Part shown: piece by piece, positions 1-64,000 of the stretch
Layout of the letters: the number at the start of each line of letters is the position of its first letter
How positions within the stretch are numbered: position 1 is the first letter of the stretch
Assembly (NCBI GenBank): GCA_018829205.1
Contig: JAHJUE010000005.1
Location: 1-64,000 of the forward strand
Direction: 5' to 3'
DNA: 64,000 bases
Origin: Bacteroidota bacterium
GTDB taxonomy: Bacteria > Bacteroidota > Ignavibacteria > Ignavibacteriales > Melioribacteraceae
The notes under the pieces: model-generated
Seen by the model: the letters and a program-made list of their open reading frames with translations, nothing else
Database searches by the model: none
Told to the model about the DNA's origin: nothing
Made by a program: the position numbers and the translations under genes

Positions 1-129
1 AAAAGAATAGTGAGTAATTTCTTTGTGACGATATCATTTGTTTTATGTATCTAGGCACGAACCGCTCTACTATTCCTTAAGCCAGTATTTTTTAGAACAA
101 ATTAACTTTTATTTCGTATTACTAACATA

Positions 130-149
130 CGAGACACGAAGTCACTAAG
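130..149. repeat. Possible copy of a dispersed CACGAAG-type repeat
   Basis: The stretch contains GACACGAAGTCACTAAG just beyond the 3' end of the receptor gene. It resembles the 'cacgaagacactaag' type of short dispersed sequence that I recall from intergenic regions of many environmental bacterial genomes. Only one copy is visible in this window, so the repeat call rests on memory of the motif and not on an internal repeat. Confidence 0.2.
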
Positions 150-156
150 AAAATAC

Positions 157-2025
157 TTAAAATATATTATCATATTTTATATTTAATCTTAAGGTTCTGC
201 CGGGTTCAAAAACATTAGCCCCGGAAGCGAAAGGATCTCTCAAATATGAAAGATGCTGGTAATACAATTGGTTGGTTAAATTTTCAACTTCCAAGGTCAA
301 GTAAAGATGTTTATATAAATATGAAATTCCAATATCAAATTTATTCCAGGCTACTGTTGAGTTTTCACTTAGGCTAAAATCAACTCTAGTCTGCGCGTCG
401 TTATAAGTATGTTTTATAAATCCAATGAAACCTGAATACTCCGGACTTAATAAAGTTGTTGTAATTTTTAACGGTGGAATTTCAGCGAGAGGCGAATCAT
501 TGGTTTGATTTTGAGCGTATGTATAATTGGCATTAATATTTAAATATTTCCATTCGGCATCTAAATTAATTCCAAGCATGTAAGCGTCAACATTTTTATA
601 AGTTACATTCGGTTTTCCGTTAACGGTAATTTGTGTTTGGTTAACATAATTCCATACATTTGTGCCGAAAAATTCTACTCTAATTCTATCATAATTTATT
701 GAACCGCGTATAGTAGTCTTAAACGACTGATTCAATTCCGGATTACCGACCCAATTTGGATTATTCATCGGGCGAGTAACTGCGATATACAATGTCTCAA
801 TTTCCGGCGCTTCGGATGCTGCTTCAATTAATAAACCGGCGCCTAAGTTTTTATAAAAAGCCGTTGAATAATTTACGGAAATTCCGAAAGTCGGGAATAA
901 CCTGTTTTCCTTTGCACCGGGATAAAGTGTTTGGTAAAAGGTTAATTGATTTTCCTCTCCGAGCGAATGACTAACTATACCTACCTTTCCGGAAATCAAA
1001 AATGAACTGATTGCCCATTTTTTATTAACTGCCGCTGAAAACAAACTTAAATTCGGTATAAGTTTATTTTCAACTTTTGCCATCGGCATAATAATTTGAT
1101 TATCAGCATTCCAGTTTCTGTAAACTACTTCGTAAAAATTACCAACCGCACCGATTGTTAAATTTTCAGCGTCTGTTTCCATAAACATAGGACTTACTCT
1201 TAAGCTGTTGTTCATAATATGGCGCGTGTAATTAAAATAAATTTTGTTTTCTTTATAGCTTAATGACGAATTAAAAATTCTATTAATTCTTTCATCCATT
1301 TTTAAATAAGGAAAAGAAATGTCGTCACTGTAAGTGAAGGCCGCAGAGTATTTAATATTTCCTGACTTCCCATGAAAAGAAACTTCATTTAACATATAAT
1401 TGAAATTTTCTTTGTAGCCGTAATTGTCCTTAAAGTTTCTGCCTTCTGCGTCCTCATAAGGTTTACCGGAAGCATAACGAAAAGTTAATCTATTTTTATA
1501 TCCTTCAAATAATACTGCCCCGTCAATACTTTGAGAGGATTCACCGGTACCTGAAAGTCCGACCTTAATTTTCAAATTTTCTTCGGGTTCGGAGCGGTGG
1601 AACTCAACTAAACCACCCAGACCGCTTTGCAGTAATCCGGATGTTTTTATTAAATCTACTGTTGATAATTCAATTGGATTTACACGACTGATTGGCGAGT
1701 CCATTCTATTTGGACAAGCACTGTGATATCTTTCGCCGTCAATAACAACGCTAATATCACTTTTTTTGAAGCCATCGCTGTAAATATCCTGAGCAAAGAA
1801 AACACCTTTACGGATTAAAGAGAATCCGCTTTTATTTAAAATGCTTGAAAGGTTTTCTTTTTCAACAGGCATCTCCGTATCGCCTAAGTTCATGCGACTT
1901 GATTTTATTTCGATCTGGTTTAACCAATAATTTTTTACGCTGTCTTTTTCCTGTGCATTAATTTTCAAAACAAAAACAAATAGAATTAATAAGGGAAATA
2001 GACGAGCGGACTTATTAATTTTCAT
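157..2025 (-). CDS. TonB-dependent outer-membrane receptor, OprC-like (probable copper importer)
   Basis: 622 aa outer-membrane receptor. Residues 1-25 form a signal peptide ending at INAQ. A plug domain follows at about 35-145, then a long beta-barrel ending in an aromatic residue (DNIF), as outer-membrane barrels do. The plug holds CPNRMD (C104, M108) and the barrel holds HIM (H269, M271). This CxxxM plus HxM pair is the copper-binding signature described for Pseudomonas OprC/NosA. The receptor is the last gene of a minus-strand run, 90 bp behind a small Cys/His protein, itself 11 bp behind ppk. The barrel is slightly short for the family, but I see no break. The substrate (copper) is inferred from the motif; the receptor class is clear. 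Confidence 0.88.
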   Translation of the reverse strand: MKINKSARLFPLLILFVFVLKINAQEKDSVKNYWLNQIEIKSSRMNLGDTEMPVEKENLSSILNKSGFSLIRKGVFFAQDIYSDGFKKSDISVVIDGERYHSACPNRMDSPISRVNPIELSTVDLIKTSGLLQSGLGGLVEFHRSEPEENLKIKVGLSGTGESSQSIDGAVLFEGYKNRLTFRYASGKPYEDAEGRNFKDNYGYKENFNYMLNEVSFHGKSGNIKYSAAFTYSDDISFPYLKMDERINRIFNSSLSYKENKIYFNYTRHIMNNSLRVSPMFMETDAENLTIGAVGNFYEVVYRNWNADNQIIMPMAKVENKLIPNLSLFSAAVNKKWAISSFLISGKVGIVSHSLGEENQLTFYQTLYPGAKENRLFPTFGISVNYSTAFYKNLGAGLLIEAASEAPEIETLYIAVTRPMNNPNWVGNPELNQSFKTTIRGSINYDRIRVEFFGTNVWNYVNQTQITVNGKPNVTYKNVDAYMLGINLDAEWKYLNINANYTYAQNQTNDSPLAEIPPLKITTTLLSPEYSGFIGFIKHTYNDAQTRVDFSLSENSTVAWNKFDIGISYLYKHLYLTLEVENLTNQLYYQHLSYLRDPFASGANVFEPGRTLRLNIKYDNIF

Positions 2026-2115
2026 AATAATCCCTATAAAATTTTATACTATTTTTCCAATATGTTTATCAATATTATAATTGAATAATAAAGAGAAAAA
2101 AATATTTTAAAAGGA

Positions 2116-2487
2116 TTATTTAGGAGGAGGAAGTAAAGGTTTTATAAAGTTCGACAAAATATTTACCGTAAATGAAGCAAATATTTTTTTATCAGTTGAG
2201 AGATTGACATAATCAAAAAGGGAATATTTTTTTGCGTTAAAATGGGACTCAAGATTTTTAGTGTTTACAGATGCGGGTGTTGATTTAGAGTTTTCTTCAG
2301 CTTCTTTTTTTATTTCTTTGTTCAAATAACAATGCCCCATGCATAAATTTTCTTCTTCATCTTTTTGTTCGCATAAATTTTTAACAATGTAATCAAGGTT
2401 GGTTTGATATATCAATTCGGGTATCATGTCCTTGAAAATGAGAAAGCAATAAACGTTTATTAAAAAAAATGATATAAACTTTTTCAT
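2116..2487 (-). CDS. Small membrane-anchored Cys/His protein paired with the receptor
   Basis: 123 aa. An N-terminal hydrophobic segment (about 4-18, containing C14) is a signal peptide or anchor. A compact motif follows with C39, C49, H52 and C53 in the context CMGHCYLNK, then a Lys/Glu-rich stretch and a C-terminal part ending in Pro-Pro-Pro-Lys. The Cys/His spacing suggests binding of a soft metal ion or a thiol redox role. I recall similar small proteins with a C-x-G-x-C-Y/H-L-x-K motif beside TonB receptors in Bacteroidota, but can give no family name. It starts 11 bp after the ppk stop and precedes the copper-type receptor, so the three genes look co-transcribed. Function unknown; metal handling is inference. 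Confidence 0.75.
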   Translation of the reverse strand: MKKFISFFLINVYCFLIFKDMIPELIYQTNLDYIVKNLCEQKDEEENLCMGHCYLNKEIKKEAEENSKSTPASVNTKNLESHFNAKKYSLFDYVNLSTDKKIFASFTVNILSNFIKPLLPPPK

Positions 2488-2498
2488 TTTTCCTAAAA

Positions 2499-4631
2499 CT
2501 ATTTTAATTCACGGGGGACAATTTTTAAAGTGCCGGCAAAAGTGTTTTCCATAAGCCAGTCCTGTACCGATATTCTTTCTTGAGAAACAACAGGATGATT
2601 TAGAACAAATTTTCCGTTAGGGAGTAAGATTCTTGCTTTCAGATTATCTTTGAGAGAATTATTCAGAATTTTTTCGATAATTATTTTTTTGCATTCGTTA
2701 TCTTCAATAGGGAATGTAGCTTCAACCCTTCTGTCTAAATTTCTTTGCATTAAATCAGCGCTGCTTAAATAAATGTCTTCAACGCCGTTATTGTAAAAAT
2801 AATAAATACGGCTGTGTTCAAGAAACCTTCCAATGATACTGCGCACGTAAATATTTTCACTTAATCCCTGAACTTGAGGAGTTAAACAGCATATACCTCT
2901 AATTATTAAATCAATTTTAACGCCGGCATTGGATGCTTCATAAAGCGCCGCAATAATTGTAGGGTCAACCAAAGAATTCATTTTAAAAATTAAATTAGCT
3001 TTTAACCCGGCTTTAGCGTTTTCAATTTCCCTTTCAATTAATCCCAAAATTTTATCTCTGGTATTAATAGGGGATACAAATAATTTTCTGAATTCCTTTT
3101 GATCCGAGTACCCAGTTAAGAAATTAAATATTTCAGAAACGTCCGCCGCAATTTTAGGATTAGTTGTGAAAAGACCCAAGTCCGTATATAGTTTGGCTGT
3201 TGAAGCATTATAGTTCCCGGTTCCAAGGTGAACATAACGTTTAACGCCGTCGGCTTCCTTTCTAACAACAAGTGTCATTTTTGAGTGTGTTTTTAAACCG
3301 ACCAAACCGTATACAACATGCACTCCTGCTTTTTCAAGTTCTCGTGCCCAGAAAATATTATTCTCTTCGTCAAATCGAGCTTTTAATTCTACTAGAACCG
3401 CGACTTGTTTTTTTCTTTCGGCAGCTTCAATTAAATATTTAATAATAGGCGAGTCGGAGCCAACGCGGTAAAGTGTCTGTTTAATCGCGAGCACGTCAGG
3501 ATCTTTTGAGGCTTCTTTTATAAAATTAATTACTGGAGCAAAAGAATCATACGGGTGATGTAGCAGAATATCGCGTTTTCTTATTGCCGAAAATATATTT
3601 TCCGCTTCTTCAAAATCAAGCGGTGTAACTGGATGAAAAGGTTTTTCCTTTAAATGGTGCAGGGGAAGATCATATAAACTTATAATCGGGCTTAAACCAA
3701 GGGGACCATCAATAACATGTATATCATTATTTGTAATTTGTAGGTTTTCTGTCAATGTATCGAGCATAAAATCGGGCATATTTTTATCAACTTCCAATCT
3801 TGTAACCGATCCGAATTTACGCTGTTTAATATTTTCTTCAATTACTTCAAGCAAATCATCTGCTTCGTCTTCCTGAATTTCAATATCGGTATTTCTTGTA
3901 ATTCTGAACGCATTGGCGTTCAATATTTCAACACCCGGGAACAGTTCATGCAGATTGTGTTTAATTAAATCTTCGAGCCAAATAAATCTTGCGCAGAATG
4001 TACCGTTACTAGAAATCTTTGAACCTGGAGTAACAATATTTTCGATTCGTAATAAACGCGGAAGAATGTTGGGTACTTTTACCCTGGCAAAATGTTTTTC
4101 GCCGTTTTGTTTTTTTATAAGAATCGCGAAACTCAAACTTAGATTTGAGATATACGGAAATGGTCTGCCCGGATCAAAGGCAAGCGGTGTAAGCACAGGG
4201 TAAATTTCACGGTTAAAATAATCTTTTAGATGTTCCTTTTCGTCATTATCAAGATTATCAATAGACGCGATAAAAACACTATTATCGGCAAGTTGAGGCA
4301 TTATAACTGATTTCCAAAATTCATATATCAAATTCAGCATGGGCTGAATTTCTTTTTCTATTTTTACAACCTGTTCAATAGGCGTGGATCCGTCAATAGA
4401 AGGTTCAATTACATTTGCTCTAATTTGTTCCTTAAGTCCGGAAATACGGATCATATAAAATTCGTCAAGATTGGAAAAAAATATTGAAAGGAATTTTATT
4501 TTATCAAGCAAAGGTAGATTGGGATTTAATGCTTCTTCAAGAACACGGCGGTTAAAATCAAGCCAGCTCATTTCTCTATTAAAGAAATTTTTTGGTTCAA
4601 AATATTTGCTTAAGTATTCTTTAGTTAACAT
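2499..4631 (-). CDS. ppk: Polyphosphate kinase 1
   Basis: 710 aa, typical length for PPK1, which reversibly makes polyphosphate from ATP. The N-terminal domain starts with NREMSWLDFNRRV (18-30) and is followed by the long-stalk domain. The first PLD-like catalytic domain carries the phosphorylated histidine in KTHSK (H449) and the HLGTGNYN motif (468-475). The second carries LEHSRIYYF (H606). All catalytic landmarks are present. It lies 61 bp downstream of the dCMP deaminase gene and directly upstream of the Cys/His protein and receptor genes. No exopolyphosphatase gene is present in the window. Confidence 0.97.
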   Translation of the reverse strand: MLTKEYLSKYFEPKNFFNREMSWLDFNRRVLEEALNPNLPLLDKIKFLSIFFSNLDEFYMIRISGLKEQIRANVIEPSIDGSTPIEQVVKIEKEIQPMLNLIYEFWKSVIMPQLADNSVFIASIDNLDNDEKEHLKDYFNREIYPVLTPLAFDPGRPFPYISNLSLSFAILIKKQNGEKHFARVKVPNILPRLLRIENIVTPGSKISSNGTFCARFIWLEDLIKHNLHELFPGVEILNANAFRITRNTDIEIQEDEADDLLEVIEENIKQRKFGSVTRLEVDKNMPDFMLDTLTENLQITNNDIHVIDGPLGLSPIISLYDLPLHHLKEKPFHPVTPLDFEEAENIFSAIRKRDILLHHPYDSFAPVINFIKEASKDPDVLAIKQTLYRVGSDSPIIKYLIEAAERKKQVAVLVELKARFDEENNIFWARELEKAGVHVVYGLVGLKTHSKMTLVVRKEADGVKRYVHLGTGNYNASTAKLYTDLGLFTTNPKIAADVSEIFNFLTGYSDQKEFRKLFVSPINTRDKILGLIEREIENAKAGLKANLIFKMNSLVDPTIIAALYEASNAGVKIDLIIRGICCLTPQVQGLSENIYVRSIIGRFLEHSRIYYFYNNGVEDIYLSSADLMQRNLDRRVEATFPIEDNECKKIIIEKILNNSLKDNLKARILLPNGKFVLNHPVVSQERISVQDWLMENTFAGTLKIVPRELK

Positions 4632-4692
4632 TATTTTGTTTCTTATTATTTAAACGGCAATATATTGAAAAATACGGATTTAATCTCCGCCA

Positions 4693-5211
4693 TTATTTTT
4701 TTTCTTTTGAATCTTTAAATTTTCTGGCCGATGAAAAACTGTCAAGATCATAATCAATTTTATTACCGGGCATTGGAAGTCTTGTAATTTTTACTCCTCC
4801 GATGCTTAAAAATTCTTCTGCTTGTGTAGCATGATAATCAGAGAAAACAACAATTTCTTTTATGCCTGCGGTAACCAACGATTTAGCGCAATTGGTGCAC
4901 GGCATATTTGTAATATATGCAGTAGCGCCTTGAGTACTAATTCCATGTGACGAACATTGAAGTATAGCGTTCATTTCGGCATGTATTGTCCGTATGCAAT
5001 GATTATCAACTATGTAACATCCGTGATCTTCGCAATGAACATCTCCGGGAATAGAGCCGTTATAACCGGTAGAAAGAATTTGTTTATCTTTTACCAATAC
5101 GCATCCGCAATGCATTCGAGGACATGTAGCTCTTTCCGAGACAAGCATAGCCACTTTTAGAAAATATTCATCCCATGACGGGCGTTTAACATATTTTTTA
5201 ACTTTTTTCAT
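4693..5211 (-). CDS. dCMP deaminase (ComEB-type cytidine/deoxycytidylate deaminase)
   Basis: 172 aa zinc deaminase of the deoxycytidylate deaminase family, which converts dCMP to dUMP for thymidylate synthesis. The zinc site is visible as HAEMNAI (His ligand and catalytic Glu) and PCTNCAK (two Cys ligands). The upstream insert with several Cys and His (HCGC, HCEDHGC, HC) matches the extra zinc site of dCMP deaminases. The C-terminal tail after about residue 150 is charged and not conserved. It lies 38 bp after the oxidoreductase gene in the same direction. Confidence 0.92.
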   Translation of the reverse strand: MKKVKKYVKRPSWDEYFLKVAMLVSERATCPRMHCGCVLVKDKQILSTGYNGSIPGDVHCEDHGCYIVDNHCIRTIHAEMNAILQCSSHGISTQGATAYITNMPCTNCAKSLVTAGIKEIVVFSDYHATQAEEFLSIGGVKITRLPMPGNKIDYDLDSFSSARKFKDSKEKK

Positions 5212-5249
5212 TGTTGTACTATTTTTATTAAAAATAAATATTGATATTA

Positions 5250-6299
5250 CTAATCTTCGTATAGAATTACAACATTATCCGTAACCGGGTAACCAACACA
5301 GGTAAGACAATATCCTTTTTCGATTTCTTCATCGGACAATGCTGTTTGGTCAATAAGTTTTAATTGACCAGATAGTAATTTAGCTCTGCATGTACCGCAG
5401 CTGCCGTATTGACAGCTGTTCGGTAAGTCAAGTCCCGCGTTCAGAGCCGTTTGTAATATTCCAGCACCGGGTTCAACGACTAAATTATGTTCTTCATCCT
5501 TAAAAATAATTGTTACATTTCTCGGCAATTCTTCAATATCTTCATCCTGATCAACAACGGAAGTAGTATAAATTTCCCTGTTAATTTTATCTTTTGGCAC
5601 GCCGAATTCATTTAGTGCCTCGATAACATTTTTCATCATTTCATTTGGTCCGCATAAATAAAAGTCCGAAATATCAATGCAATCTTTAAAACTATTGTTT
5701 AAAATTTCACATGTTAATTCTTTTGTAATGCGACCTGTAATTCCTTTCCAATTATATTTGGGACGTGAAAGAACATGCTGTAGTTTAAAATTATTCGGAT
5801 ATTGGCCGCTTAATTTATCGAACAAATTCTTATAAATAATTGATTCTTCGTTTCTATTGCCGTAGTACAGGAATATATAAGCATTTGGGTCAATACTTAA
5901 TGTATATTCTATCATAGAAGTTAATGGAGTGATTCCGCTTCCGGCGCCGAAGAAAACAAGATTTCTTTTTTCACCTGTTGGAGGTTTAACAATAAAATTT
6001 CCTAATGGCGGTACCGCGTTAATTATTTCTTCTTCTTTAATCGTATCAAAAATATGATCCGATACGAATCCGTCTTCAATTTTTTTAATTGTGACTCTTA
6101 GTTTGGGGAGCGACAAAGGAGATGAGCTTATTGAGTATCCTCTTCTAATTTCTTCTCCCATTATATTGTATATAAAGGTTAAAAATTGTCCCGGTTTAAA
6201 TTTTATTTCTTTCCCTTCGTTTTCAATTAATTCTAAAGTTATTGAGTCATTCGTTTCTTTTGTTAAACTTATCACTCTTAATTTTATATGTGTGTCCAT
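5250..6299 (-). CDS. Ferredoxin-NAD(P)H reductase with C-terminal [2Fe-2S] domain (PaaE/HmpX-like)
   Basis: 349 aa flavoprotein that would pass electrons between NAD(P)H, FAD and a plant-type [2Fe-2S] cluster. Residues 1-100 form the FAD-binding barrel, with RRGYSISS as the flavin motif. The nucleotide-binding domain (about 110-235) has GAGSGITP and CGPNEMM. The C-terminal ferredoxin domain (about 262-349) has CQYGSCGTC and a later CLTC, giving the four cluster cysteines. The layout matches reductase subunits of the phenylacetyl-CoA oxygenase type, but no oxygenase lies nearby, so the partner is unknown. A 328 bp gap containing a GC-rich hairpin separates it from the upstream kinase gene. Confidence 0.88.
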   Translation of the reverse strand: MDTHIKLRVISLTKETNDSITLELIENEGKEIKFKPGQFLTFIYNIMGEEIRRGYSISSSPLSLPKLRVTIKKIEDGFVSDHIFDTIKEEEIINAVPPLGNFIVKPPTGEKRNLVFFGAGSGITPLTSMIEYTLSIDPNAYIFLYYGNRNEESIIYKNLFDKLSGQYPNNFKLQHVLSRPKYNWKGITGRITKELTCEILNNSFKDCIDISDFYLCGPNEMMKNVIEALNEFGVPKDKINREIYTTSVVDQDEDIEELPRNVTIIFKDEEHNLVVEPGAGILQTALNAGLDLPNSCQYGSCGTCRAKLLSGQLKLIDQTALSDEEIEKGYCLTCVGYPVTDNVVILYED

Positions 6300-6627
6300 T
6301 ACATCCTTTCGGTAAATTTATATATGAATAAACAAAATCTATAGATTACAGTTCCAAACATATATCTTTTTTATGAAAGTTGCGTATTGGTTTTAGAAGG
6401 GCTGCCGCAGTTGAGGGCAATCTGCGACAGCTTGTTGGATCTTAAAGGAGGATATATAAAAATCTAATTGTAATAGATTTACATTTAATGAGCCAACAAC
6501 TATGCCATATTTTTATTATCAATTTTAGGGAAAAGAAAGGAATCTTGAGCAAAATAGTTTCTATTTTGGGAATAGTTATTAAAACCTATTCTTGATTTTA
6601 GGAAAGTGAACAACCTAAAGTAAAAAT
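6300..6627. other. 328 bp region without a gene between the kinase and oxidoreductase genes
   Basis: No coding frame with supporting signals. The only prominent structure is the GC-rich hairpin at 6401-6431. On the plus strand AAAGGAGG occurs near 6445, but the 35-codon frame beyond it is too far away and not protein-like. Confidence 0.4.
6401..6431 (-). other. GC-rich 10-bp hairpin in the gap between two minus-strand genes
   Basis: GCTGCCGCAG and CTGCGACAGC flank an 11-nt loop. The one non-Watson-Crick position is C-A on the plus strand but G-U on the minus strand, so the stem is fully paired only in minus-strand RNA, the direction of both flanking genes. No U-tract follows, so it is not a classical terminator. 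It stands out in an otherwise AT-rich 328 bp gap (6300-6627), in which I see no convincing gene. It could be an attenuator, a processing site or a 3'-end protecting structure. Confidence 0.5.
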
Positions 6628-7836
6628 TTATGATTTGGGGAGCAGTATTTTAAAAGTTGTTCCTTCGTTTATCACAGAGTCTTTTACGAAAATTTTACCT
6701 TTATGGTACTCTTCCACAATTCTTTTTGAAAGGCTTAAACCTAAACCCCAGCCTCTTCTTTTTGTGCTGTAGCCGGGTCTGAATATATCTTTCCGTCTGT
6801 TTAAATCTACTCCTTTTCCGTTATCGGTCACATCAATTTCAACATATTTGTGTCCGGTAATAATCTCAAAAACAATATTTCCTTTTGAAACCTCGATTGC
6901 GTCCAATGCGTTTTTAATTAAGTTTTCAACAACCCATTCAAAAAGTTCTGCATTAAGAGGAATAGTAATATCGGTTTCGCCTTTAAGAATAATATTTACA
7001 TCTTTTCCGGTTTGAGGGAGTCTTTTTTTGAAATATTCAATAACTCTAAAAACTACATCATAAATATTTTTAGGTTTTAATTCAGGTTTTGAACCGATTT
7101 TTGAAAATCTATTTGCGATTTTATTTAAGCGTGTCAAATCATTCATCATTTCATCAGTTAAGTCGAGTACCTTTTGATGATCCTTATAATTCAATTTTAA
7201 CAGTTCATTCCATCCCATAAGACTAGATATAGGGGTACCTAATTGGTGGGCGGTTTCTTTTGACATACCGACCCAAATATTACTTTGTTCGGTTTTCTTC
7301 ATATAATTAAAACTTAGGTAAGCAATTAAAAGGAATGCTACCGCAAAGAAGATTTGGAGATAAGGATAAAATCTTAAATTTCTTACTAAATTTGAATCGC
7401 CGTAATAAATTTTTGCGAGAATTAGAGAGTCGCTGAATGTAACGATAATTGGGTTGTGTTCTTTTTTTAGTTCTTGAACTTTTTCAGAATAAAATTTTTC
7501 TAATTCTTCCGGAGAAAGCGTAGTATCAACTTCCAAATTTCTAACATTGCTCGTACTTCCCAATGTTACCTTGTCATTTGGGTCAGTAAGCATTAATGGA
7601 AAGTTAATTCTTTGTATTACATTATCGAGGATAAATGTATAATCACCGTCCTGCGCGTCGGAATCGGCAAGGAACTGCAGGCTTTTCGCATATAGTTCAA
7701 CCGTTTCTTTTTCTCTTTCCTGCAATCTTAATACAAGATTTTGAGTGTAGACTAAGGTACCGAGAGCAATTAATACAGCAATAACGATCAGAATTACTTT
7801 TATTCTAGAAGAATTTGGCGAGCCTATAATATTCAT
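6628..7836 (-). CDS. Membrane sensor histidine kinase (orphan)
   Basis: 402 aa. A transmembrane helix lies at about 12-32, an extracytoplasmic sensor region of about 125 residues follows, and a second helix lies at about 160-178. The HisKA helix carries the phospho-acceptor in ETAHQLGTP (H197). The ATPase domain follows, with N-box ENLIKNALDAI, G1 box DNGKGVD and G2 box GWGLGLSLSK. All motifs are intact. No response regulator gene is adjacent, so its partner is encoded elsewhere. It follows purA by 83 bp in the same direction. The sensed signal cannot be told from the sequence. Confidence 0.92.
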   Translation of the reverse strand: MNIIGSPNSSRIKVILIVIAVLIALGTLVYTQNLVLRLQEREKETVELYAKSLQFLADSDAQDGDYTFILDNVIQRINFPLMLTDPNDKVTLGSTSNVRNLEVDTTLSPEELEKFYSEKVQELKKEHNPIIVTFSDSLILAKIYYGDSNLVRNLRFYPYLQIFFAVAFLLIAYLSFNYMKKTEQSNIWVGMSKETAHQLGTPISSLMGWNELLKLNYKDHQKVLDLTDEMMNDLTRLNKIANRFSKIGSKPELKPKNIYDVVFRVIEYFKKRLPQTGKDVNIILKGETDITIPLNAELFEWVVENLIKNALDAIEVSKGNIVFEIITGHKYVEIDVTDNGKGVDLNRRKDIFRPGYSTKRRGWGLGLSLSKRIVEEYHKGKIFVKDSVINEGTTFKILLPKS

Positions 7837-7919
7837 ATAAATATTTTCAGATATTTATTCCGGTTCGAAGTTAATAATTTCCGGTCAAATAATGCAGTAA
7901 AAACAAAATACCTGTAATT

Positions 7920-9224
<1,305 letters not shown>

Positions 9225-9238
9225 TTAAAATAGGCAAA

Positions 9239-9267
9239 TAAAAACTCCGGATATTTCTATCCGGAGT
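9239..9267 (-). terminator. Rho-independent terminator after the STAS gene
   Basis: A perfect 10-bp stem (ACTCCGGATA / TATCCGGAGT, 9244-9267) with a 4-base TTTC loop is followed on the minus strand by a TTTT tract. It lies 32 bp beyond the STAS stop codon and isolates that gene from purA. Confidence 0.85.
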
Positions 9268-9298
9268 AATTCAAAAAATATATAAAAAAACAGAAATT

Positions 9299-9640
9299 TT
9301 ATTTTCCGAAACTTTCTACCGCTTTATCAACAGATTCAAAATGTTCAAAAATAGTAATAAGTTTAGTGATAATAAGAAGACTATTAATTTTTTCCGTAGC
9401 ATTAGCTAATTTTAAAGAACCGCCGCCGTTTTTCATTGTTGTAAAACCGCTTATTAACATTCCTAAACCGGAACTGTTCATGAATTTAACATTTGCCAAA
9501 TCAACTACGATGTTCTTTTTTTCATCTTTTAAAAAGTTGTGTAATAAATCGCTGAATTCCTGAGCTTCAGGACCGCCCATTACATTTCCTTTTAATTCTA
9601 ATACAACGGCACCGTATTTTTCGTGCTGTTTAACTTTCAT
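9299..9640 (-). CDS. STAS-domain anti-sigma factor antagonist (RsbV/SpoIIAA type)
   Basis: 113 aa, a single STAS domain. The phosphorylation site is visible in KFMNSSGLGM (S56/S57), where the second Ser of the conserved SSGLG is normally phosphorylated by an RsbW-type kinase. In the known scheme the unphosphorylated form binds the kinase and frees its client. It is divergent from, and 232 bp away from, the sigma gene that opens the signalling island, and has its own terminator. It is about as long as, but clearly different in sequence from, the second STAS protein at 13958. It could act in a separate branch or compete for the same kinase. Confidence 0.93.
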   Translation of the reverse strand: MKVKQHEKYGAVVLELKGNVMGGPEAQEFSDLLHNFLKDEKKNIVVDLANVKFMNSSGLGMLISGFTTMKNGGGSLKLANATEKINSLLIITKLITIFEHFESVDKAVESFGK

Positions 9641-9872
9641 AAAGTCTCCTTGAAAATTATTTCTAAATTGTTATCGCCAAATTTTTCGAATAGAAATATA
9701 CTGAAAAAGAGAAACTAATTGGATATAATTGTTTATAAATAATTATATTATGAGTCAAGTTATAGAATCTAATTATAAAAATAAAGATATATTTGGGCAA
9801 AAAATAAAAATGTACTTTTAATTAATTCCCTTAATTTTAATTTGGAACAATATTAACCACTTATCGTCTAAA
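9641..9872. promoter_or_regulatory. Divergent intergenic region of the signalling island
   Basis: The 232 bp between the STAS gene (minus) and the sigma gene (plus) must hold both promoters. A TATAAT hexamer lies near 9724 on the plus strand, but I could not place a matching -35, so the boxes remain unassigned. Confidence 0.3.
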
Positions 9873-10475
9873 ATGCAGGATAAAAAAGAAAATTCAAATA
9901 TTCCGGAAATCAGCGAAGCTGAATTGTTAAAAGATGAAGATTTCGTCCTAATCAAGAAATTTATTGACGGTCACGAATCAGCTTTTACTACTCTTGTTGT
10001 TAAGCACAAGGATAAGGTAAGAAACCTTGTTTTTTTAACGTTGGGGGACTCAGAATTTGTTGATGATATTTCTCAGGATGTTTTTATAAGTGTTTTTCAC
10101 AAATTAAAAGATTTCAGATTTCAATCTAAGTTTACAACCTGGCTGTATAGAATTACAGTCAATAAATGCAGGGACTATTTAAGAAAGAAAAGGGTAAGAA
10201 GTATTTTTGTTCCTATAAAAGATTCAACACACGAACCAAGCACCAGGATGAGACCTGAAAGTATAGATATTCCTCAGCTTGTAAGAAGGAGCATTGAAAA
10301 ACTGCCCGAAAAATTAAAAGTTCCGCTTGTTTTAAGGGACATTGACGGACTCAGTTATAAAGAAATTGCTGATAATCTTGAATGTGAAGTAGGTACCGTA
10401 AAATCAAGAATATTCAGAGCAAGGGAAAGTCTTAAAATAATTTTAGAACCGTATCAAAAAGAATTATCATCCTAA
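9873..10475 (+). CDS. ECF-type RNA polymerase sigma factor
   Basis: 200 aa. Region 2 (about 35-100) carries the typical DDISQDVFISVF and KFTTWLYRITVNKCRDY segments. Region 4 (about 140-195) carries LPEKLKVPLVLRDI, the recognition-helix segment SYKEIADNL and GTVKSRIFRAR. There is no region 1.1 or 3, as expected for group 4 sigma factors. Its stop codon directly abuts the start of the next gene, so the two are translationally coupled. It is the first gene of the plus-strand signalling run. No classical zinc-binding anti-sigma domain is encoded nearby. Confidence 0.95.
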   Translation: MQDKKENSNIPEISEAELLKDEDFVLIKKFIDGHESAFTTLVVKHKDKVRNLVFLTLGDSEFVDDISQDVFISVFHKLKDFRFQSKFTTWLYRITVNKCRDYLRKKRVRSIFVPIKDSTHEPSTRMRPESIDIPQLVRRSIEKLPEKLKVPLVLRDIDGLSYKEIADNLECEVGTVKSRIFRARESLKIILEPYQKELSS

Positions 10476-11780
10476 ATGGAAAATAAAAAAAACATAAACT
10501 TCCTTCCTAATAAACTTAGAAATTACATACCATTTGCAGCAATTTTTGTTTTAACCGCCGGATTGCTTTTTTACTTCAAAGAAAATAAACAAAGCGTAAA
10601 CGATTTTATAGAAAGCGGAAAGAATAATTTAATAAGTTTTTATACACAAAATCTTAAACCTATTTTATTTAAAACCGATATTTCGAACGAAGATGTTTTC
10701 AATTTCGCTTTATATCAGAATCTGCCCATTGATAAAAAAGAAAATAAAATATTGCAGATTGGTTACGACAAAACAAACAGCAGCGAATATTTTGAAATCA
10801 AACCTGCCGAAATAAATGAGAATACGCAAAATTATAAAAAGTTTTCAGAGTATCTGAAATTAGACGGTAAGCAGCAGCAGCAGCTCGATTCAGTTTTGGA
10901 ATCCTATAAAGATGCTTTATATACATCCGTACTTTATAACGATTATAATGCAATAGCCGTTGATTCAAAAATTACATTATTAAGAGAAGCAGTATTCGCT
11001 GATTTAATGGCCTTTGCTCAAAATATAAACAGTGAAGAATTTGAAAAAGCAGTTTCAAAAGATTACAAGTATAATACTTCAGAAATTAGAAACGCCATAA
11101 AAGATATTAAAGAATTTAAAGAAAATGATTTGAATGATTTCGTAATCTTTACCCCCGATTCAATTTTTAAAACTGAGTTTAGAATAGATAAGAAAAAATT
11201 TAAAAAAGAAATGAATGCCTTAAATTGGGATTTGAAGCGTGTCCGAAGCGAATTAAAAGATATTGATTTCAAAATTAAAATAAATCCGATGGTTGAGTTT
11301 GACAAAGAGAAATTATTGTCGGAAAATTCCGAAATAAAACCTGATTCGAATTATTATAAAGCATTTCTTTCAGAAGACTTTTTGATGAATAGGATGAAAG
11401 ATTTTGTTGATGTGAAAAAGTTAAGAAACAATATTGAAAAACTAAATTCCGATATTGAGAAAATTAAAATTAATGTTAATACTTCCCATGCGGATAAATC
11501 TTTTATTGAGTTGAAGAATATAATCAATGCCGGATCTAAAGGAGAATTGGTTTTTGATCTTAATTTAAAAGGCTTAGACAGTTTAATTGAAAAATCAGTT
11601 AACAGATTTGAAATGGAAGATATTAAGGATTGGGAAGAGTTCGGATTTAAGATGGATTCACTTGCGAATTCCTTACAGTTTAATTTTAGTGATTCGGTGC
11701 ATGTAAAATTCGATAAGGAAAAACTTAAGAAGGAAATTCAAAAAGCAAAGAGTGAATTAAATAGAAGAAAGAATAATTAA
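10476..11780 (+). CDS. Single-pass membrane protein with long coiled-coil region, coupled to the sigma gene
   Basis: 434 aa, no family recognised. About 18 residues face the cytoplasm, one transmembrane helix spans about 19-36, and the rest should lie outside the inner membrane. That part is rich in Lys, Glu, Asp and Asn, with predicted helices and coiled coils (about 190-225, 235-275, 310-345, 410-432). A segment near 130-170 (LDGKQQQQLDSVLESY) loosely recalls the helical hook of CpxP/LTXXQ-type periplasmic proteins. Its ATG follows the sigma stop codon with no gap, so it may sense an envelope signal or restrain the sigma factor. The cytoplasmic tail looks too short for a normal anti-sigma domain. 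That role is inference. Confidence 0.75.
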   Translation: MENKKNINFLPNKLRNYIPFAAIFVLTAGLLFYFKENKQSVNDFIESGKNNLISFYTQNLKPILFKTDISNEDVFNFALYQNLPIDKKENKILQIGYDKTNSSEYFEIKPAEINENTQNYKKFSEYLKLDGKQQQQLDSVLESYKDALYTSVLYNDYNAIAVDSKITLLREAVFADLMAFAQNINSEEFEKAVSKDYKYNTSEIRNAIKDIKEFKENDLNDFVIFTPDSIFKTEFRIDKKKFKKEMNALNWDLKRVRSELKDIDFKIKINPMVEFDKEKLLSENSEIKPDSNYYKAFLSEDFLMNRMKDFVDVKKLRNNIEKLNSDIEKIKINVNTSHADKSFIELKNIINAGSKGELVFDLNLKGLDSLIEKSVNRFEMEDIKDWEEFGFKMDSLANSLQFNFSDSVHVKFDKEKLKKEIQKAKSELNRRKNN

Positions 11781-11885
11781 ATTTTGAAACCCGCCTTTTA
11801 AATTTTTTTATTCTAACTGCAAAAGCTTTTCTTTACAATAATACTATTTTGATTTAATTTTACTTCATAATTTAAATTATTATAA

Positions 11886-13958
11886 ATGGCAGCCACCATT
11901 AAAAAGATCAATAATACCAAAAAACTTGAAAACACAATTCTGGCGTCAATTGTGTTATTTGTTTTCAAATTAGTATTCTTTTCCAGCGATTCATTAATTA
12001 TAAATATTATAAATGAATTTGTTATTCTCGGTACAATTTACTTATGGATCGATTATGTAATAGGATTTGTAAAACCGAGAACATCAACTCCTCTTTCTAT
12101 AATTCTAAATACGGGAATTCTTACCGCGATAATATTTTTTATACTTTCTGTTTCTACATCCTTTTTAAGTACCGAAATATTTACAAACGGTGAAACAGAT
12201 TATATTTATATAATATTCGCTAACCTACTGATTTTTGTTTTTATCGGATGTGTCACTTATATATTCGCTGCATTTAAAGAACTTTCTTTTTACCGGCAAA
12301 AAACAGACAAAAGCAAATATTTTAATACACTCGTTTTTTTTATAATTATTACCGGATTATCAAAATCAATTACTAAAATTGATCCTACTTTGGATTTTAT
12401 TGAAAACGCTTTTTTTGTCGTTACTATTTTATTAATAGGTATTAATTCAATACGTGTTTCGTGGATTGCCTTCCTAATTAAAAAACAAAAAGTTTATTTA
12501 CTTGTTATCGCAATAGTTTTGTCAATATTATTCGGATTTAATTATTCATTAACGATTGGCGACGGGGTAATTAATCAGCTGTTATATGCTTATTCACCGG
12601 GATTGGTAGCATTCTTGGGCTTGCTGATGATATACGGCTCAATTTATTTTGGTGTAATATTTTTCACTACATTGTTCCATCTTCCTACCGCTGAAGCATT
12701 TGACAGGAAAGCCGAAGAAGTTTCTTCTTTGATGGATCTTAGTAAACTAATTACTCAGGTCTTTGATTTTAAGGAATTAGCGGACACAGTAACATCAGTA
12801 ACAACAAAGGTATGTAATTCAGATTCGGCTTGGCTTGTAACAAAAAGAGAAGATGACTTTGAATTAAGTTCGGTAAGTAATATCGGATTTGTAGAAGCGG
12901 ATAAAATTACTACTTCTCTGCTTGAACATCATTCATATAATCTAAATGAAGTTGTAACAATTAACGACAGTCCGATAAAAATTAGAATAAAAAACGACGT
13001 ACGCACTTTTAATTTTAAAGCTATTGCAGTAGCGCCGTTAAAAGTGCATAACAAAAACAGCGGATTTTTATTTGTTGCAAGGAAAAGAGATTTCTCCTTT
13101 GATGAAGATGATATTAAAGCTATCTCGGCTTTTGCCGATTATGCGGCAGTTGCTTTGGAGAATGCTAAACTTATTGAAGAATCTCTTGAAAAGGAAAGAC
13201 TTGAAAAAGAGCTTGACGTTGCGCGCGAAGTACAGTATAAAATTCTGCCTGACGGTGTGCCTAAAATTGAGAACCTTGAAATTTCAGCATTGTTTGTTCC
13301 TGCTTTTGAAGTAGGTGGTGATTATTATGATTTTTTTGAAATATCTGATAATAAACTTGGATTTGTAATTGCCGATGTTTCAGGTAAAGGTATTCAAGCT
13401 GCTTTTATTATGGCCGAAATTAAAGGCGTGTTTGAATCACTGTCAAGAATAATAACAAGCCCTTCCGAATTATTAATAAAAGTAAATGAAATTCTCATTA
13501 AAAGTTTGGAAAAGAAAAGTTTTGTAACGGCTGTTTACGGAGTTATTGATACAAAATCCGGCAAAGTAAATTTCTCAAGAGCAGGTCACAATTCGATTAT
13601 GTTATGCAGCAAGGGCAAGGTTGAACATTTTACCCCTCCTGGTATGGGATTAGGTTTGGATAGTGGTGATAAATTCCGGCTTGTAATAAAAGAAATGGAA
13701 ATTCAATTGGATAATAACGATATTATCATTCTTTATACCGATGGTATTCCTGAATCGCAAAATTCAAAGTACGAAGAGTTCGGATATAAAAAATTTGAGA
13801 AAATTTTAATAGAAAATTGTGATGAAGAAGTGAACAAAATATCAAACGAAATTATGAAAGCTGTTACAATTTATTCACAGGATAAATCACAGCACGACGA
13901 TATTACTCTTGTAATATTTAAATGGAAATTTAATAACAAAAAATCTGGAGAGGTTTAA
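11886..13958 (+). CDS. Membrane PP2C phosphatase, RsbU/SpoIIE type, with GAF sensor domain
   Basis: 690 aa. The N-terminal third (about 17-275) has about eight hydrophobic segments. A GAF-like domain follows at about 290-425 and a coiled linker (EKERLEKELDVAREVQ) at about 428-450. The C-terminal SpoIIE-type PP2C domain (about 460-685) keeps VGGDYYD, IADVSGKG, RAGHNS, YTDGIPES and HDDITLV, so the metal-binding Asp residues are intact. It should dephosphorylate an STAS antagonist, and the next gene encodes one, overlapping the stop codon by one base. The membrane half probably senses a lipid, a small molecule or membrane state. Confidence 0.93.
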   Translation: MAATIKKINNTKKLENTILASIVLFVFKLVFFSSDSLIINIINEFVILGTIYLWIDYVIGFVKPRTSTPLSIILNTGILTAIIFFILSVSTSFLSTEIFTNGETDYIYIIFANLLIFVFIGCVTYIFAAFKELSFYRQKTDKSKYFNTLVFFIIITGLSKSITKIDPTLDFIENAFFVVTILLIGINSIRVSWIAFLIKKQKVYLLVIAIVLSILFGFNYSLTIGDGVINQLLYAYSPGLVAFLGLLMIYGSIYFGVIFFTTLFHLPTAEAFDRKAEEVSSLMDLSKLITQVFDFKELADTVTSVTTKVCNSDSAWLVTKREDDFELSSVSNIGFVEADKITTSLLEHHSYNLNEVVTINDSPIKIRIKNDVRTFNFKAIAVAPLKVHNKNSGFLFVARKRDFSFDEDDIKAISAFADYAAVALENAKLIEESLEKERLEKELDVAREVQYKILPDGVPKIENLEISALFVPAFEVGGDYYDFFEISDNKLGFVIADVSGKGIQAAFIMAEIKGVFESLSRIITSPSELLIKVNEILIKSLEKKSFVTAVYGVIDTKSGKVNFSRAGHNSIMLCSKGKVEHFTPPGMGLGLDSGDKFRLVIKEMEIQLDNNDIIILYTDGIPESQNSKYEEFGYKKFEKILIENCDEEVNKISNEIMKAVTIYSQDKSQHDDITLVIFKWKFNNKKSGEV

Positions 13959-14311
13959 TGGCAGATTTCAACGTCAATGTTAGGGGAGTTGGGTCTGTAA
14001 GCGTGATCGATGTTAAAGGATACCTTGACGCGCATACTGCTCCTGAGCTTGAAAATGCATTCAATAAACTTATTAACGATGCCAAATTCCAGGTCGTTGT
14101 TAACTTTAACGACTTAAGTTATATAAGTAGTGCCGGCTTAGGTGTATTTATGGCTTATGTTGAAACAATGCGCGACAACAGCGGAGATATAAAATTCTCC
14201 AATATGAAAGACAATGTTTATAATATTTTCGATCTGTTGGGCTTCCCTATGCTTTACGAGTTTTTTGATCAAGAAACCGAAGCAGTAAATAAGTTTAACG
14301 ATAAAGGATAA
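13958..14311 (+). CDS. STAS-domain anti-sigma factor antagonist
   Basis: 117 aa STAS protein with phospho-site YISSAGLGV (S57/S58). It overlaps the upstream phosphatase gene by one base and is followed three bases later by the kinase gene, so phosphatase, antagonist and kinase are produced together, the arrangement of a partner-switching unit. AGAGG lies about 5 bases upstream of its ATG, inside the end of the phosphatase gene. Predicted role: its phosphorylation state decides whether the kinase is free to hold its target. Confidence 0.95.
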   Translation: MADFNVNVRGVGSVSVIDVKGYLDAHTAPELENAFNKLINDAKFQVVVNFNDLSYISSAGLGVFMAYVETMRDNSGDIKFSNMKDNVYNIFDLLGFPMLYEFFDQETEAVNKFNDKG

Positions 14312-14314
14312 TTT

Positions 14315-14749
14315 TTGAACGTTATCAATAAAAAGTTCGAAAGAGAACTGATTGTAAAAAGCTCAACGGATAATCTTTCGATTATTAGAGAGTTCACAAA
14401 AACTGCTGCGGTTGAAAGCGGTTTTTCTGACGAAACAGTCGGTAAAATTATTCTTGCAGTCGACGAAGCATGCACCAACGTAATTAAACATGCTTACAAA
14501 TATTCCCCCGAAGGCGAAATTTTAATAACTATTAATTTCGAAAACCAAAAATTTACAATTTCTATCACAGATGAAGGCACCAGGTTTAATCCGGGTAATG
14601 TACCCGACCCTGATTTGAAAGAATATCATAAACAAAAAAGAATAGGGGGACTTGGAATGTTTTTAATGAAAAAATTAATGGATGATGTTAAATACATCAA
14701 TTTATCAGAGAATAAAAATCAAGTTGTTTTAGTCAAATATATATCATAA
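14315..14749 (+). CDS. RsbW/SpoIIAB-type anti-sigma serine kinase
   Basis: 144 aa, a lone GHKL ATPase domain. The N-box reads DEACTNVIKHAYKY, the G1 region DEGTRFNPG and the G2 region RIGGLGMFLM. It should phosphorylate the STAS protein and bind a sigma factor or other target. The start is TTG at 14315, preceded by AAAGGA at a good distance (about 6 bases), with no better ATG nearby that would keep the first strand. It starts 3 bp after the STAS stop. No sigma-B-type factor is encoded in the window; the only adjacent sigma factor is of the ECF class. Confidence 0.94.
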   Translation: MNVINKKFERELIVKSSTDNLSIIREFTKTAAVESGFSDETVGKIILAVDEACTNVIKHAYKYSPEGEILITINFENQKFTISITDEGTRFNPGNVPDPDLKEYHKQKRIGGLGMFLMKKLMDDVKYINLSENKNQVVLVKYIS

Positions 14750-14753
14750 GCTT

Positions 14754-16424
14754 ATGCTTAAAGCCGATAATAACAATGCCGTTCGTAATCTTTCCGCGCT
14801 TGTAGATTTCAGCAACCTTATAAATTCCAGTTTAAATGTTGAGTTCGCGCTTAATAATATCTTGCTGACATGCTTTGGAAAGTTTCATACTACAAAAGGA
14901 ATTATTGCTTTAGTTGATGACGGGATTCTAAAAGTTAAAGTATCAAAAGGATTAAAAGAAAATATAGTTGGTAATTTCCCATGTATCCCATTCGGAAAAA
15001 ATAACACCGACCTGAAAATATTTTTAGATGAAAATAATTTCCCAATTTGCCGCGAAATATCTTCTCAAAATAAAATTTTAGGTGTTTTAATCCTCGGTGA
15101 AAGATTTACTAAAAAACCTTATGACGATGACGATTTAGAATTCCTGAATACATTATTAAATATTGGATCAACCGCAATTGAGAATTCATTGATTGTAGCC
15201 GAATTAAAGGATGTTAATAGAAACCTGGATTCCAAGGTAAACCAGCTTAGTTCTCTTTTTGATTTAAGTAAAGAATTCAGCGGAATATTAGAAGAAGAAA
15301 TGGTTGGTAAATTATTGGTGTACTCGATTATAGGACAACTTTTAGTAACCAAATTTGCGGTTGTAACCTGCAGCGACAAGAACATTCAAATACTTGAAAC
15401 TAAAATTCCTGAACAGCAGTTAAGAGATGCTATTACAAGCTGCGAAGTAAATAAGTTTAACAAGGCGATTGTAAAAGATGAAATTGAAAACAAGTTTGAA
15501 CCTTTAGCGAAAATCGGGATTGTACTTGTTATTCCTATGCAGATTAAGGGGGAGACAAAAGGGCTGATTTTACTCGGCAGCAGATTAAATAAAATGCCCT
15601 TTTCTCAATCAGATATTGAGTTTGCTTCATCGGTAGGGGGATTGGCAATAATCTCAATTGAAAACAGCAGGTTATTTAAGGAAGCATTGGAAAAACAGCG
15701 GCTTGAGAAAGACCTTGAAATAGCGAGAAATATTCAGAAAAATTTACTTCCGGATATTATTCCCAAATTAGATCATTATGAAATTGCCGCATTTAATCAA
15801 TCGGCACGTCAGGTAGGCGGTGATTATTACGATATAGTTAAACTTGATAACGGGAACACTGTAATTGCAATTGCCGATGTCTCCGGTAAAGGTGTTCAAG
15901 CGGCTCTTCTAATGGCAAATGTACAGGCATTCTTAAAATCAATATGTAAACAAAACATAGATTTAGATAAAGCGTCTAACCTCATAAATGATTTAGTTTC
16001 GGAAAACACAACCGAAGGAAGTTTTATAACATTTTTTTGGGGTGTTCTAAACAATGAAACTAAAGAACTTACATATGTAAACGCCGGACATAATCCTCCT
16101 ATGTTAATTAGAGATAATGAAATTATAAAACTGAAAACCGGCGGTATGATTTTAGGAGTTATGCAAACAATAATTCCTTATCAGTCGGAAGTTGTTAAAC
16201 TGCATACTGGCGATGTTATATTTTTATTTACAGACGGAATTACAGAAGCAATGAATATTAATAACGAAGAATATACCGACGAAAGACTTGAAGAACTAGC
16301 TCTTAATATTAGCGCGAAAACTCCTAATGAAATTTTAGAAACAATTAAAAATGATGTGTCGGAATTTACAACCGGTGCGGTTCAATCAGATGATATTACC
16401 TGCCTTATTCTTAAAGTAAGATAA
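14754..16424 (+). CDS. Cytoplasmic PP2C phosphatase with two GAF domains
   Basis: 556 aa without membrane segments. Two GAF-like domains lie at about 10-150 and 165-300, joined to the phosphatase by a coiled linker (EKQRLEKDLEIARNIQ). The SpoIIE-type PP2C domain (about 335-553) keeps VGGDYYD, IADVSGKG, AGHNPPM, FTDGITEA and SDDITCL. It is a second input to the same antagonist pool, with a cytosolic signal read by the GAF pair. It follows the kinase gene by 4 bp. Confidence 0.93.
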   Translation: MLKADNNNAVRNLSALVDFSNLINSSLNVEFALNNILLTCFGKFHTTKGIIALVDDGILKVKVSKGLKENIVGNFPCIPFGKNNTDLKIFLDENNFPICREISSQNKILGVLILGERFTKKPYDDDDLEFLNTLLNIGSTAIENSLIVAELKDVNRNLDSKVNQLSSLFDLSKEFSGILEEEMVGKLLVYSIIGQLLVTKFAVVTCSDKNIQILETKIPEQQLRDAITSCEVNKFNKAIVKDEIENKFEPLAKIGIVLVIPMQIKGETKGLILLGSRLNKMPFSQSDIEFASSVGGLAIISIENSRLFKEALEKQRLEKDLEIARNIQKNLLPDIIPKLDHYEIAAFNQSARQVGGDYYDIVKLDNGNTVIAIADVSGKGVQAALLMANVQAFLKSICKQNIDLDKASNLINDLVSENTTEGSFITFFWGVLNNETKELTYVNAGHNPPMLIRDNEIIKLKTGGMILGVMQTIIPYQSEVVKLHTGDVIFLFTDGITEAMNINNEEYTDERLEELALNISAKTPNEILETIKNDVSEFTTGAVQSDDITCLILKVR

Positions 16425-16432
16425 GTTTATAA

Positions 16433-18988
16433 ATGATATTAAATCAACATTTGTTCCCTCAATACAGGAAAGAATTTCTTTCCATTACCTCAATTATCCT
16501 AATTATTATCGGAATTATTAATCTGTATTTTCTTTTTAATATAACACCGCGTTCAAATGATGAATGCCTTTGGATACATGAAAAAACAGATGATGGCAAA
16601 AGAGTTCTTACATTTAGGGTAGTGAAGTTTGAAGGGGTAACTTGGAATGCCGGAATAAGAGACGGAGATAGACTTCTAAAAATTAATGGAAAAAGAGTTT
16701 ATAATCCTCAGGACGCCAGCTATATTTTCGATAAAATTAAAAAAGGAGATACTGTAAATTATACAGTTTCCCGAAACGGCCATGTATTCGAAACAGAATT
16801 TAAAGTAAAAAAATTATTACAGTTCGGAGGAATTGGTTCGGCGCTTCTCGGATTAATTTGGGTTATAGTTGCTTATGTTGTTATACTTGCTAAACATCAC
16901 GGGGAAACACAAATCCTTTTCTTTAAAATTGGTCTTGGATTTACACTTCTAACCCTCGCAAATTTGTATACGGGAAATACTGTTGCCAATCCGATATTTA
17001 ATTATAGCTGGCTGCTTATAGTGCTCGACTTATTATCATTGGTGGGAGCGGCTTTTGTACCGTTTTGGCTAATTAAATTTTTCTGGAAGTTTCCCCGTGA
17101 ATTTAATTTTGCAAAAAATATTATTGTAGTAAGAATTTTAAATATTGCTCCAATTTTGATTTTTTTAATCTTTTTAACTTATAAGGTTATTAACATTTAT
17201 ACCGTTGACCCGGCCTATATCTCAGTTCAATTTGTTTATTTCGGGTTGATAAATTTTTTAAGCGGAGCCGCAATTTTTATAGGACTAATTTCATTATTTA
17301 TAAATTATTTAAAACTTAAAACCCCAAAAGAAAAAAATCCTATTTTTATAATATTACTTGGCTACACCATGGGAATTGCCGCGGCTGTTTATACGGGTAC
17401 GCTTGCAAATGTTTTTTCCGATACTGTATTTAATTCCCCCGAACATTATATGCCTATACTTTTTGTTGCGGTTATACCTGTTTCTTTCGGATATTCAATA
17501 TTCAGATACTCATTGATGGATGTTAGTGATGTTGTGAAGAAAGCCATTATTTATGGCGCCGCTACTATTTCAATCGCGGGGTTATACTTTTTTTCAATTT
17601 ATCTGATCGGACAAACTGTTAGCCAGGCAATAGGGACTGAATATCAGGGAGCTATAGCCGGAATAATCTTTATTTTATTTGCTACTGTATTTCAATCGAC
17701 TAAAGAGAAATTTCAGGATCTACTAACACAGAAATTTTATCCCGAGCAATTTGCTTATCAAAAAGTGCTGCTTCGTTTTAGTAATGAAATCTCAAGCATT
17801 GTCGGACTTCCGAATATACTTAAAGAAACTCGAGAGACTTTTATTGAATCATTAAATCTTGATAGATTCGGTATTCTGTTAAAAAAGGAAAATTTGTTTA
17901 CACTAAAAAACGGACACGGGTTTTTTAACAATTCATTAATTCTTAACGATAGCGGCGATCTATTAGTAAATTTTATTGAAACAAAAATAAATCTAAAACA
18001 ACAGCCTGTAATTGAAAGACCGGACTTCGAAAAGGTTTTTCCGGAAGATGTTAAAGTTTTACTGGATGAAGGAATATATACTATAATTCCGTTAAGAATT
18101 AAAACAAAGATAATTGGTTTACTTACATTCGGACTAAAATATTCGGGTTCTCAATTTGCCGGCAAGGATTTGGAATTGCTTGTTGCGGCATCTAATCAAG
18201 TAGCCGTTTCAATTGAAAATGCGAGACTTTACCAATCGGAAGCTCAAAAATTGAAAATGGAAGTAGACCTGGAGAATGCAAGGAAGATTCAGGAAAATCT
18301 ACTACCTAAGGAAATCCCGCAAATTAATAATTTAGACCTTGCCGGTATTATGATTCCAGCGCAGCATGTAGCCGGAGATTATTATGATTTAATAAAAATA
18401 TCGGATACGAAATTATTTGTAGTAAACGGCGACGTTTCAGGTAAAGGTTTGGCTGCTTCGTTTTATATGACTAAACTTCAAACAATGATAAGACTTTTCT
18501 GCAAAGAAGATACATCGCCTAAAGAAATATTAGTAAAATTAAATAAACTGATGTTTAATGAGATTGGAAAAAATTGGTTTATAACAGTTACTATTGCATT
18601 ATTCGATACAGAAAAAAACAATGTGAAATTCTGCCGTGCTGGTCATACTCCTATTATGCATTATACAAATTCGGCAGTAAAACTTTATCAGCCTAAAGGT
18701 ATAGGCGTCGGATTAGAGAAAGGGGATATTTTTGATACTAATTTAGCCGAAACAGAAATTCTTTTGAACAAAAATGATGTCTTTCTGTTTTTTTCAGACG
18801 GAGTAAATGAAACAATGAATAATGAAAACGAACAATATGATTTAAATAGACTCAGTGAAAATTTAACCGATGAATATAATCATTCCGCCCAAGAAATTAT
18901 TACTTCAATTCAGGATTCTCTGGATAACTTTAGAAATAATATTGATCTTAATGACGATATAACAATAGTTGCCGTAAAAGTAATATAA
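16433..18988 (+). CDS. Membrane PP2C phosphatase with PDZ and GAF domains
   Basis: 851 aa with an unusual order of parts. A transmembrane helix spans about 17-37. A PDZ-like domain follows at about 55-125 (WNAGIRDGDRLLKINGKRV), which should lie in the periplasm. About seven or eight membrane segments span about 130-420, then a GAF-like domain (about 445-600), a coiled linker and a SpoIIE-type PP2C domain (about 630-848). The phosphatase motifs are VAGDYYD, GDVSGKG, AGHTPIM, FSDGVNET and NDDITIV. The PDZ domain could read unfolded envelope proteins or peptides. It is the last gene of the signalling run, 8 bp after the previous one. Confidence 0.92.
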   Translation: MILNQHLFPQYRKEFLSITSIILIIIGIINLYFLFNITPRSNDECLWIHEKTDDGKRVLTFRVVKFEGVTWNAGIRDGDRLLKINGKRVYNPQDASYIFDKIKKGDTVNYTVSRNGHVFETEFKVKKLLQFGGIGSALLGLIWVIVAYVVILAKHHGETQILFFKIGLGFTLLTLANLYTGNTVANPIFNYSWLLIVLDLLSLVGAAFVPFWLIKFFWKFPREFNFAKNIIVVRILNIAPILIFLIFLTYKVINIYTVDPAYISVQFVYFGLINFLSGAAIFIGLISLFINYLKLKTPKEKNPIFIILLGYTMGIAAAVYTGTLANVFSDTVFNSPEHYMPILFVAVIPVSFGYSIFRYSLMDVSDVVKKAIIYGAATISIAGLYFFSIYLIGQTVSQAIGTEYQGAIAGIIFILFATVFQSTKEKFQDLLTQKFYPEQFAYQKVLLRFSNEISSIVGLPNILKETRETFIESLNLDRFGILLKKENLFTLKNGHGFFNNSLILNDSGDLLVNFIETKINLKQQPVIERPDFEKVFPEDVKVLLDEGIYTIIPLRIKTKIIGLLTFGLKYSGSQFAGKDLELLVAASNQVAVSIENARLYQSEAQKLKMEVDLENARKIQENLLPKEIPQINNLDLAGIMIPAQHVAGDYYDLIKISDTKLFVVNGDVSGKGLAASFYMTKLQTMIRLFCKEDTSPKEILVKLNKLMFNEIGKNWFITVTIALFDTEKNNVKFCRAGHTPIMHYTNSAVKLYQPKGIGVGLEKGDIFDTNLAETEILLNKNDVFLFFSDGVNETMNNENEQYDLNRLSENLTDEYNHSAQEIITSIQDSLDNFRNNIDLNDDITIVAVKVI

Positions 18989-19077
18989 AAAGCTATAATT
19001 CAAATTAGTTTTTTAAAATGTCATTCCTTAACTTTGCCCAACCGTTTACGTTTCCATAAAATAATTACGGAGAATCT

Positions 19078-20433
19078 ATGGATGATTTTTTACTTCCGCT
19101 GATAGGCGAACTTAGTGACATTGTTTGGGGAGTCCCGACAATAATATTATTAGTAGGCACAGGACTTTGGCTAACGATAAGATTAAAGGGAATGCAGTTT
19201 TCTAAACTTTGGCATTCACTTTATCTGGCATTAATTAAAAGAAAAGAAAATACTGATCAGCCTGGGGATATAACTCACTTTCAAGCACTGATGACAGCCC
19301 TTTCGGCAACTGTAGGCACAGGCAATATTGCGGGTGTTGCAACTGCCATAGCGGCAGGTGGACCGGGAGCTTTGTTCTGGATGTGGGTTACAGGATTGGT
19401 CGGAATGATTACAAAATATTCCGAAGCTTTACTTGCCGTAAAATACAGAGAACAAGATAAATTAGGAAATATGAGCGGCGGGCCTATGTATTATATATCT
19501 AAAGGTCTGGGCTGGAAATGGCTTGGTGTTCTATTTGCGGTATTTGCTTCAATCGCCGCATTTGGTATCGGCAACACTGTTCAATCAAATTCTGTTGCGC
19601 ATGCATTGGAAACTTCATTTAGTATTCCTACATGGGTTACTGCAATTATTTTAATGGTAGGAACCGGCGCAGTAATACTTGGGGGAATAAAATCCATAGG
19701 TAAAGTAACTAGTATGCTTGTTCCTGTTATGATTGTATTTTATATGGGGGGAGCAATTTTAGTATTACTCTTAAACATATCTGCGGTTCCTGAAGCTCTT
19801 AGTTTAATTTTCACCCATGCCTTTACGCCTACAGCGGGAGTTGGCGGATTTTTAGGATCGACAGTAATGTTAACTATTAGAATGGGTGTCGCAAGAGGTG
19901 TATTCTCAAATGAATCGGGACTTGGCAGTTCTCCAATAGCGGCTGCTGCGGCGCAGACTAAGAATCCAGTAACACAAGCCTTAGTATCAATGACTCAAAC
20001 ATTTATTGACACACTGGTAGTATGCACATTAACAGGTCTTGTCATAGTTATCTCTGATAATTGGCACAGCGGTATGACCGGCGCAGAATTAACTTCAGTT
20101 TCATTTACAGAAGGATTGGGGAGTGTTGCAGGCGAATATATTGTTTCAATTGGACTTGCATTATTTGCATATTCAACTCTGTTGGGATGGTCATATTACG
20201 GTGAAAAATCTATTGAATATTTAGCCGGAGAAAAAGCAATTAAACCATACCGGATAGTATTTACAATATTTGTGGGAATAGGCGCCGTAGTAAATTTGGA
20301 CCTCGTATGGGGAGTTGCTGATATTTTTAACGGCCTAATGGCTTTCCCGAATTTAATAGCTTTACTAGCTTTAACTCCGGTTATTATAAATGAAACCAAA
20401 AAATATTTTGATAATGAAGATTATAAAAGTTAG
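19078..20433 (+). CDS. Sodium:amino acid (alanine/glycine) symporter, AGCS family
   Basis: 451 aa inner-membrane protein with about ten to eleven transmembrane helices. The family landmarks are [12 protein letters not shown] near residue 80, the GGPMYYI segment (about 134-140) and [15 protein letters not shown] at about 280-295. Imports alanine or glycine with Na+. ACGGAG about 7 bases upstream supports the ATG. It lies 89 bp past the last phosphatase gene and is probably transcribed separately. It ends at a bidirectional terminator shared with secF. Na+ coupling fits the sodium-pump-type pyrophosphatase encoded at 25453. Confidence 0.93.
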
Positions 20434-20454
20434 ATATTAAAAACGAATTTTAAG

Positions 20455-20490
20455 CAAAAAAAAGTCGATAGAATTTTCTATCGACTTTTT
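20455..20490. terminator. Bidirectional terminator between the symporter gene and secF
   Basis: The stem GTCGATAG / CTATCGAC is flanked by A-runs on the left and T-runs on the right, so it carries a U-tract in both directions. It sits between two convergent genes, 20 bp or more from each stop codon. Confidence 0.9.
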
Positions 20491-20510
20491 TAAAAAATCT
20501 AAAACTGAAA

Positions 20511-21650
20511 TTAAAATTGAATTTTCTTTTTGTACTTTGTTGCATATTCCAATACGAAAGTACTTGCGACAAATATTGAAGAATAAGTACCGACAAGTAT
20601 ACCGAAAACTAAAGCAAATGCGAATCCTCTTAAAACTTCACCGCCGAAGATAAGCAATACAGTAACAACAAATAATGTAGTTAAACTTGTTACAACAGTT
20701 CTTCTCATTGTTTTGTTAATTGCCGAGTTTATATTTTCTTCAATAGGTGCGGTTTTATGAATTTTTAAATTTTCACGTATTCTATCGAAAACAATCACCG
20801 TATCGTTAATTGAGTAACCGACAAGAGTTAAAAATGCTGCTACAACACTTATTGATATTTCAAGGTTAAGGCCCGGTACAATTCCATGGAGCAACGAAAA
20901 AGCGCCCAGAGTAATTAAAACATCATGAAACAAAGCTGCTACAGCGCCAACAGCAAAAGCGAATTTAAATCGGAAACCCAAATAAATAAGAATTACTAAT
21001 AATGCTAAAACAACAGAAATAACAGCATCCCTTTTTAATTCTTCACCTATTTTTGGTCCAACTATTTCTTCTTTTAAAATTTGGAATGAATTGTCAGGAA
21101 ATTCGCTTCTAAGATTTTCTTCAATCCAATCGGCAATACTTATACGCACAATAATATTAGTATTATCATTTTCTCTCTGTTCAAGAGTAGACTGATACCC
21201 AAGTTCAAATAATTTATCATTAACATTATCCGCTGTTTCGGAGTCACCAAATGAAAAAGTCACAGAACTTACCGTACTGTCAATAATACTTCTTTGAACA
21301 CCAGGGTTGTATTTATCAATCGCGTTATTAATCGCAGTTAAAACTTTAGGGAAAATATCAGCAGGTATCTGCTGTAATTCTGTTCTTAACAAAACCCCTG
21401 TTTCACCGCCAAAAGTTTTTACTTCAACGTTTCCTAAACCAATTTTATCTATATCATCTCTTACTTTGGAAATATCAATTGGTTTTTCAAACTGAAGGGC
21501 AATTTGAGTGCCTCCTTTAAAATCGATACCTAATTCAAGTCCTCTGAATAATAAGCTTATAAGCCCAAGTAGAATAAGAATTCCTGAAATAGCGTAAGCA
21601 ATTTTTCTTTTTCCTAAGAAATCAATATTAAGATTTTCCAACAGTTGCAT
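20511..21650 (-). CDS. secF: Protein translocase subunit SecF
   Basis: 379 aa. A first transmembrane helix (about 15-35) is followed by GIDFKGGTQI, the SecF signature, a periplasmic domain enlarged to about 150 residues, and five C-terminal transmembrane helices with GYSINDTVIVFDRIRE. Works with SecD to pull proteins through SecYEG using the ion gradient. A GGAG site lies 14-17 bases upstream of the ATG. It starts 22 bp after the secD stop and is co-transcribed with it. Confidence 0.97.
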   Translation of the reverse strand: MQLLENLNIDFLGKRKIAYAISGILILLGLISLLFRGLELGIDFKGGTQIALQFEKPIDISKVRDDIDKIGLGNVEVKTFGGETGVLLRTELQQIPADIFPKVLTAINNAIDKYNPGVQRSIIDSTVSSVTFSFGDSETADNVNDKLFELGYQSTLEQRENDNTNIIVRISIADWIEENLRSEFPDNSFQILKEEIVGPKIGEELKRDAVISVVLALLVILIYLGFRFKFAFAVGAVAALFHDVLITLGAFSLLHGIVPGLNLEISISVVAAFLTLVGYSINDTVIVFDRIRENLKIHKTAPIEENINSAINKTMRRTVVTSLTTLFVVTVLLIFGGEVLRGFAFALVFGILVGTYSSIFVASTFVLEYATKYKKKIQF

Positions 21651-21672
21651 TTATTCATTATCTCCTTAAAAA

Positions 21673-23583
21673 TTATCCTACTTTTATTTTTGCGCCTTTT
21701 GCAGCCATAATATCAAAAACTACTCTGGTAACTACCAAAGCGCTGAATAGACTTGAAAGAATACCTATCATAAGTGTAAGTGCGAATCCTTGAATTGGTC
21801 CGCTGCCGAATTGATACAATATTATTCCCGTAAAAAATGTTGTTATGTTTGAATCGAAGATAGCCGAATATGAATTTACAAATCCGCTGTCAATAGCTGC
21901 TTTAACAGTTTTACCGGTCGCTAATTCTTCTCTAATTCTTTCATAAATAATAACGTTGGCATCTACAGCCATACCAATTGTTAAAATGATACCTGCAATA
22001 CCCGGTAAAGTTAGAGTAGCGTTGAACCCGGCTAATATTCCCATTATAAACATAATAGTAAAAAATAAAGCTAAGTCAGCAATTGTTCCTGCTTTTTTAT
22101 AATAAACTATCATAAAAATTGCGACTAATAAAAATCCAAGCATTGTTGAGTTAAAACCTTGTGAAATTGAATCCTGACCTAATGAAGGTCCTACAGTTCT
22201 TTCTTCTATAATTTCAACAGGGGCGGGAAGCGCGCCGGCTTTAAGTACAATTTCAAGAAGTTTAGCTTCATTTAAATCGCCCATTCCGGAAATTCTGGAA
22301 CTTCCCGAAGGAATTTTTTCCTGAATAGTTGGCGCAGTATAAATATATCCGTCCAGCATTACCGCGCAACGTTTGCCTACGTTTGAACCTGTAATTCTTG
22401 CCCATTCTCTCGCGCCGTCTGAGTTCATCTGCATATTAACTACAGGTTCGGTAGTATTAGGATCAATTGTAGCCTGTGCATCTGCAATTACTCCGCCGGT
22501 AAGTTCTGGTCCTTTGTTCACTAAATATAATGTGTAAAATTCTTCGCCGTCTTGAGAACCGAATGGTTTTGCTCCGAATGCAAATTCAACATTATTCGGG
22601 ATAACATTTTGAACTTCAGGTCTGTTCAAATAAGAAAGTAATCTCTGTCTGTCTTTATCCCTAACAACAGCATCAGCCGTTCTGCCTTGAGGATCAATTA
22701 ATCTAGCAAGCGAAAAGAAAGGATTTTTTTTAGCAAATTCTTCTTCAGATAAGTTCTCGCTTGTTGAATCATTTTGGGCAAGTGAAGTGTCATTATCAAC
22801 AACTTCGGAAGAATCAGAAATTAAAGAATTAGCAAGAACACTATTTACTTGATTCATAATTTGAAATGTAAATTCAGGATCGCGCAGAAGTTTAAATTCC
22901 AATAATGCGCTTCCTTGCAATAATCTTTTTGCTTCTTCTTCTTTGGCAATTCCCGGAAGTTCAACAATAATTCTTCTTGCTCCCTGTTTTTGAATGCTTG
23001 GTTCAGAAACACCGTATTGGTCAACTCTGTTTCTAATAATTTCGATAGCGCGTGTAACAGCATCTGATTCCTGTTCTTGCAGATTCGAAATTATATCAGC
23101 ATCATCTTCTCTAATTGATCCGAAGTATCTGCTTAATCTAACATTTCTTTCCTGCAATTTTCTTGCTAAAATAGAAACAAGGTTTTCGTCAGAAAGTTTT
23201 GACTCTTCTTCGGCTTCTTTAAGGACTGTTTTATATAATTCATCTGAATCTTTCGCAAGTCTTTCTAAAAGCTTGGATGTATTAACTTCCATTACAATAT
23301 ACATACCGCCTTGAAGATCCAAACCAAGTTTTACTCTTTTTTCCCTGTCTTCTCTAAAGGAAGGATCGGAATTAAACAAGCTGTCCTCAAATAGTTCCGC
23401 TTGTTCTTCAATTTGATCAGCTTGGGCATTTGGATTAGCTTGAAAAAAAGTTTCTTTATAACTTGAAACCTTTTCTTCAATGTCTTTCGTATTTTGATAA
23501 TCCGCAAAGGTTGGATAAAGCAGATAAATACTCAAAGCTAAAAATCCCAATATAACAACGATTCTAAATCTAAATTCCTTCAT
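21673..23583 (-). CDS. secD: Protein translocase subunit SecD
   Basis: 636 aa. An N-terminal membrane helix (5-25) is followed by LGLDLQGGMYIVMEV, a periplasmic domain and six-helix C-terminal part with GMAVDANVIIYERIREE. The periplasmic part has an extra Ser/Asp/Asn-rich insert near residues 255-290 that is not in the core family and is probably a flexible loop. Forms the SecDF complex with the next gene. The first gene of a two-gene unit, preceded by about 150 bp holding the ribosomal operon's terminator. Confidence 0.97.
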   Translation of the reverse strand: MKEFRFRIVVILGFLALSIYLLYPTFADYQNTKDIEEKVSSYKETFFQANPNAQADQIEEQAELFEDSLFNSDPSFREDREKRVKLGLDLQGGMYIVMEVNTSKLLERLAKDSDELYKTVLKEAEEESKLSDENLVSILARKLQERNVRLSRYFGSIREDDADIISNLQEQESDAVTRAIEIIRNRVDQYGVSEPSIQKQGARRIIVELPGIAKEEEAKRLLQGSALLEFKLLRDPEFTFQIMNQVNSVLANSLISDSSEVVDNDTSLAQNDSTSENLSEEEFAKKNPFFSLARLIDPQGRTADAVVRDKDRQRLLSYLNRPEVQNVIPNNVEFAFGAKPFGSQDGEEFYTLYLVNKGPELTGGVIADAQATIDPNTTEPVVNMQMNSDGAREWARITGSNVGKRCAVMLDGYIYTAPTIQEKIPSGSSRISGMGDLNEAKLLEIVLKAGALPAPVEIIEERTVGPSLGQDSISQGFNSTMLGFLLVAIFMIVYYKKAGTIADLALFFTIMFIMGILAGFNATLTLPGIAGIILTIGMAVDANVIIYERIREELATGKTVKAAIDSGFVNSYSAIFDSNITTFFTGIILYQFGSGPIQGFALTLMIGILSSLFSALVVTRVVFDIMAAKGAKIKVG

Positions 23584-23730
23584 TCTGTAGTTTTAAACTC
23601 CGGTTAAATTATTGGTTAATTTTTATTCAGACTTCAAATATAGACAGTAAAGTAAAAAAAGTCAATGAAAAGCCTGTTTATAAGTTATTCTAAAGGGTTA
23701 ATTTATAATGCTTTATGAGAATTATTAGAA

Positions 23731-23758
23731 TAAAAAAAGCCCCGTTTAACGGGGCTTT
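23731..23758 (-). terminator. Rho-independent terminator of the rpsF-ssb-rpsR-rplI operon
   Basis: AAAGCCCCG and CGGGGCTTT flank a 5-base loop (23736-23758) and are followed on the minus strand by a T-run complementary to the A-run at 23732-23738. It lies 21 bp past the rplI stop codon. Confidence 0.92.
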
Positions 23759-23779
23759 ATATTTTTTTAAAAATACAAA

Positions 23780-24223
23780 TTATTCGCGTACAACCCATGT
23801 TTTAACAACGGCTGTAACATCGTGATGCAACTTGATGTTTACACTATAAATTCCTAAAGCCTTAATGGGTTCGGATATTTCAATTTTTCGTTTATCAATA
23901 TCATAACCTTTTTCTTTTAATGATTCAGCAATCATTTGAGAAGTAACGGTACCGAACAATTTATCTTCTTCACCTACTTTTACCGGAATAGTAACTGAAA
24001 CACTTTCCAATTCAGCCGATAAAGATTGAGCTTCCTGAAGCTCCTTACTCAACTTTTTAACAACTTGTTTTTTTTCTTCTTCTAAAGCACGAATACTTCC
24101 AGGAGTAGCATTATAAGCAATTTGTCTCGGCAAAAGAAAATTGCGGGCATATCCGTCTTTAACTTCAACAACTTCACCAATACGGCCAAGCTGTTCAAAA
24201 TCTTTTCTAAGTATTACCTTCAT
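23780..24223 (-). CDS. rplI: 50S ribosomal protein bL9
   Basis: 147 aa, the normal length. The N-terminal RNA-binding domain has the family signature (VEVKDGYARNFLLPR), followed by the long connecting helix (about 48-75, EEEKKQVVKKL) and the C-terminal rRNA-binding domain (about 80-147) with a GxLFGSVT-like LFGTVTSQ. Last gene of the classic rpsF-ssb-rpsR-rplI operon, 11 bp after rpsR. Confidence 0.98.
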   Translation of the reverse strand: MKVILRKDFEQLGRIGEVVEVKDGYARNFLLPRQIAYNATPGSIRALEEEKKQVVKKLSKELQEAQSLSAELESVSVTIPVKVGEEDKLFGTVTSQMIAESLKEKGYDIDKRKIEISEPIKALGIYSVNIKLHHDVTAVVKTWVVRE

Positions 24224-24234
24224 CTCATCTCTCC

Positions 24235-24444
24235 TTACTTAATTGCTTCAGATATATAAGGCAGTATAGCTATTTGTCTTGCTCTTTTAATAGCTTTAAC
24301 CAATTCTCTGTGTTGTTTAGCACTTAAACCTGTTATTCTTCTAGGGATAATTTTTCCCTGGTCAGTTATAAATTTAAAGAGTTTTTTAGAATCTTTATAA
24401 TCTATATAATCTTCAATAACTCTTCTAACTTTTTTCGTTTTCAT
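24235..24444 (-). CDS. rpsR: 30S ribosomal protein bS18
   Basis: 69 aa. The core [19 protein letters not shown] and [21 protein letters not shown] segments are those of S18. It lacks the N-terminal Cys-containing stretch of zinc-type S18 paralogues. Pairs with bS6 on the 16S platform. It lies 22 bp after ssb and 11 bp before rplI. Confidence 0.98.
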
Positions 24445-24466
24445 TATTTTACTCCGTTAATAATCT

Positions 24467-24937
24467 TTAATCTTTCATTAAATCGGACTCTTCGTCAGTC
24501 AAAAATTTATCAAAAGAATTTTCGTGGTAATCGCTATTGTCTTCACTTTCGGTAACAATATCAGAATCGTCTGAGTCTTCATCCGATTTATTAAATTTAT
24601 TTAAGAACTGAATTCTTTTCGCTTTTATTTCAACAATGGTTCTGTTTTTACCGTCTTCTGTTTTAAAGGTTCTGCTTTGTAATTCACCGTCAATTAAAAC
24701 AGCACTACCTTTTTTCAGCCTGTCTTTGCAGCTATCAGCAAGTTTGTTCCAAGCCACAACTCCAACATAACATACATCTTCTTGCCATTGATTACTGCTG
24801 TCTTTATATCTTCTGTTGGCAGCAACATGAAAATTAACTACAGGTGTGTTATTTGATGTTTGTCTGAATACAGGATCCTTAGTTAAATTACCGGCAACAA
24901 TAACACTATTTAATTCAGGCATTTTCAAATCGGCCAT
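24467..24937 (-). CDS. ssb: Single-stranded DNA-binding protein
   Basis: 156 aa. The OB-fold spans about 8-112 (VIVAGNLTKDPVFR, NFHVAANRRY, VVAWNKLADSC), followed by an acidic tail of about 40 residues rich in Asp, Glu and Ser. The extreme C-terminus reads DEESDLMKD, not the usual DDIPF tip that recruits partner proteins. The stop codon is clear, with no sign of a frameshift restoring the tip. Sits between rpsF and rpsR as usual. A second SSB with a normal tip may exist elsewhere in the genome. Confidence 0.95.
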   Translation of the reverse strand: MADLKMPELNSVIVAGNLTKDPVFRQTSNNTPVVNFHVAANRRYKDSSNQWQEDVCYVGVVAWNKLADSCKDRLKKGSAVLIDGELQSRTFKTEDGKNRTIVEIKAKRIQFLNKFNKSDEDSDDSDIVTESEDNSDYHENSFDKFLTDEESDLMKD

Positions 24938-24968
24938 TACAAACCTCCATCTTAGTCAAATAAATTAA

Positions 24969-25373
24969 TTAATCATTTTTTTCTTTCGTTTCAGATTCTT
25001 CCGCCTTAACAGCAGGTTTGTTTTCGAGTTCTTCAGTTTTTTCGGCTTTATTTTTTAGTTGAGCGAAATGATCCAAAGCGTCGCTGTCCAATAAAACAGT
25101 TAAATACCTGATTATTGTTTCGTCGAGTCTAAGGTCTCTTTCAATTTTTGCGACTGCATCGGATGGGGAAAAATATCTGAAAATTACATAAAAGCCGCTT
25201 TTAGATTTGTTAATTGGGTATGCTAATCTTTTGCGTCCCCACTGATCAACATCTTCAATTTCTCCGCCGTTTGTTTTAATGCTTACTTCGATACGGTTAA
25301 TAGAAGAGTTAATTTGTTCATCTTCGAGCGCTGCATTAATAATTACAACACACTCATAATGATTTTGCTTCAT
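24969..25373 (-). CDS. rpsF: 30S ribosomal protein bS6
   Basis: 134 aa. The S6 core occupies about 1-100 (YECVVIINAAL, QWGRKRLAYPINK, GFYVIFRY, DETIIRYLTVLLD). A Lys/Glu-rich tail of about 30 residues follows, as in several Bacteroidota S6 proteins. First gene of the operon. GGGAGGTG lies about 5 bases before the ATG and overlaps a possible leader structure. Confidence 0.98.
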   Translation of the reverse strand: MKQNHYECVVIINAALEDEQINSSINRIEVSIKTNGGEIEDVDQWGRKRLAYPINKSKSGFYVIFRYFSPSDAVAKIERDLRLDETIIRYLTVLLDSDALDHFAQLKNKAEKTEELENKPAVKAEESETKEKND

Positions 25374-25381
25374 TTACACCT

Positions 25382-25426
25382 CCCTTTGGACATTTGGTCC
25401 CCAAACATTATTATCTGGGAACAGGG
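25382..25426 (-). promoter_or_regulatory. Candidate structured leader of rpsF overlapping the ribosome binding site
   Basis: On the minus strand the 45 bases before rpsF can pair in more than one way. A CCCAGA/TTTGGG hairpin and a short GGAC/GTCC hairpin are possible, and an upstream CCC can pair with the GGG that begins the ribosome binding site. Many bacteria have an S6:S18-binding leader at this place that represses the operon. I do not see its conserved CCG bulge, so this is a candidate only. Confidence 0.35.
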
Positions 25427-25452
25427 TTTAAAAAATATCTTTTAATATAATA

Positions 25453-27519
25453 TTATTTGATTAACGGTGCAATAACTAAAGATACCACAGACATTAATTT
25501 AATTAATATGTTAAGTGATGGTCCAGAAGTATCTTTAAAAGGATCGCCCACTGTATCTCCAACAACAGAAGCTTTGTGAGCATCAGATCCTTTACCGTAT
25601 TTAAAGCCGTCAATAGTAAGTCCGCTTTCAATTAATTTTTTTGCATTATCCCAGGCGCCTCCTGCGTTTGACTGGAAAATTGCCATTAAAACACCGCTGA
25701 CAGTCACACCTGCCAGCAAACCTGCCAGCATTTCTTTGCTTAAAAACCCTACTATTACAGGCGTGCAAATAGCCAGCAACCCAGGTAAAATCATTTCTCT
25801 AATTGCGGCTTTTGTTGAAATTTCAACGCATTTTGAATATTCTGCTTTTGCAGTTCCTTCTCGTAGTCCAGGAATTTCTCTGAATTGTCTTCCAACTTCA
25901 ATAATCATTTCTTTTGCGGCGCGTCCAACCGCTCCCATTGACATAGCCGAAAATAAAAAGGGGAGCATTCCGCCTATAAACAGACCGCCCATTATTATAG
26001 GTTTTGATATATCAATTACACTTATATCTGCTTGATACATATAAGCCGAAAACAACGCTAATGCAGTTAAAGCAGCAGAACCAATTGCAAATCCTTTTCC
26101 AATTGCAGCCGTTGTATTTCCGACCGCATCCAATTTATCCGTTCTTTCTCTAACTTCTTTTGGAAGCTCCGACATTTCTGCGATTCCGCCTGCATTATCC
26201 GAAATGGGACCGTAAGCATCAACAGCAAGCTGAATTCCGGTTGTAGAGAGCATTCCCAATGCAGCAATTGCGATTCCATATAAATTGGCAAATTCAAACG
26301 CACCAATTATACTTGCTGCGATAATTAAAATTGGAATAGCCGTAGACATCATTCCAACACCTAATCCAGCAATTATATTTGTCGCAGAACCTGTTATTGA
26401 TTGATTAGCAATTTGTTTTACGGGTTTATAATCCGTTCCGGTGTAATATTCGGTTACTAATCCGATTAATGTTCCGGCGGCAAGACCAATTAATGTAGCT
26501 AAAAAAACACCGTTGCTTGTATATTCAAACCCTTTATATGTCCAGCTTACAGGCAGCATATAATGAATTATAAAATATGCCGCAACAATCATAACTCCAG
26601 AAGTACCGAACTCACCTATATTTAAAGCTTTTTGGGGATTACCGCCTTCTTTAACTCTAACCAGAAAAGTTCCTAAAATTGAAAGAACAATTCCTGCTCC
26701 CGCTAAAAATAAGGGCAAAAGAACAGCTTCTAATCCAAGTTCCGGAACTTCCGGTATTGCGAAAACTGCGCCTAATACCATTGCGCCGATAATGGCACCA
26801 ACATATGATTCAAATAAATCGGCACCCATACCTGCAACATCGCCCACATTATCACCAACATTATCTGCTATTGTAGCGGGGTTTCTAGGATCATCTTCCG
26901 GAATGCCTTCATAAACTTTACCGGCAAGATCAGCTCCAACGTCCGCAGCTTTAGTGTAAATTCCTCCGCCTACTCTGGCAAATAGGGCAATTGATGATGC
27001 CCCTAAAGAGAAACCCGATAATACATTAATAACCTTGGTCAGATCCCATTCCATATTCATGTAGATCAGAAACAAAGAACTTAAACCAAGAATACCAAGT
27101 CCGACAACGTTCATACCCATTATCGAACCGCCTGAAAAAGCGATTTGTAATGCCGGACCCAAGCCAGTTCTAGCTGCATTCGCAGTTCTTACGTTAGCTT
27201 TAGTAGCGGCTTTCATTCCTAAATAGCCTGCTAAAGCAGAACAAGAAGCGCCGATTAAAAATGACAACGCAATCAAAGAAGAAGAATCTTCTCTTCCGCT
27301 GTTCGAAAATCCCAACAGTATTGCAACTGTGACAACAAATATTGCCAATACTTTATATTCTGTTTTTAAGAATGCAATTGCACCGTCACGTATATAGCCG
27401 GCTATTTCAATCATTTTTTCAGTGCCGGGGTCCTGCTTGTTAATCCACTTACTTTTTATAAACGAATATATTAATGCCAATAATCCCATTAGGGGAATAA
27501 GATACATTATTGATTCCAT
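25453..27519 (-). CDS. hppA: Membrane-bound ion-pumping pyrophosphatase, K+-dependent type
   Basis: 688 aa with about 16 transmembrane helices. Hydrolyses pyrophosphate and pumps Na+ or H+ out of the cytoplasm. The active-site loop [20 protein letters not shown] and the later [13 protein letters not shown] and [15 protein letters not shown] segments are intact. The subfamily motif reads [16 protein letters not shown]. The Ala after GNTT, where K+-independent enzymes carry Lys, indicates a K+-dependent enzyme, a group that includes the Na+ pumps. AGGAG lies 6 bases upstream of ATG. It follows pth by 9 bp and lies upstream of the ribosomal operon. Confidence 0.96.
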
Positions 27520-27528
27520 ATAATTCTC

Positions 27529-28143
27529 CTAGTTACCCTCATTGTTATTTGTTGTTTTGGAGATGGTTGATGATTGCTTATTAATTTTACTGAAATAATT
27601 TAAAGCCGTACTTAAACCGCTAACTAAAAATTGTTCGATGATTTCAAGAGTAGAGTTAATAGCTGGAGTAATAATTTTTTGATCCTCGATTGAAAATTTT
27701 TCTAAAACAAAATCGGCCATTCCGCCTTTTTCAAAATCATTACCTATTCCGAATCTAATACGGGGAAACTGATCTGATTGGAGGTGATATATTAATGAGG
27801 CAATTCCATTATGCCCGCCGTCGCCTCCGGATTTTCTGATTCTAATTTTTCCCGGCTCTAAGTTGATATCATCCGCAACAATAAGTAAATCTTCTAATCT
27901 TACTTTATAGGAATCCAAAAATTCTTTTGCAGCAATACCGCTTAAATTAACATAAGTGGCAGGCTTAATCAAAAAAAAAGGGGAAGCGTTAAAATCGCTC
28001 CCCGCAATAAAATATTCCCCCTTAGAGGGTTTAAAATATAATTTATGTTTCTCGGCAAATTTATTTAAAATAATAAAGCCGATATTATGTCTTGTATCTT
28101 CGTATTTTTTACCGGGGTTACCGATTCCTAATACCGCACGCAA
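27529..28143 (-). CDS. pth: Peptidyl-tRNA hydrolase
   Basis: 204 aa. Frees tRNA from stalled peptidyl-tRNA. GIGNPGKKYEDTRHNIGF holds the catalytic His, and DDINLEPGKIRIR and GGDGGHNGIASLI are also present. The start is TTG at 28143, since the conserved GIGNPG segment needs an N-terminus here and no ATG lies in frame close upstream. The likely ribosome binding site AAGAGGA is formed by the end of rplY, whose stop codon is 8 bp away. A Ser/Thr/Asn-rich tail of about 15 residues exceeds the usual length. Confidence 0.96.
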   Translation of the reverse strand: MRAVLGIGNPGKKYEDTRHNIGFIILNKFAEKHKLYFKPSKGEYFIAGSDFNASPFFLIKPATYVNLSGIAAKEFLDSYKVRLEDLLIVADDINLEPGKIRIRKSGGDGGHNGIASLIYHLQSDQFPRIRFGIGNDFEKGGMADFVLEKFSIEDQKIITPAINSTLEIIEQFLVSGLSTALNYFSKINKQSSTISKTTNNNEGN

Positions 28144-28151
28144 TTAAAAAA

Positions 28152-28787
28152 TTAATCCTCTTCTTCTTCAGATTTTCCTTTACCAATTACTTCAGGTGCT
28201 TCAGGAGTTTCAGTGCCTTCGGCTACTTCATCAGTAACAATTTTCGGCGCAGCAACAGTAACAATAACAACATCTTCTGGAGTAAGAATTTTTACATTCT
28301 CTATTTTAATATCACCTGCGTGAATTGAATCTCCTATTCCCAAATTTGTAACAGTAAGTTCTATATGATCAGGAATATCTTTAGGTAAACATTCAACATC
28401 AATTTTATGTAATTGTACTTGAAGTTTTCCGCCTTCTTTAATACCCACCGCGTTTCCAATAATTTGAACTGGAACTTGGATTTGAAGAGTTTGACCTACA
28501 GTAACGCCGTATAAATCGACATGAATGATTCTGTCGGAAACAGGATCAAATTGAATATCTTTTAATATGCATCTTAGCGGTTCATGACCTTCAATTTCCA
28601 AATTTATAAGGTGAGTTTCAGAAGTATATACAAAAGGTTTTAATGCAAGTTCTGAAACGGTAAAAGAAATAGGATCGACTCCTTTTGAATAAAACACGCC
28701 GGGTACGAAACCTTCTTTTCTCGATTGATTAACCGCGCCTTTAGTTGTTAATTCTCTTTTTTTTGCGGGTAATTTAATGTCTGACAT
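28152..28787 (-). CDS. rplY: 50S ribosomal protein bL25 (long, TL5/CTC type)
   Basis: 211 aa. The N-terminal 5S rRNA-binding domain (about 1-95) and the C-terminal CTC/TL5 domain (about 96-185) are followed by an acidic tail of Glu and Asp. Characteristic segments are GFVPGVFYSKG, LKDIQFDPVSDRIIHVDLYGV and KDIPDHIELTVTNLGIGDSIH. Lies between prs and pth, a common order. GGAG upstream of ATG supports the start. Confidence 0.97.
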   Translation of the reverse strand: MSDIKLPAKKRELTTKGAVNQSRKEGFVPGVFYSKGVDPISFTVSELALKPFVYTSETHLINLEIEGHEPLRCILKDIQFDPVSDRIIHVDLYGVTVGQTLQIQVPVQIIGNAVGIKEGGKLQVQLHKIDVECLPKDIPDHIELTVTNLGIGDSIHAGDIKIENVKILTPEDVVIVTVAAPKIVTDEVAEGTETPEAPEVIGKGKSEEEED

Positions 28788-28817
28788 TTTTTATGATCTC
28801 CAAATAATTATTCAATT

Positions 28818-29756
28818 CTATCCTTTATCAACATCGAAAAGAGAGCTAATCGATGTATTATTATGACTTCTTATAATTGCCTCTGCAAAAAGCGCAGAAG
28901 CCGTTCTGACTTTAATTTTCTTCGATTCTTTGGTTAAAGGAATTGTATCGGTAACGTAAAGTTCATCAAGCGGAGAGTCTTCAATTTTAGATACTGATTC
29001 TCCCGATAAAAGCGCATGAGAGACAGAACCCCAAATTTTATTTGCGCCTTTTTCCTTAAGAGCTTTTATAGCTCCAATAAAAGTTCCGCCGGTATCAATT
29101 AAATCATCAACCAAAAGAACGTTTTTTCCTTCAACTTCACCAATAATATTCATAATTTCAACTTTATTCTGTTCAGGTCTTCTTTTATCGATAACCGCAA
29201 AAGAAGCATTCAATCTTTTTGAATAAGATCTTGCTAGTTTTATTCCGCCAATATCCGGAGAAACAACAATTAAATTATTGTTTAATTCTTTAAATAAACT
29301 TGTAAATACAGGCGAAGCATATAAATGGTCAAAAGGGATATCGAAAAATCCCTGAATTTGAGCAGCATGCAAATCCATAGTAATTACTCTGTCGGCGCCG
29401 GCTTCTGTTATTAAATTCGCAACAAGTTTAGCTGTTATAGCAACCCGGGGCTGATCTTTTCTATCCTGTCTCGCATATCCAAAATACGGAATTACTGCTG
29501 TTACTTTTTTAGCCGATGAACGTTTTGCCGCATCAATCATTATTAAAAGTTCCATAAGATTTTCTGCGGGCGGCTGGGTAGATTGAATAATAAAAACATC
29601 TCTGCCTCTGATGTTTTCCTGGTATTTAACCCAAATTTCACCATCACTAAATCTTTTAATGGAAACTTCGCCAAGTTCCAAACCTAAATAATCAACTATC
29701 TTATTTGAAATAGCCGGGTTAGAAGTTCCGGCAAAAATTATAGGGTCTTGATCCAT
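28818..29756 (-). CDS. prs: Ribose-phosphate pyrophosphokinase
   Basis: 312 aa. Makes PRPP from ribose 5-phosphate and ATP for nucleotide, His and Trp synthesis. The motifs present are EVSIKRFSDGEIWVKY, QPPAENLMELL, GYARQDRKDQPR, DLHAAQIQGFFDIP, VVSPDIGGI and the PRPP-binding VLLVDDLIDTGGT. Head of the prs-rplY-pth-hppA run. The 120 bp upstream (29757-29876) presumably hold its promoter, though I see no clear consensus. Confidence 0.98.
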   Translation of the reverse strand: MDQDPIIFAGTSNPAISNKIVDYLGLELGEVSIKRFSDGEIWVKYQENIRGRDVFIIQSTQPPAENLMELLIMIDAAKRSSAKKVTAVIPYFGYARQDRKDQPRVAITAKLVANLITEAGADRVITMDLHAAQIQGFFDIPFDHLYASPVFTSLFKELNNNLIVVSPDIGGIKLARSYSKRLNASFAVIDKRRPEQNKVEIMNIIGEVEGKNVLLVDDLIDTGGTFIGAIKALKEKGANKIWGSVSHALLSGESVSKIEDSPLDELYVTDTIPLTKESKKIKVRTASALFAEAIIRSHNNTSISSLFDVDKG

Positions 29757-29876
29757 TTGTCGTATTTTTCTTTATATTTTAAGACAGATAACAAATATAA
29801 ACAAATGTTCTAAGTATGTCAATCAAAAGGATTTAGGAGAAAAGATTGATTTTGAGGCATTTCCTAAGGAATTAAA

Positions 29877-30545
29877 TTAAGTTTTTTTAAATCTAAACAA
29901 AAAATATAATACAACAATAAACACAAAAATTCCGGAATAATATATCCAGGGCGGAGTTTCATTCAACCTGAACGGCTCAAACTTAGCGGTTAATTGTTTA
30001 ATACTGTCGGCTTCATTAATAGAAAATTCCCATTCAAGTTTATTTTGAGATAAGGAATTTGCATTATGAAATAAAACCCTGCCAGGTAAATAATATGTAA
30101 ATTTCATTGTGAAATTTTGTGAAGAATCCGGGGTAAATTGGAAATAATTTACATCCTGAGAGAATATGTACTCATCTTCATTATTTTTATTAAAAATAAA
30201 ATTATAATTTCTGAAAGCCGGAATTTTATTTAATGAGTCAATATTAGTAAATATAAATTTTACTTTTGCATGTATTGTACTGTCTAAATAATCGTTGTAC
30301 ACTTCCGTAAAATCAATTGTTGTAAAAGGGGATATGTATTTGTTCGCTAAAGAATCTTTATTAAATATTCCCGAATTATAAATTAACAAGCTGTCGGGCA
30401 TCTGCGAAATGTTTGTCCAATAATGAATAAACATTTCACCTGAAGCGTCTTTTTTTATAGTTGTAATTTGTTCGTAATTAAGACAGCCGCTAAACAGAAG
30501 TGAAAAGATAGCAAATATAAACCGGGAGTATTTTTTTATTAGCAT
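29877..30545 (-). CDS. Lipoprotein with C-terminal transmembrane helix (LppM-like architecture)
   Basis: 222 aa. A signal peptide with lipobox LFSGC (lipidated Cys at about 21) starts the protein, and a single hydrophobic helix (about 198-218) followed by RFKKT ends it. The body is a soluble beta-rich domain with the opening YEQITTIKKDASGEM, which recalls LppM/DUF3153-type lipoproteins that are likewise tethered at both ends. No clear function. It lies 120 bp upstream of prs and divergent from the fmdB-type gene. Confidence 0.75.
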   Translation of the reverse strand: MLIKKYSRFIFAIFSLLFSGCLNYEQITTIKKDASGEMFIHYWTNISQMPDSLLIYNSGIFNKDSLANKYISPFTTIDFTEVYNDYLDSTIHAKVKFIFTNIDSLNKIPAFRNYNFIFNKNNEDEYIFSQDVNYFQFTPDSSQNFTMKFTYYLPGRVLFHNANSLSQNKLEWEFSINEADSIKQLTAKFEPFRLNETPPWIYYSGIFVFIVVLYFLFRFKKT

Positions 30546-30652
30546 AATGTTAATATATTGAAAATAGATGAATAAAAATAGATGTTTATTTTTATATATA
30601 AACTAAATAACTTTGCTGACCTTAATTTAGAATAAACGGAGTGAATGAAATA

Positions 30653-30928
30653 ATGCCTAATTACGATTACCAATGTTTAAGCTGCGGACATGTGTTTGAA
30701 GAGTTTCAGAAAATGTCGGATGAATTGTTAAAGGAATGTCCGCAATGCGACGGACCTTTAAAAAGATTAATCGGCGCCGGAAGCAGCCCCATCTTTAAGG
30801 GCACAGGTTTTTATCAGACTGATTACAAAAATTCGCCAGCAAAAAAAGAAGTAGCAAAAACTGATAGCCAAACAAAGGAAGCAACTAAAAAAGAAAATCC
30901 TTCAAAGGTTGATAATACTTCTAAATAA
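30653..30928 (+). CDS. FmdB-family zinc-ribbon protein
   Basis: 91 aa with the start placed at ATG 30653. It gives the family's usual MPNYDYQCLSCGHVFEEFQ opening and has AACGGAGTG about 10 bases upstream. A GTG 12 bases earlier lies inside that ribosome binding site and is rejected. CxxC pairs at about 8-11 and 28-31 form the zinc ribbon. The C-terminal half is Lys/Thr-rich and disordered. FmdB-like proteins are regulators or small zinc proteins of uncertain role. A shared bidirectional terminator follows. Confidence 0.88.
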   Translation: MPNYDYQCLSCGHVFEEFQKMSDELLKECPQCDGPLKRLIGAGSSPIFKGTGFYQTDYKNSPAKKEVAKTDSQTKEATKKENPSKVDNTSK

Positions 30929-30936
30929 TAAGTTGT

Positions 30937-30973
30937 ATTAAAAAACACCCCGATTTTCCGGGGTGTTTTTTTT
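30937..30973. terminator. Bidirectional terminator between the fmdB-type gene and the 1089-aa envelope gene
   Basis: AAAAACACCCCG and CGGGGTGTTTTT pair around a short loop, with A-run and T-run flanks that give a U-tract on both strands. It lies between convergent genes and its right arm touches the stop codon of the minus-strand gene. Confidence 0.9.
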
Positions 30974-33900
30974 AGAAGTCTGTTCCAAGAGAAATATAAT
31001 ATCTGGGTTTGGAGAAACCTTCAACATTCCATTTCCAGGCAACGTCAAATCTTAATAACGCGAAAAGTACAAATGCTCTGGCACCAAAACCGGTGCCGAT
31101 CAATAAATCATCGGTTACCGTATTGCCATTTAAATCCTTAGTGAAGAAACGTAATTTATCCGAATTATTCCAGGCAGAACCTGCGTCAATAAAAGCAGTT
31201 CCAAGAATATTTTGGAATAATAGGGGAAGCGGACCTGTTAAAAGATAACGTATAACCGGCATCCTTAATTCTAAATTTAACAGTGAATACTTTGTTCCTA
31301 TTTGTTCAGCATAGTCATATCCTCTTAGGGGAAGAGCAGGGCTGAGGAAGGCAAAATCAGAAGCGTTTTCCAAAGGAATATCACCTGTGGAAAATGTTCT
31401 GTTGATCCAGTTGTCCGTTCCGCCCACAAAAAATCTTTGCGGATTTGCTCCGCCAGAAAATCCACCGGAAACTCTGAAAACGAATGAGTTATCATACCAA
31501 AATCTAAAATAAGTTCTATAGTCCCATGTTAAAGAATAAAATGATCTTTTTGAATCAGCAATTCCGGGATCACCAAATGCGGTTATATTATATCTTGTTC
31601 CCTCAATAGGAGAAGTATAACCGTATAGAACATTGTCGTGTACAAAACTAGCCGTTGGAATTAGGTATGATCTTTTATCTGTCGGCTCGGCAATATTATC
31701 TAAATTTTCTGAAGATACATTTAGATAGGCAAGGCTTCCATTTACTCTATAAAATGTGCTGAAAGGATAACTTATGGAAACAACACCTCCGAAGTTTCTA
31801 AATCTAAAAAGATTTGATCCTCCTCCGCGTGTCAAATAAACAAACCTTGCAGTATGAAATCCTTCAATTCCGAGGTCCCATCTTTTAGGAAGATAATAAT
31901 ATGATAATCCGTAATCGCTATTTTTCAAATCAACTTGAAGACTTGTAATTCCTATTATTCTATGATTCCCCAATACATCCGAAAAAGATAATACGGTTGT
32001 GCCCAACACTCCGTATAAAGTACTGTATCCTGCGTTCGCATAAATTAAATCGGGCGAAAAATTAATTTTATATTTATTTACTAAATAATTTCCGTTGTCG
32101 TCTAGTTTTTGAGTGAATAAATCTTTGCGGTCTGAAATTTTAACTTCCGATTTTGTTGAATCTTCATCAACACCGAAAATATAATTGCTATAATCTTTTT
32201 TAGTTGAATCTTTTTTGACCGAATCCTGATCTACATATTGTCCTGTGTAAAAAACAAAATTATTATCGCTGGAATCTTTCTTTGAAGTTATTGGAACATT
32301 CTCAAATTCTTCAGCTTTTTCTTTTCCCGAATTATCTTTTTCATTTGAATCTATTTCTTCAACTTCTAATTCATCAATTTTATCAACCGAAGCAATCTGG
32401 TTTAGTTTGCTTTCTTCTTTCATTTTATCAATAAGACTTTTCATAAAAAGAGTTTGTTCTAATTCATCTGCTGCCGGTTCCATTTCAAATGGATTATCAA
32501 GCATAAAAATGTTGTATCCCAGTTTATAAAGAGATGTAAACACCAGCTTTTTACCGTCCTTAGTTATTGATATTTGGTCAATTCCATTTAACGAATTAGT
32601 TAATGGAACGGCGTTAATATTAACAATGGAAATAGCGTCGTTTTTCGATAAATCAAGTCTCTTTTTGTAAATATTGGTAATACCGTTATAGTCGGATGTA
32701 AAAATTAATTCTTTCCCGTCAGGTGAAACTCTTGCAGATTTTTCATCACTTAGCGGCCAGTCAGTTATTCTCGCAATCTGTTTATTACCCAATTCAACCG
32801 AGTACAAATCAAGTTGACTATAATTATGATCAACAAGTTTGAAATTATCTGCAATCGCCATTTTTTCGTTTAAATAATTTCCACGATCAGATGAAAAATA
32901 TATTTTTTTACCTTCGGGACCCCAGGAAGGTTCACCATCAGAAAATATATCATTAGTAATATTTGATAATTCACCCGTATTAAAATTATAAATATAAATA
33001 TCAGACTGTTTTGATGAACTGCCGTTAAATGCAATCATTGAGCCATCGGCCGACCAGGAAGTAGATTCAATTCCGTTAAGTTTAAATGGCAGCTGTTCAA
33101 TTTCTTCTGTTTCGGAATCGATAATATAAATTACGTCATAACCGTTGAGTTTACCTGATAGTGCAATTCGTTTATTATCAGGCGCCCATGTAAGGGCAGG
33201 AAACAGTACGTTTAATTCTTCGAAGTTGTTTGTTTGTCCGCTTTCCAATATTCGTTTGATTACCTTTCCTGTATAGGCATCAAGCAGGTACAAATCCATA
33301 AAAATATCTCTGTCTGACAAAAACGCAATCTTATCCCCTTGAGGTGATATTGCAGGACTAGTATTATAGAATCCGCCGGTTTCTTCATTTTTTGTTAACC
33401 TTTTTGCGAATTCATCAGGATCAAGTCTATCTGCTATTGAAGGCCAATATTTTTTCTTCAAATCTTTTTTCCATCTTTCATTTAGCTCTTCAAGTGATAA
33501 ACCAATGGTCGCTTTAAGTCCACCTTCAAAATTTCCTACTCCCTGTATTTTACTTAATAGTTCACCGACTTTTTCTTCGCCGTAAGTTTCACCGATATAG
33601 TGAAACACAGATTGTCCGCCTCTATAGCCGAAATAACCGCTCAATCTTTCTATATCCGGCAGGAATTCATTAATAACTGCATTGCTTATGAACATATCGG
33701 AGTTAGTTTCCCAGTCGCTTGAAAGATATTCGGCCATACCTTCATGAAACCAATGAGGGAGCTGAAGAGTAATACCCTTGGCAACAATGTTCTGAACTGT
33801 TCCTCCGTAAAGATAATCTCTCATAACCGCATGAACCAATTCATGATGAATAACATGACGATATTTTTGCCATGAGCCTTCGAAAGGAAAAACTACCCTG

Positions 33901-34241
33901 TTTTTAAATGGTTCGGTAAATCCGCCAATTCCCTGCGACAAATATTCATCAGTTGTATTTGTTTCCTGGAAGTCATTATGAGAATTATAAATAACAAGAG
34001 TAAGCCTGTTATTTATTTTAAAATTTAATTTCCGCTCAATTGAATTTAATGATTCTTCGGCTACGTTTGCCGCAAACTCCGCAGCTGTTTTACCTTCTTC
34101 GTTAAAATATATATCAAAGTGAGTGGTTTGAATAAAGAACCATTCATACTCTTTATATTGAACCTTATTTTTTCCGAATTGCCCAAAAATATTTGAGACA
34201 AATAAGGAAGTAAAAAGAAGGGAAAAAAATATTCTTCTCAT
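30972..34241 (-). CDS. Outer-membrane protein: gluzincin-like peptidase domain, TolB-type propeller and Omp85-type barrel
   Basis: 1089 aa. The signal peptide spans 1-20. Residues about 35-275 look like a PeptidaseMA domain with zinc motif HELVH (H133, E134, H137) and the downstream HEGMAEY (E167/E171) as third ligand. A TolB/WD40-like beta-propeller (about 285-600) has repeated SPDGKELIFTSDYNG-type blades. An acidic low-complexity linker (about 610-700) is rich in Asp, Glu, Lys and Ser. The C-terminal third (about 715-1089) resembles the bacterial surface antigen (Omp85/BamA) barrel, with LPLRGYDYAEQIG and a final Phe. It lies 22 bp downstream of rnr. Probably an outer-membrane assembly or quality-control protein; substrate unknown. 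Confidence 0.85.
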   Translation of the reverse strand: MRRIFFSLLFTSLFVSNIFGQFGKNKVQYKEYEWFFIQTTHFDIYFNEEGKTAAEFAANVAEESLNSIERKLNFKINNRLTLVIYNSHNDFQETNTTDEYLSQGIGGFTEPFKNRVVFPFEGSWQKYRHVIHHELVHAVMRDYLYGGTVQNIVAKGITLQLPHWFHEGMAEYLSSDWETNSDMFISNAVINEFLPDIERLSGYFGYRGGQSVFHYIGETYGEEKVGELLSKIQGVGNFEGGLKATIGLSLEELNERWKKDLKKKYWPSIADRLDPDEFAKRLTKNEETGGFYNTSPAISPQGDKIAFLSDRDIFMDLYLLDAYTGKVIKRILESGQTNNFEELNVLFPALTWAPDNKRIALSGKLNGYDVIYIIDSETEEIEQLPFKLNGIESTSWSADGSMIAFNGSSSKQSDIYIYNFNTGELSNITNDIFSDGEPSWGPEGKKIYFSSDRGNYLNEKMAIADNFKLVDHNYSQLDLYSVELGNKQIARITDWPLSDEKSARVSPDGKELIFTSDYNGITNIYKKRLDLSKNDAISIVNINAVPLTNSLNGIDQISITKDGKKLVFTSLYKLGYNIFMLDNPFEMEPAADELEQTLFMKSLIDKMKEESKLNQIASVDKIDELEVEEIDSNEKDNSGKEKAEEFENVPITSKKDSSDNNFVFYTGQYVDQDSVKKDSTKKDYSNYIFGVDEDSTKSEVKISDRKDLFTQKLDDNGNYLVNKYKINFSPDLIYANAGYSTLYGVLGTTVLSFSDVLGNHRIIGITSLQVDLKNSDYGLSYYYLPKRWDLGIEGFHTARFVYLTRGGGSNLFRFRNFGGVVSISYPFSTFYRVNGSLAYLNVSSENLDNIAEPTDKRSYLIPTASFVHDNVLYGYTSPIEGTRYNITAFGDPGIADSKRSFYSLTWDYRTYFRFWYDNSFVFRVSGGFSGGANPQRFFVGGTDNWINRTFSTGDIPLENASDFAFLSPALPLRGYDYAEQIGTKYSLLNLELRMPVIRYLLTGPLPLLFQNILGTAFIDAGSAWNNSDKLRFFTKDLNGNTVTDDLLIGTGFGARAFVLFALLRFDVAWKWNVEGFSKPRYYISLGTDF

Positions 34242-34263
34242 TTATTTATCCAATATTTTGTTA

Positions 34264-36387
34264 TTAATTAAATTTATTTTCGACAATAGCCAAATCAAGT
34301 TCGCGTCTTTCTTCGTTTACGCGTGTGATTTTTACAGTAAGTTTATCACCAAGCCGGTATTTCTTTTTTGTTCTTTGTCCGACAATACAATAATTTTTTT
34401 CATCCAGAGAATAATAGTCGTCTTCCATGTCTCTTAGTTTTATTAGTCCCTCGGCCAAGGTATCGCACAGTTCAATAAATATACCGAAATTTGTAACTCC
34501 GGAAATAATACCGTGAAATTCTTCACCGACTTTATTTTTAAGAAATTCAATCTGTTTTAATTTAATAGAAACTCTTTCAGCGCCAACCGCATTTCTTTCC
34601 TGAGCAGAAGAATGATCACAAATTTCTAGCAAAGCATTATAAGTGTATTCTGGTTTCTTTCCGTTTATATAATTAAATATTAACTTATGAACAATTAAAT
34701 CCGGGAAGCGGCGGATTGGCGAAGTGAAATGTGTATAGTACTTAAAACCTAATCCGTAATGTCCAATGTTATCCGGTTTGTAAACCGCTTTAGCCATTGA
34801 TCTAATTGCCACATCATTCACAAGAGCCTCTTCTTCTTTACCTGCAACACTTTCCAAAAGACTTTGAATTGCTTTTGGGTTTTTCGCCGAATCAATAGAA
34901 AAGTTATATCCAAGCGAACTTACGAAAGTTGCAAACTCTCTTATCTTTTCCTCTCCCGGCAAATCATGTATCCTATAAACAAACGGAATACTGTTTTTGT
35001 TCTCTTTTGATCTAATATGCGCCGCAACTATCTGATTTGCGAGCAGCATGTATTCTTCTATCAGCTGATGACTGTCAAGAGTCTTTTTAATATTTATTTC
35101 AATTGGAGCACCCAATTTATCCAGTTTAAATTCTACTTCGGGAGTTACAAAATTAATGCTTCCGGCTCGCACTCTCTTTTTTCTTAATACTTTTGCCAGA
35201 TTATTTAACTGAACAAGTTTGTTGTAAAAGTCGCCCTGTTTTTGATCAAGAATATCCTGGACTTCTTTATATGAAAATCTTCGTTTACTGTTAATTACGG
35301 TTTTGTCAATTTTATAAGAAACAACCTTACCTCGCTGAGTAATTTCAACAATAACCGAAAAAGTAAGTCTATCTTCATTAGGTACAAGCGAACATATTTT
35401 GTTCGAAAGTCTTTCCGGAAGCATCGGGACAACACTTCCTACAAAATAAACACTGGTGCCCCGCTTATATGCTTCATTATAAATTGAAGAATTATTATCT
35501 ACAAAATGACTTACATCGGCAATATGAATTCCGATTTCATAATTTCCGTTATTAAGTTCTTTTATTGAAACTGCATCGTCAAAATCTTTTGCATTATCAG
35601 GATCAATGGTAAACACATCTTCATTTCTAAAATCAACTCTATTTTTAAGTTCATTTTCCGGAATCTCTACCGGAATTTTTTCAGCTTGTGAAAGAACATC
35701 TTGAGGAAATATATAAGAAAGATTGAATTCTCTTGCAAGGGCAGAAATTTCAGCATCATAGGAACCTGCTTTACCTAGGATTTCAGTAACTTTTGCTTCC
35801 GGATTTAATTTATCTGTTTCCCAATCATGGATTTCAACTACAACTTTATCTCCGCTAACTGCATTGTTTAAATTTTCCGGCCGTATAAAAAAATCGACGT
35901 GAATTTCTTTTTCATCGGGGATGACAAAAAAATGCGACTTATCTTTTTTAAGAGTACCAACAAATTCCGATTTATGGCGTTCAACAATTTTTAATATTTT
36001 TCCTTCAATACTTTTTCCTTTCTGTTTATGAAGCAATTCTATTTCAACAATATCGCCGTTTAAAGCTGTTGATAAATATTTCTCCGGAATAAATATGTCT
36101 TTAGTTTTAACATTATTTTTTCCCGGCTGATTATTTAATGAAACGAAGCCATAACTTCCACCTTTAATAATCTCAAGTTTACCTTTTAGTCCCTCAACAT
36201 TGGCTTTGTTAAGAAAATATCTTTTCCCGTTTTTGGAAAGGAAACCTTCCTTTTCCAATTTGAAAAGAACATCCTTTAACTTTGCATATTCGTTTGGACT
36301 TTGCAGAAATAATTTTTTTGCTAGTTCGCGGGCTTTGATCCCTGACGTAGGGTTCCTGCTAAAAAATGCTTTTAATTCCTTTTTCAT
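34264..36387 (-). CDS. rnr: Ribonuclease R
   Basis: 707 aa 3'-to-5' exoribonuclease. An N-terminal winged-helix region (about 1-60) and two cold-shock domains precede the RNB catalytic domain (about 240-560), whose magnesium site is DPDNAKDFDDAVS. TSPIRRFPDLIVH follows, and a C-terminal S1 domain spans about 620-700. The long basic tail of E. coli RNase R is absent. The start ATG overlaps the tamB stop codon (TAATG), so translation is coupled. Confidence 0.96.
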   Translation of the reverse strand: MKKELKAFFSRNPTSGIKARELAKKLFLQSPNEYAKLKDVLFKLEKEGFLSKNGKRYFLNKANVEGLKGKLEIIKGGSYGFVSLNNQPGKNNVKTKDIFIPEKYLSTALNGDIVEIELLHKQKGKSIEGKILKIVERHKSEFVGTLKKDKSHFFVIPDEKEIHVDFFIRPENLNNAVSGDKVVVEIHDWETDKLNPEAKVTEILGKAGSYDAEISALAREFNLSYIFPQDVLSQAEKIPVEIPENELKNRVDFRNEDVFTIDPDNAKDFDDAVSIKELNNGNYEIGIHIADVSHFVDNNSSIYNEAYKRGTSVYFVGSVVPMLPERLSNKICSLVPNEDRLTFSVIVEITQRGKVVSYKIDKTVINSKRRFSYKEVQDILDQKQGDFYNKLVQLNNLAKVLRKKRVRAGSINFVTPEVEFKLDKLGAPIEINIKKTLDSHQLIEEYMLLANQIVAAHIRSKENKNSIPFVYRIHDLPGEEKIREFATFVSSLGYNFSIDSAKNPKAIQSLLESVAGKEEEALVNDVAIRSMAKAVYKPDNIGHYGLGFKYYTHFTSPIRRFPDLIVHKLIFNYINGKKPEYTYNALLEICDHSSAQERNAVGAERVSIKLKQIEFLKNKVGEEFHGIISGVTNFGIFIELCDTLAEGLIKLRDMEDDYYSLDEKNYCIVGQRTKKKYRLGDKLTVKITRVNEERRELDLAIVENKFN

Positions 36388-39300
36388 TAAAACTCAAATT
36401 TATATTTTAAAACAAGTTCATTAATTTTTTCTTCTACACCTGTAGACTGCACAACAGGATCTTTACGTTCAAGACTAATTAAAAAATTAGGATTAAATAA
36501 ATATTCAAAACGAAGATTAGCGCGGTTGATCGGGATACTTCCGCTTTGGGCGTTTCCAAAATTATAACCCAGACTGTAGCGAATTTTTTGAAGTTTACCC
36601 GATACACTAAAATTATATCCGCCTTCGCCTCTTTGATTAAGCTGAACGTCATTAATAAAATCACCGACAACCGAGTTGGTAAAATTAGTCAGCACAGGTC
36701 CAAGGAACGTTGAAGCCGTGTTCGCTCCAATTTCTGTGGCGGCAGTTGTTTTATCATTTGTACTAAGTGTGTTATCTGATAAAAATTTTCCTAATAATAT
36801 AAAAGAAACTGCATCACTGTCATCGTATCTCGGGTTGGGGGAATTATTTTCTATATTCTGAGTACCCACATAAACCGCGATAAAATTTTCATCGCTTGAA
36901 ATGTTTTTTCCTAAATTGCTTAACGGACTATTAATACGGATTTTTACAGCCACTTCCTGATTACTTGCATCTCCCTCATAGTTGTTTCTATATGTAGCAA
37001 CAACATTAATGAACGGGTCAGAAATATCCGTTTCGAATCTTAACAAACCTTCGGCTTTAAAGGTTTTAAAAAACTCAAGTTTGGAATCTCCTACGAGTGT
37101 AAATTGACCCAATGCGCGGGGGACACCGTTAAATTGGCTGTATCTGAAACTGCCAACTGCTTCGGCCGTAAGTTTAAATGCCTGAGCAAAAATAAACTTA
37201 AGTTCCGCGTTTTTATTAACTTCAATTTCTATATCATAATCAAAACTAGATTTAATTTTGCTTAAATCCGTAAAATTATTTTTTTTAATATTGTTGTTTG
37301 CTACCAATCTATCAAATTTAAGTTTTTCTAAATCAATTTTTGACGAGTCGACTACAAACTGATAAATAAATTCATTTTGAAAAGTACTTGTAGAAACCTG
37401 AGCCGAGGTATAAGTAAGATTTGTTTCTTCGAGCAATACTTTTCCTTCAACAAAAGACCTTTCGTTTTCATATTTATAAATCAAATCCCCTGCAGTTGAA
37501 ATAAAAAGATCCCCGAAAAAATTCGGATTAACTGCTTTAGATTTATTACTAAGCAAAGCAATGTTTCCATTTAATGCAACATTAATTTTATCAATTGAGA
37601 ATCCGGCCAATTCTATATTGCCATTTCCTTTAACTGTCCCTGAAAATTTCTCGTCTGAAGAATTAGATACTTGAATATTATTAATAATTATTTCGTTTCC
37701 CTTGCTTGCCAGATCAATTTTAAAATTATAATCAAGATAATTAGTTAATGATTTAAAACTTCCGTTTTCAATTTTAACAGAGCCTTCGTATGTCATTTTA
37801 TTAATATACCCGCCAATTTTTAAATTGGCAATTAATTCACCTTTTTGGTTTGTAACTTTTGGAATTAAATTTCCCAATGAGCTTAAATTAAAACCGTTTG
37901 ATATCAAAGACAAATCAACAAATTGTGAAGGATCTATTCTATCTTCTATTGAACTAAAATTTAAATCAATAGGAATTTTCCCGTTCATTACAAGAAGAGG
38001 CTTATTAATGTTATATGTTGAATCAATAAATAATAAATCAGAGTAAATATTTTTATCGGAATATTTAACATCGCATATAAGATTTCCAAGTTTTACATTA
38101 TTATAAGCAAGGTTATTCATTACTAAGTTAAAGTTCATAATCGGTTCATTGAATTTTCCTTTAATATTTCCTTTAACATTTAAATTAGTCTCTATGTAGT
38201 CAATGTCGCTATCTAATAAGTATTTACTAATAATATCGCCGGTCAGGTTATCAACAAGTATTTTAAGATTTTGAGAACCGTCGGAATAAGTTGTTCCGTC
38301 AAATGAAAAAGAAGATACTCCCCGTGTAAATTCAAAGTTTTTGAAATTTACCGAGTCGGGAGATATTGTTAACGTCATCTGGTCTTTATTGTTCCAGGAA
38401 ATCCCTTCATAATTAATTTTAAGCTGGTCAAATTCAATTTTCTGCTCACGGGGTGACATAGTAATATTTCCTTCCGCTTGAGCTTTTAGGTAATTCTCAA
38501 ATTCGCCTTCGAGATTAAATATCAACCTGCTTTGGTTAAAAATTAAATCCGCATTAACAGAATTTAATTCGCTACCGAAATATACTCTGTTGCCGGTTAA
38601 AGATAATGTTCCGAATAGTTTGTCAAAGTCAGATGAACGGTTATCGCGACTGAAATTAATTTCCGCATCTACTTTGGATAAATAAATTATTTGTTCATCA
38701 TCAATATTTAAAAAATAATCCAGGTGCATTTCAGATGATACGGTAAAATGGGTTCCTGTATTTTCGATTTTGCCTTCACCGTTGCCGTTAATATCCAACT
38801 TGTCGTTGTTTAATATTAATGCAATTAATTCAAAATCCTTAAATTCAAATTCATAGTCCAACACTAAGTCCGATTTAATAAATTCCGGAATTGATGACGA
38901 TTCATCAACTAATTCGCTTGAAGAATTAATAATATTAACAGGGTTTAGCTCATCAACTTTATCAGATATAATTTTTGAAATTGTAGCAGCCTCATACGAT
39001 ATAATATCAATTGCCTGAGACAATAAAAAATCGCCTGTAATTTTAAAATCAACAAAATCGGAAACCAAGTTTATTTCTCTTTCATTTTGAATTTTATTCA
39101 GATCTAACTTTAATGCAGATTTCTCAATTAACTTTTCTCTATAAAGAGAGGAATCAAGCTGGATATTAAAAACACCGCTCATCGAATCAATATCCAAATC
39201 TTTTCCAACCGCATTAAAAGCAAAATTTAAGGAACTTTGAAAAGTTGAGTCCTCCAAGAATAAAGCTAAATTCAGCTTTCTTATATTTCCATTTAAATCG

Positions 39301-40868
39301 TAAGCCGGTTTATTTTTATCTGTAAAATCAAGTTTACCCTTTACATTTGCCGATGCGTTATTGATTACCGTTTTTAAATTTAAATCTATAATTTTAGCCG
39401 CGCCGTTCGAAGTTACAGTAAGGCTGTCAATATTGTATCCGTTAAATACCGATTTAGTGGCAATAAAATTAAATGTAGCTTCAAGTTTAGTAGGGTCAAA
39501 ACTTTTACCTTTTATAATTCCGCTGGATGAAATTTTTGAGTCAATGTTAATTATTGGTTTTAGGTTTATATTTTTGGTTTTAAATTTTACGTCATATTCA
39601 ATCTCTTTTTTCTGAAAGTTTAATAAAGCATCTAGATTTATATTTCCCTGGGGCAAGTCTCCCATAAGCGTAGCTTTAAATTTTGTCGGTTCGCCTTTAT
39701 AGTCGATATTCAAATTATTTATAAAAAGGTTTTCGAAATATGGGAGATCAAGAGAGGGGAGAAGCTTTAAAACATTGGAATAATCTACACTTGAGTTATT
39801 AATTATAAAATCAAAATACATTTTTTCGGGAGAATTTAAATTATATATTTTCCCTGAAGCGTTTAGAGCAGTGTTTTCATACTTCATGTTTAATCTGCTT
39901 ATATCAAGTTCACCGAATTTGCCTGAAGCTTTTAAGTACACTTGAGGGCGTCCTTTTAGAATTTCAGTGCCTTCAATAAAAGCTGAAAGATCATTAAAAT
40001 AAAATGGGGAGGCTGTAAATTCCATATTGAAAGGGTAGTTTTCTAATTCTTCCAATACAGTTTCGCCAAAAATATTAAATCCGTCCAATTTTGCGCTTAG
40101 TTCAATATTGCTGCTGTCGGAAAGAAAAATTAAATCTTTGACGCTTAGATAGTTCTGGGTTACTTCAAAAAAACCTGATAAACTTTTTAGATTAAAATTT
40201 CCAAAATTGGGACGGAACGAAATCTGTTTAAGTAAAACTGCATAATTGTTATTATTGATATCAGCCGCCAGACTGGCATTGATATTTAAATTATTAATGA
40301 TAAGATTATCGAAATCCAATTTGGGCGGTTCGGCATTATTATATTTATTAACGAATGTTTTTCTAGTAAAATTTATATTTATTAAGCTAAGCTCATTTAC
40401 CTGGATGGTGAAAGGAAGATCGGAACTTGAAGAATCTTCATCCTCGGGTTCATCCTTAATTAATTCGGATAAATTCCACTTACCGTTTTCATTTTCTAAA
40501 AGATTTATATAAACATCTGACAATACAACTTTTCTTATATATAATTTTTTAAGAAGAAGCTGCATTGGACTTATTTTTAATTCCAGGTTTCCTAGATTTA
40601 AAAGAGTATCATTTCCATTTATAACCTTAGTGTTTTTTAAAAATAAAGAAGTAAATATAGTACCTTCAATTTTTTCTATTAATAATTCTCCGTTAATAGA
40701 GGAGTTAACAGCCTCGGTTACCTTTGTTTTAAGCAGTTCTCTGAAAGAAGAGGTTTGAGTATATCCAATAAATATTAAAATAAGCACAACTATGGAGGCA
40801 AAGAGTGCAATAAAAAAATTCACAATCTTTTGAAATAGAGTACGCTGATATTTTTTTTTAGTACTCAA
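36387..40868 (-). CDS. tamB: TamB-family translocation and assembly protein
   Basis: 1493 aa. A signal anchor helix (about 14-36) leads an AsmA/TamB-like N-terminus. About 1000 residues of repeated beta-strands follow, the likely lipid-carrying groove. The C-terminal DUF490 domain (about 1150-1493) has the typical LGKNISSDENFIAVY and the final VGYNFG-like segments, ending in KYKFEF. It should bridge the inner and outer membranes in phospholipid or protein delivery. It is preceded by hldC with a 1-bp gap and overlaps rnr. Confidence 0.9.
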   Translation of the reverse strand: MSTKKKYQRTLFQKIVNFFIALFASIVVLILIFIGYTQTSSFRELLKTKVTEAVNSSINGELLIEKIEGTIFTSLFLKNTKVINGNDTLLNLGNLELKISPMQLLLKKLYIRKVVLSDVYINLLENENGKWNLSELIKDEPEDEDSSSSDLPFTIQVNELSLININFTRKTFVNKYNNAEPPKLDFDNLIINNLNINASLAADINNNNYAVLLKQISFRPNFGNFNLKSLSGFFEVTQNYLSVKDLIFLSDSSNIELSAKLDGFNIFGETVLEELENYPFNMEFTASPFYFNDLSAFIEGTEILKGRPQVYLKASGKFGELDISRLNMKYENTALNASGKIYNLNSPEKMYFDFIINNSSVDYSNVLKLLPSLDLPYFENLFINNLNIDYKGEPTKFKATLMGDLPQGNINLDALLNFQKKEIEYDVKFKTKNINLKPIINIDSKISSSGIIKGKSFDPTKLEATFNFIATKSVFNGYNIDSLTVTSNGAAKIIDLNLKTVINNASANVKGKLDFTDKNKPAYDLNGNIRKLNLALFLEDSTFQSSLNFAFNAVGKDLDIDSMSGVFNIQLDSSLYREKLIEKSALKLDLNKIQNEREINLVSDFVDFKITGDFLLSQAIDIISYEAATISKIISDKVDELNPVNIINSSSELVDESSSIPEFIKSDLVLDYEFEFKDFELIALILNNDKLDINGNGEGKIENTGTHFTVSSEMHLDYFLNIDDEQIIYLSKVDAEINFSRDNRSSDFDKLFGTLSLTGNRVYFGSELNSVNADLIFNQSRLIFNLEGEFENYLKAQAEGNITMSPREQKIEFDQLKINYEGISWNNKDQMTLTISPDSVNFKNFEFTRGVSSFSFDGTTYSDGSQNLKILVDNLTGDIISKYLLDSDIDYIETNLNVKGNIKGKFNEPIMNFNLVMNNLAYNNVKLGNLICDVKYSDKNIYSDLLFIDSTYNINKPLLVMNGKIPIDLNFSSIEDRIDPSQFVDLSLISNGFNLSSLGNLIPKVTNQKGELIANLKIGGYINKMTYEGSVKIENGSFKSLTNYLDYNFKIDLASKGNEIIINNIQVSNSSDEKFSGTVKGNGNIELAGFSIDKINVALNGNIALLSNKSKAVNPNFFGDLFISTAGDLIYKYENERSFVEGKVLLEETNLTYTSAQVSTSTFQNEFIYQFVVDSSKIDLEKLKFDRLVANNNIKKNNFTDLSKIKSSFDYDIEIEVNKNAELKFIFAQAFKLTAEAVGSFRYSQFNGVPRALGQFTLVGDSKLEFFKTFKAEGLLRFETDISDPFINVVATYRNNYEGDASNQEVAVKIRINSPLSNLGKNISSDENFIAVYVGTQNIENNSPNPRYDDSDAVSFILLGKFLSDNTLSTNDKTTAATEIGANTASTFLGPVLTNFTNSVVGDFINDVQLNQRGEGGYNFSVSGKLQKIRYSLGYNFGNAQSGSIPINRANLRFEYLFNPNFLISLERKDPVVQSTGVEEKINELVLKYKFEF

Positions 40869-40869
40869 A

Positions 40870-41349
40870 TTACCTGCCGTATCTTTCTAAAACAGTCTCA
40901 ATTATATTAGATGTAGATTGAAAGTTAATAAATTCAATTGTTATGACTTTGCCCCCGTTATTTTCCACCGTATCTTTACCGACAATTTTATTAATATCCC
41001 AGTCGGCTCCTTTAACTAAAATATCCGGGACCAGTTCTTTAATAATTACTTCAGGCGTATCTTCGTCAAAAAATGTTACGTAGTCAACCGGTTTAAGATT
41101 TGCTATAATAAATGCACGCTCATTTTCGTTAACAATTGGACGCTTATCGCCTTTAATACTTTTCACAGATATATCACTGTTAAGCGCTACAACCAGTATA
41201 TCTCCTGAAGCTTTTGCTTTTACTAAATAGTCGACATGTCCTGCATGAAGAATATCAAAACAGCCGTTTGTAAAAACTACTTTTTTATTTTCTATTTTAA
41301 AATTATTCCTAAGCTTTAATAAATCATCGCGGTTTAAAATATTATTCAT
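40870..41349 (-). CDS. hldC: Heptose 1-phosphate adenylyltransferase (HldE C-terminal type)
   Basis: 159 aa nucleotidyltransferase that makes ADP-heptose for the LPS core. VFTNGCFDILHAGHVDYL holds the HxGH nucleotide site, and VKSIKGDKRPIVNENERA and DILVKGADW follow. It corresponds to the C-terminal half of E. coli HldE, here a separate gene. Its ATG overlaps the hldA stop codon by 4 bp, so the two halves are translationally coupled. Confidence 0.95.
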   Translation of the reverse strand: MNNILNRDDLLKLRNNFKIENKKVVFTNGCFDILHAGHVDYLVKAKASGDILVVALNSDISVKSIKGDKRPIVNENERAFIIANLKPVDYVTFFDEDTPEVIIKELVPDILVKGADWDINKIVGKDTVENNGGKVITIEFINFQSTSNIIETVLERYGR

Positions 41350-42338
41350 TTTTCTTTACCAACTGTTAAGAACAGATTATCTAATTCAATAGGAACAATT
41401 CCAACTTCTTCACAAACAAGTCCGCCAGCGTAATTAGCAAGATAACCGGCTTCGTATATATTTGCTCCAGCTGTCAGCGCGATTGTTAAAGTAGAAATTA
41501 CCGTATCGCCGGCGCCTGATACATCTGAAACTCTTCTTGCCTTGGTAGGAACGCTTATCATTTCTTTCCCTTTTTCAAAAAGCGTCATTCCTTTTTCTCC
41601 GAGCGTAAGCAGCGCATATTTTGGATTTAACTTTTCCAATAGTTTTTTGCCTACTGATAACAATTCATCTTCATTTGTTATTCTTTTACCAAATGCATCT
41701 TGGGCTTCTTTTCTGTTTGGTTTAAATACAGTAACATTTTTATATTCAAAAAAGTTTTCAAACTTTGGATCAACGGTGATTATAATATTGTTTTTGTTTG
41801 CAAGCTCAATTGAAGTATTAATTATTCTTTTTGTTAACACTCCCTTATTATAATCTTCTAAAATTATTCCGTTTAGAGTATCCAGTTGAGAATTGAGAAA
41901 ATCAATAATCTTATTTTCTACATCTTCATTTATATATTCTTTGTTTTCTTTGTCAATTCTAACAACGTGTTGCTTGCCGGCAATTACTCTTAACTTAGAT
42001 GTTGTAGGTCTTTCATTGTCAATAATTATTCCGCTGCTGTCAATACCGGCGCTTAGCATTAAAGATTTAAAAGTATTGCCGTCGTTATCATTCCCGATAA
42101 TACCAATTGGTACAGGAATTCCTCCAAGTTTCAATATATTTAATGCGACATTTGCGGCGCCTCCGAATCTAGAAAATTCATTGTCTACTTCAACAACCGG
42201 AACCGGAGCTTCAGGGGAAATTCTTTTTACATCACCCCAAAAATATTGGTCAAGCATCATATCTCCGATTACGGCAATTTTTTTGCCTTTAAAATTTTCT
42301 TTTAGCTGTATTAATCTTTCCGGTGTAATTTCAACCAT
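41346..42338 (-). CDS. hldA: Heptose 7-phosphate kinase (HldE N-terminal type)
   Basis: 330 aa PfkB-family kinase that phosphorylates heptose 7-phosphate at C1. N-terminal signature KKIAVIGDMMLDQYFWGDV, then FGGAANVALNILKLGG, and the C-terminal catalytic VSGAGDTVISTL with the Asp base. Together with the next gene it replaces the fused HldE. It starts 2 bp after the propeller protein's stop codon, placing it in the same transcription unit. Confidence 0.95.
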   Translation of the reverse strand: MVEITPERLIQLKENFKGKKIAVIGDMMLDQYFWGDVKRISPEAPVPVVEVDNEFSRFGGAANVALNILKLGGIPVPIGIIGNDNDGNTFKSLMLSAGIDSSGIIIDNERPTTSKLRVIAGKQHVVRIDKENKEYINEDVENKIIDFLNSQLDTLNGIILEDYNKGVLTKRIINTSIELANKNNIIITVDPKFENFFEYKNVTVFKPNRKEAQDAFGKRITNEDELLSVGKKLLEKLNPKYALLTLGEKGMTLFEKGKEMISVPTKARRVSDVSGAGDTVISTLTIALTAGANIYEAGYLANYAGGLVCEEVGIVPIELDNLFLTVGKEK

Positions 42339-42340
42339 GT

Positions 42341-43444
42341 TTAGTTTCCATTTAAATTAGTTAGATCATTTGTTAGCTCAATTCTAAAAGCGCCGGAATC
42401 TGTACCGACCCACATATTTTTTCCATCAAAATAAAGTGATAAAATAGTGTAAGGCAGAATTTCGTTTCTAATTTCTTTTACTTCGTTTGTAATACTGTTA
42501 ATAATTGCTAAACCGCGTCCATAAATATCTTTTGTATTTTTCCCGAATTGGTAAATACCGGCCCAAATATATTTCCCGGTACGTTCAAGACAAAATATTC
42601 CGTTTCCCGAGAGTCCTGTTTTATCGTCAAACTTTGTCCACTCATTTTTCCTGTTAAATTTGTATAAACCGCCTAAATTGTATTCAGGATTATCAGCAGT
42701 AATAAACTCGTCGAGACCAATCCACAAATTATTCTGCTCAACAAGAACTGCGGATATTGAAACCGATTCACCTTCTCCGTAAAAATAATTAAATGAGTTA
42801 TCATAAAATTTAAGCGCCTCATCATAATCAATGGAACGGGATTTATCATATTTATGCAAACCTGCTTCTGTCCCGAACCAAACCAAACTGTCGCCATCGA
42901 CCTTAACTGTTTTTATGGTATTTGTTTTCATATTTTGGTTTTGGGTTAAATCATAATCATAAAATCTTTTGTCTTTCATATCAAATTTTGTCAGATACAT
43001 AAATCTTCCTATCCAGACCGAATTATCATAAGGATCATATTCAACAGAACGTATCCAATTGCTCAACTGACCGCCTTTTCCGAATTTTCTTTTTGACCAT
43101 CTGTCGCGCTTTTTATCAAGAATAAATAATCCGTCTGTTGAACCTGCCCAGACATAATCTTTATTTGATGTAAGACAATAAAAAAAATCCATTTGAAGAT
43201 TATCTAATAAAGTTGAATAGTTTGATAGATTATTAGTCTTCAAATCATATTTATAAATTCCTTTCCCGTTTGTGGCGAACCAAATATTTTCCTCATCGCC
43301 GCTTATATCGTTGACTTCAATTCCGCTAATTATTTTTTCGATCTTAAATTCATTATCCTGCCCAAAAAGATTTAACGAAATAAATAAAAAGAAAACAGCA
43401 TAATTAACATTAGGACAAAAATTCTTTATGGTCATATTCATCAT
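42341..43444 (-). CDS. Exported beta-propeller protein with two-component-regulator-type repeats
   Basis: 367 aa. A signal peptide (about 10-29, ending LNLFGQ) is followed by about six repeats of the form xxWFGTxxGLxxYD (IWFATNGKGIYKYD, VWAGSTDGLFILD, VWFGTEAGLHKYD, MWVGTDSGAFRIE). These are the 'regulator propeller' repeats of hybrid histidine kinases, but no kinase or Y_Y_Y domain follows. It probably binds a ligand or partner in the periplasm or at the outer membrane. It is the first gene of the propeller-hldA-hldC-tamB-rnr run, which links it to envelope biogenesis by context only. Confidence 0.82.
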   Translation of the reverse strand: MMNMTIKNFCPNVNYAVFFLFISLNLFGQDNEFKIEKIISGIEVNDISGDEENIWFATNGKGIYKYDLKTNNLSNYSTLLDNLQMDFFYCLTSNKDYVWAGSTDGLFILDKKRDRWSKRKFGKGGQLSNWIRSVEYDPYDNSVWIGRFMYLTKFDMKDKRFYDYDLTQNQNMKTNTIKTVKVDGDSLVWFGTEAGLHKYDKSRSIDYDEALKFYDNSFNYFYGEGESVSISAVLVEQNNLWIGLDEFITADNPEYNLGGLYKFNRKNEWTKFDDKTGLSGNGIFCLERTGKYIWAGIYQFGKNTKDIYGRGLAIINSITNEVKEIRNEILPYTILSLYFDGKNMWVGTDSGAFRIELTNDLTNLNGN

Positions 43445-43575
43445 ATTTTTAATAATATTTTTTACAAAAAAGTAAGATTACGCCAATTAAACTAACTAAG
43501 ATAATAATTTAATTTTCTATTTACTAAAGTGATTTAGTTGATTTAAGAATTCACGGGATTTATACAGTAGGGAGG

Positions 43576-44343
43576 TTAATTTAGTTCGAAATTTATTACA
43601 TCATGTTCTGATATTTGGTCGGCAAATTCAATTTCAAATTCTATCCGGAAACCATTTATTAAAGAGGATGATAGTTTATTATAATCTACCGGCTCATTTA
43701 ATATAGTAGTAATCTCTGTTGTACTGTTCTCTAATTCAATTTTAAGTTTATTGATTTCGGAAATACCTTTGTTTAAATAGTCTGCCAGATTTCTGTGATA
43801 TTGGCCGCATAATATTGAGCCGTGCTGAAGAACGACATTATTTAATTTTCTTTGCGCGCTGCCGATAATTTTTTTGCTGTCAAATTTAACTTCATTTTTT
43901 GCCGTACTGGCAAAACATAAAACACCGGAGGATTTTTTTAACAAGTCCGGAAAGTTCGGCTGAATACTTTCAAGTTCTGCTGATGTCAGTTTCGGATTGT
44001 ATTCTGCTAAACCTTTTAACAGAGCTTGAGAAATTTTTGAATAAATTTGTTTTGGTGAAAGTCCGAAACTTAGAGGCAAAATTACCGAATAAGTTATTTC
44101 TTCGGCATGTAAAATGGCTCTTCCGCCGGTAGGTCTTTTAACTACTTCAATACCGTCATTCTCCGCTTTTTTAAGATTGATGTCTTCAAAAAGCTGATTT
44201 GCTCCAAGCGAAATGCAGTATGGATCCCATCTATATAACCTGAAATACGCATTGTTGTCAGCGCATGATTTTGCGAGGTCTATATCAATTTCCATATTTA
44301 AGCGACCCGGATTAGAGCCGCTTTTAATTAAGTGCCAGATCAT
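43576..44343 (-). CDS. Lipoate-protein ligase A family protein
   Basis: 255 aa of the biotin/lipoate A/B protein ligase fold, which attaches or moves lipoyl groups on proteins. The family core is KRPTGGRAILHAEEITYSV with a downstream SAQRKLNNVVLQHGSIL. It could be a lipoate ligase or an octanoyl transferase of the LipM type; the sequence alone does not settle this. Its ATG overlaps the lpxA stop codon by 4 bp, so it is carried at the end of the lipid A operon. It lacks the accessory C-terminal domain of E. coli LplA. Confidence 0.85.
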   Translation of the reverse strand: MIWHLIKSGSNPGRLNMEIDIDLAKSCADNNAYFRLYRWDPYCISLGANQLFEDINLKKAENDGIEVVKRPTGGRAILHAEEITYSVILPLSFGLSPKQIYSKISQALLKGLAEYNPKLTSAELESIQPNFPDLLKKSSGVLCFASTAKNEVKFDSKKIIGSAQRKLNNVVLQHGSILCGQYHRNLADYLNKGISEINKLKIELENSTTEITTILNEPVDYNKLSSSLINGFRIEFEIEFADQISEHDVINFELN

Positions 44344-45116
44344 TTTCTTAAAATAGAACGAGTACTTTTTTCAAAAAAGTTCAGGATTAAATCTACATGT
44401 TTATTTCCAACAAATTCTTGTTTCATTTTCTGTTTTGCGGCGGAATAATTTAAACCGGAACTATAAAATATTTCATAAGCTTTCTTAATAGAACCAATTT
44501 CTTCGTTTGAAAATCCGCGTCTTCTTAAACCAAGAACATTTAGTCCTTCAAATCTAAGCGGCTCGCGTGCTGCAAGAATAAAGGGAGGTACATCTGTTGT
44601 AACTTTAAATCCTCCGCCTATCATTGCGTGCGCTCCAATTTTACAAAACTGGTGCACTGGGGTCATGCCCCCAATTATAACCCAATCATCAAGAACAACA
44701 TGTCCGCCGAGTTGAACGCCGTTTGCCATTATACATCTGTCACCAACAATGCAGTCGTGCGCCACATGCGTATAAGCCATTAACAAACAGTTTTTCCCAA
44801 TTTTTGAAACGCCTGTTTCAACTGTACCTCTGTGAAGGGTTACACATTCTCTTATAACTGTATCGTCGCCTATATAAAATAATGTTTCTTCACCTGCGTA
44901 TTTTAAATCTTGAGGTGAATTAGATACCGAAGCGGATTGATGAATTATAACTCTTTCTCCAATTCGAGCTCCGTCATAAATAACGGCGTGGGGACCAATA
45001 TTACATCCGTTTCCAATTTCCACATTGTCGTAAATTATTACATATGGTCCAACAGTAATATTATCGCCTAATTTTGCTTTAGGACTAACAACTGCGGTTG
45101 AGTGAATATTATTCAT
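44340..45116 (-). CDS. lpxA: UDP-N-acetylglucosamine acyltransferase
   Basis: 258 aa left-handed beta-helix of hexapeptide repeats. Transfers an acyl chain to UDP-GlcNAc, the first step of lipid A synthesis. The catalytic His lies in MAYTHVAHDCIVG (about 126), and the C-terminal helical part (about 195-258) is typical, with LNVLGLRRRGFS. Starts 12 bp after the lpxC-fabZ stop codon. Confidence 0.97.
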   Translation of the reverse strand: MNNIHSTAVVSPKAKLGDNITVGPYVIIYDNVEIGNGCNIGPHAVIYDGARIGERVIIHQSASVSNSPQDLKYAGEETLFYIGDDTVIRECVTLHRGTVETGVSKIGKNCLLMAYTHVAHDCIVGDRCIMANGVQLGGHVVLDDWVIIGGMTPVHQFCKIGAHAMIGGGFKVTTDVPPFILAAREPLRFEGLNVLGLRRRGFSNEEIGSIKKAYEIFYSSGLNYSAAKQKMKQEFVGNKHVDLILNFFEKSTRSILRK

Positions 45117-45128
45117 TTTATTTTCTTT

Positions 45129-46538
45129 TTATGATGGATTATTTTCTCTGTCAACAATTGCCGCAGTCATTTCAGCTTCTGCAACAATTTTATTTCCTAC
45201 ATATGCTTTGCCTTTAATAATAATGATTTTGCTTTTTTTATTAACAAGCTCAACTTCCAAAGTTAATTGATCGCCGGGTACGACCGGCTGTCTGAATTTT
45301 GCATTATTTATTGCCATAAAATAAACAAGTTTTTCAGATGGATCCATTATAGAGTTTAGCATTAATATACCGCCGCATTGGGCCATTGCTTCAACTATTA
45401 ATACACCGGGCATTACCGGCTGACCGGGGAAATGACCTTGAAAAAATGGTTCGTTAATTGTGACTGATTTTATTCCTACAACTCTTTTATCCATTTCAAG
45501 CTCAACAATTTTATCAACCAAAAGGAATGGATAGCGGTGAGGCAGAATTTTTTGAATCGCATTTACGTCAAAAACAACGCCTTCTTTTTTTACATGCTGA
45601 AATTTTTTCTCAAGTTTTTTCTGCTGATATAATTTCCGTATTTTTTTTGCAAATTCGACATTGGCTTTATGTCCGGGGCGAGCTGCCAAAATCTGAGCTT
45701 TAAGCGGAACGCCGATTAATGCTAAATCTCCAATCATATCAAGCAGTTTATGTCGTACAGGTTCGTTTTTAAATCTTAAAGAATTGTCATTTAAAAACCC
45801 TGACTGGCCAATAACCATTTCACTTTTAAGACCGATTTTTTTTCTTAAATCTTCGAGACCGTCTTTATCTAATTTATGGTCAACAATCACGACGGCATTA
45901 TCAAGATTGCCCCCTTTGATTAATCCTTTTTGAGCTAATGCTTCAACTTCACTTAAAAAGCAAAAAGTTCTTGCAGGCGCAAACTCTGTTGCGAATTCTT
46001 TTTCTAAATCAAACAGGCCTGAATGCTGGCTTCCCAAGGCAGGATTTTGATAATCAACCATAACTGTAAGTCTGTAGCTGCTTAATGGCAAAGCTACAAT
46101 ATCAACCTGTTCTTCTTCATTATGATGCATTACAGTATCTTCAATAACAAGATAATCCTTCGGTTCTTTTTGAGTTACAAATCCTGCTTCTTTTAATTTT
46201 TCAACAAACGCAAGTGAGCTTCCATCGCCAACCGGGGGTTCAATTCCGTTCAGTTCAATTCTAATGTTGTCAATTTGAAGTCCGGCAACAGCAGCAAGTA
46301 CGTGTTCGACAGTATGTACTTTAATATCGCCAATGCCAATAGTTGTACCTCTAGAAACATCAACAACATAGTCAACAAGCGCAGGTATTTCCGGGTTTCC
46401 GCCTAAATCGGTTCTGACAAAACGTATTCCGTAGTTTTCAGGTGCCGGTTTAAATGTTATGGTACAAGTTGTACCTGTATGTAAGCCTGTACCTGAAACA
46501 GAAACAGGATTTTCAATCGTTCTTTGTAATTCGAGCAT
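45129..46538 (-). CDS. lpxC-fabZ: Bifunctional UDP-3-O-acyl-GlcNAc deacetylase / 3-hydroxyacyl-ACP dehydratase (LpxC-FabZ fusion)
   Basis: 469 aa. The N-terminal LpxC half (about 1-300) is the committed, zinc-dependent step of lipid A synthesis. HTVEHVLAAVAGL, GDGSSLAFVE and the metal-binding HKLLDMIGDL are visible. The FabZ half (about 315-465) makes enoyl-ACP for fatty acid synthesis. It has ILPHRYPFLLVDKI and the catalytic GHFPGQPVMPGVLIVEAMAQ. The fusion is known in Bacteroidota and relatives and ties the supply of acyl chains to lipid A. Start and lpxD stop share a TAATG overlap. Confidence 0.97.
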   Translation of the reverse strand: MLELQRTIENPVSVSGTGLHTGTTCTITFKPAPENYGIRFVRTDLGGNPEIPALVDYVVDVSRGTTIGIGDIKVHTVEHVLAAVAGLQIDNIRIELNGIEPPVGDGSSLAFVEKLKEAGFVTQKEPKDYLVIEDTVMHHNEEEQVDIVALPLSSYRLTVMVDYQNPALGSQHSGLFDLEKEFATEFAPARTFCFLSEVEALAQKGLIKGGNLDNAVVIVDHKLDKDGLEDLRKKIGLKSEMVIGQSGFLNDNSLRFKNEPVRHKLLDMIGDLALIGVPLKAQILAARPGHKANVEFAKKIRKLYQQKKLEKKFQHVKKEGVVFDVNAIQKILPHRYPFLLVDKIVELEMDKRVVGIKSVTINEPFFQGHFPGQPVMPGVLIVEAMAQCGGILMLNSIMDPSEKLVYFMAINNAKFRQPVVPGDQLTLEVELVNKKSKIIIIKGKAYVGNKIVAEAEMTAAIVDRENNPS

Positions 46539-47599
46539 TAAGCTTCATCCCTTGATTTGTTTTTTAAAACATGGGTTTTAAGTTCTTCAATTTCTTTTTG
46601 AAGTAATTTTATTTTTTCAACGTAGGTTGGCAAATTTCTAATGTGCGACTCAAGTTTTAAAGCATTAACCATTTCTTTTGCCGGAGAGCCGAAATATTTT
46701 CCGGGTTTAGAAATTCCTTTAGATACGCCTGACTGAGCAGCAACAATAACTCCGTCCGATATTTCAATATGTCCAACAACGCCTACTTGTCCGGCTAATA
46801 TACAGTTTTTTCCAATTTTAGTACTTCCTGATACACCGGTCTGCGCTGAAAAAACAGTGTTTTCTCCAACAACAACATTATGGGCAATCTGAACAAGGTT
46901 GTCAATCTTTACGCCTGTTTTAATTAATGTTGAGCCTATTGAAGCACGGTCAATAGAAACATTTGAACCGATTTCAACATCATCTTCAATAACTACATTT
47001 CCTATTTGAGGAATTTTATGGTATACGCCTTTTTCATCCGGGTTGTATCCGAATCCGTCAGAACCTATAACTGTACCGGAGTGAACAATTGTTCTTTTCC
47101 CGATTACACAGTTTTCACGCACCGTAACATTAGGATAAATTAAAACATCGCTGTCAATCCTAACGTTTTCCATAATCACGGTATTATGAAAAATTTTCGT
47201 GTTATCGCCAATTTTGCAATTATCGGATATAACAACATTTTTACCTACGGAAACATTTTTACCAATTTTTGCCGAAGGGGAAATATATGCCGAATCATCA
47301 ATTCCAATTAAAGAAATTTCATAAGAAAAATATTTGGAGATAATTTGCTGGAAGGCACCTTTAGGGTCTTCAACTTCAATATAACAGATATCATTTCTTG
47401 ATTTATTAACTTCGGGTTTGATTAAAACAGCTGAAGCTTTAGTGGAAGAAAGAAATTTTTCGTAAGAGGAAAGGTAAAAAAAAGTAAGATCGCCGGGATT
47501 AGCGTCTTCAATTTTTGAAATTCCTGTTATTTCAGTTGAGGGATCGCCATATAATTTGCCGCCGAGAATATCGGCGGCTTCTTTTACTGTTATTTTCAT
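46538..47599 (-). CDS. lpxD: UDP-3-O-(3-hydroxyacyl)glucosamine N-acyltransferase
   Basis: 353 aa. An N-terminal uridine-binding domain (about 1-100) with GDLTFF precedes a long hexapeptide-repeat helix (about 105-315) and a short C-terminal helix. The catalytic His lies in LVQIAHNVVVGENT. GFGYNPDEKGVYHKIPQIGNV is typical. Adds the second acyl chain in lipid A synthesis. It lies 6 bp after the second Skp gene and overlaps lpxC-fabZ by one base. Confidence 0.96.
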   Translation of the reverse strand: MKITVKEAADILGGKLYGDPSTEITGISKIEDANPGDLTFFYLSSYEKFLSSTKASAVLIKPEVNKSRNDICYIEVEDPKGAFQQIISKYFSYEISLIGIDDSAYISPSAKIGKNVSVGKNVVISDNCKIGDNTKIFHNTVIMENVRIDSDVLIYPNVTVRENCVIGKRTIVHSGTVIGSDGFGYNPDEKGVYHKIPQIGNVVIEDDVEIGSNVSIDRASIGSTLIKTGVKIDNLVQIAHNVVVGENTVFSAQTGVSGSTKIGKNCILAGQVGVVGHIEISDGVIVAAQSGVSKGISKPGKYFGSPAKEMVNALKLESHIRNLPTYVEKIKLLQKEIEELKTHVLKNKSRDEA

Positions 47600-47605
47600 T
47601 AAGAA

Positions 47606-48115
47606 TCATTTTAATTTTGCGAGGACTTTGCTTGTAACATCATACTCATCTTTTGCATAAAGAAATAATATATCGCCGCTTCTGTCAAAAACAAAATCTA
47701 AATCTTCGTCTTCGGCTACTTCTTTAATAGCTGTAAAAATTTTATTTTGAACAGGTTTCATAACTTCATCCTGTTTTTTAAAGAGTTCTCCGTTAACGCC
47801 GAATTTATCTTGTCTGTATTTTTCAACTTCCTGTTTTATCTTATCCAGTTCGCGTTGTTTCTGAGTTTTTAATTCATCACTCATAATTAATTTTCTTTTT
47901 TCAAACTCGTCAAGCTGTCCTTTGTAATCTTTTTCAAGTCTGGCTAGTTCATCCTGCCATTCTTTAATTATATTATCCAGCTTTGTTTGCGCGTCCTGAG
48001 CATCCGGGAGTTCTTTCATAATTGTATCTGAATCAACATATCCAATATTAAGCTGAGCTATTATATTCCCGGAGAAAAAAGGGAGAAGAAATAATGCTAA
48101 CAAGAGTTTTCGCAT
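47606..48115 (-). CDS. OmpH/Skp-family periplasmic chaperone (second copy)
   Basis: 169 aa. Signal peptide 1-20 (FSGNIIAQ), then NIGYVDSDTIMKELPDAQ, the usual Skp opening, a long alpha-helical coiled coil (about 45-115) and a short C-terminal strand. Skp-like trimers hold unfolded outer-membrane proteins. The next gene upstream encodes another member of the family 19 bp away. Located between the first copy and lpxD as in the canonical bamA-skp-lpxD order. Confidence 0.9.
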   Translation of the reverse strand: MRKLLLALFLLPFFSGNIIAQLNIGYVDSDTIMKELPDAQDAQTKLDNIIKEWQDELARLEKDYKGQLDEFEKRKLIMSDELKTQKQRELDKIKQEVEKYRQDKFGVNGELFKKQDEVMKPVQNKIFTAIKEVAEDEDLDFVFDRSGDILFLYAKDEYDVTSKVLAKLK

Positions 48116-48134
48116 AATTGAACCTATTTAGTTT

Positions 48135-48662
48135 TTATTTATCTTTTTTAAGTAAATCTAAAACTTTATAAGTAATATCAAACTCAGCATCTCCGTAAAC
48201 CATAGTGCTTACATTTTCAGTTTTGTCGAATACAAATGTAAAGCCTGCATTCTTGGCAACATCTTCAATTGCTTTTAAAACTCTTTCTCTGATAGGTTTA
48301 AAAAGTTCAATTTGTTTGAGGTAAAGTTCGCCGTTCTGCTGACCGAATTTTGACTGTTCAAACTCTGTAATTTTTTGTTCGTTCCCCGCTAACTGCTGCT
48401 GCGCAGCTTTTTGTTTGTCGGGTGTCATTGTCTGAGCTTGTTTCTGATATTCCTGATATTGGTTTTGTAATGACTGAACCATACTGTCTCTGGTAGCTCT
48501 CCATTTATTAGCCAATGCTTCCAAATCACTTTGAGCTTTAATAGCTGGCGCATATTGATCATAAATAATTTCTGAATTTACAAAAGCAGTTTTTTGTACA
48601 GTTTGTGCGAATAAATTAACAGTACCGAATACAAAGAATATAATTAGAACTAAATTTTTCAC
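48135..48662 (-). CDS. OmpH/Skp-family periplasmic chaperone (first copy)
   Basis: 175 aa. Signal peptide 1-19 (VNLFAQ), AFVNSEIIYDQYAPA, then a coiled coil rich in Gln (about 40-105) and a C-terminal FVFDKTEN strand. It differs strongly from the neighbouring copy, with many more Gln residues in the helical arm. Two adjacent Skp genes suggest an old duplication. It lies 21 bp after bamA. Confidence 0.9.
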   Translation of the reverse strand: MKNLVLIIFFVFGTVNLFAQTVQKTAFVNSEIIYDQYAPAIKAQSDLEALANKWRATRDSMVQSLQNQYQEYQKQAQTMTPDKQKAAQQQLAGNEQKITEFEQSKFGQQNGELYLKQIELFKPIRERVLKAIEDVAKNAGFTFVFDKTENVSTMVYGDAEFDITYKVLDLLKKDK

Positions 48663-48683
48663 TTTTACCTCATTTTGTTGTTA

Positions 48684-51179
48684 TTAAAAACCTCTTCCAA
48701 ATTGGAAATGGAAAATCCATTGAGGATCTTCACCGTCAACGGATGGTCTATCGAAACCATAACCGTAATCAAATCCTATCAAACCAACAGGCTGTATTAA
48801 AAGCCTTGCCCCTAATCCGATAGATCTTTTTAAATTAAAAAAGTCTGTTTTGCGTAAATCTAAAAAAACATTACCTGCTTCAGCGAAAGCCAAAATATAA
48901 ATTGGAATTGGCTCTAAAGCTAAAGCAGCTCTTAGTTCAGCGCTGTATTTTAACATGACCCTGCTGCCTACAACATCGCCGTTATCTTGCTTGGGTCCGA
49001 TGCTTCTATCGTCGTAACCTCTAAGCGGGGTTGTAGCGTAAACTAATCCGTTTCCGCCCATCCAGAAAAACTCAAAAGGCTGAATAGTTGTACCGGAAAC
49101 GAGTTCGTCAATATAACCAATTTCTGAACTAGTGTAAAATGTGATTCTATTTGAATTAAATAATCTTTTATACCATTCTGTTTTAAAATTTATTTTAAGA
49201 TAGTCGACATTTCCAGGCAGGAAAGGACCGCCGGACAGTTCAACGTTTAACATCAAATTGGAACCGTTAGAAGGGAAGATAGGGTTATCAATATTTTGTC
49301 TTGAAATTGTACCGCCGATTGTATACTGACGGGAAAGACCTTCTTCGTAAAAGTTAGCGCCGTCAATAATATTATTGTATTGAAACCTGAATAATCCCTG
49401 AACGCTAAAATAATTATCCGGCCATGTTAATCTTCTTCCGACTCTTACCGTACCGCCCGATTGTCTCAAGTCATACACATATCTTTGGCGCGTATCAAAA
49501 ACTTCGAATCCTAATAAGGTAGGTGTATTGTTAAACCAAGGCTCTGTAAATCCAAGTTTGAAAGTTCTGTAAAAGTTACCAACGCCGAATTGCCAATTAA
49601 AATCAAGTACTTGTCCTGCACCCATTTGAAAAGGTTCAGCGATTGAAAAGTTAGTAAGAGTAACTCCTACCGCGCCGCTGAATCCGAAACTTCCACTGTA
49701 GCCTACGGATGCATTCAAATAGTCGCTTGACTTTTCCTCAACGGCAAAATCAATTGCAACCGTACTGTCATTCATTGGTCTGGGATTAACTCCTTTGGCA
49801 TATAACTGTTCCACATTAAAGTAGTTAAGGTTTGCCAACTGTTGTATACTTCTGAATAAACTGCTTCGGCTGAAATAATCGCCAGGGATTGAGTATAATT
49901 CGCGTCTTATTACTTTGTCCTTGGTTTTAGAATTACCGCTTATATTTACTTTTCCAATTTTGAATCTTTTGCCTTCATTAATTCTGATATTAAGATCAAG
50001 AGAATCATCCGTTATTTTTTCTTCCTTCGCATTAATATTAAATCCCAGATATCCTTCATCCTGATATAAAGAAGAAACATCGGATTGTTTTTCGTTAAAG
50101 TGAAGGTTTTGATTAAATCTTTCCGTATCGTAAATGTCGCCTTTGGTAAATCCTAATCTCTGGGATAAAATTTCATCTTCATAAATCGTATTACCTGTCC
50201 AATTTATGTTTCTTACTTTATACTGGTTCCCTTCATTTACACTAATAAGTAATTCTACATCTTTTCTGTCCTCTGAAAAAATCAAGGTATCGCCGAGAAC
50301 TTCAAAATCGATATAACCGTTTTTATTGTAGAATTTTTTTAATAGTTTTTTATCTTCTTCATATTTTTCTTTATTTAATTTAGCGCTGCTCCAAAATTTC
50401 CACCATTTACTTTCTGAAGTTTCATCAAATTCGCTTTTCAAATCATCATCGTCAAACTTTTCATTTCCTACGAATTCAATTTTTCTTACAATTACTTCAT
50501 CGCCTTCTTCAATAACAAACTTTAATAAAACTCTGTCTTGAATTCTGGTTATTAAATTATAACGGGAGCTTGGACTGTAATCATATTCGGTTTTGTATTC
50601 ATCTGATAAATCTTTTTCATTACGCCATGTAACAACAATTTGATCATCAAGAGTATCAGCCCAGAAGAAATTATACCTAACAATATTAATTAAAGCATTT
50701 AGATAACCTTCTTCATCATATAATGATTTGAATTTTTCTTTTACTCTATGGACTTCCTGAGGTTTTAACGTCTGGCCTGAAATGAAATTAACTTCTTTTT
50801 TCAAATCATCGGTAGATATTTCATCGTTACCTTCAAAAACAACATCCTGAACTCTTGGGTATTCAACGACTTTAATAGTAATAAAAACGCCATTCTCAAT
50901 TTTTTTATCTACAAGAATCTGTACATCTTCAAAAATACCTAATGCCCATAATCTTTTTATCGCGCTGATAGTTTCATCGCCGGGGATAGCTAACTCATCA
51001 CCAACTTTTAAGCCGGTATTTGCAATTATAGTATTTGCATCGGCTGATTTATTGCCCTCTACATTAATTCCTAATATTTGATAATTTACCCTATTAACCT
51101 GAGAGTAAACATTTACGGACATCAATATTAGTATAAGGAGGCTGAGATTAAACCATTTGTTTGGTAAGTTTTTCAACAT
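48684..51179 (-). CDS. bamA: Outer-membrane protein assembly factor BamA
   Basis: 831 aa with the start placed at ATG 51179. This gives a normal signal peptide (MLKNLPNKWFNLSLL... ending NVYSQ). A longer reading frame to 51275 would add a non-signal-like extension inside uppS. Five POTRA-like repeats lie at about 30-420 (VNRVNYQILGINVEG, GNDEISTDDLKKE and similar). The barrel spans about 450-831, with loop motif LRGYDDRS, and ends in Phe (QFGRGF). Inserts outer-membrane proteins. The gene overlaps the 3' end of uppS by 32 bp. Confidence 0.95.
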   Translation of the reverse strand: MLKNLPNKWFNLSLLILILMSVNVYSQVNRVNYQILGINVEGNKSADANTIIANTGLKVGDELAIPGDETISAIKRLWALGIFEDVQILVDKKIENGVFITIKVVEYPRVQDVVFEGNDEISTDDLKKEVNFISGQTLKPQEVHRVKEKFKSLYDEEGYLNALINIVRYNFFWADTLDDQIVVTWRNEKDLSDEYKTEYDYSPSSRYNLITRIQDRVLLKFVIEEGDEVIVRKIEFVGNEKFDDDDLKSEFDETSESKWWKFWSSAKLNKEKYEEDKKLLKKFYNKNGYIDFEVLGDTLIFSEDRKDVELLISVNEGNQYKVRNINWTGNTIYEDEILSQRLGFTKGDIYDTERFNQNLHFNEKQSDVSSLYQDEGYLGFNINAKEEKITDDSLDLNIRINEGKRFKIGKVNISGNSKTKDKVIRRELYSIPGDYFSRSSLFRSIQQLANLNYFNVEQLYAKGVNPRPMNDSTVAIDFAVEEKSSDYLNASVGYSGSFGFSGAVGVTLTNFSIAEPFQMGAGQVLDFNWQFGVGNFYRTFKLGFTEPWFNNTPTLLGFEVFDTRQRYVYDLRQSGGTVRVGRRLTWPDNYFSVQGLFRFQYNNIIDGANFYEEGLSRQYTIGGTISRQNIDNPIFPSNGSNLMLNVELSGGPFLPGNVDYLKINFKTEWYKRLFNSNRITFYTSSEIGYIDELVSGTTIQPFEFFWMGGNGLVYATTPLRGYDDRSIGPKQDNGDVVGSRVMLKYSAELRAALALEPIPIYILAFAEAGNVFLDLRKTDFFNLKRSIGLGARLLIQPVGLIGFDYGYGFDRPSVDGEDPQWIFHFQFGRGF

Positions 51180-51969
51180 TCCGGGTATTTTTGTGGCTAT
51201 TTGATATTTGTTCGCTAATGAGACCAAATCTTCTTTCCCTGCTTTGATAGTCTTGAAGAGCACATTTAAATTCATTTACGCCGAAATCCGGCCAAAGAAT
51301 GTTTGTTACAAAAATTTCAGAATAGGCAATCTGCCATAAGAGAAAATTACTAACCCTAAATTCGCCCCCGCTTCTTATAAGCAAATCGGGGTCGGGCATA
51401 TTTTCAGTATATAAATTTTCAGATATTGTATCTTCGTTTATAGAATCAATTTCGAGATCGCCTTTTTTAACCATCTCCGAAATTTTTTTGACGGCATTAA
51501 CCATTTCTGTTCTGCCGCTGTAACTTAAAGCCAAATTAAGTACAAGTTTATCGTTATCAGCTGTTTTGGTTCTAGCGTCTTCCAGCTCTTTTTGAACTAA
51601 TTCGGGTAATTTATTTGTTTCACCAATTGTTGTAATCTTAATATTATTTGAGTGCAGTTCATTGGTTTCATTCTGCAAACTTTTAACAATCAGCCTCATT
51701 AATGTAGAAACTTCTTTTTGTGGCCTGTTCCAATTCTCCGAAGAAAATGTATAAAGTGTTAAGAATTTGATTCCCAGATAAACACAGCTTTCTACCATTA
51801 ATCTTACAGATTCAACACCCTGCTGATGGCCTGCTACTCTTGGCAGCCCCTTTTTACTTGCCCATCTTCCGTTACCATCCATAATAATTGCAACGTGCAA
51901 AGGGATATTTTTCTTCTTCTTTACTTCATCAAGTATAAGTTTATCTTTATCTGTAAGTCTTCGTTTCAA
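51148..51969 (-). CDS. uppS: Undecaprenyl pyrophosphate synthase (isoprenyl transferase)
   Basis: 273 aa. Makes the C55 lipid carrier for cell wall and O-antigen. IIMDGNGRWA with the catalytic Asp (D31) is followed by KFLTLYTFSSENWNRP, DLLIRSGGEFRVSNFLLWQ and YSEIFVT. The C-terminal tail overlaps the bamA start by 32 bp, so the two are probably translationally linked. About 20 extra N-terminal residues rich in Lys precede the conserved core. First gene of the long uppS-to-lplA run; 189 bp separate it from the next gene upstream. Confidence 0.97.
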   Translation of the reverse strand: MKRRLTDKDKLILDEVKKKKNIPLHVAIIMDGNGRWASKKGLPRVAGHQQGVESVRLMVESCVYLGIKFLTLYTFSSENWNRPQKEVSTLMRLIVKSLQNETNELHSNNIKITTIGETNKLPELVQKELEDARTKTADNDKLVLNLALSYSGRTEMVNAVKKISEMVKKGDLEIDSINEDTISENLYTENMPDPDLLIRSGGEFRVSNFLLWQIAYSEIFVTNILWPDFGVNEFKCALQDYQSRERRFGLISEQISNSHKNTRNVEKLTKQMV

Positions 51970-52157
51970 ATTACTCTCATTAAAAAAATATTTAGACTTT
52001 CCAAAATAAAGGACGACTCCCTAAATGTCAAGGAAGATAAAATCGGGAAATTCTTTATATATATCCGCAACGGGGGATTATACAACCGGTTTTTAAATTT
52101 GTGTCAGGAATTCTTTAGGAATTTATTTTTTTTTGAAAATAGTTTTTAAAGGCAGGA

Positions 52158-52547
52158 TTAATTTAATACGTTTTCGTCAACGCCAATTAATTTTATGTTT
52201 TTTTTCACTGATTCTTCGAGTCCGGAGACAACAAGTCGGGCTTTATTAAGCAATGTTCTTGGCACTCCAACGAATAAAGTAACATGTTTGTTTGAGTATT
52301 TTGTTTGTCTGGTTGCCAGGTAATTTAATTTAGAATATACCTGAGGATTATTTAATTCTTCTTCAGACAAAACAATACCAAGGGCAAATTTCTTTTTTAA
52401 TTTTCCCACTGCATCAATTTCATATTGTCCAATTGGTTTGGGTTCAGGTAAAAATTTCCCGTATTTTCTGCTTACGGTTAAATAACCATTTTTCCAGAAA
52501 TGCGTAATTAAATCATCTACTCTTGCCTGATATCTATTGTCAGCCAT
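52158..52547 (-). CDS. Small protein with a possible degenerate nuclease-like fold, last gene of the lexA operon
   Basis: 129 aa with the start placed at ATG 52547, which has AAAAGGTG at the right distance. A GTG nine bases earlier lies inside that site and is rejected. No family recognised. The segment IGQYEIDAVGKLKKKFALGIVL resembles the strand order of PD-(D/E)xK nucleases: the first Asp (D45) is kept, but the following ExK is replaced by GIV, so an active site looks incomplete. A helix and a strand (VTLFVGVP) follow as in that fold. It lies 12 bp after the mini-WYL-like gene and is probably co-regulated by LexA. The fold assignment is weak. Confidence 0.65.
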   Translation of the reverse strand: MADNRYQARVDDLITHFWKNGYLTVSRKYGKFLPEPKPIGQYEIDAVGKLKKKFALGIVLSEEELNNPQVYSKLNYLATRQTKYSNKHVTLFVGVPRTLLNKARLVVSGLEESVKKNIKLIGVDENVLN

Positions 52548-52559
52548 AAAAATCACCTT

Positions 52560-52805
52560 TTAATTTAAAGAAGCTAAAATCGGGATTATAGGAGAAAATT
52601 TATTATTTAATACTTTTATGTTGAAAATTCTTTCATATTCAAACATTTTGACTTCGTTTGAATTATTAACTCTGCCGAAGATTACTTTTTTACCTGTTTT
52701 ATTTTTTGCTATATAATAAGGTTCCAATTCAATTTCATTTAATCCGTATAAGAACCTTAATCTATTTCTACTGCTAATTGCTGTGTTAAAGATATCTGTT
52801 TTCAT
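52560..52805 (-). CDS. 81-aa protein resembling a minimal WYL domain
   Basis: 81 aa. NTAISSRNRLRFLYGL, EIELEPYYIAK, GKKVIFGR and MFEYERIFNIKVL follow the order of strands in WYL domains (aromatic-Tyr, EP-x-x-Y/L, then F-x-x-x-R-I). WYL domains normally bind nucleic acid or a nucleotide-like ligand and sit in larger regulators with a helix-turn-helix; here there is no DNA-binding part. It lies 11 bp after lexA and 12 bp before the next small gene. If the match holds, it may pair with LexA or with the downstream protein. Function unknown. Confidence 0.65.
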   Translation of the reverse strand: MKTDIFNTAISSRNRLRFLYGLNEIELEPYYIAKNKTGKKVIFGRVNNSNEVKMFEYERIFNIKVLNNKFSPIIPILASLN

Positions 52806-52816
52806 TTTTAAGCCTC

Positions 52817-53452
52817 TTAATTGTACCAGCGAAATACGCCAATTACTTTACCTACTATCGAAAAATCCTCTCTTTTATTTAGAGAGATTATCGGATATTT
52901 ATCATTTTCGGGAATTAGTTCCATCTCGTTGTTTCTTTTACCAAGTCTTTTTAAAGTAGCTTCATCACCTAAAAGAGCAACAATGATTTCTCCGTTATTT
53001 GCATCGCTTTGTGGATTTATAACAACCGTATCTCCTTCAAATATTCCGGCGTTTATCATACTGTCGCCCTTTACTTTTAACCCGAAACAGCCTTTAAATT
53101 TACTTATTAGACCGGAATCAAGGGTTAATGTTCCCTCAATATTTTCCTGAGCTAGAATTGGAAATCCTGCGGCAACACGGCCGACGACAGGAATTTCTAC
53201 TGAATTATCATGCGAGATTTTTGAAACCATACTATTATTATTAATAACAGATAATGTACGGCTGAAGTTGCTTTCGGAATTTAAACAGCCTTTTTTAATC
53301 AAAGCGTCAATATGGCGTTTTACTCCGAATGTACTTGCAATTCCAAAGTGTTTGCCTATTTCGCGATAGGATGGAGAATAATTATTTAGTTCTATAAACT
53401 CCTGAATGAAGTTTAAGATATCCTGTTGTTTTTCCGTTAATTCATTTTTCAT
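52817..53452 (-). CDS. lexA: LexA repressor
   Basis: 211 aa. The winged helix-turn-helix (about 1-70) is followed by the self-cleaving peptidase domain. Scissile bond A95-G96 in GRVAAGFP, nucleophile S131 in GDSMINAG and general base K168 in TLKRLGKR are all present. The spacing 96-131-168 is the same as in E. coli LexA (85-119-156 numbering), so RecA-stimulated cleavage should work. The promoter has two palindromic sites, consistent with autoregulation. The recognition helix (about 27-45) has SPSYREIGKHFGI. Confidence 0.97.
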   Translation of the reverse strand: MKNELTEKQQDILNFIQEFIELNNYSPSYREIGKHFGIASTFGVKRHIDALIKKGCLNSESNFSRTLSVINNNSMVSKISHDNSVEIPVVGRVAAGFPILAQENIEGTLTLDSGLISKFKGCFGLKVKGDSMINAGIFEGDTVVINPQSDANNGEIIVALLGDEATLKRLGKRNNEMELIPENDKYPIISLNKREDFSIVGKVIGVFRWYN

Positions 53453-53455
53453 ATC

Positions 53456-53475
53456 TAGTGCTCAATTGTTCACTA
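53456..53475. promoter_or_regulatory. Candidate LexA operator 1 (downstream of the -10)
   Basis: Palindrome TAGTG-N10-CACTA with central CAATTG lies between the -10 box and the lexA start codon, 4 bp from the ATG. It matches operator 2 in the GTG-N10-CAC frame. Assigned to LexA by position and symmetry. Confidence 0.65.
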
Positions 53476-53477
53476 CA

Positions 53478-53506
53478 AATATAGTGTACATGTGTGCACT
53501 TGTCAA
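53478..53506 (-). promoter_or_regulatory. lexA promoter, TTGACA-17-TATATT
   Basis: On the minus strand TTGACA (53501-53506) is separated by exactly 17 bases from TATATT (53478-53483). The -10 reads TATATTTG, which also fits the Bacteroidota-type TAnnTTTG element, with TTG 20 bases upstream of it. Operator 2 fills the spacer and operator 1 lies at the start site, so a repressor bound there would block RNA polymerase. Confidence 0.8.
53483..53500. promoter_or_regulatory. Candidate LexA operator 2 (in the promoter spacer)
   Basis: AGTGTACATGTGTGCACT contains the palindrome GTG-N10-CAC with central CATGTG. It lies between the -35 and -10 boxes, centred 26 bp from the first site. Confidence 0.6.
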
Positions 53507-53527
53507 GATATTTTTAATTTTTTTTTC

Positions 53528-53557
53528 AAAAAAAAAGACCGTCTATTTGACGGTCTT
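53528..53557 (-). terminator. Rho-independent terminator of ilvE
   Basis: AAGACCGTC and GACGGTCTT form a 9-bp stem with a TATTT loop (53535-53557). On the minus strand it is followed by a T-run complementary to the A-run at 53528-53536. It lies about 25 bp past the ilvE stop codon and upstream of the lexA promoter. Confidence 0.92.
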
Positions 53558-53582
53558 AAAAAACGTTTTTTTATCACTTTTA

Positions 53583-54653
53583 TTATTCAATATATTTAAG
53601 CCAACCGTATTTATCTTCAACTCTTCCATATTGAATATCTGTAATTGCTTTGTAAAGTTTAGTCCCTAATTCGCCGGCTTCTTCATCGTTGAATTTCATC
53701 AGAAGATCTTTATACTTCAATTTACTTAATGAGGAAATTACCGCCGCCGTTCCTGTTCCGAAAATTTCTAAAGGTTCTCCTTTTTTATAAGTTTCTGCGA
53801 CTTCTTCAATTGATATATCACGCTCAACCATATTTAATCCCCAATCCTTAAGCATTTGGATTACTGACATTCTTGTCACACCGGGTAATATTGATCCTGT
53901 TAATTTTGGCGTAACTACTTCATCTTTTAGACTAATAAAAATATTCATCGTCCCGACTTCTTCAATAAATTTCTGTTCAATTGCGTCAAGCCAAAGTACT
54001 TGAGAAAAACCTTCTTTTTTGGCTTCTCTTTGAGCTAAAAGACTCGATGCATAATTTCCTGCGCATTTACATGCACCTACACCTTTTGCCGCGGCGCGCA
54101 CATATTTATCGGTAACCATTATAGGAACAGGTTTAAAACCTTCTGGATAATATGGTCCAACAGGACTTAGCATAATTACAAACTTATAATTTTCGCCTGG
54201 ACGAACGCCTAAAAACGGGTCGGTGGCAAACATCACCGGACGAATATAAAGCGAATGCCCGGCTTTTGTCGGTATCCAATCTTTTTCGAGTTTTACAAGC
54301 TGAATCAAGGCATCCATAAATACTTCCGGATCAACTTTCGGCATACATAAACGTTCGGCTGAATTGTTCATTCTTTCAATGTTTTTATCGGGACGGAAAA
54401 TGGCAATTCTTCTGTCTTCAAGATTAAAAGCTTTTAGGCCTTCAAAAATTGCCTGCCCATAATGTAAAACCATAGCTGCCGGACTTAATTCAAGATTGCT
54501 TAATTTTTTAATGATTGGAGTGTGCCATCCGCCAAGATTTGAGTCATAAGTCATTTCAAATACATAATCCGTAAATGTCCTGCCAAAAATTAAATTTTCA
54601 GGAAGCTGAACCTTTGATTCTCTTTTTTTTGTTTCAATGACTATGTTTTCCAT
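53583..54653 (-). CDS. ilvE: Branched-chain amino acid aminotransferase
   Basis: 356 aa PLP enzyme of fold type IV. Transaminates Leu, Ile and Val with 2-oxoglutarate. HYGQAIFEGLKAF is the first core motif; KGVGACKCAGNYASSLLAQ includes the region of the PLP Lys, followed by EQKFIEEVGTMNIFI and the phosphate-binding GTGTAAVISS. Length fits the long (type II) BCAT. It is a single gene with its own terminator, divergent from the MlaE-type gene 126 bp away. Confidence 0.96.
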   Translation of the reverse strand: MENIVIETKKRESKVQLPENLIFGRTFTDYVFEMTYDSNLGGWHTPIIKKLSNLELSPAAMVLHYGQAIFEGLKAFNLEDRRIAIFRPDKNIERMNNSAERLCMPKVDPEVFMDALIQLVKLEKDWIPTKAGHSLYIRPVMFATDPFLGVRPGENYKFVIMLSPVGPYYPEGFKPVPIMVTDKYVRAAAKGVGACKCAGNYASSLLAQREAKKEGFSQVLWLDAIEQKFIEEVGTMNIFISLKDEVVTPKLTGSILPGVTRMSVIQMLKDWGLNMVERDISIEEVAETYKKGEPLEIFGTGTAAVISSLSKLKYKDLLMKFNDEEAGELGTKLYKAITDIQYGRVEDKYGWLKYIE

Positions 54654-54779
54654 TTTTTCACCATTCCTTACTTAAGTATTTAGTATCTTCTTTCTTATAA
54701 AGCCGAGTTAAATATAGAAAAAAATAATTTTTTATCAATATAAAAAAGCTTTACACAGATTAGATTAAATCCTATTTTT

Positions 54780-55574
54780 TTGAATAAAAATAAAATTTTA
54801 ATGATGATTTCATTTGCGCAAAAAATAGGAAATAAAACTTTAAATTTTCTTGAAGAATTCGGTCAGATTTCAATTCTTTTATTCAGAATTATTAAATTTT
54901 TTCCCAATGTATTTAAGAACAGGAAATTACTCCTATCTCAAATGGAACACATTGGCGTAAATTCGCTTCCGCTGGTAACAATTATTGCCATTTTTACCGG
55001 AGCGGTAGCAGCCTGGCAGGCTGCATATCAGCTTAAAGGAATAGCTCCATTATCCTTTCTTGGAACGGCTACCAGCAAAGCAATTATAACGGAACTTGGA
55101 CCGGTATTAACCGCAATAATTATAGCAGGCAGAGTCGGGGCTTCTATTGCCGCCGAACTCGGTTCAATGAAGGTAACCGAACAAATAGACGCTCTTGAAA
55201 CTATGGGTATTAGTCCCATCCGATATTTGGCTATGCCGCGTTTTTTAGCGTCGGTACTTATGATGCCTATACTTATTATTTTTGCAAATGTTATCGCGGT
55301 ATTGGGCGCATATTTAATATCAAACTATTTCCTGGATATATCTTTCTCATTATTTTTTGAGTCTGTTAAAAGATTTTTTGAAATAAGCGATTTTCTTTTC
55401 GGGATGGTTAAAGGTACCTTCTTCGGCGCGGTTACTTCCTTGCTTGGATGCCATATAGGATTTAAAACCGTGGGCGGCGCAGAGGGGGTAGGTCTTTCAA
55501 CTATACGGTCTTTTGTACTAACTTCGGCTTCAATATTAATTTTAGATTATCTTTTATGGTCATTAGTATTTTAA
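54780..55574 (+). CDS. MlaE/YrbE-type ABC permease (lone)
   Basis: 264 aa inner-membrane permease of the phospholipid transport family. Core motifs are LPLVTIIAIFTGAVAAWQAAYQL, GPVLTAIIIAGRVGASIAAELGSMKVTEQIDALE and SVLMMPILI. About five transmembrane helices. The start is uncertain: TTG at 54780 opens the frame, with ATG alternatives at 54801 and 54804 and no clear ribosome binding site before any of them. The usual partner genes for the ATPase (MlaF) and substrate binder (MlaD) are not adjacent on either side in this window. Confidence 0.9.
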   Translation: MNKNKILMMISFAQKIGNKTLNFLEEFGQISILLFRIIKFFPNVFKNRKLLLSQMEHIGVNSLPLVTIIAIFTGAVAAWQAAYQLKGIAPLSFLGTATSKAIITELGPVLTAIIIAGRVGASIAAELGSMKVTEQIDALETMGISPIRYLAMPRFLASVLMMPILIIFANVIAVLGAYLISNYFLDISFSLFFESVKRFFEISDFLFGMVKGTFFGAVTSLLGCHIGFKTVGGAEGVGLSTIRSFVLTSASILILDYLLWSLVF

Positions 55575-55748
55575 TTGATAATCTAAAAATTAATCCTATA
55601 AATATAAACTAAGATGCCCTTCAATCCTCCTTCTAACTTATTTATTCTAAATACTTTAGATAAATAAAAAATTAATAAAAAATATTATGAATTTTGATTG
55701 TCATTTATTATATTAATTGAAAATTGAGTACAATTAAAGAGGTGAAAT

Positions 55749-57119
55749 ATGAAAACTTCTTTATTCTTAATACTCTTTTTCCTTTTCTTATCAAATGTTT
55801 ATCCGCAATTATACGATTCGTTTTCTGACGGTAACTTCACTTCAGATCCAGTTTGGAGCGGGGATACTGCTCACTGGGAAATAACTCAAAAAAATAGTTC
55901 AGGGACAAACGGAGATGGAACTACAAATACATTAAGATTGGCGGTTAATATTTCCGAATCCGGTACCAAATATCTTTCGTCACAAAAAACCGGTTCATGG
56001 GGGAATGAACAAGCATGGTCATTTTGGATGGGAAGAAAAACTGGATCGGCAGCATCTTCAGATAATCAATCTATATTTTGGCTTTGGGCAAATGAGTCAA
56101 ATCTTTTATCTAATACTGTTGACGGATATATAATTAAATTCGGAAAAACCGGAGCGGACAATATTATTCTTCAAAAAGTTACTGACGGTGTAGAAACAAC
56201 AATTCTTATTTCCGACTCGGCTGTTATCTCAGAAGATGATATTAGTTTAATGATAAGAGTTACGAGAGATAATGAATCACTCTGGAGTTTGTATACATCA
56301 ATTCTTCCAGCTGCCGGCGGTGAAGGCCCGGCTTCTACTGAAATTCCCTCTTTCGAAAATACAAACTTGCCGCAGGGGAGTGTTACTGATAACAGCTATA
56401 CATTATTTGATAATGGATATTTAGGAATTATGGCGGCTCATACCTCAGGTACTACTGCGTTGGAAGGAGCGGAATTTGATCAAATCTATTTTGATACCGA
56501 CGCATCATCATTATTACCGGTGGAACTTTTGAATTTTAATGCCAAAGAAACTAATAATAAAATTTTATTGACTTGGGATACCGCGACTGAAATTAATAAT
56601 TATGGTTTTGAAATTCAGAGAACTAATACTAATTCTTCTTTTTCGGAAAATGAGACGGGGGTTTGGCAAAGCATTGGTTTTGTTAATGGATATGGAAACA
56701 GCAATTCTTTTAAACACTATACGTTTTATGATAATGAACCTAAAAAAGGAATCAATAAATACAGACTGAAACAAATAGATTTTAACGGCGCTTATGAATT
56801 TAGTGATCCTGTTTCAATTAATTTTGTTATATACAGTCATTTAAAACTTGAGCAAAATTATCCCAATCCCTTCAATCCAATCACTAAAATTTCTTTTATT
56901 ATAAATGAATTGCCTATATCAATTAAAACAAATTCACTAACATCATTAAATATTTATGATGCACTTGGGCAATTAGTTGAAGTATTGTTAGAAAAAGAAT
57001 TACGGTCCGGGAGATATGAACTAGAATTCAACGGTTCAAAATTATCGAGCGGATTATATTATTACACACTAAAAAACGGACTTTACTCCGATACTAAAAA
57101 AATGCTTCTTATAAAATAG
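55749..57119 (+). CDS. Secreted protein with type IX secretion C-terminal sorting domain
   Basis: 456 aa. Signal peptide 1-19. A lectin/LamG-like beta-sandwich spans about 22-245, opening with LYDSFSDGNFTSDPVWSG. An Fn3-like connecting segment (about 255-350) has the LPVELLNFNAKETNNKILLTW block typical of T9SS cargo. The C-terminal type A sorting domain (about 360-456) contains EQNYPNPFNPITKISF and ends in KMLLIK. GAGGTGAA just upstream of ATG supports the start. It should be exported to the cell surface; no enzyme active site is recognised. Confidence 0.92.
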   Translation: MKTSLFLILFFLFLSNVYPQLYDSFSDGNFTSDPVWSGDTAHWEITQKNSSGTNGDGTTNTLRLAVNISESGTKYLSSQKTGSWGNEQAWSFWMGRKTGSAASSDNQSIFWLWANESNLLSNTVDGYIIKFGKTGADNIILQKVTDGVETTILISDSAVISEDDISLMIRVTRDNESLWSLYTSILPAAGGEGPASTEIPSFENTNLPQGSVTDNSYTLFDNGYLGIMAAHTSGTTALEGAEFDQIYFDTDASSLLPVELLNFNAKETNNKILLTWDTATEINNYGFEIQRTNTNSSFSENETGVWQSIGFVNGYGNSNSFKHYTFYDNEPKKGINKYRLKQIDFNGAYEFSDPVSINFVIYSHLKLEQNYPNPFNPITKISFIINELPISIKTNSLTSLNIYDALGQLVEVLLEKELRSGRYELEFNGSKLSSGLYYYTLKNGLYSDTKKMLLIK

Positions 57120-57141
57120 TATTTTACAATAATAACTATTA

Positions 57142-57165
57142 ATGAATAAATTAAATCTTATTCAT
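57142..57165 (+). terminator. Weak AT-only hairpin after the T9SS cargo gene
   Basis: ATGAATAA and TTATTCAT form an 8-bp stem 22 bp past the stop codon, followed by a T-rich run with interruptions. Too weak to be sure of termination. Confidence 0.25.
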
Positions 57166-57269
57166 TTCATTCTCGAGTTTAACAATTACCATTTTTTTTA
57201 TATATTAATGCAACAATATGACCTATATCGGCATAGGTATAATAATTTAAAACAATATTTGGTTGAAAA

Positions 57270-57662
57270 ATGGAAAAGAAAAACATAATAATTATTAGCG
57301 CCGCTGGATTATTGGTAATATTGATTGCTGCCTGGTTTATATTTGATCCATTTGGAAACGGCAATAATTCCACGGTAAAAACTCAATCAGCAGTAAACGA
57401 ACAGCCTGCTCCACCTCCGGCTGAAATTAAAAAAGATACTTTAAAAGCAGATACCACAAAGCAAGAGAAGAAAAAAGCTGTTCAAAACGGAGAAAGCGGA
57501 ATCTATATTGTTAAAGATGGAGATACACTTCAGAAAATTTCAGTTGATTTTTTTGGTGAAACAAAATACTGGATTGATATATTCGCCGCCAATGAACCTA
57601 ATATCGATTGGTATGATAATATTAAGCCGGGAATGGAATTAATAATTCCAGAAATTAATTAG
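57270..57662 (+). CDS. Membrane-anchored LysM-domain protein
   Basis: 130 aa. A signal anchor (about 6-24) is followed by a Pro/Lys/Thr-rich linker (about 35-75) and a C-terminal LysM domain (about 79-130) opening YIVKDGDTLQKISVDFFGETKYW and ending KPGMELIIPE. LysM binds peptidoglycan, so the protein probably ties the inner membrane to the cell wall. It lies 150 bp after the T9SS gene, with no shared signals. Confidence 0.88.
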   Translation: MEKKNIIIISAAGLLVILIAAWFIFDPFGNGNNSTVKTQSAVNEQPAPPPAEIKKDTLKADTTKQEKKKAVQNGESGIYIVKDGDTLQKISVDFFGETKYWIDIFAANEPNIDWYDNIKPGMELIIPEIN

Positions 57663-59335
<1,673 letters not shown>

Positions 59336-59350
59336 TAGATTTGATAGCAT

Positions 59351-59386
59351 ATTAATTAAGGGCGCTTTGATGCGCCCTTGATTAAT
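59351..59386 (+). terminator. Long hairpin after gdhA
   Basis: ATTAATTAAGGGCGC pairs with GCGCCCTTGATTAAT (15 bp with one G-U), loop TTTGAT. A T-rich stretch follows rather than a clean U-tract. It starts 15 bp after the stop codon. Probable terminator. Confidence 0.75.
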
Positions 59387-59452
59387 TATGTTATTTATTA
59401 TAACGACTCGCCAAAATAATTTTTATCTATTAATAATATCCGGATTCTATTA

Positions 59453-62443
59453 ATGCGCAAATCTGATATAAAATTTGATAAAGAAATAATAAAAAAAAGT
59501 CAGTATAAAAAATTTCAAGACTTTCATAACTTGATGCGTTTCAGAATCAGGGATATCCTTTTAGTTTCAAGCCTATATGACTCATATATTTTTGAAGAAG
59601 ACAATCGTCTGTATGAATTAATTAGAAGAGAATATATTGACCTAAATCTTAGTCATTCTCCGGAATTAATACAGGTATCAAGCGGAAAGGAAGCTATTGA
59701 GCTTGCTAAAAACGAAAAAAGATTTAACCTGATTATTGTTACCCAGCATATTGAGGATATGCCTACAATTAAGTTCGCTAAAAAAGTGCGTAAAGCCGGG
59801 ATTGATATTCCAATTGTACTGCTCGGTTACGATAACCGTGAAATGTCGGAATTATTAAAACAGGAAGAATCAAAGGTATTTGATCAGATATTTATTTGGC
59901 AGGGAGATTACAGAATCATTTTAGGAATAATCAAATTTTTGGAAGACAGGTTTAATGTTGATTATGATACTAAAAATGTTGGTGTGCAGGTAATTATTTT
60001 AATAGAAGATAATATAAAGTTTTACTCGTCCTATTTGCCGCTTGTGTATATGGAAATTTTAAAGCAGTCGCAAAGTCTTTTATCCGAAGGCATTAACTTA
60101 TCTCATAAATTTTTAAGGATGCGAGCGCGCCCCAAAATTCTTCTTGTTTCTACTTATGAAGACGCGATGAAATATTATAAAAAATTCGAAGAAAATATTT
60201 TAGGAATAATATCAGACGTTGATTTTCTCCACAAAGGGAAACAGGATTCAAGAGCCGGAATAAAATTCGCGAAATTTGTAAGAGAACAGCATCCCGATAT
60301 TCCGATTCTGCTTCAGTCTAATGTTTCTGAAAACGAGGAAGTTGCGAATTCTATTGGTGCCTCATTTATTATGAAAGATTCGCCTACACTGTTGCAGGAT
60401 GTGCGTGACTTTATGAAAAAAAATTTCAGCTTCGGCGATTTTGTATTTAAAACTTTTGACGGAAAAGAAGTCGGACGCGCCAAAAATCTTACTCAGCTCG
60501 AAGAACAATTAAATCTGATTCCCGAAGAAAGTTTATTATTTCATTCCGAACGGAATCATTTTTCAAACTGGCTTAAAGCAAGAACAGAATTCTGGCTTGC
60601 TCATCAGCTCCGTCCGCGCAAGGTTACAGATTATGAATCGCCAGAAAGACTTAGAGAAAGTTTAATTAATTCGGTGCGTGATTTTAGAACCGGCAGACAA
60701 AGGGGGGTAATTTTAGATTTTAACAAAAATACATTTGACGAAAGCACTTTTGCGAGAATAGGCGGCGGTTCGCTCGGCGGCAAAGCACGCGGATTGGGTT
60801 TTGTTAATAGTCTTCTAAGTAATTTTGAATTAAGAAAATATTTTCCAGACCTTGAAATATTTGTTCCTGCATCGGTTGTAATTGGTACCGAAATGTTCGA
60901 TGTATTTTTAGAAGAAAATAATCTGCTTGATTTTGCTCTAAGATGCGATAGCGACGAAGAATTATTAAATAAGTTTTTAGAAGCGCAGTATTTTCCTTCA
61001 GAATTAATTCAGAACCTTTTTGATTTTCTTGAACTTGTTGATGAGCCTTTAGCTATAAGATCTTCAAGTCTGTTAGAAGATTCCCAAGGGCAGCCCTTTG
61101 CCGGCGTTTATGATACATATATGCTTCCTAATACTCACCCTGATAAAAGTATTCGTCTTGTTCAATTATTAAATATGATAAAGCTTGTATACGCGTCAAT
61201 ATTTATGCAGAAATCAAAAGATTATGTTAAGGTAACATCATATAGACTTGAAGAAGAAAAAATGGCAGTGATTATTCAAAAAATGGTTGGTGCAAAACAC
61301 GGGAATAAATTTTATCCCGAGTTTTCTGGAGTTGCTAAATCATATAATTTTTATGCGTCGTCTCCGTTAAAATCATCCGACGGAATTGTTTCGGCAGCTT
61401 TCGGATTGGGCAAAACTATTGTTGAAGGGGGAAGCACTGTCAGGTTCTGTCCAAAATACCCTCAGTATCAATTAAACTATTCTACAATTGACGATACCTT
61501 AAAATACAGCCAGCAGCAGTTCTTTGCGCTGAAAATTGATGAGGGAAATGATGCCACTCTAATTACGGAGGATGTATTTGTAAAACAGTATGATTTAATT
61601 GAAGCCGAAAACGACGGCACACTATCAAGTGTCGGCTCAACTTATTCAAAGGAGAATGATAGAATTTATGACGGTACGGCAAGATCCGGCGTTTCTTTAT
61701 TTACACTGGCGCCAATTCTGAAATATAAAATTTTTCCTCTGCCCGAAGTTATTGATATACTGCTAGATATGGGAAGCTGGGGAATGGGCGCGCCAGTGGA
61801 AATTGAGTTTGCGGTAAATCTTTCCGAACCAAGCGACAAACCTAAACAATTTGCTTTGCTCCAAATGAGACCGCTGGTCGTAAATAATGAACTTGAAGAA
61901 CTAAATGTTGAGGGATATCAAAAAAACGAAATTATTTGTCAAAGCGATAATGTTTTAGGCAACGGCGTAACAAACGATATTTACGATATTGTTTATGTGG
62001 ATATTAATCATTTTGACCGTTCTATGAGCCGAGCGGTTGCCAGAGAAATCTCTGAAATTAATTCTAAACTTGTAAATATTGGAAAAGGATATTTACTGAT
62101 TGGAGTTGGAAGATGGGGAACATTGGACCCGTGGTTGGGTATTCCGGTGACCTGGGAAAATATTTCCGGCGCAAGAGCAATTGTTGAATCTAATTTTAAA
62201 GATTTTAACGTAACACCTTCTCAAGGCACTCATTTCTTCCAGAATTTAACTTCATTTAAAGTGGGATATTTTACAATCAACAATTTTGTGAATCAGGGTT
62301 TTATTGACTGGACATGGCTTGAGGAAAGACCAGACGTAGAAATGCATGAATATACGAGGCATGTAATGCTAGACAATCCAATAACTATTAAGATAAACGG
62401 ACAGCAGAATAAAGGGGTGATTTTAAAGCCTGGTACAAAATAA
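59453..62443 (+). CDS. Fusion of two receiver-like domains with a PPDK N-terminal (ATP/pyruvate-type) domain
   Basis: 996 aa. A first receiver-like fold occupies about 35-170, where the phospho-acceptor position looks lost. A second lies at about 220-340 and keeps ISDVDF with its Asp. From about 430 to 850 a domain like the N-terminal ATP-grasp part of PEP synthase/PPDK appears: RIGGGSLGGKARGLGF and AIRSSSLLEDSQGQPFAG, then KYFP-like and LLQMRPL segments. The phosphohistidine and PEP-binding domains are missing, so it cannot be a complete PEP synthase. Probably a phosphotransfer or nucleotide-dependent regulatory protein. It stands alone between gdhA and a convergent gene. Confidence 0.8.
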   Translation: MRKSDIKFDKEIIKKSQYKKFQDFHNLMRFRIRDILLVSSLYDSYIFEEDNRLYELIRREYIDLNLSHSPELIQVSSGKEAIELAKNEKRFNLIIVTQHIEDMPTIKFAKKVRKAGIDIPIVLLGYDNREMSELLKQEESKVFDQIFIWQGDYRIILGIIKFLEDRFNVDYDTKNVGVQVIILIEDNIKFYSSYLPLVYMEILKQSQSLLSEGINLSHKFLRMRARPKILLVSTYEDAMKYYKKFEENILGIISDVDFLHKGKQDSRAGIKFAKFVREQHPDIPILLQSNVSENEEVANSIGASFIMKDSPTLLQDVRDFMKKNFSFGDFVFKTFDGKEVGRAKNLTQLEEQLNLIPEESLLFHSERNHFSNWLKARTEFWLAHQLRPRKVTDYESPERLRESLINSVRDFRTGRQRGVILDFNKNTFDESTFARIGGGSLGGKARGLGFVNSLLSNFELRKYFPDLEIFVPASVVIGTEMFDVFLEENNLLDFALRCDSDEELLNKFLEAQYFPSELIQNLFDFLELVDEPLAIRSSSLLEDSQGQPFAGVYDTYMLPNTHPDKSIRLVQLLNMIKLVYASIFMQKSKDYVKVTSYRLEEEKMAVIIQKMVGAKHGNKFYPEFSGVAKSYNFYASSPLKSSDGIVSAAFGLGKTIVEGGSTVRFCPKYPQYQLNYSTIDDTLKYSQQQFFALKIDEGNDATLITEDVFVKQYDLIEAENDGTLSSVGSTYSKENDRIYDGTARSGVSLFTLAPILKYKIFPLPEVIDILLDMGSWGMGAPVEIEFAVNLSEPSDKPKQFALLQMRPLVVNNELEELNVEGYQKNEIICQSDNVLGNGVTNDIYDIVYVDINHFDRSMSRAVAREISEINSKLVNIGKGYLLIGVGRWGTLDPWLGIPVTWENISGARAIVESNFKDFNVTPSQGTHFFQNLTSFKVGYFTINNFVNQGFIDWTWLEERPDVEMHEYTRHVMLDNPITIKINGQQNKGVILKPGTK

Positions 62444-62496
62444 AATATTAATTATAGATATAAATAATGTAATTAAGATATTAAATTTCAGCGGTT

Positions 62497-62727
62497 TCAT
62501 TTAAAATTTAAATAAGTATACTTATTTTGATACTGGTTTAATAAGAAATTTAAATCTTTAAAATAGTTTAATACACTGTCCCTATTATCCGTTATAGCTT
62601 TTGATCGCATTTCGGAAAAAATTATTGATGCTTTTGCTTCCATTCCCATAATATCATTAAGCAGTTCTTTATTATCTATTTCCTGGAAGGCTTCAATGGT
62701 ATTATGCAAAACATTTTCATCTCTCAT
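62497..62727 (-). CDS. Small helical protein of unknown function
   Basis: 76 aa, no family recognised. No signal, membrane segment or Cys. Predicted mostly alpha-helical (LHNTIEAFQEIDNKELLNDIMGME and FKDLNFLLNQYQ), rich in Asn, Asp and Glu. It has GGAG in the bases before ATG (ataaaaGGAGtgc). Last gene of the minus-strand run downstream of the zinc-ribbon gene, 69 bp away. Accepted as a gene because of its ribosome binding site and position. Confidence 0.55.
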   Translation of the reverse strand: MRDENVLHNTIEAFQEIDNKELLNDIMGMEAKASIIFSEMRSKAITDNRDSVLNYFKDLNFLLNQYQNKYTYLNFK

Positions 62728-62796
62728 AAAGCACTCCTTTTATAATTTTATATTAATTAAATAATGAACATTAATAATTCAGCTTGTTGAATGTTA

Positions 62797-63051
62797 TTAA
62801 AAGTAACCGATTTTAACATCGTTATTAATTAATTCAGAATGCTTGTTAAATATACTTGAAGGCTTTTTTTTATCAGCATTGTATTGGGAAATATCCCAAG
62901 GTACCATAAAACGGTAAGCGGGATTTTTTTCCTCAGATACAAGCTGTAGAATATTATTATTGCATACCGGGCATCTGCAAGGTTTTACTTTGCCTTCAAA
63001 AACAGTAATCATATTTCCACATGAAATACAAATATACTTTTCACTTTTCAT
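62797..63051 (-). CDS. Small rubredoxin/zinc-ribbon-like protein
   Basis: 84 aa. CISCG (C8, C11) and CRCPVC (C25, C27, C30) give a four-Cys knuckle pair able to hold zinc or iron. The rest (about 35-84) has YRFMVPWDISQYN and no known motif. GAGGTGA lies upstream of the ATG (62 bases of shared leader with tonB). It lies 24 bp after tonB. Short Cys proteins of this type often accompany NifX-like and redox genes, and a NifX-like fragment lies 0.75 kb upstream. Function inferred only by this company. Confidence 0.7.
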   Translation of the reverse strand: MKSEKYICISCGNMITVFEGKVKPCRCPVCNNNILQLVSEEKNPAYRFMVPWDISQYNADKKKPSSIFNKHSELINNDVKIGYF

Positions 63052-63075
63052 TTCGTCACCTCCCTCATCATCTCA

Positions 63076-63744
63076 CTATGTTGAAATTAATTTAAATAAT
63101 ACAGGCACGGTTACCTGAACTTTAACAGGTTTGCCTCTTTGTTTTCCTGGTTTAAATTCTGTTAGTTTCACGGCATCCATTGCGGCTTCATCACATCCGG
63201 CGCCAATTCCTTTAATTAATTCTACCTTTGTAACATTACCTTTTTCATTTACATAAGCTTTAACATAAACTCGTCCCTGAATTCCCGCTCTTTGCGCAAT
63301 TTCAGGATACACGATTCTTTTTTGTATTGCTTCAATGCCTCCAATAGGTTCGGGCATTTCTTCAACCGCTACAAAAAAGACCGGCTCGCTTTCCTCATCT
63401 TCCTCTTTTTCGGCAGCCGGAGGAGGAGCAGGCGGAGCTACCTGTTCTTCAACATTTAACTCAGTATTGGCAATTTCAATATCTTCCAGCAGGTCTTCAA
63501 CCGGCGCTTCAATTGGAATTAAGGGCCGGGGCGGCGGCGGGGGTGATGATTCATGCTTGGTTTTAATTATGTCTTCAACATTTATTAGTTCCTGCGGTGC
63601 TTCAATTACAACTCTTTCTGACTCAAAAGAAGGCATATATTTAAATGCCAGAATTGTTAGAATTAAAGATAGAATGAGACCTAATTCAAAGGTTCTATAA
63701 TATTTTTTTCTTAAGTCAAATTTCGGATTTTTTTTAAGTGCCAT
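63076..63744 (-). CDS. TonB-family energy transducer
   Basis: 222 aa. A cytoplasmic start (about 1-18) and a membrane anchor (19-38) precede a Pro-rich spacer (about 68-120, with SPPPPPRP and APPAPPPAA) that spans the periplasm. The C-terminal TonB domain (about 135-222) has VYPEIAQRAGIQGRVYVKAYVNEKG, KGIGAGCDEAAMDAV and FKPGKQRGKPV. Passes proton-motive energy to TonB-dependent receptors; the copper-type receptor at the window's left end is one possible client. ExbB and ExbD are not in view. Confidence 0.93.
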   Translation of the reverse strand: MALKKNPKFDLRKKYYRTFELGLILSLILTILAFKYMPSFESERVVIEAPQELINVEDIIKTKHESSPPPPPRPLIPIEAPVEDLLEDIEIANTELNVEEQVAPPAPPPAAEKEEDEESEPVFFVAVEEMPEPIGGIEAIQKRIVYPEIAQRAGIQGRVYVKAYVNEKGNVTKVELIKGIGAGCDEAAMDAVKLTEFKPGKQRGKPVKVQVTVPVLFKLIST

Positions 63745-63800
63745 TTTATGCCTCTAAACATTAATCCTATGAAGTATCAAATAAATTTTTCAATTTATCA

Positions 63801-64000
63801 TTATTCCTTTGTGATAAGGTTTTCTGTATGACTGTAAAGTTTACCTGTCAAATATTTGTTAATTATATCCTTGCTGTTGCCTTGAATCCAAGGTATTACA
63901 TTTATATTTTTTTCCGCTAGTTTTATATTGCATATTTCCGTTATGCCGTCGCAGATAACCGTGTCGGGATTAATCTGAATAAGCAGATTAATTTTTTCAA
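63801..64000 (-). CDS. NifX/NifB-like FeMo-cofactor-type domain protein (partial, runs off the right edge)
   Basis: Only the last 65 residues are in view; the 5' end lies beyond the window. The frame reads NPDTVICDGITEICNIKLAEKNINVIPWIQGN followed by KYLTGKLYSHTEN and a stop. The alternation of strand, Gly-rich turn, helix and the closing Y-L-T-G-K-L is that of dinitrogenase iron-molybdenum cofactor (NifX/NafY) family proteins. Such proteins bind metal clusters and occur widely in non-diazotrophs. It is followed by tonB 57 bp downstream. The family call is moderate because most of the gene is missing. Confidence 0.6.
   Translation of the reverse strand, partial: EKINLLIQINPDTVICDGITEICNIKLAEKNINVIPWIQGNSKDIINKYLTGKLYSHTENLITKE

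Follow-up and report, generated by a model that had tools for sequence, protein, structure and literature searches.

Predicted LexA operators at lexA1 and at one half of a split dnaE2 in the Ignavibacteriales

Which regulator acts on the two palindromes that occupy the promoter of a lexA gene in a Melioribacteraceae genome, and which other genes answer to the same site, are the questions raised by this locus. The window, by which the whole analysed stretch of 64,000 nucleotides is meant, carries the following features around this promoter:

53501..53506, minus strand: -35 element TTGACA, exact match
53478..53483, minus strand: -10 element TATATT, exact match, with a 17-bp spacer to the -35 element
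53482..53501, minus strand: predicted LexA1 operator A (AAGTGCACACATGTACACTA), filling the -35/-10 spacer; matrix score 25.1
53456..53475, minus strand: predicted LexA1 operator B (TAGTGAACAATTGAGCACTA), in the presumed transcription start region, 3 bp from the ATG; matrix score 27.2
52817..53452, minus strand: lexA1, canonical LexA of 211 aa; TIGR00498 199 bits (cut-off 111), Pfam LexA_DNA_bind and Peptidase_S24
52560..52805, minus strand: 81-aa protein, weakly WYL-like, directly after lexA1; the same neighbour occurs in six other lexA1 loci compared
52158..52556, minus strand: 129-132-aa protein, third gene of the presumed lexA1 operon

The first-pass annotation had described a near-perfect TTGACA-17-TATATT promoter of lexA at 53456-53506, with one palindrome in the spacer and the other over the start region, 26 bp apart, and this description was borne out: both elements and the spacer are exact, the positions are right, and the TIGR00498 score and Pfam domains identify the gene behind the promoter as a canonical LexA. 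It had also called the palindromes overlapping, but both overlap the promoter and not one another, each being 20 bp long with 6 bp between the 20-mers.

LexA1 aligns with solved LexA chains, including 7b5g, and the self-cleavage residues A95 and G96 together with S131 and K168 are invariant in an alignment of 15 rows, while the recognition helix reads STFGV[KQ]RH in 16 of 18 LexA1 rows. Its closest named relatives come from a Melioribacteraceae MAG, an Ignavibacteria, an Ignavibacteriales MAG and two MAGs labelled Bacteroidetes. In an 80-row LexA tree, which drew on 41 of the 75 loci L163-L237 (all up to L172 and every second one above, with one lost to the length or stop filter), LexA1 of the order forms one group (98/96) and a second paralogue, LexA2, forms another (100/100). 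Two small conserved genes lie 3' of lexA1 (window positions 52158-52805); the similarity of the 81-aa protein to Pfam WYL, seen in 5 of 7 members with a best E of 0.0072, stays below the cut-off, and the 129-132-aa protein has no convincing Pfam match.

The pattern TAGTG-N10-CACTA is matched exactly by palindrome B and with one mismatch by palindrome A. When two mismatches were allowed, 17 places were found in the window against 14.1 expected, which is chance level, and this count was therefore replaced by a position matrix from other genomes and by counts across genomes. The matrix was built from 66 sites of other genomes, leaving out the source genome, L027, L036 and L162; scanned over the window, it placed A and B at the scores given above and the next best place at 9.2, with about 0.1 hits of at least 12 expected per 64 kb. 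In the whole 4.59-Mb source genome, the exact pattern occurs in two places, namely palindrome B and the start of a dnaE2 piece, and three strong LexA1 sites were found, two at lexA1 and one before that dnaE2 piece. In all, 42 places with at most one mismatch to either of two patterns (36 and 9, with 3 shared) were matrix-scored; the same filter would recover 68 of the 73 boxes at lexA and 29 of the 30 at dnaE2 C-halves, so that a weak site of the source genome may have escaped. Beyond the three strong sites, the best of these places scored 15.4, in a gene for a glycyl-radical enzyme, and 12.6, in one for a MatE transporter, and both were set aside because they fall within genes.

Across the order, the arrangement is strongly conserved: two sites 26 bp apart were found in 35 of 37 distinct lexA1 promoters (50 minus 13 duplicates; best pair sought at separations of 17-44 bp), the exceptions being L027, where the first box is shorter, and L036. 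The pattern AGTGNNCANNNGNNCACT occurs without mismatch in 49 of 58 genomes; reversed, it turns up in 10 of them, with 1 to 3 hits per genome. The nine genomes that lack the exact pattern are G009, where no site was found and the sole LexA-like hit is weak, and eight others. Since lexA promoters are homologous, such resemblance might in principle be inherited promoter sequence with no regulatory role; this reading is extremely improbable, as GTG..C....G..CAC stays constant in these promoters while the inner positions vary, the same site stands at unrelated genes in other places, and the reversed control falls far behind. The recurrence of the site at lexA1 across the order and at split dnaE2 and Y-family genes instead argues that the palindrome is very probably the LexA1 site of this lineage. 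In one case, L162, a changed recognition helix goes together with CTG for GTG in three of the four half-sites, whereas in L032 the helix is changed and yet the GTG sites are kept, which is one case against such co-change. Outside the order, a MAG labelled Nitrospirae (L166) carries GTGTACAAATGTACAC directly before a lexA match. Within the class, two loci of family f11 (L039, L045) have GTGCTTTNATGAGCAC palindromes upstream of lexA, and the LexA there also has an STFGV helix.

The C-half of a split dnaE2 is the main other predicted target of LexA1 besides lexA1 itself. The relevant features of the source genome are:

C19:69998-70017: predicted LexA1 site at the beginning of a gene of 564 aa, an exact TAGTG-N10-CACTA
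L046:10009-11703 (plus strand) and 11766-13445 (minus strand), on G000:C19 of the source genome: the two dnaE2 halves, convergent genes

Pfam assigns to the 564-aa gene the fingers and the helix-hairpin-helix region of DNA polymerase III alpha, its OB-fold match being weak, and to a separate 559-aa gene on the opposite strand the PHP and catalytic (NTPase) parts. Against the solved chain 3e0d, the halves match up to residue 638 and then 644-1101, i.e., consecutive parts of one alpha subunit, and the break in dnaE2 thus falls close to the border of palm and fingers. Both the PDxDxDF motif and the KxD region further on, which we take to hold the DnaE catalytic aspartates, lie in the first (N-half) gene. 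The N-half was found in 40 of 58 genomes, its open frame measuring 530-582 aa, the C-half likewise in 40, and both in 38, where they are variously adjacent, divergent or far apart. C-half frames measure about 549-597 aa, except in G132 (510, at a contig end), G150 (480) and G064 (two fragments). Frames in the families f3 and f11 of the class are mostly 1037-1111 aa long, and four f12 genomes have C-half frames of 587-606 aa. An assembly fault was ruled out as the cause of the split, the halves being separate in the single-contig genomes G108, G113, G154, G156 and G157, and no intein was found in a Pfam scan of the source-genome halves.

In all 30 loci scanned (30 of the 40 genomes were scanned for each half), the C-half start has a LexA1-type site no more than about 105 nt away, and these loci have a single site near the start codon. 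Among the other 10 C-halves, which were checked separately, the site was found in seven (G155, G132, G064, G183, G157, G172 and G150), which gives 37 of 40 genomes. As for the remaining three, no site was found at the C-half of G148, in G140 the C-half is immediately preceded by a LexA2 site, and that of G159 lies inside a lexA2-headed cluster. A previous study counted a single Ignavibacteria genome as having both DnaE1 and DnaE2, and reconstructed fragmented sequences where intact relatives existed (PMC3919608); the available portion of that paper describes no dnaE2 split of this kind.

Further AGTGNNCANNNGNNCACT sites were surveyed in 34 stretches (L124-L157), of which 20 lie at a C-half start, six at lexA1, three at Y-family polymerase genes and five elsewhere; these places were chosen for carrying the site, so that the figures are a tally of targets and not a test. 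The Y-family genes comprise L127:1737-3068 and L144:1865-3139, encoding polymerases of 443 and 424 aa with the LexA1 site directly upstream, and L153:1984-3138, a dinB with an upstream site, while none was found at the source-genome dinB. The five remaining sites are at genes without clear SOS link or where no gene was found: the site in L134 stands at a protein of the DinB superfamily, not a polymerase, and the other four are in L148, L149, L156 and L157.

The first-pass annotation had proposed scanning for the site before recA, dnaE2, imuB and uvr genes. Its expectation held for dnaE2, as regards the C-half, and for Y-family genes in some genomes, but failed for recA and for the two uvrA genes of the source genome. 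The recA gene is present in 57 of the 58 genomes, the source genome included, and neither the LexA1 site nor the LexA2 site was found in any of 31 upstream regions of 300 nt (31 of the 57 recA genomes); moreover, the recA loci, which like the lexA2 and N-half loci were not selected by this site, hold no LexA1 hit of at least 16 in 118 kb. In the loci fetched from the source genome, neither of the uvrA genes nor the second Y-family gene showed a hit of at least 10. These findings suggest a very small LexA1 regulon from which recA is left out, and recA would accordingly not be a direct LexA1 target.

How the two palindromes might work can be pictured from their placement. A LexA1 dimer on A would occupy the DNA between the -35 and -10 elements and a dimer on B would cover the start region, and both would keep RNA polymerase off, so that lexA1 would repress itself. 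The 26-bp distance is about 2.5 turns, which would put the dimers on opposite faces of the helix; the lexA boxes of E. coli are about two turns apart. An alternative, to which we give a minor chance, is that only A works, with B partly shaped by translation (a ribosome-binding site or leader) and the 26-bp spacing set by promoter geometry. The symmetry of B is indeed lower (4.6 versus 5.1 of 8 pairs for A), and a Shine-Dalgarno-like string occurs in 8 of 36 B boxes versus none of 37 A boxes, which may itself explain the lower symmetry of B; however, the GTG and CAC of B are nearly invariant, and the lone site of the C-half loci stands near the start codon as well.

We regard A and B together as predicted operators for LexA1, and it is highly probable that they serve self-repression and the damage-dependent release of a few targets, mainly the dnaE2 C-half. 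In the LexA family, RecA on single-stranded DNA triggers self-cleavage, and the same is expected of LexA1. Cleavage would free lexA1 and probably the two small genes behind it, and also the C-half (fingers, helix-hairpin-helix and OB fold) of the split DnaE2 and, in some genomes, Y-family polymerases. With the presumed catalytic aspartates in the N-half, release of the C-half would control assembly of the error-prone polymerase. The polymerase is carried by two genes, the finger half being a conserved SOS-type target.

The site had also been held to differ from the E. coli, Bacillus and alphaproteobacterial boxes, and only part of this stood. None of the E. coli, Bacillus, alphaproteobacterial, Fibrobacter, Verrucomicrobia and Bacteroidetes patterns occurs in the lexA1 promoter, but TGNNC-N4-GNNCA is found there twice, and this register is that of the Gram-positive and Fibrobacter boxes. 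The Gram-positive LexA box is CGAAC-N4-GTTCG, which has the same register, NGNNC-N4-GNNCN, as the LexA1 site, although GAAC-N4-GTTC is absent from the promoter. The Fibrobacter LexA box is TGCNC-N4-GTGCA; it has the 14-bp register in common with the LexA1 site, and in three Fibrobacter promoters read from sequence (L163-L165) a palindrome lies in the same TTGACA/TATATT spacer as here. Fibrobacter LexA is 45-46% identical to LexA1, but its outer triplet is ATG with one operator seen, compared with GTG and two operators here, its recognition helix is STNGVRSI instead of STFGVKRH, and the pattern TGCNC-N4-GNGCA is absent from the lexA1 promoter. In the 80-row tree, the place of Fibrobacter beside LexA1 is unsettled, and sister-group status is not shown. 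The predicted LexA1 site is therefore a variant of the boxes with the Gram-positive/Fibrobacter register, to which this register ties it, and not a new kind of box.

The non-canonical LexA proteins of Bacteroidetes are S24 repressors of SOS genes with DinB and DnaE among their targets and with the motifs CTAA-N5-TTAG and GGA-N5-TCC (PMC8565304). An S24 repressor with DinB and DnaE targets is likewise predicted here, but its DNA-binding domain is canonical and both motifs are absent from the promoter. In a term search of PMC8565304, neither Ignavibacteria nor Chlorobi nor Fibrobacter was found. Searches of the open-access literature showed no paper that treats a LexA site or a split DnaE2 of this lineage, and a predicted LexA operator is thus supplied for a lineage that lacks one in the literature searched.

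The LexA1 site had been suggested to define the LexA site of the lineage; it does recur at lexA1 and SOS-type genes, but it is not the only one, as LexA2 has its own predicted site, which is distinct. The second LexA is represented by:

C19:79863-80480, source genome: lexA2, TIGR00498 154 bits, 36% identical to LexA1
L047:2361-2981, minus strand: second lexA, with the operator-like site ACCATACANNTGTATGGT at 3029-3048

Sites resembling ACCATACANNTGTATGGT lie upstream of lexA2 in 12 of 13 loci, the thirteenth, L054, being cut by a contig end. The core CCATACANNTGTATGG occurs without mismatch in 32 of 58 genomes, with none for the reversed control. By lists compared by hand, it is present in 32 of the 34 genomes with lexA2 (not G157 and G181) versus 0 of 24 without, where presence means at least 50% identity and the motif was first read off some of the same genomes, so that the test is not fully independent. 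In 31 of these 32 genomes a site stands no more than about 200 bp from lexA2, while in G103 it is on another contig. The two site types have the inner CA-NN-TG in common and differ in the outer triplet, GTG versus CCA, and for the recognition helix of LexA2, 12 of 13 rows have NR[AS]TV and the remaining one has SRATV. The two paralogues, with their different outer triplets, offer a natural comparison for studying how LexA recognises DNA.

The presence of two paralogues in many of the same genomes, together with the inner CA-NN-TG common to both site types, raises the reading that another regulator which also acts on the dnaE2 C-half, such as LexA2, targets palindromes A and B and that LexA1 does not bind them. 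This is very unlikely: sites of the LexA1 type are also present where LexA2 is absent (e.g., in G019, G029, G084, G091 and G165), the site of LexA2 goes with the presence of lexA2 as counted above, and no LexA1 hit of at least 16 was found in 144 kb of lexA2 loci. LexA1 is accordingly kept as the likely ligand of A and B.

The surroundings of the N-half differ from those of the C-half. In 136 kb of N-half loci, eight LexA1 hits of at least 16 were found. Among the 30 loci, a LexA1 site lies within 200 nt in one and 815-1236 nt upstream in six, and in all seven the C-half starts, by coordinates, on the far side of the same site; the eighth hit, in L281, stands beside the C-half of that genome, and no site was found within 1.5 kb of the other scanned N-halves. 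A dinB-like gene lies upstream of the N-half on the same strand in 15 of 30 loci, with gaps of 8 to 919 nt. In G150, G151, G152, G159 and G162, a LexA2 site, lexA2, a DUF72 gene, dinB and the N-half follow one another on one strand, no gap exceeding about 340 nt. The five lexA2-DUF72-dinB-N-half loci compared (L334 and L339-L342) were chosen because site and N-half are close together, and only in L334 is dnaE2 complete within the cluster. The C-half lies elsewhere with a LexA1 site in G150, G151 and G152 (scores 26.1, 26.1 and 16.3), follows the N-half in G159, and was not found in G162. In G172 and G183, both halves are in tandem behind one LexA1 site. In the source genome, the N-half follows lexA2 on the same strand, but at a distance of about 7 kb and with other genes in between, so that common transcription of the two is uncertain.

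Judged from the three genomes with the N-half in a lexA2-headed cluster, the two dnaE2 halves may answer to different LexA proteins. If the halves are under two repressors with different operators, a working polymerase would need both to be cleaved. In part of the order, this could amount to a two-key lock, with the catalytic half in the LexA2 cluster and the finger half under LexA1, so that the mutagenic polymerase would arise only when both repressors are cleaved. Such a lock is a tentative and rather doubtful idea: it builds on the split, the two site types and the gene placement in G150, G151 and G152, and assembly of the halves and the need for both keys are putative.

A partly comparable arrangement is reported for Pseudomonas putida, which has LexA1 and LexA2 and a lexA2-imuA-imuB-imuC mutagenesis operon (PMC3901139). 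Many genomes of the Ignavibacteriales likewise have two LexA proteins, and in the five loci compared lexA2 heads a cluster with a Y-family polymerase and the N-half of dnaE2, the C-half being included only in L334; in contrast to P. putida, a DUF72 gene stands at the position of imuA, and dnaE2 is split, its halves lying under different predicted LexA sites in some genomes. In addition, a third LexA2-type site of G140 was observed at G140:C1:1668946-1668961.
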